Source of the DNA: Salminus brasiliensis
Taxonomy: Eukaryota > Chordata > Actinopteri > Characiformes > Bryconidae
Direction of reading: 5' to 3'
Assembly (NCBI RefSeq): GCF_030463535.1
Contig: NC_132878.1
Coordinates: forward strand, 31,874,261-31,938,260
DNA: 64,000 nt
Shown here: positions 1 through 64,000 of the stretch, in pieces
Position numbering within the stretch: position 1 is the first letter of the stretch
Layout of the letters: each line of letters begins with the position of its first letter
Translations under genes and position numbers: made by a program
Notes under the pieces: generated by a model
What the model was told of the DNA's origin: nothing
What the model saw: the letters and a program-made list of their open reading frames with translations, nothing else
Database searches by the model: none

Positions 1-59
1 TTTTAAAAAAAAAGGGGGGGGGGGGCGGGCAACCCATTTAGCGAGGGGATGAGGACCAA

Positions 60-420
60 AATATAAAGCTCCTTTTGTGTGAGCGTGTGTGCGCGTGCAC
101 GAAACAGGCGCAGAAATCTGCGCGCGGGACCACCGGCGGTGTTTACACACCGAGGGGAGCGTGATCCTCTGGGTGCGTCAAGAAGAAGAAGAAGAAGAAG
201 AAGAAGAAAAAGAAAACCGTCGTGATTCTCTCGGTAAACACGTCGCGAGCGAAAAAGGCGCGCAGCTCCCTGCAGACGCCGCCTCTCTCGCGACCCCGGT
301 GGGACCAGCGCGCGCGTGCAGCGAACTAGGGCTACGTGACGTAACGCGGCGCCACAAGCCTGCAATCTTTGCTTATTAGTTCAGAAACAACCCGCCGCGC
401 ATCACGGGTCAAAGAGGCTT
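60..420. promoter_or_regulatory. CpG-rich patch, possible promoter of a neighbouring gene
   Basis: This stretch is far richer in CG dinucleotides than the flanking AT-rich DNA, with GCGC and CGCG runs around 90-140 and 240-355. It contains a CRE-like TGACGTAA at about 338-345 and a short GAA repeat at about 180-209. Open frames on both strands here resemble no protein I know and look like by-products of GC content. A CpG-island promoter or first exon of a gene to the left of the window is the simplest reading, but no splice-supported exon could be shown. Confidence 0.4.
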
Positions 421-437
421 TCAGAACATGCCATAAA

Positions 438-478
438 ATAATCATTTCAATCTAATAATAATAATAATAATAATAATA
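438..478. repeat. (ATA)n microsatellite
   Basis: About ten perfect AAT/ATA trinucleotide units. It lies between the CpG-rich patch and the HADHB 3' end. Bases 480-1120 hold no recognisable gene. Confidence 0.85.
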
Positions 479-1124
479 CAAAATGAAAACCCGTCAGAAG
501 GCATCTAGTTCTGAGACAGAGCACTAGCACAATGGTTCTGTGCTGATTTGGTCAGGGGACTGTGAGGGACAGTCCACAAGCTTCAGTGTGTGTCTCTTCA
601 GTCAGTGCATGGTGGATTGGTGAAGGTATTGCTGTTTTTTTTGTGGAACCCTTTAATCATTGCTACTGGCCGCTGCACAACCCATGCTTAACAGTTGGCA
701 CTGTTGTGTATTTCTGCAATTGTACCTTTGATGATTACGTGCTATTTTAACTTTATCGGCCTACAACACTTGTCTCCAAAACTCATCCATATGGTTTTGT
801 AACGAGGCCGCGGGTGTTTCGTTTTCCTTCCATGAGGATTTTTTTGTGCAAGCAACACTGCACAGTGGAACAATGCACCACCCTCGGTACACAGCTAACT
901 TTCATGCAGGTTTTTTTCTCGGTCTTTCAGATCTCTTGTTGATTTCTACACTTCCCCTGACCAGCCATTTCTAAATAAAATTCAGCACAGTGGAGAATGC
1001 AAGCGGAAAATGCTTGGAAATCTTCCTGTGTACTTCTACAGCCACAAATACTTCTGTTTTCAGGTCATTAGACAGTTGCTTAGAGGAGCCCATAAGTGTT
1101 GATAAGTGTTAGGACAAGGCTTGA

Positions 1125-1640
1125 AGAGTCTGACTGGATTATAAATCCTCCCTGACCGATCAGCTCCCAGCTCCTTTACACACATGCTGCAGTCCGGTCA
1201 CTGTGTGTAGTGGTACACACTCTGGACTGATGCCTGTTATTGTTGTTGATCTACTACTGATGTGAAATAACTGGTTTATAGGGTTTCTATAGCACATGTG
1301 CATGTGTGTGTATTAGCATTAACGCTAGCCTCCACTCGGTTCTGAATAGGCTCTACAGTGACGGTTTAAAAATAAAGAAAGGTGTGCGGTTCTCCCGCTG
1401 GTAAAACGGAGTGTTCCAGTTTTAGAAAGGTTTGTCCATTATGTCCATTAATGGCGCCTCGAGGACACCTGATAGTGCTCTGAAAGAAAAAAAAAAGACT
1501 TTGAATTAGATTAGGATCAAAATAACTAATAATCGATCCTTTAAAATATGCCTGGGTTGACCCCAATCATCCCTTGTAAAGGTCGAACTACAAAACTTAG
1601 CAAGTGAGTGGAATTCTTAGCAAAATAACAAGTGCCCGTC
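1125..1640 (+). mobile_element. Decayed DNA-transposon-like repeat, copy A
   Basis: This stretch shares a scattered but collinear pattern with 29065-29865. Shared blocks are CTCCCAGCTCCTTTA against CTCCCAGTTCCTTTA, TAGTGGTACACAC against TAGTGGTGCACAC, the TTAATGG(C/A)GCCT block, and a TTTAAA(A)TATGCCTGG(G/A)TTG end. The right end of the second copy carries a GATCGGGGCATG motif like the ends of fish hAT-type non-autonomous elements. The family assignment is inference; the relationship of the two copies is visible directly. Confidence 0.5.
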
Positions 1641-1734
1641 TCAGACCACCTCCTCAGTATAAACAGTCTAATAGTCTTGGACTTGACACCCCTGCTAAAA
1701 GCCACCATATACAGAAAGAATAAATGCAATGGAC

Positions 1735-2314
1735 GGTTCAGATTAGTTTACTTTATTCAACAAAATTACAAAAAAAAAAAGAAAGAAAGAAAAGAAACCA
1801 AACAAAGAAACAAACAAAAAAAGACACAATGGAAACATAGTTGGCTCCACACATGCAGGTGTGTCTGAGTGAGTGTCCTTAGTTCTTACGCTGGATTCTA
1901 GTCTCACATATTTTTATTAAGAGCTAAACGCCACAAACTGATCCATTGCCTGCTAGAACAACTATGTACACAATCCAAAACGATCAGTTGAAACGGAGAC
2001 AAGTGAATTCTGAGTTCTGAGCAAAACCAAGAGTTAACAGTAAGCTATATTCTGAATTTGAACTCTGTACGACAGGCTGAAGGATGCAGGGTAATAAGAG
2101 CTATGATTACCATTCTGTAGTCACTTTCTGGAAAACCTAAGTCCCAAATGCATACCCATCCATACATTCAGATCACATTCAGAGAAACAAACATTCTCCC
2201 TCAAGGCATGACGGTGATTTACAGAATCAGTCCCGCATTGTGTCTGTATGGGTGTTTTTAACATCTGTGTTTGTGTGTGTATATGTTAGCTGTAGACTGT
2301 AACACTGCAAAGTC
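1735..2314 (-). other. hadhb: HADHB 3' untranslated region
   Basis: This is sequence after the HADHB stop codon at 2315-2317 on the minus strand. Read on the minus strand it contains AATAAA at 1752-1757, the likeliest poly(A) signal, and another AATAAA-type hexamer near 1911-1918 that could give a shorter UTR. No open frame of interest is present. The 3' limit is an estimate because no transcript evidence is available. Confidence 0.5.
1752..1757 (-). terminator. hadhb: Candidate HADHB poly(A) signal AATAAA
   Basis: The plus strand reads TTTATT, giving AATAAA in the HADHB sense. It lies about 560 bases after the stop codon. Cleavage would be expected roughly 10-30 bases further, near 1725-1740. 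Confidence 0.5.
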
Positions 2315-5300
2315 CTACTGGGGATAGGCTTCAATCACCATCGCATGGCCCTGAGAAAGAAGCAAAGAACGAGCTGTTAGACATAAACAAGACAAAAACA
2401 TAACAGGACACAGATGATCCAAAGCACACAGAAAAGCCTAATTAAATACACTAAAAGAACTGCATGTTTAAAATTTCCTTCATTTCAACCCCCCTCATAA
2501 ATTTCAAATACATTCCTCACTAGGTATTTCAATATGGCATTTGGTGTTCTAGTTACTCCATGTGGACGAAAATATTGGGCTTAGGAGAACCGCAATAGTG
2601 AGGAATATACCAACACTGAACACATCCTCTGCGAGCAGATTCATCTGTGTAATGGTCATTTGTAAAATAGATGAATCTGATGGCTTTTAAGGATTGAATA
2701 GCTGTCCAAATACTTGTGCAAGGCATTGTGTATGTACGTGATCGATCTCACCTGTCCCCCTGCAGCACATGCTGCCACCAGCCCGTACTGTCCGCCCTCC
2801 TTCTTGAGCCGGTTAGCTACTGCAGTGACTAGCCTGCAGCCAGTGGCGCCGAACGGGTGTCCGAGAGAAAGAGATCCTCCCCACAGGTTCAACTTATCAA
2901 GCGAGGGGGCGCCCACCTGAAAGACGAGGACATACGGAGTCAATACATACACATACAAACACTTACGCTAACACACACACGCGCTAAACACACATACCTT
3001 AGCTTTGCGGCCCATGTAGTTCTGAGCAAACCAGTCAGACTCCATGGCCTTCAGATTAGCCATAACTTGACCCTGTTAAGAAAGGACAAATGGGACCATA
3101 TGTTGGAGTTAAGCCAGCTTTACATGCACTCTTACACATGCCAAGTCAGATTAAAGCAGTACTATGTGAGAATTGGTATTTCTTGCTCCTGGGCTCCCTC
3201 TACAGTCAGGAAGAGGGATTAGCACCTTGAGCCACCACTAAAGGAAACACCAACATGCATTTCTAGACAAACTGAGAAATTCTAAACGGTCACTGAAAGC
3301 GAAGAAGAAGCATGTGGACTGAAGAGGTAGAGTAATATTACAGGAATTTACACAGCATGATGCAAAACTGCAGCTGAACTGCCAATGACAGCAAGTGTGC
3401 GGTGCTTAAATGCTGGCGCTAGAAACACTCACAGCGAAAGCCTCGTGGTACTCAAACACATCAATGTCGGCCAGGGTCAGGCCGCTCTTCTCCAAAACCT
3501 TGGGCGTGGCATAGGCTGGGCTAAAAAAAAAAAAAAAAAAAAAAAATTAAATAAATGAATACATAAATAAATTCATAATTATAATTTTAAAATAAATTTA
3601 AAAAATGTAAAAATAAATAAATAGAGATACAGCAGTTTTTACAGTTTTTCTGACAGATAGAAAACAAACAATTACAATTATCAGCAGCAATGGCCGATGT
3701 CTTTTCCCCAACTTTCTTTTGGGAAACTGATGCTTTTAAACTATGTATTTTATATACATCAAAAAGTTGTCATATGGAAACATCACGCAACAGCGCAACT
3801 GCAATCTGCAAGGTAAATAAGTCAATTAGAGGTGCAGCAATATGGGAACTTTGGGCTGATGCAGAAATCTTTTTAAATAAATCATTATTTATCTAAATAA
3901 AAAAAAAAAATACATCAAAATAACAATCAAATCCAAAGATAGGGACAAACTGATGCAGATGTAAACATTAAAGGAATGAACATCTGTTAAATAAGAACAA
4001 ACTATTTTATTACTCAGAATGCAGAAGCGGGCTAAGGTCACTGTTCCCCTTCCATTAATTTTTGTTTTTACTACTAATTAACCCATTTTTTATAACAGAA
4101 AACAGTTACAAATCCAGGTGTATTCAATAACTTATGCAATAAATGACAATGGGAAAAGACCAACCCCTCAATACATAGGGGTTATTTAAATGGCTCTATG
4201 ATTGGATATACGGTTCTAGGGAAAACCTGAAATTACTGCAGTATCTGTTCTATAAATAAAAGATTCTTTTAACCTTAAACAGAAGCGTTTCTTTCACGGC
4301 ATCTAAAATACTTTGTTTTAAGAGTGTTTCCAAGAAGAGAGAGTAGGTGAGACATAGTGGTTACGGTTATCCTCATTTCTTTGCACTGGCTTAAGTTATT
4401 CAAAAGGAACATCTCCCAACTGTTCCCCTTATGGCTAAACTCTTAAATCAAAAGGGTGTCAGAAAGGGTTCTTTGGATCATTTTCAGTTGCCCAAAGAAC
4501 CTTTACTGGCGTAAACCTGTCCAGGAAAATCAGTCCTGGGAAAGAGAAAGGAATGTTACCCCCCGAAACACAAAAAGCGGCAACAACTGCCTGTGTAAGA
4601 AGTAAACACTAAAGCTAGAGCAGCTTGCAAATGTACACAGCATGCATAGTTAAAAACATCAACACAAACAAAACCGCAGCAGAGCTGCTTTACCAGCACA
4701 ACTACAAGCTCAACACAACACAAAAATGCAAAAAAACAAAACAAAAAACAAATAAATAAATAAATAAAAATAAAACACAGGGAAGAGAGAAGAAAGCCAT
4801 AAGTGGAGAAAAGGAAGCTGTCACTCACCCCAGCAGAAGCTGGTCTTTAGGGTCCTGAGATACGTACACAAAATCTCTAAAAAACAAACAAACAAACAAG
4901 AACACAAAACTTTACGTATGAAACTCAGAGAAAAGGCGGGTGTTGCACACAGTGCTGCGGTTTCGGGCAGCTTGTAGCACAGAGTAGTGCATTGTGAGGG
5001 GTCGTGTATCTGAGGTTAGCTTTAGGCTGATGCGTTTTCTATTTAACTTAAAAATTATATCCCCCCTTCTAAAAACTATGGCATATATATTTCCCCCTTC
5101 TACAAATTACTGCATCTATTTTCCCCATTTAAAAAGTACTGTATATATTTTCCCACACATTTTGGTGTGATGCTCGCTCAGCCCTTTAAGAATCAACTTT
5201 GAGCTCTGGTGCTTTCGGCAAACCAAGCCTTGTACAAGAAATAAAGAGAGGTTGGAAAAAATGGCCATGTAAAAAAATGTATCTCCACCATGTAACACAA

Positions 5301-5475
5301 GAAGCCCCTTTAGGAAGAACATCTAAAAACTGGCCATCATGCTCCCACTTATTACCCACTTATGTTACTATATAGCATAGTGAGTGGCTGATTACCTGAG
5401 ATATGCTTTAGGCTTGAAACCCATAGCAAGCGCTTTCTCCTCAGACATGATCAGCACTGCAGAGGCACCGTCCGT
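2315..5475 (-). CDS. hadhb: HADHB exons 11-16: thiolase C-terminal domain
   Basis: Exons: 11, 5396-5475 ([20 protein letters not shown]); 12, 4829-4876 ([15 protein letters not shown]); 13, 3433-3520 (catalytic YHEAF); 14, 2998-3072 ([16 protein letters not shown]); 15, 2752-2916 ([14 protein letters not shown] and AACAAGGQ); 16, 2315-2350, ending [11 protein letters not shown] and a TAG stop. Exon 12 is only 48 bases and intron 14 only 81. Intron 12 (3521-4828) contains a 24-base A run by the exon 13 acceptor, read as a T run on the coding strand, and otherwise AT-rich DNA. Intron 13 carries a fragment of a dispersed repeat also seen near 45880-46095. Confidence 0.95.
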
Positions 5476-6214
5476 CTGATAAGAACACAGAAAAATAGGT
5501 GTTTACAGTTTAGCATATCTGGCAGATATTTTACAAGATGCATCAGCTGACCATACACAGTCATATGTAAAAGTTTGGACACATCTGGAGTAAATAAGTG
5601 AATGAATTCTGGGAGCATAAATCCTTAAATACAACATTTCAGACATAAATCCCATTTAACCAGTTTAACCTTTGGGGGAAAAAATACATTTGGCACGTCG
5701 TACGCTTAATTTTTCTCCTATTGTGTTAAATTCAGTAAATAAACAGCAACTTCTTAAAAACGTTCAGAAATGTGTTCTCCGTGGAAGATCTAAAGCACCC
5801 AACTGTATCGCTTAAGCCAAAACAAACAACCTAAACTCAAGATTGTCCAAGCCAACTGAGAAATCCTGCTTTGCAAAATGAACCATGCTTTTATTGGTCA
5901 CTGACCAGGAAGGAGGAGTTAGCAGCCGTGACGGTTCCATGTGGTTTGACAAAGGCGGGTTTTAGTTTGGCCATCTGCTCCAAGGTGCTGGGCCGGATCC
6001 CGTTGTCCTTGGATACAATGTCCTTCCCTGCAACAACGCAGAAACAGGAGCAGGACTCAAACAATTTGCAACTCGCTTGAGGATAGTACTGCTACTACTG
6101 CTGCTGCTGCTGCTGCTGCACTACTACTAATACTATTGCTAATACTATTATTAATATTACTGCTACTAATACTGTTACCACTGATACTACTATTGCTGCT
6201 ACTGCCAATACTAT

Positions 6215-6247
<33 letters not shown>

Positions 6248-9200
6248 TGCTAATACTATTACAAATACTACTACTACTACCACTACTACTGCTACTACTA
6301 CCACCACTACTACAACTACTACTGCTAATACTATTACTAATACTACTGCTACTACTACCACTGCTAATACTATTACTAATACTACTGCTACTACTACCAC
6401 TAATACTATTACTAATACTACTGCTACTACTACCACTGCTAATACTATTACTAATACTACTGCTACTACTATCACCACTACTACTACTGCTAATACTATA
6501 ACTAATACTACTACTACTGCTAATACTATTACTAATACTACTGCTACTGCTAATACTATTACTAATACTACTGCTACTACTACCACCACTACTACTACCA
6601 CTAATACTATTACTAATACTACTGCTACTACTACCACCACTACTACTACCACTAATACTATTACTAATACTACTGCTACTACTACCAACACTACTAATAC
6701 CACTAATACTATTACTAATACTACTGCTACTACTACTGTATTACTAATACTACTGCTACTACTACCACCACTACCACTGCTAATACTATTACTAATACTA
6801 CTGCTACTACTATCACCACTACTACTACTGCTAATACTATAACTAATACTACTACTACTACTGCTAATACTATTACTAATACTACTGCTACTGCTAATAC
6901 TATTACTAATACTACTGCTACTACTACCACCACTACTACTACCACTAATACTATTACTAATACTACTGCTACTACTACCAACACTACTAATACCACTAAT
7001 ACTATTACTAATACTACTGCTACTACTACTGTATTACTAATACTACTGCTACTACTACCACCACTACCACTGCTAATACTATTACTAATACTACTGCTAC
7101 TACTACCACCACTACTACTATTGCTAATACTACTACTAATACTACTGCTAATACTATTACTAATACTATTACTACTACTACTGCTAATACTATTACAAAT
7201 ACTACTGCTAATACTACTGCCAATACTATTACAAATACCACCACCACCACTACTACTGCTGCTAATATTTTTACTACTACTACTACCGCCAATACTACTA
7301 CTGCTACTTATATTGCTACCACTGCTACTACCACTGCTACTACCACTGCTACTACCACTGCTACTACCACTGCTACTACCACTGCTACTACCACTGCTAC
7401 TACCACTGCTACTGCTGCCATGCATTTTATTACAGCCCTGCATAATTCTCATATATGGGTCTGGAGTCTAGAGGAGTCTTCACCTCTGTATGTACTGTAC
7501 TGTATTAGGGATGTTACTCTGATTCTTTCATGACCCCCAGAACGTCTTTTTATTATTTGAATGATTTACCATTATGATTAATTTTTTTCAAACTTCAAAC
7601 TTCCTGATGATTTGAACTCACTCTGATTATTTTAGTATGCCTCAAAAGTCTTAATGAAAAACTCACAATTCACAAATATGGAACCACCCACACAGTAGTG
7701 GAATACAAACAGTAAAGCACCAATATTTATAAAATCATTTAAAATTGTTAGTGGGGAAAAAGTGCATGGTTTGTTATATTATAATCAATGTGGGGTTTTG
7801 TTTTTTTTTAATAAAAAGGCCCAACATTGCCCCCTTCAGACGAACAAGCTGCAAGTCTCACCGGGAACTTTAAAACTGACAACGTCCGTGAGCAGGCCCT
7901 CATCCTGAGCTTTTTTAGCCAGCGCGTGAGAGCGAACAGCAAACTCATCCTGTTCCTGCCGAGACACGCCGAATGCAGCCGCCAAGCGATCAGCGGAATG
8001 CCCCATCGTTTCTGCTGTGGAGAATTCAGCCACTGCAGGGAGCTGGAGAGAGAGGGGGGGAGGACTAGTTACAATAGTGACCAAATTACTCTACAAAAAT
8101 GAATCCTAGATGTCCAAAAGTATCCAGACATCCCTTCTAACTGGACAGTGGTGGTATATTGATAACTGGGTTTTGGGTTCGATATGCAGGTGCACTAAAC
8201 TTATTTTTAAGCTGATTTAGGCTAATACAGTGTTTTAGGTGTAAGGTGCATTGGGTATTGCAGTACGTCAGGTGCCAGGTGAGCCATTCGAATAGACCCC
8301 AGCAGAGATAGCCTGGCTCCGAGCGTCTTCGCCTTGTTTAGGGACAGCATCGTCTTCCTCATTTTTCGGCTGTGGCGAATCGGCACGTCTGACATAAACT
8401 CGCATCCGCCTGCTACGACCGCATCACACTGACCAGCAGCAATCAACCCCACGGCTACGAAACACAACAGCACACCATCGTTACAGGCTGCATGTGGGAG
8501 AAAAATGCTGCACATTTATGAGGTAAACAACATGATGTATACTTGTAGATGTTATTACAGCACAGCATTGCAAAGACAGGGGACAGCTTGTTCAGAACAC
8601 AGCATATAGGGCTAGTGTGCTCTAATACTCTTCATTAGAGCCTCGTCATCAACTATAATTCTCTCTCTGTTAAGCCTGTGCATTCCAGGCCTAAGCCCAT
8701 GACTGTGGAGCCAGCCCTCAAAGAAGAAGCAGCAGCTGCCATAAAGGAAAAAGCAGCAGAAATATCATGTTAAAAAATTGTTATATTAGTACCTGAAGTC
8801 ATGGCTTGGTTGGAGGAGATGCAGGCCATAGTGACAGTGTGGGCTGGAGTTCTATCGGAGAATCCTGCACCAAGCGCAGCCTGCATGTGCACATACACAG
8901 AAACACACACACCTGTAATCACACTCTACTACTTCTACTACTACTACAGCAGAAGCAGTACCTGAAATCTCAAATAATTGCCATCTGAGGCGAGGGTGTA
9001 ATGATTGAGGCCTAATGATTAGCCTTCCATTAACCAAACAGGGCCTTTGAGGTACACTGATGGAGTAATCACTTTACAGACAGACACACTTTTACTTCGT
9101 TGGGACCAAAGTTAGCTCAGTGAACCACAAACTTGACCCCCCCCCCTCCCAGAGCACGGCTCGGTGTGAACTGACCTCTCTGGCCACATTGCTGGTTTTC

Positions 9201-9495
9201 ACCTCCTGAATGACAGTTCCATAGACAATGTGATCCACAGCATCCTTGGGGAACCCAGTCCTGTGCAGCAAGCCTCTGCAGAAAAACAACACACAATGTA
9301 TGAGACAAGTCCCCTAAACCCACTGTGAGTCTGTTTCAGAGTAAAGCATACACAGAGTGAGATTAAGAACCATTTAACTCTAGCCTTGATTCACGTTCAG
9401 GGTTTTCGTTTTTTTTGGTCACAGTGGGACGTTCACGTGTAACACCTAAGAAGTGTTGTGGCCACGGTGCACTTGATTTTGATCACAGCATTTGT

Positions 9496-9575
<80 letters not shown>

Positions 9576-12500
9576 AAAAGCTATTTCCACTAGAGGGCAG
9601 AGGAGGGCTAAAATGTCAGTCAAAATGTGGAGTCACCATATGGACAAAAGTATTGGGAGAAAATAGAAAAAAAGAAAATGCTGCTTGGTCCTGCTTTTGT
9701 TGGAGTAACTGTCTCTACTGGCCAGTCAAGGCTTTCTACTGGATGATGAAGCGTTGTTGTGAGGATTTGACTGCATTCAGTGACCAGAGTGTTACTGAGT
9801 TCAGGATGTTTGTATAACCCTCTAGCCCACACCTGGCATTAAGCATGGTGCCAATAGGTTCATGTTTATCTGCTCCACAGAGTCCTATTCTATTGGTAAT
9901 TCTTCTCTAGCTATGCATGTGCGCATTTGCTGAAACCTGAAGGGGTGTTCACAAACATTTGTACATGTAGTGTACCCTTCTTGGCCTCTTCTAATGGAAG
10001 TTGGAGGATAGAGGATATATGTGAAAAGTCAGTAGATAATAAGGGATAAAATGTTTATTATCAGTTGATCTGTGAAGCCCAGCAACAGGTGATGATAATC
10101 ATTTCGTAGTACTTAAAAAATAAAAGTAAAAAAATAAATAATTATTCATATAGATTAATCAAGTTATTGCACAAGCATAGCAAAGTAGACAGAAAAACAT
10201 TATTAGCAACAGGACGAAGACTGAATGTATTGGTTGAAGATTATGGTTTGAGCTGGACTTAGAAGAACAGAAGGAGCAGAGTGGAAAAAGTGGACAGTTG
10301 AACAGAGTGGGACACTAAAAGACCAGTGCCAGAAGACCTGAGTGAGCAGACAAGAGTATAAGGGAGAACAAGGTCAGCTATATATGGAAACACCAGGCCA
10401 TTCAGGGCCTTGTCTGTCAAGAGCAGGACCTTGAACGGAGTACATTTATGACCCTACTCCTAACATACAAGGCCCTGAATGTTAACCTCCTGCATCTTTT
10501 TGCCTGCATCTCTTTTTGCGTCCCTAGAAGCATGAGCAAAGGTGGAAACCCACCGACTAAACGATATGAGATCCATCCAAGGTCAACGAAGAGCATGACA
10601 ACAGCTGAGGAGAGTACTATTTTTACCATGCATGGTCAAGGTTATCCTCACTGAGCTCTCTAACTCGCTGGTCAAAACCCTCTGCACTAGAGCTACGCGG
10701 CTAATGTGGCCAACACAAACAGCAATGGTCAGAAGCCGATCTGCACCAAAAGCCATTCAAGTACGATCCAACTTCCCTCAAGATCCACAGAAGACAAGCG
10801 TCCAGGCACCGAAGTGGTGGAACAAGCTTCCCCTGGGTATCCGAATGACCGAGTCGCCCGCTGTCTTCAAACGCAGACTGAAGACCCACCTCTTCAGAGA
10901 ATACTTGGGTGAAGAGCAGAGTACTATGGTCTCCATACTGACTTGTGTTTAGTAGTGTCTAAACTTAAAGGTATCTTTGAATTTTGAACCCCCACAAAGG
11001 CTAGTCTGAGCTAACATAATCTAGCCATGCAGTCTAAACATAATAAACATACCATTGATGAATATCTACATAATATGGGGACGCTTTACACAGCAGCGAG
11101 GAAGGCACTTACTGCAGGGCAGCTCTGGCCAGGTCATGAGGCATCAGATCAGCATACCTGTAAAAGAAACAAAAAAACTCATGACTGAAATTCTGATTAT
11201 TCAGAAAGGCAGCTTTTAAGCAGACCAGGAAACCAGGAAATCCTGACTGAATTCTAGATGATTGAAGACAGGAGAATCTGCCGTCACAAAAGCTTTAAGG
11301 TAATAGTACTGCACACACACACACATACATACACATACATACACACACATACACACACATACACACACATACACATACACACACATACACACACACACAC
11401 TCTCTTACGAGGTGCCAGACTGCAGGAATGGTGTGCGGACGCCCTCGACCAGAACAATATTTTTCACTCCAGGTTTGGCCAGAGTCTTCTTGCTTTTTGC
11501 TGTTAAAAGAACAAGGAGAGTTGCGAAATTAAACATGTATATTAAAAATACACTGTCACTTCCAAAACTTTGGACACTCTTGGTGAAGCAACGTGTTGCA
11601 TTAATGACTAAATAAGTGTAAATAAGACAAAATACTTCTGCACATCTTAATATACAATAACTGTTTATTTATGGGGGGGAATAAATAATCAAATAACCAA
11701 TTCACACACTTACTAACTTGCTCAATCACCAAGTAGCTGACTAACTAGCTCACTACCTAACTGACTTTATAACTAGCTTGCTATACAACTAAGTCACTCA
11801 CTAACTGGCTTGCTCCCTCCCAAACAAGCTCACTTACTATGTTACTCGATAACTCACTCACTCAGTACTTAACTAGGCAATCATCCAAATAACTAACTAG
11901 CTCACACACTAATGGACTAATGGACTGTGTAACTAGCTTGCTCACTCACAACCTGTCTCACTGAGTATCTAGCTAGCTCACTCAATAATTAGCTTACTTA
12001 CTAATCTACTAGCTTACTAACTAACTAACTAGCTTTCTTACTAACTAACTCACTAGTTTACTTACTAACTTCCTCCCTCCCTCCCTCCTGTTTAGCAGAC
12101 TGGAGATTATCCATAAGGAGCGCTGCTAGTACCAGCAGGACTTTGGTGCTTTACACCAATGACACTGTGTCCTTCTTTTTGTAATACAGGAATTGTGTAT
12201 TACGACATGTGCAGAGGTGTGTTCTCTGCTGAGGAGTCTCTTAACAGTTAGAACAACAACAGTCCTGCTCTTTAAGCGTAAGTGTCTGCATGTGATCGTG
12301 CTGGGTGTCTAGAGGTTCAGTAATTATTTACAGGCTCACAAACTGCAATTGAAATAATAAAACTTCACATTTAAATTGAAATATTGGACTGGATCTTATC
12401 TCTGATCTGGGCAAACATGCACAGGAGATCTTTCCTTTGAATGAGTGAATTAATAATGAATGATTCACAACACTTAAAAAACCTTATTTCTAATTCTAAT

Positions 12501-13042
12501 TACTACAATCATTATCCAATTTATTCCATAATTAAACATGTTGTGTGTTTTACCTTGAGCCTGCAGTGAAGAGGAGGCACTGATGGAGCGTGCTGCTGAG
12601 ACACAGAGAAAGAGCATTGCTGACAGCACTGTAGAAAAGTTTGGAATCACTTGAAATATTAACTGCTGTTATTGTATTTTTTATTATTATTATTATTATT
12701 ATTAATAATAATAATAATAATAATAGTGTCTAAAATGTCATTAGTCACACAGCCAGGCTATCTGCAGTAGTACCTAGTAAATCATGTCCCTCTGGCACAC
12801 AAATAGAAATTATATTGTTTTAGGAAGAGTAAAACATTATTACATGATAACTACTATTCTGTAAATGTCTGAACAGTAATGCTACTGACCAATAACACAC
12901 TTTAGAAGAGCTGATCTAGGACCAGCATCAACTACAAACACAAATACAAAACTCAGCTTAGATCTTCACCCTGCTTACCGAACTGGAAATCCCTGGCGTT
13001 CACCAGGCTGTTCCTAAAAGGTTTCAGCAACATTGCTGCCAT
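2315..13042 (-). CDS. hadhb: HADHB, trifunctional protein beta subunit (long-chain 3-ketoacyl-CoA thiolase)
   Basis: This gene encodes the beta subunit of the mitochondrial trifunctional protein. The enzyme cleaves 3-ketoacyl-CoA with CoA to acetyl-CoA and a shortened acyl-CoA, the last step of long-chain beta-oxidation, in an alpha/beta complex on the inner mitochondrial membrane. Fifteen coding exons join in phase to 1413 coding bases, 470 residues; human HADHB is 474. By my count the nucleophile is Cys134 (in VTMACIS), with His375 (YHEAF), His424 (LGHPFGATG) and Cys454 ([10 protein letters not shown]). All thiolase signatures are intact. The start ATG at 13040-13042 has A at -3 and G at +4, and it opens an Arg/Lys-rich presequence. 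Exon coordinates are given in the three block entries below. The gene is head-to-head with HADHA. Confidence 0.97.
3145..3370 (+). repeat. Dispersed repeat fragment in HADHB intron 13
   Basis: The segment from AAAGCAGTACTATGTG to GAGTAATATTACAGGAATTT resembles 45880-46095, which has GTACAGTAATATTACAGGAT and the same order of landmarks. It is probably an old short interspersed element, with too little similarity to name the family. Confidence 0.4.
5906..11499 (-). CDS. hadhb: HADHB exons 4-10: thiolase N-terminal domain and nucleophile
   Basis: In transcription order the exons are: 4, 11409-11499; 5, 11113-11157; 6, 9176-9275; 7, 8793-8880 (contains the catalytic Cys134); 8, 8267-8454; 9, 7862-8042; 10, 5906-6027. 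Every junction is GT-AG and keeps phase. Recognisable segments include [24 protein letters not shown]-like [59 protein letters not shown] and [19 protein letters not shown]. The exon 9 acceptor was placed at CTCTCTCCAG because only that site gives in-phase LPAVAEFS. Intron 4 begins with a TG-rich tract 8 bases after the exon 4 donor. Intron 9 (6028-7861) holds the ACT-type array. Confidence 0.95.
6080..7430. repeat. 1.35-kb ACT/TAC-type trinucleotide array with higher-order structure
   Basis: Almost every base belongs to imperfect CTA/CTG/CCA trinucleotides built into longer units such as TAATACTATTACTAATACTA. The landmark CTGTATTACTAATACTACTG occurs at 6736 and again at 7029, so a unit of about 293 bases has been duplicated. 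From about 7316 the array becomes a regular 12-mer ACTGCTACTACC repeated about nine times. It lies wholly inside HADHB intron 9. The long Leu-, Val- and Gly/Ser-rich open frames here are by-products of the repeat. It is expected to be length-variable between individuals. Confidence 0.95.
9499..9573. repeat. (CA)37 microsatellite
   Basis: A perfect CA run of 75 bases in HADHB intron 5, more than 200 bases from the nearest splice site. It is likely polymorphic. Confidence 0.95.
9634..9975 (+). mobile_element. Tc1/mariner-type MITE in HADHB intron 5
   Basis: The left end reads CATATGGACAAAAGTATTGG and the right end GTTCACAAACATTTGTACAT followed by GTAGTGTA, forming imperfect terminal inverted repeats. 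The interior (TGCTTTTGTTGGAGTAACTG; CTAGCCCACACCTGGCATTA) matches a second copy at 33036-33500. No coding capacity. The terminal pattern is typical of fish non-autonomous Tc1/mariner elements; the family name is inference. Confidence 0.7.
10380..10960 (+). mobile_element. LINE fragment (L2/CR1-like reverse transcriptase C-terminus)
   Basis: Broken frames on the plus strand read LLLTYKALN and then, after about 340 bases, [10 protein letters not shown] and [15 protein letters not shown]. These match the order of the C-terminal end of the better-preserved LINE at 58637-60541 (KILLLTY, LWNNLPDNVR, FKSKLKTHMF). Frameshifts and stops are present, so it is dead. It lies antisense to HADHB inside intron 5. 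Confidence 0.65.
11310..11400. repeat. (CA)n/(CATA)n tract abutting the HADHB exon 4 donor
   Basis: Mixed CA and TA units on the plus strand read as a TG-rich run in the HADHB sense. It starts 8 bases after the exon 4 donor (GTAAGAGA at 11401-11408). TG tracts this close to a 5' splice site can influence exon choice. Confidence 0.9.
11695..12085. repeat. Degenerate ACTA/GCTC tetranucleotide-type repeat
   Basis: About 390 bases of imperfect ACTAACTA, GCTCACTC and CTAGCTTA units, ending in (CTCC)n at about 12071-12087. It fills much of HADHB intron 3 and has no coding potential. Confidence 0.8.
12554..13042 (-). CDS. hadhb: HADHB exons 2-3: mitochondrial presequence
   Basis: Coding exon 2 is 12979-13042, within an exon that reaches 13049; exon 3 is 12554-12595. 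They encode [20 protein letters not shown] followed by a short Ser/Ala-rich stretch. The peptide has several Arg/Lys and only one acidic residue, as expected of a matrix-targeting signal. Exon 2 begins 7 bases before the ATG with acceptor TTTTTAG, so the 5' UTR must continue in an upstream exon. The exon 3 acceptor is a tandem CAGCAG and may add or drop one alanine. The intron between them (12596-12978) carries a TTA/TAA palindrome. Confidence 0.9.
12681..12725. repeat. (TTA)n(TAA)n palindromic microsatellite
   Basis: A run of TTA units is followed directly by a run of TAA units, making a near-perfect inverted repeat of about 45 bases that could fold into a hairpin. It sits about 85 bases from the exon 3 acceptor in HADHB intron 2. 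Confidence 0.85.
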
Positions 13043-13049
13043 CTTTCAC

Positions 13050-14640
13050 CTAAAAATAAATAAATGAATAAATCAAACAATACTATTTTTTGTCAGCGAG
13101 AACCACACCATCCCACCTGAGGCTTTGAGCTGCTTTGAATGTTTTGCGATATTCTTTTTCAGAAACATTCATCAATGCTCCTGGTGCTCCCATTTTCTAC
13201 ATATTTTCAAATGTTTGCCTTTTCGTTTTATCAGAGATGTCCACAAACTGTTCTGCAAGAGAGTTAGGCCACAGATTTTCTAGTGTGGAGAACAGCCATT
13301 TAACAGCGTCACTCCAGAGAGTCCAGAATGGCTTTCTACAGATCTTTTGGGCAAAATCCTAATTTGTATATCTTTTCATGTGCTTTTCAAAACACAGAAC
13401 ACTTATTAAAATGTTCAACGTTTTTCCATCTCCTGTTAGAGGACTTTCTAGCAGTGAAATCTAAAAGTAGGCCCACACTCTCGCCCGGCCAAGCACCGCT
13501 CAGTAATGCGAGTGCCTACTACCCTGCAGAAGAAGGATACTGGTACATTTACTGATAGTATATTCTGACAGTAAGTTTTCATAGATTGGTGAAGTCATCT
13601 CTCCTTCCATGCTCCAACATTAAAAGATATTTTCACAGAAATGGTTAGAAATGTGCAGTTTTATGTTTTTAGCCACTTAGCTCCACTGACCACCATTTAC
13701 AGTGGACCCATTTGCTGGCATTCCTCAAGCGTTTTCCAGTCTCGCTCCTGATATAACTATAATTCTAGCCAGTAACAAGTCAAAATACTACTTTCATAAG
13801 TTTCATGGGAAAGTGCATAATATCATTGGTGTGTCGACCAATATCGACCTGATGCTTCTAATATGAGAGACCTGTTGGATGAACAGAAAAGGGCCCGGTT
13901 TCCCCTACACTGGCCCTCGCTTAGACGACCCACGGTTAGACCACACCCTTTGGACGGGGTGGCCACGCCCCTTTATAGCAACTGTGTCAGGGTGGCCTCT
14001 GGAGGCGTGGGTTCAAAATCACCGGCTTTTCTGTGTAACTGTGGTCAGCTTGGCCGACTGTTAGGTCGTGAAGCTGTCATATCACCCCCCCAATATGACG
14101 ATCCCTCAGTCACTACTATATAATAATACTGCTATAAACACCAGGGACCTTTAGACGTCCCAGCAAGAACCCTTTTCACACTTCCACTGTACATGAGCAT
14201 CAGTGCTTAACAGACTACGGTCACTGTCACTGCCATTCCTAGCTGGAGTTGCTCAGTCTACTGCTATAGCAGTTATATAGAGATTAGCTTTTAGTAATAA
14301 ATACATGTCTGCTGGCTCAAAATCACACCTATTACAATCTCTCAGGACTGTAAAAGTCACATCCGAGGCGCTGACTCCCTCTCCGTAACGTGACCTGATG
14401 AGTTGAATTATAAACAGCTCGGTGACCCTTCACCTACTTCTCCAGCCAGCACAAGGGCAAGCTAAACAGATCACACGCCGGGGATGTGATACTACACCTC
14501 CCTCCGTTCAAAAACGTACCAGACACACTTGCTACAAATACAGAGAGTTTAAAACCCTGTTCAGATCCAGGGTTAAAGTATTAAAGTCATTCAAAGCAGC
14601 AGAGGCAGGCTAGCCTACAGTAGCAACCCCACTTAACAGT
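13050..14640. other. HADHB intron 1 DNA, no gene seen
   Basis: This is mostly unremarkable DNA upstream of HADHB exon 2. A GC-richer island at about 13890-14050 contains a box-B-like GGTTCAAAATC and could be an old tRNA-derived element, but no convincing box A was found. No exon was recognised. Confidence 0.4.
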
Positions 14641-14659
14641 GAAAGCAGCCCGCCCGCAC

Positions 14660-14670
14660 TGCGCATGTGC
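14660..14670. promoter_or_regulatory. NRF-1-like site
   Basis: TGCGCATGTGC differs by one base from the palindromic NRF-1 pattern TGCGCATGCGC. NRF-1 controls many nuclear genes for mitochondrial proteins. It lies about 240 bases inside the proposed HADHB exon 1 donor. Functional use is inference. Confidence 0.35.
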
Positions 14671-14901
14671 AAAAGCAACCTGCACGCTCTCGGTGAAATA
14701 AACGGAGGTGTTTTGTACAGATCGTCTATAAATGAAGTACCTGCGCAGATCCTGCTGTGTAACGAAGCCGGGGCCACTCGACTCTTCCTGGGACTGAACC
14801 AAGATGACAAACGGCTACAAAAAAATGTGCACCGCAAAAGACCTTAAAAGTCTCTTAGTAGCCCTAAAATCCGCCTGAGTGCAATAGCCTGGAAAACTTA
14901 C

Positions 14902-15050
14902 AGTAAACGTAGAAACGTCTGGATAAACATACCAGAGCAATTGCACTGAGCGCTATCTGTTCATTTACACATCTGTCCGTTTTAAGCGCGTTTTTATAAA
15001 GTGACCTTAACTGCGAAATGTGCGCTATGGAAGGCAAAGTGGGTCCTTCA
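14902..15050 (-). other. hadhb: Probable HADHB non-coding exon 1
   Basis: HADHB exon 2 has an acceptor only 7 bases before the ATG, so a 5' UTR exon must exist upstream. The best donor on the minus strand is TTTACT|GTAAGTTTTCC, with the intron starting at 14901, which puts exon 1 at about 14902-15050. A second possible donor, CAG|GTACTT, lies near 14740. The start point inside the GC-rich promoter is unknown. Confidence 0.45.
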
Positions 15051-15254
15051 CGATCCAATTTCCCTACCTCGCGCTTCCGTTTCACGGTTTGGGGGCGGGG
15101 CGAACGACGGGGGCGGGGCGGGGCGGGGCGGCGGCGGAGGGAGGGAGGGAGGGAGGGAGCGGGTGGGTGTGTGTTTGTGTGTGCGCGCGTGCGCGTGTGT
15201 GTATCTGTGGCTGCGTATGCGTATCTGCGTATGTGAACTCGAGCCCCTAAGGAG
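14960..15254. promoter_or_regulatory. Bidirectional HADHB/HADHA promoter
   Basis: This lies between two genes transcribed away from each other. It contains two clusters of Sp1-type GC boxes (15091-15102 and 15108-15132), a CCAAT box at 15055-15059, an ETS/GABP-like CTTCCG near 15075, and a perfect extended ERR half-site TTAAGGTCA (minus strand, 15002-15010). It also has a G-run (GGGA repeats, 15138-15164) and an alternating TG/CG run (15178-15202). Human HADHA and HADHB are likewise divergent from a shared promoter. PGC-1alpha/ERR control of fatty-acid oxidation genes is known; use of these exact sites is inference. Confidence 0.8.
15001..15010 (-). promoter_or_regulatory. ERR-type response element (promoter)
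   Basis: On the minus strand it reads TTAAGGTCAC, a perfect match to the extended nuclear-receptor half-site TNAAGGTCA preferred by estrogen-related receptors. It sits in the shared promoter, possibly within the HADHB 5' UTR. The same 10-mer recurs at 16039-16048. Confidence 0.5.
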
Positions 15255-15285
15255 ATGGCGAGCGCAAGAGCGGCGGGCACGCTAA
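15217..15285 (+). other. HADHA upstream ORF overlapping the start, with a start-stop pair
   Basis: An ATG at 15217 opens a 22-codon frame that runs past the HADHA start (15255) and stops at 15285. A second upstream ATG at 15231-15233 is followed at once by TGA (15234-15236), only 18 bases before the HADHA ATG. Both matter only if transcription starts upstream of 15217, which the promoter layout permits but does not prove. Confidence 0.35.
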
Positions 15286-16874
15286 TCAGGTCTGCGGCGA
15301 GCAGATACGGTCGTTTTTCTGGTAGGTGCACCTGAGACACCGTGGCCGGGTGTTGCAGTGTTTTAGTGAAAACAGCATACAAGCAAAAAAAACCCTAAAA
15401 CAAACGATAGTGTGTGTGTAGCGTCCTTACACGACCCTGCTAGCTAGCGTGGCTGCAGATTTATGAACTTTCACCTACTTTGGTACGGAGGGTGACCGAG
15501 GGGTTGGGTGACCAGGTGCATGCACAGCAGACCGCTTTGCCACCAACACAAGTGCACCAAAGACGTTTGACTATTTGTGCGTGTGTGTTATTGGGCATGC
15601 TGTTAATATGACAATCAGATGTTTTGCGTGAATTGCATTAAATGGGTTCAGTCGTAGGAACCGGTGGAATCGGATACACTCTACTGAAACTATACAGAAA
15701 CTTTCTGTGCAGTTTTTTTTTTTCTGTATATTTTGTTTTAATAATTAATATAATATACGAGGCACCAATAGAAATGCTCCAAAATGAATTCAATATGTTT
15801 TAAATTGCCCTTCATTTAAAGTTGTTTTTTTTTTATTCTTGTTCTGTAAAGTTGCCATTTCGGAGATATGAGGGTTTTTTTGTGTCACAGCGACAGTATT
15901 CTCTACTCATTTAGTGCTACGTATTTTGCGTACGCCCTGTGTTAACGGGCGCGCTGCTGGTGCACTATTTAGACCTAGGATTTGTTATGATTTTGTACGG
16001 AAGCCCGGTGACCTGAGCGTTCACCACGTGGTCTGCGGTTAAGGTCACTCTAGAGTCTGGTAGTGCACTTTTTTTTTTTATTATTATGAAAAATAAATGC
16101 TTCTGTGAATAGTACTCGTTCAGTGGTGTCCCAAACTGTGTTTACACCCCAGATATGTTGACCTACTAGTTGTCAGGTCACTGCTTAGTGTGCTCTTTCC
16201 ACATGCACACACTGTCACAGAGGGTGTGTATAGTTACATTAACTCATGTGACCGTGTCAGGTGAAGGGGGATGAAATTGGGCCGCAGGTCATGCCATATC
16301 CGTATCTGTCTGTATTTAGCTCAAAGTTCACGAAGAACCCTGATCATTCTAGGTTAATAGGGGAAGTTATACTGTGTTGATGGGTGTTAGGGGTCGTAGA
16401 TGTTTTTCTGCTTGATTTTCTATAGTCTATATAGTATAGTGTGGATTAAGCGAAGTCTAGGACTAAATGCTAATGCCATGTTTGGGATTTGATATCGGAA
16501 AAGTCTTTTTTTATTGTAGAATTAAGCTTGATCTAGGGCAGTGAAGGTGGCCCTGAATGTTTCAATAAAATTAAACATTAAAATAACAAGCTAAAACAAG
16601 CTAAGTTCGTAAATTCGTCTGATGTTTTATTCAGAGCCATTACTGATTATTAGTAATCAGATACACCAGTAACTGATATTTGGGGCTAAAGTTTATTTAC
16701 CACAAATCCAATGTATGTAGTGTTAAAGTTTACAAGAAGGGAACTCTTTTTACTTCTTATTTATATTGTGTATATAGTGTAAATTATTTATCTACATTTT
16801 TTTGTAACTGAGTGTCTTGCTATCCCTTTCTGCTGTGACACTGAGAATTTCCCCACTAGGGGACTAGTAAAGGA

Positions 16875-16905
<31 letters not shown>

Positions 16906-18348
16906 TAACTCTTACTCACTACTTCATGGTGGATTTGGGGAAAAAAAAAACTTACTTTTTGTAGGGGCTGATCCCATCCTATGTTGAAAACTGGCTGGCA
17001 TTGTTGGAAGTAGGAAATTAGCTGCTGTCAATTCTTTTAACATTGAAATTGAAACAACAAATTGTGTAGGTTAACTATTAAAGACTATAAATATTACATT
17101 ATGGTATCAATTTCCAAAGACGTGTCTGCATAGTTTGTCATGGTTACCAGGCACCAGAAATGAAATTGCACAAGCTTTAGCTTTTCCTTTCCAGCTCACA
17201 TGTAACTTGCGATCAGGCTTTGGTTAAACCTAACATGTTGCGTTGTGTTGTTTTCACTGCACTGAGGGCTGAACAAAAAACTGAAAAGCAAGTTTGATTG
17301 GATTCACTCAACGTGTGGTCCCCAACGTGGCTGGAAGGTGATATTGGTCCAGGTTAAAGCCCGTGTGTGTTTTTGTTTTTATGAAGTATGTGCATAGATC
17401 CCAAAAATGCTTTTATCGGCATGGAAACGAAGTACCCATACCAATAATGCAAAGATATCTGCTTCAGTTATCGGTCGCGGTGATAATCAGACCCCTATTT
17501 CTTTCCATTGACTAAGGATATAGAGAGCAACTCTGGCAGAGTCCTTTCAGGCCTCCTCTTTTGAGCAGCGATGGAATTTGGTGTGGTTTAGAGATGCCCC
17601 GACCCAAATTTTCTTGGCTGATTCTGATAATAATATTTCTCGTAACTTTTGCAAATAACGTCCGAGAAGTATCGCCTGCTTTGCGTTGTATACCTTGGGC
17701 TTCGTTGATGTATCAAGTCTCTGAAACCTCTGTCCGTGACCCCAGGAAATGGCTGCTCACCCAGTGCTATGAATTCCATGATTTTCCTCGTAATGACCTT
17801 GGAGGTCTTTTCATTGCTGAAGAAGGTTAGCAGAGGCTGCAGGCCTGTGGTTGGCTCTGTGCTCTCACTAGCTTTAGTGTCATGGCTTTTGCTAGCTTCT
17901 TCAAAGGTTTTGAATGTGGAGTTGTTCCTTCACCGCTTGCTTTGGCCTTCCAGGGATTGCAAATTGTGTTGTTGTTGAATTGAACAGGCTTCAAATGAGC
18001 ATTACAGACCTGAATGTGTTCAAATGTAGGCTGTAAACACGTTTTTTGGATCCAATATGCTAATTTTAAATGTATGTAAATGTTTGCGACTGATCTGTTA
18101 GTCTGTGCTAATGTTTTGTTTTTGTTTAGTAAATGGACGCCGCAACTTCTCGGCATCGGCGGCTTTGTCTGGTAAACATTAAAACCATTTCTACTATAGC
18201 ACTCATTCATTTTTATAGCAATTATGTGACCGTTCTTGGCTAATACACCTGTACATACATTTTGCTTTGTTCTGCAGCTCGCAGCTATGTTCACTATGAG
18301 CTTAAAGATGATGTTGCAGTCATCCGACTCAACGACCCATCAAGCCGG
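15255..18348 (+). CDS. hadha: HADHA exons 1-3: presequence and start of the hydratase domain
   Basis: Exon 1 is 15255-15321, exon 2 is 18130-18171 and exon 3 is 18278-18348. The protein begins [20 protein letters not shown], an Arg-rich, acid-free targeting peptide. Exon 2 adds NFSASAALS and exon 3 begins the crotonase fold ([20 protein letters not shown]). Intron 1 is the largest at 2.8 kb and contains a second ERR-type site at 16039-16048 near an E-box CCACGTGG, a short TATCT repeat, and a decayed hAT-like element. Confidence 0.95.
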
Positions 18349-21300
18349 GTCAGTACCTTCACCATACCATTCTGTCCATTAGAGCGATGTTTTTGTAAAG
18401 GTTTGGGCAACTTGAAAAAGATTAGATTTGAATGGTCAGATCACTTTTACCAAGGTCACAAGTCTTGATTAGCTTATTAGGCCTATGGCTTGTTCTCAGC
18501 CATCATACTGTGCAGAGACATGTGCACAAATATGACCCTAATGGCCGACAAGTCAAGTATGACAAGTCAGGCCTGAGATATCACAGATTTCAGATATTCC
18601 ATTGAGTAAAGCAGCTGTAAGCTTCACCTGAGTCTGAATACAGCTTCAGCTTATGGTTGTTGTGTTTTAAATAAAGAATCGAAAGCACTGAAGGTGCACT
18701 GACCCTCTAGCTGATGGTGCATATTGGTACCAAGTCCGTTTGGCCACATGGATCATTTTGGCCGCAATGAGGGGACAAAAGGGTGCAGAATTTCATGAAA
18801 AGACCATATTTCCAATGTTAAGCTCAGTGATTAGTCATGATTTAGGCTTGTTTTAAAGCCAGTGGCATGAGGAACATTTCACTGAAGGAATGGGTTCTAT
18901 TAAATACTAGTTAAAACAGACCAATAATCTCACTGAGCTAGAATGAGCAGGATGCTCAAATTTGTTTTTCAGGCCTGTTAACTTTAACTTTGTCATCTTT
19001 GGCCTTCAGATCATCTTTTGCTTGCTTAGCCATTTACAGTTACAGTCAATTTGACCAGGGGTGCCCAAATGTTTGCAGGCCACTGTAGGCTCATTACTGA
19101 AATTCTAAACTCTGTTGTGTATTTATGCAGGTCATTGTGGATGTGTCTGCTTATGTGCATTTGCTTATGAGTGCAGGTGAACACACTGTCGCAGCAGATG
19201 GGGAATGAAATTAGGGAGGTGTTAGAAGAGGTTTGGGGTAATGGGGCAGTGAAGAGCGCTGTGGTCATCTCCACCAAACCTGGCAGCTTCATCGCGGGAG
19301 CAGACCTCAAGTACAGTACACACTTACTTATGCCGACATACATAAACTGTTGTTTTAAAAGTGGAAATCACTTGATGTCTTAAAGCTTATAAACGATAAT
19401 AAGCTAGAAAAGTTTAAGTATTTTGTGAATATTAATAATTTGTTACCTAATAATTCTTGGCTTACATGCTTCAATGTGTGGTTTTCTCTTTTGAAATATG
19501 TGACATTAGGGGTATTATTTTTCATTACTTGAATTCTTGATGGTGACCGCCATGTGTGCCCTATGTATTACTGTAATGCTAAATTACTGTGTGCCCTCAT
19601 CACCACACATTGTCCTTATCGGCCCACAAATCTGAACGTTGGTGGCAGATAATCACTTCGATGGTCACATGGACACCCTTCAGGAATGTTGTTTATATCT
19701 TCCTCTACTCCAAATCATGTTGAACTGGTTGGACAAAAGGCCTTAAGCATTCAAGTCGGTGAAGTACAGCTTGTCACTAAAGATTTTCTGTCTTCGCACT
19801 GGGTCTAGGGATTTTGTTCATTACTGCTGGCATTGCCATGTGCCGCTAGAGACATCATTATGCAAATCATTATTTATTTATTTATTTTTGTACTAACCTT
19901 ATGTATGCTTATCAGCCTGCCAGAGTCTAGACATTTCCCCGCAGCTTTCTGAGGAATCAAAACTTCTCGTGAAGTTTGTTGTCCAGTTTTATTTGAAAAT
20001 AGAATTATTTTGTACTTTTTACATTATAAAAAAATATTTCATTGATTATTCCATTAGAATTATTCTGTTGTGAATGAGAGTACTTTTCCTTTCTTCTCAG
20101 CATGTTCACGACCTGTAAGACTGCCGAGGAGGTGAGCAAACTCTCACGGGATGGACAGGAGATGTTTGAGAAGATCGAGAAATCGCACATCCCCATTGTG
20201 GCAGCCATTAATGGATCTTGCTTGGGTGGAGGCCTGGAGGTGAGAGCGGGAAGGAGAGGAAGGATGGATGAGTGGTTGGGTGAATGAGTGAGCGGATGAC
20301 TGGGCATGTGCGCACATGGATGAATGGGTGGGTGGTTGTTTTGGCGGATGGATGAACGAGTGGGTAGTGCGCTGGATGGATGAATTAGTGGATGAGTGGA
20401 TGGAGGGATGAATAGGTAGATATACAGATGGGTAGGTGGGTGGATGGAGTTAATGGATAGAATGTGGTTGTGTTATTTTGCTTTTCAGGAGCTAATCAAA
20501 GAATGGATGGATGGCTGGTAGGGTGGATAGATCTATGAATGGATGGAGGGATAACAGTTGGTCACTTTTCTAAGGTACCAGCAATACCCACAATGACTTA
20601 TTGGTTCTCTTTCCATCTCTGTTTCAGTTTGCCATTGCATGCCAATACCGTTTGGCCACCAACAACAAGAAAACTGTCCTGGCCTGTCCAGAGGTGTTTC
20701 TGGGGCTACTGCCGGGGGCCGGAGGCACACAGAGACTGCCCAAAATGGTCAGACGCTTTACACACATACTCCCTAATTTGTACAGTTATTTATATCTGCT
20801 CCCTGTAGACTCTAGCTGCATTTAGGTTTTCTCTGAATGTAAAACTGCAGAAAAGTAGGCTACATAATCCCTGTTCCCAGTTAGAATTAGAATCACACTT
20901 TCTCACAGCAGTACAATGGTATTCAGTTGACACACTCACGCAAACCAGTGATGAGGACAGACTTTCTGATCCCAAGCCTGCTTCTTTAACCTTTAGGCCA
21001 CAGCTAATTCTGCAATTTCAGCAAATTCTGATTGCTAACATGCAAGCATTTGTACATTCTCTGGAATAAAAAATTTAATAAGAAGTCTTTAGAAGAAGCT
21101 CCTGCCAGCAAACCTATATGGTACAACTAGCAGTAAAATGCTTTTAACTGCCAGCTCACATGAATTGTTCTATTTTTTTTACTATGTTTTGTTTGCATAT
21201 CTAATGGAATTCTGAAATGTGGTTGTTTTTGTTTGTTTGGCTAATGTATTTGTTCTAGCTGGGGATTCCTGCTGCATTCGATATGATGCTGACTGGAAAA

Positions 21301-22254
21301 AACATTCGGCCAGACAAGGCAAAGAAGATGGGCCTGATCCACCAAGTGGTTAACCAACTCGGTAAGCTAGTTAGGAATTTATATATGCTCCCTAATTAAG
21401 AGACATAATACATGAAATGCCTCAGTGCTCCTAAAGTACGAAAATAATGTCCTATCTGCAGACATGGATTTGTTTTACATTAAAAATTGGTTTTTATATT
21501 GTTAAACCATTTCAGACAATGCAAATATCAAGATGTAGCCTATGTCACTTACCAGCAAATATCACTGTATCACTGTTGATCGCAGTACAGGGGTTAGGAT
21601 TCAATATATTGCGATATATAGCGGTACTGTAAGCATGACCATATAGTGCATTTATATATTTAGTTATTTATTTATTTATTAAACCATATTTTAGGAAAAC
21701 TGTTAGTATTATAGTGCACACCATCTGAACTGAAGTGACAGAGTGACCAATACAACACTGCTATCTAGTGGTCAGGGTTTAAACACGATACAAAATGGAC
21801 CACTGTCTGCCAGTAAGCTCTTCATGTCAACTGTTAGTAATCCATATTGTAATATTAGCTATACTTTCTTAATTTAAAAAAAAACAAACATTTTTTAATG
21901 TCATGTCCTGTTTTAATAAGACTTGTAATAATTGTCTCTGTGTAATGTGTTTGTGTACAGGTCCTGGACTGAAGGACCCAGAGGAGATGACTATGAAGTA
22001 CCTGGAGGATGTGGCTGTGGGCGTGGCTAAAGACCTTGCCAAAAAGAAAATTGCTGTAGAGAGGAAAAAAGGCCTAATGCAGAGTAATGCGCGCACATAC
22101 ACTCACCGTTTATCTTGTCACTGACATAGATGCTCACTAGTGAACAGGCTTACAAACTGTATATTAGGCATCACATAACAGGTAGCAAATACCTGCTATG
22201 CGATGCCTAAGACTAATATGCTGTTTCACTGCTTATGTAACAGTATTGCTATAC

Positions 22255-22327
<73 letters not shown>

Positions 22328-25300
22328 GGGCTGCAGGATGCAGCGTTTGGAATGTCCTTTGTGAGAAAACAGGTCTACAAAACAGTTCAAGACAAAGTGA
22401 TGAAACAAACCAAAGGCCTTTATCCTGCACCACTGAAGATCATAGAGGTATACACACACACAGGTCCAGGCATTAGCATATCTCACAGAGAGTTTTTCTT
22501 TTAGAATGTAAAAAAAAGGGTTGGCTACAAAAATCCATAATGTCAGTCCAGGATGTGAAATTATTTACTGTGTACAAGTGATTTTACTGCAGTGTTAATT
22601 GACAGTCTAGCTTATTCAAATCATGTGGCTGTTTTATAGATGGGAAATGCATGATGTGCATCAGCTTAAATAGAATCAGGAAGCAAAAACAATTATTGAA
22701 ATATTTCTAGCCATCACTGCAGTTATCTTTCTTGACTTGTGCGTTCAGCCTGTGGTCAGGAGTTTTTCCATAACAAGATTTAAGACCAGAGTGAGGGGTG
22801 TATGTAAATGGTGTGTCATGTCAATGAGATAGGTGACTGTCTTAAGTCCAGTGTTTGATAGCAACTTTAGCTTAGCATCTCTTGTTCTAAAATAAAGAAG
22901 CTCACTTTAAATGTACATCTCTTGGCTGATTGACTACATCTGGGACAAATCTGGCTGATCGACTACATCAGGGCTTGATTCGCAAATCTGTTGAGCCCCC
23001 TTTTCTGGCTCAGGTCTACTGAATTCTTGTGTCGCAATAGCCAATAAAAGACCAGAGGGTAGAATGAGGTGTGTCCTAAATGCACACGTTGTGCATCGAC
23101 ATTTCAGATAACACCAATGTAGTCCTAGAAGCAAAGATATACCTATAGTGCTAATCGTGTGTGTCTGTGTGTGTGGTTTAGAGTGTACAGACAGGTCTGG
23201 AGAAGGGTCCCGTTGAAGGATACAAGGTGGAGTCTGTGGTCAGTATAACTGCATCATTTATCTTGCCATGCACATTAGTTTAGGCAGATCTAGCTGTCTA
23301 AGGTTCAGTGTAGTAATAATAAATGAAGGCATATACTCCAGAGTTGTTGAGTAATCTCTAATACATGGTCAAAAATACTTGGCAAAAAGCTTTGCTACTG
23401 TCCACGTTCCCCCAACATAATTTTGTCTCCCACATTACTTGTAGTACATGCATACATGCACTTATTTAATGTTGTGTATATACTACACATGTTACAGTTT
23501 GAAAAAATTGAAAGAAGCCTTGTTCGAGGTAATGCACCGCCTCACCTATTGCTTTTCTTCCACTTAGTCACGCCATAGTTACTGTCTGTACTATTCCCTT
23601 AGACTAAGCACTACATCAAATGGGTGTAAAATACGGGGGCTCGTCTGGGATCGTAGCAACCTACGTTCATTGGGTGTGTAGTAGTAGTTGGATGAGTTCT
23701 GGTGTTCTGCTGCTTGCAAGTCTACTTAGAGATTACTCAACGAGTTGGGTTGAAGGGTCGAATTGCTCCTGCCTGTATCATACAAAATAATAATATTTCA
23801 TAGCACAATAATTTACCAGTGTGTGTTATTTGTTGGAGCTCAGTAGCAGTGATTATCTATTTATTTTATCATTTACTTATTTCAGATGTTAACATATTAT
23901 TCCTGGGTTTTTTTTTTCAGAACTTTGGGAAACTGGGTGTGACTTCAGAGTGCAGAGCCCTGATTGGTCTGTATCAAGGCCAGGTGGCTTGCAAGAAGAA
24001 TAACTTTGGCAAACCGGAGAGAGAAGTACAGTGAGTTTACACCACTGATTCACATGCTTTTCCCAACGGGTACAGTGTTGTCGCCTGGGCTATTAGTGAT
24101 TGCTTAATATTTATGTTAATATTAATATATAATATTTGAGTCATGTTTTAGTTCTAGATGTAACAGAATTTATTAGCCTATGTTATTTTATCAAGGATAT
24201 TTTTGTCTGATGTTTAGAAAAACGTTACAGGACACTGGCTCCATTGTGGCAGGCCTAATGGCATGCTGCTGTAAATTGCAGTGAGGTTTGGTGTGAAATG
24301 GTCCATTGTGTAAAAACTTACCAATTCAGATTTCTTTTTAGTGGTGATGGGAACCAGGAGTCCCAGTGACTACAAACACAAATTCATTCATTTTATGTAC
24401 TATCCAAACCCATTTTTCCCCATTTGAACCTGCACAATTGTCCCCAATTTTCATTGCATCTGAAAAGTTGCATGAAGTGCACTGCATAGTTTTGCCCTGC
24501 CACTTAGCAAGGTCACTGGAGCTCAACACGCTTGGAGGAGAACACGAAGTGCCAGTTGTGTTATCAGTTACATACCTAAACTAACACTGGTAGCGACTGA
24601 TAAAGTCATGGAAGCTTTTTATGAAGAACTGTCAGGCTGCAAATACACTCAACTGTTCTCACAACAGTTAATCTTTATTGGCCTTTTTATTTTTTTAAAT
24701 GTAATTAAACAAAACCCAATATATTCATGTTGCCATGTTCTCTAGGCATGACGAGCATTTGTTGCATGCACCAGAATAGCTATGTGCACATACAGTAAGT
24801 CAAGAAGGTGGGACGTGAACTAGACTGTAGATGTACTTCTCAGCATGGGTGCAATAACTGCTCCTACTTTGATCGGTCAGGAAATTGGCTATCCTGGGGG
24901 CAGGACTGATGGGAGCAGGTATCGCCCAGGTAACGGTGGATAAAGGCATATCCACCATCCTGAAGGACACCACAATAGAAGGAGTAGTCAGAGGGAACAA
25001 CCAGGTCTACAAGAGGTAAGACCACCGCACACATGCATCTCTACAGCAGAGATGAAGCTAAATCAACATAATGAAACCAGCTCTGAGAGGGTTTTTACAC
25101 ACAACACCTGCAGTTTGCTGCTTCATCCACCAGAGGGAAGCAAACCACTGTCTAAAAGACAGCTGTCAGGGCGCCACCAGGTGGCAGTGATGGCTTTTTA
25201 CTGATAGTTACACAGCAGATTTGAAACCAGGCATTAGGAGTTTAAAAAAGTTGTGCTAAGTAAGACTGAATATTCTATATGGCCAAAGGTATGTGGACAT

Positions 25301-28300
25301 CTGCTCGTCAAGCAACAACAACATTTTGAAAAGAGAGTTCGACTGACACTTTGTGCAGTAACAGCCTCTACTCTTTTGGGAAGGCTTAACACTAGATGGA
25401 ACATTGCTGTGAGGAGAATTTGATTGCAGTTAGCCCCACAAGAGCATTAGTGAGGTAAAGTACTGATGTAAGCTGATTAGTTCTGCCACTCCAGCTCCTC
25501 CCCAAGTTATTGGATGGAGCTCCATCAGTCTGGAGAACACAGTTCCACTGCTCCACCTCTCTGTTCTGGGGGGCTTTGTACCCGTGTAGCTGACCCTTAG
25601 AGCTCATATGGAGCTGTTCTATTGGTCAAGTCTATTGGTGAAGTGGCAGAATTAACAGATGGGATATTCACAGTTTTTTGGATATATAGTGAATGCCTCT
25701 CTCTGTTTTCTTTCTTTCTTACCTTCTTTCTTTCCTTCTCTCTATCTTTAGTCTGAATGACAAAGTGAAACGGAAGAACATAACCTCTTTTGAAAGGGAC
25801 GCAATAATGTCCCTCCTGACAGGGCAGGTGGACTATAGTGGCTTCCAGAATGCAGATATGGTTATAGAGGCAGTGTTTGAGGACCTGTCAGTCAAACACA
25901 AAGTACTGAAAGAGGTGGAAGCTGTGAGTATGTCTGTTTTGTTTTGTTTTTGTATCCATGCTGGTATACTTTTTCAGTGATAATCTGAAGGGAGTTCTAC
26001 CTGTGTATAGATCTGTGATGTGAATGACCCTGTGTGTTTACTGTGGGCAGGTGACTTCTCCTCACTGCATCTTCGCATCCAACACCTCATCTCTGCCCAT
26101 CAAAGATATCGCGGCTGCCAGCAAACGGCCTGAGAAGGTGAGGAAAGGTGTGTGTGTGTGTGTGTGTTTCACTGTATTGAAATGCATTTGCTACAAGTAC
26201 AGGAACACGTCAAATTGAGTTGTTGTGTGTGTTTTGTAGGTCATTGGGATGCACTATTTCTCACCAGTTGATAAGATGCAGTTGCTGGAGATCATCACCA
26301 CAGATAAAACCTCTAAAGACACCACAGCTACAGCTGTGGCTCTGGGGCTCACACAAGGCAAAGTTATCATAGTGGTGGGGGTAAGAGCCGTTTATTGAAT
26401 GTGTTTGTAAAAACAAACCTTATTCATTCTGAAGTCAATTGTAGCTTAATTGCAGAATTACCACAAACCAGCAAGACCCTTTGCTTTGGTTCAGTCATTT
26501 TTTGTGAACCGGCTTCACCTGCTAGTTGGTCTAGTTATTAGATACAGGCATGTGACCATTTGATTTCGAGGATGACTTGTCAGGAAGCTCACTGGAGTGG
26601 ACAAAAAGTGGCCACTGGTTTTGTTGAGCTATAAATTGCTATACGTTGACAATTTTACACCACCAAAGGATGTGGCTTTTAAATTGGACAGCAGGTATAG
26701 CTGGTTAAATTTAATGTGTTAAAATGTCAAAATTACTACTTTGAAGCTAAAAAGAGATGGCCAACAAATCTCCAGTGTAAAATGCTTGAAATTGTCGTAA
26801 ATGAGAAGAAATGCACAGCACAGGATTTGTAAAGTTACCATGGAGGAACAACAGCTTTGCAGAATCATATCTGTTTTGTACACCAATAACATTATCAGAA
26901 AAATTAAACTATTAATATGATCTGGGTCCTCCTTGTTCAACCAAAACAGCTCTCCACTGTCAAGTTGTGAACTCCACGAAACCTCTAAAGGGGTCCTGTG
27001 GTATCTGGCACCAAGGCATTGTAGCAGTTCATTTAAGTCCTATAAGTTGTTTGGTAGGACCACCAGTGAGCATAAGTGAGCCTTAGGTGTCCATCACCTT
27101 GACGCCAGTTGTCCTTTCTGGGAGCACATTAGGTAGGTACTGACTACTGCATACTGGGAACACCCCACAAGTACTAATATTTTGGAGATGTTCTGACCCG
27201 GTCATCTAGACATCACAGTTTGGTTCTTTTCAAATTGGCTGGCATTTTTTTCTAAGGGTCATTTTGAGAATGAGCTTTCAGGAACACAGAGTATTCAAAG
27301 CCTACAAAATGCTAGTTGGTGCTGTATAAAACTTAAGGTAGTCATTAATGAGGTTCTTAAATAGGACAAGATTATGGGTTGATCTAGAGGTGGTATTGGA
27401 CAGAATAATGGGGAATGGAGCTATAAGGTACTGGAATAGTTGTGGACACTCTCCTTTTGATCTCCCATTCTTTCTCACTCTCTTTTTAGGATGGACCAGG
27501 ATTCTATACAACACGTTGTCTGGGTCCTACACAGTCAGAAGCAATAAGAATACTGCAGGTAAATGATAGGCTGCTGCAGCTACCCTGGACCTCCTGAATA
27601 TTTTACTTATTATAGTGCTTCAAACTTCAAAAAAAAAATTAGTAAAAAAAATCTGCATAGAGAAAAACATTTTTGCTGTCTCATGCGTTCAAGGCTGTTT
27701 TGTGAGAAAGGCCCTGAGTGTCTGGGTCAGGCACTGTCCTTCAGTCTGGTGAAAAAGTAAATACTGAAAGTACACTCTGAATCTCTAAATAGCTTGTATC
27801 AGATTTGTACAACTGAATTTAAATTGAAACTTGTCTACTGAATTTAAAGTTTATAAAAAAGAAAAAACACATTTTTCCATTGGCTGTGCCCGCAGGAAGG
27901 GGTGACTCCAAAGAAGTTGGACGCTCTGACTAAAGCTTTTGGCTTTCCTGTGGGTTTGACTGCTCTGTTGGATGAGGTGGGCATGGATGTGGCGGCTCAC
28001 GTAGGAGAGGATCTTGGTAAGGCCTTTGGTCCGCGATTTGGGGGCGGGAGCACTGATCTGCTGAAGACAATGGTGCAAAAAGGCTTCAAGGGTATGAGAC
28101 CATCTTTAACAGTACACACACACATTCGTTTATGTACTGTTGTTTACATGTGCACATGTGTGTTTGTGTATCTGTGCGTGGATACTTGCCATACCACCAT
28201 TTTTTTGTTTGTTTGTTTATTTGTTTGTTTCTTCCTCAGGTCGTAAGTCTGGTAAGGGATGGTATGATTATGCGGGCAAGAAGAAGGACAAGAAGGTAAA

Positions 28301-30212
28301 CGCTGGAGCGGAGGAGGTTCTGAAAGCCTTCAAACTGACTGCGCCCCCTGCTGTGTAAGTGCCGTACTACCACACGCTATTATACAGCTATAATACACGC
28401 TACTGTATAAACGAATAATACATGGCATTAAGTTCTGTGCACACAAGTTACCGGTTTAGCAGTTCATTGCGCTCTAGAGCACAGAAAGGTGTGTAGACGG
28501 TAGACTACTGAACGTCGCCACTGTGACATTGACAGCACTCTTACTTTTGTACAACAGCAAGAAAAATAAATTCTCATCAGTGTCAAAATTGAAGAGACCT
28601 GTATGTGCTGTATAATGGTGTTTGTATGACTTGTTCATCTGTAAACTAACAGCAGTATGTCATGTAACATGCCATAGCCAAAAAAAGTAAACCCCTACTT
28701 TTTTTTCCTGTTCTCTCTCCATCTGTACAGGTCTGGGGATGAAGATGTTCAGTATCGACTGGTTTCCCGGTTCGTGAACGAGGCTGCTATGTGTCTGCAG
28801 GAGGGTATTCTGGCAGATCCTGTTCAGGGAGACATCGGAGCCGTGTTTGGCTTGGGTTTCCCTCCTTGCCTTGGAGGTGAGTGGACACATAGAAAATACC
28901 TGTCAGGTTGGGCACTGCAGGTAATTAGGCATGTTTGCAATAGATGTGGTGATGGTGAATCCTCCAGAGTTCCTTTAAAAACACTGAACTTCTCTAATGT
29001 CACATTTTAGAGATGTGTTAGTGTTACGACTGTAATATGTAGTAGATCTAAATCGAACAACTAAACAGTAGGGATGTACCTATTGAGTTATTTGCTATTT
29101 GTTTGATTAACCCCAATGCTGATTGTTGGTTGAATCCGATCTTTGTGTTTCTATAAATAATAAAGCTCAACAGTTTAAATAAGAAGTGCTGTTACTATAA
29201 ATACTAGTAAATCACTGTATATTCAGTGACCATTCTAAACGCATTCATTTTGTTTGGCACAACTTTATTTTTTTAAATGACTGTTTTAAACTTTATAGTG
29301 TATTCAATACCTAATAATCCAGTCTGACTGACCTACCTGACCATGCAACTCCCAGTTCCTTTAAAAAAGCTGCAGTCAAATTACCAGTAGTGGTGCACAC
29401 TTTAAACTAATATTTGTTGCTTATTGTTGATTACAGATGTGTATGACTGAATAAGCTGATGTCCTTTTCTAGCATGAGTGTATAGACAATCAACAAATGT
29501 TTTAAGAAAGAGTCTGTACTGTCTGTTGTTGAAGTGCCACGTTAACAACAAGGCTCTCAGCAATCCTTCTGTTAAACCTGCCACTCTTTTTCTAAAACTA
29601 CCCTGTAACATTTATTTTGGTGAATAAAACAAAAAAGAGCTTTATCTGAAGTGATAAGTGCCATTACGTTACCAGTTAGCAACCAAAACAAGGCTGCTAA
29701 TTCTATCACTCCATTCAACATTCCTGTTAATGGAGCCTAGGGGACAACAATCCAAGGAAAAGAAGTAGATTAGGGGATACCTAGTCCATTGAATTTTTTT
29801 TTTTTTTAAATGCCTGGATTGGTCCCAAGTCACTGGATCGGATCGGGGCATGTCCCTTATATTGCACGGTCAGTGGAAATCGCTTTTAACCAGGAAGGTT
29901 GGACTTGACCAGTGTTGTCCAAGTGGAGTCAGTAACGAACGGGATAACGAATGGGCTTATTCAGTAGATTGTATTAGGAACTAGCAACTGATCAGAGAAA
30001 CCTGTTTCAGAGGTTTTCGTTTTGTCCAGTTTGACTGAAGTGTGTATTTTGTGACCTGTATTGTAGGTCCATTCCGCTTTCTGGATTCGTTTGGAGCCGA
30101 TAAACTAGTTCACAAGATGAAGCGTTACGAGGACGTTTACGGAATGCAGTTCACCCCCTGCCAGCTCCTCTTGGACTATGCCAAGGATCCCAGCAAGAAG
30201 TTCCACAAGTGA
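15255..30212 (+). CDS. hadha: HADHA, trifunctional protein alpha subunit (long-chain enoyl-CoA hydratase / 3-hydroxyacyl-CoA dehydrogenase)
   Basis: The alpha subunit hydrates long-chain 2-enoyl-CoA and then oxidises 3-hydroxyacyl-CoA with NAD+, passing the product to the HADHB thiolase in the mitochondrial inner-membrane complex. Twenty coding exons with GT-AG borders join in phase to 2292 bases, 763 residues, the same length as human HADHA. Counting from Met1, hydratase glutamates fall at Glu151 (GGGLE) and Glu173 (CPEVFLG), the NAD-binding GAGLMGAG at 368-375, and the dehydrogenase pair at His498 (GMHYFSP) and Glu510 (MQLLEII). Glu510 is the residue changed in the common human LCHAD-deficiency allele, and it is intact here. 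The start has G at -3 and +4. Exons are listed in the four block entries below. Confidence 0.98.
16039..16048 (+). promoter_or_regulatory. ERR-type response element in HADHA intron 1
   Basis: TTAAGGTCAC is identical over 10 bases to the promoter site at 15001-15010 but on the opposite strand. It lies 8 bases after an E-box (CCACGTGG at 16024-16031). Spacing from the HADHA start is about 0.8 kb. Confidence 0.45.
16876..16911. repeat. (TATCT)n short tandem repeat
   Basis: About six units of ATCTT/TATCT in HADHA intron 1. Confidence 0.8.
17560..18010 (-). mobile_element. Decayed hAT-like element with BED-finger remnant
   Basis: On the minus strand an open stretch reads [20 protein letters not shown], resembling the Cys-rich start of BED zinc fingers in hAT transposases. 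It is followed by broken sequence, with a GATGCCCCGACCC motif at 17591-17603 of the kind seen at fish hAT ends. Stops interrupt it and only a fragment remains, in HADHA intron 1. Identification is by pattern only. Confidence 0.4.
19177..23238 (+). CDS. hadha: HADHA exons 4-10: enoyl-CoA hydratase (crotonase) domain and linker
   Basis: Exons: 4, 19177-19310; 5, 20101-20239; 6, 20628-20747; 7, 21259-21361; 8, 21961-22083; 9, 22329-22447; 10, 23182-23238. Exon 4 carries the oxyanion-hole segment SFIAGADL (residues 97-104). Exon 5 ends exactly on catalytic Glu151, and exon 6 holds Glu173 and [13 protein letters not shown]. Exons 8-9 encode the helical linker ([13 protein letters not shown]). The exon 9 acceptor is a (TG)33 run followed by TTAG. 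Exon 10 is only 57 bases and poorly conserved ([15 protein letters not shown]). Confidence 0.95.
20245..20560. repeat. Degenerate GGAT/GAATG tetranucleotide repeat
   Basis: Imperfect GGATGGATGA-type units fill most of HADHA intron 5. No coding content. Confidence 0.85.
22259..22324 (+). repeat. (TG)33 tract forming the exon 9 polypyrimidine region
   Basis: Sixty-six perfect bases of TG end 4 bases before HADHA exon 9, the junction being TG...TG TTAG|GGCTGCAG. No conventional pyrimidine run exists between the tract and the AG. The arrangement resembles the TG tract at the human CFTR exon 9 acceptor, where TDP-43 binding promotes skipping. Confidence 0.95.
23921..26380 (+). CDS. hadha: HADHA exons 11-15: NAD-binding 3-hydroxyacyl-CoA dehydrogenase domain
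   Basis: Exons: 11, 23921-24030; 12, 24881-25015; 13, 25752-25923; 14, 26051-26137; 15, 26240-26380. Exon 12 encodes [17 protein letters not shown], the Rossmann dinucleotide-binding turn. Exon 13 carries [13 protein letters not shown], exon 14 [11 protein letters not shown], and exon 15 the catalytic His498 and Glu510. Introns 13 and 14 are short (127 and 102 bases). Exon 15 ends VIIVVG, where human has VIIVVK; the exon/intron reading GGG|GTAAGAG leaves little doubt about the splice point. A TG run follows the exon 14 donor. Confidence 0.96.
25275..25692 (+). mobile_element. Tc1/mariner-type MITE in HADHA intron 12
   Basis: It opens with CTATATGGCCAAAGGTATGT and closes with GGATATATAGTG, imperfect terminal inverted repeats. 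The interior shares GTTATTGGATGGAGCTCCATC-type sequence with the MITE at 33036-33500. It stops 60 bases before the exon 13 acceptor. Confidence 0.65.
26935..27260 (+). mobile_element. Fragment of a Tc1-like transposon in HADHA intron 15
   Basis: Segments such as GTGGTATCTGGCACCAAGG, GGGAACACCCCACAAG and TTTTGGAGATGTTCTGACCC are, from memory, characteristic of a common fish Tc1-like element in antisense orientation, with a central deletion. The terminal part of what appears to be the same family is at 30850-31099. Confidence 0.6.
27490..30212 (+). CDS. hadha: HADHA exons 16-20: C-terminal dehydrogenase domains
   Basis: Exons: 16, 27490-27558 ([13 protein letters not shown]); 17, 27896-28091 ([19 protein letters not shown]); 18, 28240-28354 ([17 protein letters not shown], a lysine-rich variable segment); 19, 28731-28876 ([15 protein letters not shown] and [17 protein letters not shown]); 20, 30067-30212 ([12 protein letters not shown] through FHK and a TGA stop). 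All phases close. Intron 19 (28877-30066) contains the second copy of the decayed transposon-like repeat also seen near the left edge. Confidence 0.96.
29065..29865 (+). mobile_element. Decayed DNA-transposon-like repeat, copy B (HADHA intron 19)
   Basis: It is related to 1125-1640 over several blocks in the same order. The right end reads GATCGGATCGGGGCATG, resembling hAT-type termini, and the left end GTAGGGATGTACCT. There is no coding capacity. Confidence 0.5.
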
Positions 30213-30805
30213 ACCTAGATCAGAGGTCATGGCTCATTTAACCAGCTGTTTGACCTCAGGTTCGAGGGCCACCATTGCCTGTCCATCCACCATTAACCAC
30301 ATTGGGAGTTCTGTATCTTTACTGCATAAGCCATAACAAGCCAAAATCGACATTGGTACTATGTATGAACATGCTCACCTTTTGCTAAACACTTTATTTT
30401 TTTGGTGCCTTATTATGGCACAGTCAACTTCATTCAGTTAACATCTGTGCAAGAGATAAGTGCATTTGAAGCATTTGATGGTAACTATGCCTTTTTTTAA
30501 GAGCTTGAAATCCAGATCCCACCACTGTGTGGAACTGTAACTACTGCAGCTGTATTGTGATCAGGTTCTACCCACAATGCCTTCAGGTCGTATCTACAGG
30601 GAGATTGGGAGATTGACTTTTGCACTTTCTGCTATTGATTGTTTATTTGTTTTGTATAGATTTTGTTTTCTCTATCTGTGAATAATTGTAATTTAGTGAA
30701 CTTTAACTTTCCAACTAGTACCCAGTACTCGAATAATTACCTGGCTGTTTTAGTTTTTTTTTTTTCTAAACCCTGCTTCAAATAAATCAGACTGGACCTG
30801 GATGT
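30213..30805 (+). other. hadha: HADHA 3' untranslated region
   Basis: Sequence from the TGA stop to just beyond AATAAA at 30781-30786. It is AT-rich with no open frame of interest. The end is inferred from the poly(A) signal. Confidence 0.75.
30781..30786 (+). terminator. hadha: HADHA poly(A) signal AATAAA
   Basis: A canonical hexamer 569 bases after the stop codon, the only one in this part of the plus strand. Cleavage is expected near 30800. Confidence 0.75.
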
Positions 30806-30849
30806 TGTTTCTGTGAGAGAATGCACTTTTAGAGCACTTTTTACTGGAC

Positions 30850-31099
30850 ACTGCATGATGTTTTAAAGATGGTCTGATCCAATCGTGTAGCCATTCAGAA
30901 TCAGAATTTGGTTCTTGTCAGTCACTCAGATCTTTACTCTTGTCCATTTTTCCTGCTTCCAACACATTAACTCCACTTGCTTAATAATATGTATACCCTG
31001 CCCTTTAATACCATAGCCATGGTACCCAGGTTCCATTGTAACTAAATAATCACTGCTACTCACCTGTCAATGGTTTTAATGATATGGCTGATGGGTGTA
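30850..31099 (+). mobile_element. 3' part of a Tc1-like element next to the HADHA poly(A) site
   Basis: CCATTTTTCCTGCTTCCAAC, the ACTCACCTGTCAATGG block and the ending ATGGCTGATGGGTGTA are, from memory, the terminal part of the same fish element whose interior lies at 26935-27260. It ends exactly at the TA where the next element begins. Confidence 0.65.
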
Positions 31100-32197
31100 T
31101 GCAGCCATGTGGAACAAAAACGTACACCCTCTTTGAATAGGTTTATGAGTCATGACGTCATTAAAAAGATCTGGCCCTTGGAAGATCTTACATTTTTTTA
31201 AAATGCAACCTCAGATGAACAACAACGCACGACAGTTTATACAGTGTCATTACTTATTTAACAAACACTAGGCCAAAATGCAGAGTGCGAAACATTAAGT
31301 ACACCCTTACTGCTTCTATCAAATGTCTTTGACAAATTTATCATCAGCAAGTGTGACTGACTCTATAAAAACAGACATTTTGGCAGGTTGCTGCTCTGGC
31401 TGATGATCTTATTCAAGTCTTCCCAGCAAATTCACCCCAAGGTCACACCTACACTGATCTACATCAAGATCTGCATACTCTACAGGCCTTGTTTAAGTTT
31501 AAAATTGAGATGTTTGGCCATACTGAACAGTGCCATATTTGGTGGGGTAATGATTTGGTCTTATTTTGCAGCAACAGGACCTGGGTATCTGGCAGTCATT
31601 GAACCGACCATGAAGTCCTTTGTTTACCAAAGTATTCTAGAGTCAAATATGAGGCCATCTATCCAACAGCCAAAGCTTGGGCGATAAACTGGGCCATGCA
31701 ACAGGACAATGAATCCAAACACACCAGCAAATCTACAACTGAATGGCTGAAAAAGAGAAGAATCAAGGTGTTGCGGCCCAGCCAAAGTTCAGACCCCAAC
31801 TGGAATGCTGTGACGGAACCTTGAGAGAGCCGTGCATAAACAAATGCCCACAAACCTCAATGAACTGAAGAAGTGCTATAAAAAAAGTGGACCAAAATTC
31901 CTCCAAAACAATGTGAGAGATTGATAGTCATACAGAAAACTCTTAATTCATTAGTTACTGCTTCTACAATCTAGAAATTCTTGGAGTGTAAGTACTTTTT
32001 CACACAAGATTTCCATTTTGGCTTCATTTTAGTTATAAATAAATAAAGACATGGTGGAATCTGTTGCATGTTGTTTATATGAAGTAGTATTCACCTCATT
32101 TTTAAGACCTGCTAAGGACCAGATGTTGTTAATTATGTCCTGACGCATAAAACCATAGAATTCAAAGAGGATGTAGTTTGTGTTTCACATGACTGTA
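31100..32197 (+). mobile_element. Dead Tc1-family transposon, 1.1 kb
   Basis: The ends form inverted repeats: left TGCAGCCATGTGGAACAAAA and, on the other strand, right TACAGTCATGTGAAACACAA, each with CCTCTTTGAAT further in and each flanked by TA. The interior holds transposase remnants: GGVMIWSYFAATGPGYL, then WAMQQDNESKHTSK and TTEWLKKRRIKVL. This is the catalytic core of Tc1 transposase, here interrupted by stops and frameshifts, so it cannot mobilise itself. The TA target duplication is visible at 31098-31099 and 32198-32199. Confidence 0.85.
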
Positions 32198-32199
32198 TA

Positions 32200-33035
32200 T
32201 ATACCTCACACAACATTCATCCACCTGGCGAGTAAGAGCTGGTGAGCACTATAGAGTTCTTTATTTGTTTCTTTACCTAATCCATACGGATTAAAATCAT
32301 ACAGGAGGTGAAATTTCAGTATAAATGAAATCAGCACTAAAGCCGTTAAACATTATTCCAAGTACAAGTGTGTCTACAGCAGAGGGCGTGTAAAACATAC
32401 ACTCGGCGCGTTCCGTCAGCACTTCCCAAACGCTGAGAAAACAGCAAAGTAGGCCTGCTGAAACCCCTCATTATGGAGACACTCTTGACACATCACTTGC
32501 ACTCACACACACACACACAACAGCAGAACTCTCAGACATTAAAAGCTATGGTTAGTAAGCATTTAATTACTGTCGCTTAATTACAGAGTGTGAGAGCATG
32601 ACGCACACTTCACTCTTCACTTCTTTTTCCCTTTAGCAGAGGCTAAGCAACCCCTAAGGTTAGGTCTTATAGTAGATGGGCGTGGGTGTGTGTGTGTGTT
32701 GGGTATATGGGTATGTGAATATGACTGTTGGATAACTAAATAGAACGCTCACTGGGGAGGCAGGAGAGTGGGAATACTGTTGGTATTGTGTTTTCAGATC
32801 TGTGATGTTCTGACCATCCTTGTGCTTTATGAAGCTGCAAGAACCGATGGCAGCAAGCTGACCACTCTCCTCTTAACAGTTCTTCTGCATGAACCTGCAT
32901 CCAGGAACATGACTGCCATGTGTGTACCATCATATACATGCTGCACAAACACTACATAAATAGTGTAGTGTATGTGCAGTAGGCATCTGTGCACATGAGC
33001 TGAATCCCATATGGCTGTTTGTAAGACATACACAA
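32200..33035. other. Intergenic DNA between HADHA and GAREM2, no gene seen
   Basis: This contains short AC and GT runs (about 32504-32519 and 32683-32699). Open frames near 32736-33066 resemble no protein I know, and I found no exon. Confidence 0.4.
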
Positions 33036-33500
33036 TGTGGATAAAAGTATTGGGACGCCTGTTCATTCAGTTTCTTCTCAAATCAAGGGAATTATAAGAG
33101 TTGATTCTGCTTTTGTTTGAGTAACTGTCTCTGCTGTCCAGGGAAGACTTTCTATTAGATTTTGGAGTATGGATGTGTGATCACCACCCCACCCACATCC
33201 AAAAGTATTGGATGGAGCACCATCCATCATTCCAGAGAACACTGTTCCAATGCTCCACAGCTCAATGCTGGGGGGGGGGCTTTACACCCCTCTAGCCCAT
33301 GCCTGGCGTTAGGCACGGTGCCAATAGGTATAGGTTTATCTGCTCCAGAGAGTCCTATTCTATTGCCAATACTTCTCTACAAGGTCTAGACAAGCTGTGT
33401 GTGTGCATTTGCACATCTGGGTCAGCAATGGGTGCAATGTCCAATTAGCTAAATACATGCAATGGAAGGGTGCCCACAAACCTTTGGCCATATAGTGACA
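33036..33500 (+). mobile_element. Tc1/mariner-type MITE
   Basis: The left end is AATGTGGATAAAAGTATTGG and the right end CCACAAACCTTTGGCCATAT then AGTG, imperfect inverted termini. The interior is shared with the copy at 9634-9975. It has no transposase. Confidence 0.75.
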
Positions 33501-33715
33501 AGACACCACAAGACCCATATTCACCATTTGTGTCCGCCTTTACACATAGTGTGCAGTGAGCACGTGCCCAGAGCGGTGGGCAGCTATCGCTGCGGCGTCC
33601 AGGGAGCAGAGGGAGTTCAGGGCCTTGCTTAAGGGCCCAACCGTGGCAGCTTGCCGAGCCCAGGTATCTAACCCACAACCCTGTCATGGATAGCCCGGTG
33701 CTCTGACTACTGAGT
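33500..33715 (-). mobile_element. tRNA-derived SINE (minus strand)
   Basis: Read on the minus strand it has GGGTTGTGGGTTAGATACCT (box-B region) and then GGCAAGCTGCCACGGTTGGG and GGCCCTGAACTCCCTCTGC. This matches the plus-strand SINE at 43108-43408, which has the same order of blocks. Confidence 0.65.
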
Positions 33716-33719
33716 AGGC

Positions 33720-35190
33720 CTTAAGTAGGCCAAATCGCTACAGCAAAGTTATTTGAGTGATGCCAGAGAAGAACCACTCTTGGTTTCGCAAAGAAATATG
33801 TTTGTAATAGAGACAGTGTGAGCATGAGAAAACCTTTAAAGGCTTCATTTTAACAATTTAAAGCAAATGCTGTAGCTTAAAATAATCTTTCTAATCATTT
33901 ACTGCACCACTGACCTGTAATAGGGAGAATGCAGTCTCTATCATAGCTACTCAGCACACTGCTAACTGCGCGATGTAAACACTTGCAAGGAACTGTGCAA
34001 TGCTACATATCCCGAGTCACATTTGAGCCCCATTCCACATGCTTCTCTCACTTTCACAGCCAGTTCTGTATCTCTCAGCTACAAGACGCATGGTTTGTCT
34101 ACACTGCAATCAATTACACTCTCTGCCTGTAGGGGCAGCCCAGTTCTCACACAATGCTGCTGTAAAGGATCTTCCTTCACACATCTCCATTACAAACTTA
34201 TCACAGAGCAGCAGGACAGTTCAACACAGCCAGGAGGCAGAGATCAGGACTGTACTGTTGTCTCGCAAAGCTAATCACGACACTAAAGTCCTCTGCTAAA
34301 GGCTCGAGACTGGATTGTAAACATCTCTGGTCTCTACTCAGACCTGCTTCACATTAAGGCTAATTCAGATTTGTGCTACTTCAACCAGGTAATGTGAACA
34401 CAGCCTAATGGAAACTCAGGGCTAATGCCCAGTTAGCTATAGTGCTGCTACAGGGCCTTACAAAAACAGCCATGTTCAGGCAGTGACCCTGATCAACTTG
34501 TACACCCCATGCAAATGTATCCCCAGCACAGTGTTTTAGGCCACTGCCAACTTGAAAAACCCCATTTTCAGTGTTTTTGGTGTGACAAAAAGCTGGATTG
34601 TTTTCAGAGGTTAAGCTTTTTCCTGGTACACATTGGGTTTTGAGTCTGCGTGTGAGACAGAGATATGGAGATCTGCTTACTGAACAACACGGTGGGAAAA
34701 TTCCATATCAAACTTTAAGTTGCTAGCGCCCCCTGCTGGGCTGGCATGCTTATAAGAGCATTTACAGAAACGCTTCATAAACACTGCTGGAGATGGAGAG
34801 AAGAACCTTTTCACAAATACCTGGAAGAGATTTTCACAAATACCTTGATAAATGTGGACGGGGCCATAGAGTGTACAGAAGCATTAGAATTAAAACAAAC
34901 ACACACACACACACACACACACCTTCAAGACCAATCCATGGGGACGAAGTACAAAGTTGTCACATTTTGGGTATTATAAAACACACAAACAAACCAAAAA
35001 GGCTTCATTCAAATACAGCAGAATCATCGTTTCTTTGTTCTGTTCTCATTTAAAGGCACCTGCTGAACAACTCCGAACAACGAGGGCTCTCTGAGGAATG
35101 GCCCGAAAATAAAACATCAATAAAATAGAGAGAGATATCCAAAATGAAAACATACAAATTCAAATAGTGCTCAACATTGGATTAGTCACG
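33720..35190. other. Intergenic DNA, no gene seen
   Basis: A short AC repeat lies at about 34900-34921, and AATAAA hexamers on the plus strand at about 35106 and 35118 have no associated gene. The frames at 34023-34299 and 34746-35053 are not recognisable. Confidence 0.35.
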
Positions 35191-36959
35191 CTAACGTCAG
35201 TCGTTTGTTTATTGAGGAGGTGTAGTTTGAAGACGGTGCCACAGTGTCCACCCAGTTTAGTCCCTGTAGACACTCCAAACTCAACTAGTGATATTTAAAT
35301 ATATAAAATCTCCTTTTAAAACACAGAACCACTCATGTACCACTCACACAGACACGGGTGGGTGTTCAGTAGTTTGATGGGACGTTGTCCCTCAGCAGCT
35401 AAGCTCTGAGCTTTCTAAACCCAAAATTAATGGGGGGGAATGTGATATGAGCCTTTTCCACCTGTCGAAGGAAAGGTCCACTAGTCAGCGCTGTGGGCAG
35501 CTGCACCTGATTTTAGTAAAGAATCATGTTGGAGGCAGAAGCAGTAGTCAGAAGCAGCTTAGCTTGAAGCCAGATGTACTTTGTTAGCCTGGAAGTACTT
35601 TATAACAGAGCTGGATTCATTTTACCTGGGGAAGCATTGTCATTGAAGCCATTATCAATGAAATATGTGATTTTAATCTGCACCTGTTATGGTCTGATGA
35701 TAACAGCTGAGAGACTTTAATCCAGTATGAATCTGCAGTGTGTTTAGTTTTTACAATTTAATAATAATAAATGTGGAGTGATTTTGATCCTGTATGAATC
35801 TGCAGTGTAATTAATTTGTACAATTTAATAATAATAAATGTGGACTGATTTTGATCCAGTATGAATCTGCGGTGTAATTAATTTGTACAATTTAATAATA
35901 ATAAATGTTGAGTGACTTCAATTCAGTATGAATCTGTAATTTTTACAGGCTAACACTGATACTTGCAGTGTGATTTTAATTCAGAGTAAATGTGTGTTTT
36001 ACAGTCTGATTAGAAATACTTGAAATGTTTTCAATCCACTGTGAGTCTGTGCATAGTTTTTACAGGCTGTCAATGACATGATTTTAATCCCGTATGAATG
36101 TGCAGTGTGCATAGATCGTTTTACAGTGAAACAGTAATCATTTTGAAGCGACTTTGTGAAGTGACTTTAACCCAGTATAAATCGCAAGTAATACTTCCGG
36201 TATGAATTGAATCCAGCGTGAATGTGTGTAGTTTGTGTAGTTTTTACAATCGGACTAAGACATTTGGAATGTTTTCAATACAGCATAGTTTTACAGCCTG
36301 ACAGTAATAATTCATGATATGACTTAAATCCAGTATGTATCTGCAGTGGGTTTCGTTTTTACGGTCTGATTATAAGAGCTGTTCTTAAACAGGCTACGTG
36401 GAGTAGAATAACAAAACCTGCCAATAGACACGGATGTGGGGTTATTATCATTGAGTTCACATCCAAACTGTGACCTTTCAATCTGGGCCTTCTGTGGGAA
36501 TTGCAGAAATAACACACAGTTTATCCTGAAGCCAATGGCCAGTCAAATCCCACACGTTACAATACAGAAGCTACCCTGGTAGAACAAATCCAGCTGCAAT
36601 AGTGCAGGAATAAATAAATGCTGAAAGTACAACAGAAACACTGCTAGGTGTAGCCCCCTTAAAATGAAGTAGCAAGCTACTAATTAAAATACTGCTCACT
36701 GATGTCTGGACACACTCGTTTTTTTTCTGTATCTATAAATGACCAGTCGACTACTCCTTCTTTTCTAGTCAACTAATAAAAAATGACTGGACGTGCAAGC
36801 CCTAGTAGGAATGCATATTATCAGACAGTCATCAGTCCATTTTCCCACACACACATACACACACACACCCACACACATAATTGTGCTACTTCTGTCCAAC
36901 ACTATTGTACCTCCTGGGTTCTTCACTTGTGTATTGTTCACAGTATATGTGGCCAAGGA
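35190..36959 (-). other. garem2: Probable GAREM2 3' untranslated region
   Basis: This follows the GAREM2 stop (36960-36962) on the minus strand. The nearest AATAAA in that sense is at 35208-35213, which would make a UTR of about 1.75 kb. It includes the decayed 67-bp tandem repeat and an AC run near 36847-36877. Without transcripts the extent is uncertain. Confidence 0.35.
35713..36390. repeat. Decayed 67-bp minisatellite
   Basis: The block GA(C/T)TTTAATCCAGTATGAATC-like recurs at 35713, 35780, 35847 and 35914, a constant step of 67 bases, each followed by TGCAGTGT and TTTACAATTTAATAATAATA. Later units to about 36390 are increasingly diverged but keep CAGTATGAATCTGCAG and TTTTTACAG landmarks. 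Confidence 0.85.
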
Positions 36960-58599
<21,640 letters not shown>

Positions 58600-58636
58600 C
58601 TACCGATAAAAGCAGAATTAGAATAGGATATATTTC

Positions 58637-60541
58637 TTGACTGAGAATCATGTCATGTGTAAATGGCGGACGACCAAACTAGAGGTGTTCCACTCTGCGT
58701 GGAAGGACAGCCTTAGTCAATATAGAAAGGCACTCATTAAAACTCGCTCAGTGTATTTGGCCTCGCTGATCGAGAAAAACAAAAGCAATGAGATCTCTAA
58801 ACTTACTAAAAGCCAGGCAGATACTCAACCCCAGATTCCAACATCTTTAACCAGTCATGTTTTTATGGACTATTTTAATAATAAAATAGAAAATATTAGA
58901 CAACAAATCCAACCCTGCTTATTAAATCAAACATGGCCTTCACCTGATGTAGCTGCTTTAGAACATATCTTAGTTGTAGAACAAAGGCTAGAAGCCTTCT
59001 ACCCACTTCCACAGCCTAAACTAGAAAAACCTTGTACACTCGACCCAATTCCCTCTAAATTGCTAAAAGCAATACTCCCAATTATAATCAGACCTCTTTT
59101 AACAATTGTAAATTCATCCCTTAGCCTTGGGCATGTACCCCAAACCCTTAAAATAGCAGTTATAAAACCTTTAATCAAGAAACCAAATCTTGATCCTAGT
59201 GTATTATCTAATTATAGACCCATCTCCAACTTAACATTCGTATCTAAGATACTATAAAAAGCTGTGGCCCAACAACTCTTCTTATACCTGAGTAAAAATT
59301 ACATGTATGAGAAATTCCAGTCTGGATTTAGACCCAATCACAGCACAGAGACAGCCCTAGTGAAGATTACAAATGATCTCCTTCTTGCCTCTGATCAAGG
59401 CTACGTATCTTTATTAGTCCTACTAGACCTTAGTGTAGCCTTTGATACAATAGATCATACCCTATTACTAGAAAGATTAGAGAAAATGGTTGGAATCACA
59501 GGAACATCCCTATCATGGTTCCAATCATATCTAACGGGACGCTTTCAATTCGTAAAGATAAAAGATTTATCTTCAAATTACACAGAAGTAAGATATGGAG
59601 TTCCGCAAGGCTCAATTTTAGGACCGCTATTATTTACATTATACATGTTACCACTGGGCTCAGTTATAAGCAGACATGGCGTTAATTTCCATTTCTATGC
59701 AGATGACACACAGCTCTATATATCAGCCAAACCTGACGATAAATTTAGACTACAGAAAATGGAGGACTGTGTAAAGGATATAAAACTCTGGATGTCACAT
59801 AACTTCCTTCTCCTCAACAGTGACAAAACTGAGGTTCTCCTTTTAGGTCCAAAAGACACTAGAAATAAACTATCTGACTTAATGTTAGACTTGGCTGATT
59901 CTTCCATCATTCCTGGTTTAGCAGCTAAAAATCTTGGTGTCACATTCGACTCAGATTTATCATTTGAGCAGCATACAGCCAATATTAGTAGACCAGCCTT
60001 TATGCAGCTTAGGAACATCTCCAAACTAAGAAACTCTTTATCTCTACAGGATGCAGAAAAGCTAGTACATGCTTTTATTACCTCAAGGCTAGATTACTGT
60101 AATGCACTTTTGTCAGGTTGTTCCAGCAGGAACCTCAATAAACTTCAGCTGGTGCAAAATGCTGCAGCCAGGGTCCTTACTAAAACTAGAAAATTTGACC
60201 ATATCAGTCCAGTTCTATCAGCACTTAATTGGCTCCCAGTTAAATTCTGTATCGAATACAAAATTCTTCTATTAACATATTAAGCCCTACATGGCCTCGC
60301 TCCTGAGTACCTGCGGGATCTTATTGTATATTACGAACCATCAAGACTACTTAGATCTCAGGGTGCTGGCCTCTTACTCGTTCCCAAAATTCAGAAAACC
60401 TCAGCAGGGGGAAGAGCCTTTCCTTATAAAGCCCCCCAACTCTGGAATAACCTTCCAGATAATGTTCGGGACTCAGACACAGTCTCAATCTTTAAATCTA
60501 AGCTGAAAACTCATATGTTTAGTTTAGCTTTTGGTAATTAA
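58637..60541 (+). mobile_element. L2-like LINE, 5'-truncated, reverse transcriptase with two stops
   Basis: This non-LTR retrotransposon fragment lies in GAREM2 intron 1, antisense to the gene. One frame runs from the region before the reverse transcriptase to the C-terminus: FRPNHSTETALVKI, LLDLSVAFDTIDH, YGVPQGSILGPLLF, the catalytic FHFYADDTQLY (YADD box), LNSDKTEVLLLG, and the ending FKSKLKTHMFSLAFGN. The endonuclease half is missing. The same frame is interrupted by TAA at 59255-59257 and TAA at 60281-60283, otherwise intact. The following 500 bases are probably its 3' UTR. The family (L2/Rex1-like group) is judged by motif wording only. Confidence 0.9.
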
Positions 60542-61060
60542 TGTTTCTTAGATAAGGGCTGCAGGTCCAGGGGTTCGCGGACCCAGGGAATTGTAGTACA
60601 CTGAGATGCTGGAGCTGTCGTCTCGCTGCTTACATGCAATCACTCAGGTTTGTTGACGGTGGAGCAGATAGATGCTGGTGTTCTCAGGGTGCTCCCGTGT
60701 CCGTGTTACCTTCTGGCTCGCTCCTTTTAATTAGGCTGTTATAATCAGACCTGCCAGAGTCGTCAGACATACTCTGATGCTGATGCTAAACATTCTCTGC
60801 CCTCCGTAAAATTCCTCTCAGAACAAACTTTCTCTTTCTCTCTTTACCTTCTCCGAGTAAATGGCCACCCAGCCCGACCTGCTGGAAGATTGCCCGCTGA
60901 GGCCCCCTCTCCCTGCGTCAAACCAGCTGCCACCTACCAGTCCGGCCAGCGGGCCCCCCCACCCGCCACCACCAATGGCGGACCGGCGCCTCACCCGCCT
61001 GCCGCTACTGCCTGTTGTTTTCCGGGGACTGTCTAGCCGTAGTGTTTTGGTTTCTTAATG
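60542..61060 (+). mobile_element. Probable 3' untranslated part of the LINE
   Basis: Sequence continuing directly from the LINE stop, GC-richer and non-coding, with a frame at 60861-61058 (proline-rich) that resembles no protein I know. The boundary is not visible because no tail repeat or target duplication was found. Confidence 0.4.
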
Positions 61061-61439
61061 CACAACAAAGCTACTGCACTTACGTCCTGCCTCCCAAGCA
61101 TTAGTGACAGGAAGATGCTAGGCTAACACTGGACTCCGGAATTCTGAATTCTGGCAGAATTTCTGACTCTCAAGTAGCAAATTCCAACCGGAATGCCCCC
61201 GACAAGTGCAATTTTTCTTACTCGGAAAGTCGGGGGAGCGTTACAAACCCAGAGTTTAAAATCCAAGATGGCCGCACTGCATGTCAACAGTAGTAAAAGC
61301 AGTGGTATCATACAGCTTATTAGCGCTTATTATGTGCCTTAGTAAATCAGTCGTATACACAGTACTGCCCAATTTCTATATGTGTGCGTGTTTCCATCGT
61401 GTTTGGATGCGCAAAATCTTATAGGGTGTTATGAACTGG

Positions 61440-61928
61440 TATTGCTAACAATGCTAACCTGGGACAATCCTAACAATGATAACCTGGGACAATGCTAACC
61501 TGGGACAATCCTAACAATGCTAACCTGGGACAATCCTAACAATGCTAACATAGGACAATCCTAACAATGCTAACCTGGGACAATCCTAACAATGCTAACC
61601 AGGGACAATCCTAACAATGCTAAACTGGGACAATCCTAACAATGCTAACCTGGGACAATCCTAATAATTCTAACCTGGGACAATCCTAACAATGGTAACC
61701 TGGGACAATCCTAACAATGGTAACCTGGGACAATCTTAACAATGCTAACCTGGGACAATTCTAACAATTCTAACCTAGGACAATCCTAACAATGCTAACC
61801 TGGGACAATCCTAACAATGCTAACCTGGGACAATCCAACAATTCTAACCTGGGACAATCCTAACAATGCTAACCTGGGACAATCCTAACAATGCTAACCT
61901 GGGACAATCCTAACAATGCTAACCATAA
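61440..61928. repeat. 25-bp minisatellite, about 19 copies
   Basis: Tandem units of AACCTGGGACAATCCTAACA followed by ATGCT, mostly exact, with scattered changes (GCT to GGT or TCT, CCTGG to CATAG or CAGGG) and two shorter units, near 61488 and 61834. It lies in GAREM2 intron 1 or upstream of the gene. Confidence 0.95.
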
Positions 61929-63800
61929 AATTGGACATAAAATTGGGACATATTTTGGTTCGATTCACAATAAAACACAGGTAAAGGACTGGCAGCTCCG
62001 ACATCCGACATTCTGAGGTAAATATAACACAGTCACTTATCTCTCAATCTGTGAAAACTCCAGCCAAACATCTCTTAACTTGTCTCTGAATACACCTCCA
62101 CGTTTTTACTTCTGGAAAATCAATGTGATTTAGAACATGGTGACTTACTTTAGTCTAGAAACACCAAATCAAACTTCCTCACAGAGCCGAATGGCGGGAC
62201 AACCATTTTGTGCAACCTTTTTTTTTTTTTTTTGCTTTGGTTTTACGAATCTTTTTTTATACGTCCCTTTTTCGGTAGATTTTGGAGGAAAACAATGATA
62301 TGTTAGTGTGTATTTACTGACTAGAGATTGGTGACAGATCAAGCCTTGCATCATTGGTTCAAAACTAAAAACCTGTCTTGGCTGAGCGACTGCATCTGAG
62401 GTTATTAATCATGTTCTTTAGATTTGTTACTGAAATATATCTTTAAGCTCTTAAACGAGCTGAAAGTGTTATTACAAACTTCTATAACCAAGGAACAGCC
62501 CCACCAGTTTGTTTCAGAAGTCCCTGTAGTTACTGAGTAATACACCTTAGTGTGCAGTAAGCCTTGCTGTGTTAAGAGGTTAACCGAGCTGGGATGTCAA
62601 GGTCAATCCAGGCATATTTTAATTGAACGGGTATTGCCCTGTATTGAGTATTGGGAGTACCAGTTCAGAACATGAGGAAATTAATTATCTGCATTCATTC
62701 AGTTCATTCAGTAACATTTTTAAAAAGCAGATTCAAAATTCAGATTTTAGTTACAATTTGCTTGGTAACATTTATTTATTCTCAACTTTTATTTCTTCTT
62801 ATTTAAGCACAGCATTTTGGACAGCTATGATCATTTTACATGCTTTAGCTTTATAAATCAAATGTAATATTTTTGGAATAGTTTTTAATTACCTGCCCAA
62901 CAAACAAACTTTAAAAACGAGAATAGAGATAACCTGTCACAGACTAATTTCCAATAACACAATATCCGTCCAGCCAGACTGGCAGGACGCTCCCACTGCC
63001 GTAATCGTTTGGAGAGAGGTGGTCAGGATGGCCGTATTAATTCTTGTCTTTTTCTCATTTAGACGTTCCAATAAAATCAGTATTTACTATTACCGGTTTT
63101 AAGTCTTGGCTCATGCAAATGCAAATTGTGACATGGACATGGTAAAAAACCAATAGCTGAGCTCTCTCCAGCACCAAACCAAGGTTGCGTTCACATTCTG
63201 TGGCATTTTGTTTTTAAGGGTCAATTTACTACACACATAAGGGCAGCTGTGGCCAAAAGCTGCTTCTGCTTCTGCTCCATTGTTCTCCATTGTTTCTTCT
63301 CTTGTAAATTTCCAACTGATTCATGATGGGAAATAACCTCAAAAAGGAATCTCGTTGCAGTCTTGTAAATAGTGACCCTGCGAGACTCTCAGTCTTATCA
63401 GTGAATAATGACGAACTGTCTTTAGAAGGGGGAGAGTGTCAGACTTTAGTCTTCTACTGTAGGGTTAGCATAACTCAGGGGAAAAACCGAGTGAGACACA
63501 CACACACACACACCTTCCTAGGCCCTTGTACAGTTAATAATGCTGATGTTTATAGACTGAGACTGAGAAAAGTGTCTCTAGACTCACTCTCATGCGGACA
63601 CACAGCGGAAACCGCAACAACAGTCATGGCTACAGAGATGTTTCTTCACGGAGGAGACCCCAACTGCTGCCAGGGGACTCCACAGAATTGTAGCCAAGAG
63701 TGCAATCTTGCTTGCTCGCTCTCTCTCTCTCTCTCACTCACACACACACACACGAATCATTACACAAGTAAAAACATCACCATCTAACGTTAAACCCAGT
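61929..63800. other. DNA upstream of GAREM2 exon 2, no gene seen
   Basis: AT-rich sequence with a poly(T) at about 62217-62234, the uninterrupted copy of the outer repeat of the nest at 62445-62585, and short AC/CT runs at 63498-63513 and 63719-63752. I searched the minus strand for the GAREM2 N-terminal exon and did not find it. Open frames at 62623 and 63323 are not recognisable. Confidence 0.4.
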
Positions 63801-63806
63801 CACTAA

Positions 63807-63809
<3 letters not shown>

Positions 63810-63868
<59 letters not shown>
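63810..63868. repeat. (GA)29 microsatellite
   Basis: A perfect GA run of about 58 bases near the right edge. Confidence 0.95.
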
Positions 63869-63870
<2 letters not shown>

Positions 63871-64000
63871 GTACAATTGTGATTTTTTTACTTTCTTAAC
63901 TTTCATAATTCTGTAAATAAATTCTAATATCAGTCCTGTTCTAATCTAGAGTTTCTGTTTACATGTTTCCTGTCAATCACTTCAGCAGCAGTGGATCGTA

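Follow-up and report, generated by a model that had tools for sequence, protein, structure and literature searches.

The analysed window, a stretch of 64,000 nt from the Salminus brasiliensis genome (contig NC_132878.1), contains HADHA on the plus strand, found by tblastn with a human HADHA query, and HADHB head to head with it on the minus strand, where one fragment gave a Thiolase_C match. The exon borders of HADHA were set by hand as GT-AG. When spliced, exons 4-20 form an open frame of 703 residues that aligns without gaps over 702 residues to the human trifunctional enzyme alpha subunit 6dv2 (1069.8 bits), and the absence of gaps supports the 16 junctions of these exons. Exons 2 and 3 were placed by reading frame, the number given to exon 9 rests on the exons 2-8 upstream of it, and exon 1 was not located. 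In total 30 introns were modelled, 18 in HADHA and 12 in HADHB, a set that leaves out HADHA intron 1, the first HADHB introns and the other genes in the window. Elsewhere in the window there is a 1.3 kb imperfect TAC-repeat array in HADHB intron 6 (6087-7413), a separate gene on the minus strand whose open frame matches the CABIT domain (44156-45139, 1.4e-24), a reverse transcriptase fragment left by a retroelement (59258-60280, Pfam RVT_1, 3.4e-25) with an adjoining open frame at 58622-59254 for which no Pfam match was found, and minisatellites at 61489-61924 and 35709-35936, with units of 25 and 67 nt, respectively.

Directly ahead of HADHA exon 9 the plus strand reads a perfect (TG)33, then TTAG (22325-22328) and then the exon (Table 1), as the preliminary description had read it; strict TG alternation extends over 67 nt, reaching 22325. 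The span given in that description, 22259 to 22337, begins correctly and ends 9 nt inside exon 9, for which the gene model gives the same length as had been claimed. The junction reads UUAG/GGC, and the hexamer UUAGGG consequently lies across the border of intron 8 and exon 9. Over the 20 nt that precede the NAG of its acceptor, intron 8 is the poorest in pyrimidines of the 30 modelled introns: it contains 10 of them, and their longest run is 1, likewise the minimum of the set, in agreement with the earlier claim that the tract constitutes the whole 3' splice-site tract. The nearest branch-like A with no intervening AG lies 71 nt from the exon 9 acceptor, the last AG upstream of this candidate branch site being at 22242; the branch-acceptor spacing in human introns is given as 19-23 nt, with longer spacing weakening splicing, in a fission-yeast study (PMC9508853). 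The first two AGs past the junction, considered as alternative acceptors, end 8 and 15 nt inside exon 9; the second would be in frame, but nothing points to its use.

Table 1. Features around the acceptor of HADHA exon 9, in window positions.
Feature	Position	Strand	Basis or detail
Intron 8 donor arm (D8), GTAATGCGCGCACATACACTCACC	22084..22107	+	In-register pairing, ranks, shuffles
Hairpin within intron 8, arms of 21 nt with 90% complementarity, 5-nt loop	22164..22210	+	Inverted repeat
Candidate branch site CTTAC, A at 22257	22254..22258	+	Pattern scan only
(TG)33 tract in the pyrimidine-tract position	22259..22324	+	Sequence, repeat scan, pyrimidine counts
TTAG/GG, acceptor and first exon bases; predicted hnRNP A1-type hexamer UUAGGG	22325..22330	+	Sequence; motif as given in PMC12171016
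HADHA exon 9 (119 nt), flanked by the hydratase and dehydrogenase matches of Pfam	22329..22447	+	Gene model, Pfam
Intron 9 donor arm (D9), GTATACACACACACAG	22448..22463	+	Complementary to the tract at 15 of 16 positions
UG-rich acceptor arm (A10) at the 3' end of intron 9	23155..23181	+	TG run of 10

Exon 9 is entered after one codon base and ends on a codon border, and its skipping would shift the frame, as had been proposed, and bring a stop codon of exon 10, at 23214-23216, into frame. Transcripts of this kind are, as a general expectation, probably degraded, and decay would be expected here because the stop sits many junctions before the end. The exon corresponds to residues 207-246 of the model, between a Pfam ECH_1 match at residues 1-164 and a dehydrogenase match from residue 303. 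The ECH_1 match stops at position 176 of the 251 in the profile, and the end of the hydratase domain may therefore be unmatched. Exon 9 may lie inside the domain, as had been proposed, or beyond it; a placement of exon 9 outside that domain was withdrawn, as the Pfam borders are no proof of it.

Among the 30 introns, 4 carry a TG run of at least 8 nt in the 40-nt stretch directly ahead of the last three bases, as compared with 1.2% of 2625 intron-internal 40-mers, which overlap and are not independent. Such runs are also found at intron positions 7-50 in 3 of the 30, and TG is thus not limited to 3' ends. AC runs of at least 8 nt occur at positions 7-50 in 2 of the 30 introns, at none of the 30 3' ends and in none of the 2625 internal 40-mers, these being slightly shorter than the stretch scanned at the 5' side. 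HADHA intron 14 (26138-26239, 102 nt) has GT runs near both ends, of 20 and 9 nt. The sole other perfect TG/CA tract of comparable length within the 64-kb window is a (CA)37 at 9499-9573, which reads (TG)37 on the HADHB strand and is found inside HADHB intron 2 at a distance of 223 nt from the acceptor; this mid-intron position rules it out as an HADHB acceptor element.

The two ends of intron 8 are complementary to one another. Positions 2-19 pair in register with the last positions of the same intron at all 18 places (13 Watson-Crick, 5 wobble), the highest value among the 30 introns, the other 29 of which reach at most 15; when the register was left free, HADHB intron 11 (81 nt) also reached 18 of 18. 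The donor arm of intron 8 is the strongest partner of the tract among the 30 donors and 3339 internal 24-mers, and no mononucleotide shuffle (0/500) or dinucleotide shuffle (0/500) of it pairs with the tract as strongly. The predicted folding energy of intron 8 is -90.5 kcal/mol (z -3.16, with 1 of 200 shuffles as low), and its ends form 21 pairs in the fold, a number reached by 1 of 200 sequences in which the tract was kept and the remainder shuffled. This arm is not an AC repeat, the longest AC run at positions 7-50 being 4 nt. The internal hairpin of intron 8 may bring the ends closer; blastn found no second copy of it in the window, only chance-level matches of 16-18 nt, and no match to a structured-RNA family was obtained in HADHA at the Rfam gathering thresholds across 18000-30300, the hairpin included. 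HADHA intron 5 (20240-20627) has a GA-rich 5' end and a CU-rich 3' end, complementary in register at 15 of 18 positions, with the strongest own donor:acceptor duplex of the 30 introns (-36.2 kcal/mol), and is possibly a bridge of other composition.

A second partner of the tract is found at the far side of exon 9, where the donor arm of intron 9 ranks second among the 30 donors. When 1709 HADHA 23-mers, taken every 7 nt, were compared with the tract, the best two started at 22085 and 22449; the intron 9 arm in a 23-nt frame from 22448 scored -22.3, and 8 of the 1709 were as strong or stronger, four of them overlapping the two donor arms and one falling midway through intron 10, at 23443. Dinucleotide shuffles of the intron 9 arm paired as strongly in 67 of 500 cases, since the AC steps are preserved in them. 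That both donors flanking the exon should be the top two of 30 has a chance of 1/435 under random order, in a test chosen after looking. The flanking donors are not the only strong partners: donors 12 and 6, along with 8 and 9, pair with the tract better than all 3339 internal 24-mers. Measured against these overlapping 24-mers, the donors collectively lean toward complementarity to the tract (Mann-Whitney p 0.002, or 0.011 without introns 8 and 9), and the acceptors lean toward complementarity to (AC)33 (p 0.012). A general preference for pairing between a donor and its own acceptor was not found across the 30 introns, save for a few high ranks; with 40-nt donors and 70-nt acceptors, donor 8 is second of 30 for its own acceptor and the acceptor of intron 9 is second of 30 for its own donor. 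Intron 9 itself has an AC run of 9 at its 5' end and a TG run of 10 at its 3' end, and the pairing of D9 with A10 is stronger than that of all 207 internal intron 9 24-mers. By consensus, donors 8 and 9 are both weak, each matching at 5 of 9 positions (one of the 30 matches at fewer and one more ties), while their U1 duplex energies make donor 8 weak (-2.4, with 2 of 30 weaker) and donor 9 middling (-5.8, with 13 of 30 weaker).

It is unlikely that the tract is a neutral microsatellite, grown beside an acceptor that works through its branch site and AG and with a length that has no effect on splicing. Such a reading would accommodate the TG runs near several intron ends (the four 3' and three 5' ends counted above) and the reported presence of thousands of perfect pUG-fold matches in fish introns (PMC12962679), but neither the end-to-end complementarity of intron 8 nor the ranking of the two flanking donors as best partners is expected from slippage alone.

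The fish AC-GT bridged introns were reportedly first described by Lin et al. (2016, Genome Res 26:12). In fish introns, UG tracts and complementary CA repeats are reported to pair, joining the intron ends and replacing U2AF2 (PMC12962679, PMC9198270). Intron 8 resembles these introns in its 3' UG repeat, which ends 4 nt before exon 9, in its complementary 5' end and in its scant pyrimidine tract; it differs in that its 5' arm is a partly wobble complement where the class has an AC simple repeat at the 5' splice site, and in that its tract also complements the next donor, beyond exon 9. Strict membership accordingly fails on the 5' arm, and the comparison is best put as an analogy, that intron 8 may work like a bridged intron. 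Intron 9 has the AC 5' end, the GT 3' end and the complementarity of the class and is a candidate member of it.

The most likely explanation for these observations, with roughly an even chance of being correct, is that (UG)33 serves as the 3' arm of a bridged intron of the fish type, with exon 9 normally included. In such an intron the first 19 nt (GUAAUGCGCGCACAUACAC) would form a duplex with the UUA of the acceptor and the end of the tract, and this duplex of intron ends would bring the two splice sites together, allowing exon 9 to be recognised despite the near absence of a pyrimidine tract and a branch-like A 71 nt away. The tract, the gene model and the complementarity are observed; formation of the duplex in the nucleus, its replacement of U2AF2 at intron 8 and the normal inclusion of exon 9 are inferred. 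Several points stand against the bridge: the intron 8 donor arm contains no AC repeat, TG runs are also present near the 5' ends of 3 of the 30 introns, and the folding model described below would assign part of the tract to donor 9. Further, both the donor GU and the acceptor would lie within the duplex, which would have to open for U1, U2AF35 and catalysis.

The preliminary description had instead drawn on CFTR, and an account by that analogy is considered rather unlikely. TDP-43 on the UG tract and hnRNP A1 on UUAGGG would together block the acceptor, causing exon 9 skipping in proportion to repeat length, and the skipped transcript with its exon 10 stop would then probably be degraded. In CFTR, exon 9 skipping requires TDP-43 plus hnRNP A1, the motifs of the latter in that work being UAGGGA/U and UUAGGGAG (PMC12171016), and the hexamer at the HADHA junction is a predicted element of this type. 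The claim that the tract is a TDP-43 target is likewise plausible by analogy, its 33 units far exceeding the (GU)6 reported to be bound at picomolar affinity in vitro (PMC12697283), and human GT repeat length is reported to be associated with TARDBP binding (PMC13174678, preprint). Excess TDP-43 results in skipping of constitutive exons in mouse and human cells, for which the authors suggest short UG motifs (PMC11163724). However, that a core enzyme has an exon preceded by as many as 33 units suggests tolerance in this organism, given that CFTR is affected at about 11-13 units beside T5 (PMC12171016), and no fish data linking HADHA exon 9 and TDP-43 were found. The two loci are alike in having a UG tract at the acceptor and an hnRNP A1-type motif, predicted at the HADHA junction, in that skipping would destroy the product, and in that a role of RNA structure, raised here for HADHA, has also been proposed for CFTR; the HADHA tract lacks a following T-run and has about three times as many units, and the length-dependent skipping known from CFTR is for HADHA a prediction. 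An RNA structure formed by the CFTR repeat was reportedly proposed by Hefferon et al. in 2004, and to our knowledge there is no description of the CFTR tract pairing with the next donor. The earlier interpretation was sound in taking the tract as the full pyrimidine-tract region and in expecting a frame shift, and its CFTR analogy has a basis in the UG sites for TDP-43 and in UUAGGG at the junction; what it overlooked was the described fish class with UG/CA end-pairing and the complementarity of intron 8.

If intron 8 is bridged, TDP-43 on single-stranded UG would compete with the duplex of donor arm and tract, as would a pUG quadruplex. That two left-handed pUG folds hide the tract from TDP-43 and from the CA arms, and so alter splice-site use, is very improbable. 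One pUG fold takes 12 repeats and at least 24 can give two, (GU)29 being mostly double, and an enrichment of pUGs around splice sites is reported for human (PMC12276007); TDP-43 binding and the pUG fold are reported to be mutually exclusive (PMC12697283). The 33 repeats of the HADHA tract exceed the 24 needed for two folds, but complementary CA-rich arms are also present. Further, the folding half-life of a pUG is in the range of minutes (PMC12276007), and a paper on pUGs itself names fish introns as the case for CA/UG pairing (PMC12962679). The folding program used here, which cannot represent a pUG fold, gave no self-structure for the UG tract alone.

Competition for the tract was modelled in a wider context, in which the region from before donor 8 to exon 10 was folded under four energy-parameter sets and the expected base pairs were compared. 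With 11 TG units, donor 9 formed 10.9-11.3 pairs with its own acceptor and 0.0-0.2 with the tract across the four sets; with 33 units these values became 0.02-0.76 and 12.0-14.6, respectively. Under every one of the sets the crossing point for donor 9 fell in the range of 17-25 units. The pairing of donor 8 with the tract amounted to 15.8-18.6 pairs at both 11 and 33 units, and the UUAG of the acceptor was almost wholly paired from 14 units upward (mean unpaired 0.02-0.03). A finer length scan under Turner 2004 gave the same picture as the four-set run. With the same parameters the crossing shifted slightly upward in units at 28 C, and a longer 3' context returned part of donor 9 to its own acceptor (12.57 versus 1.54); in larger contexts the model continued to assign part of the tract to donor 9. 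Omission of dangling ends or of GU closure shifted the crossing downward, and without GU closure the state at 11 units was mixed, with 6.1 expected pairs between tract and donor 9, 5.8 between donor 9 and its own acceptor and 7.4 between donor 8 and acceptor 10. As an equilibrium folding of more than 1 kb without proteins, the model yields a hypothesis and nothing direct on cells.

The hypothesis that it yields, judged improbable, is that the tract acts as a length-gated splicing switch, in which long alleles would take donor 9 and lower the HADHA dose without TDP-43. At or below about 17 units the tract would hold donor 8 alone, donor 9 would pair with its own acceptor and exon 9 would be included; above about 20-25 units the tract would hold both donors, pulling donor 9 away across exon 9. 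Capture of donor 9 would favour skipping of exon 9 or formation of an exon 9 circle, and the HADHA dose would fall with repeat length. A literature search combining AC/GT repeats with back-splicing had neither repeat term among the matches listed, which is no proof of absence, and a search for hadha, zebrafish, splicing and exon 9 jointly found no paper among those searched.

If intron 8 is merely a bridged intron, its structure suggests that a wobble complement, and not an AC repeat alone, may serve as the 5' arm, in which case searches for AC repeats would undercount bridged introns. If, beyond this, tract length does decide which donors are clamped, RNA pairing alone would let a microsatellite determine how much of a core mitochondrial enzyme is made, and TDP-43 effects inferred from fish UG tracts would need to be separated from those of CA/UG pairing.
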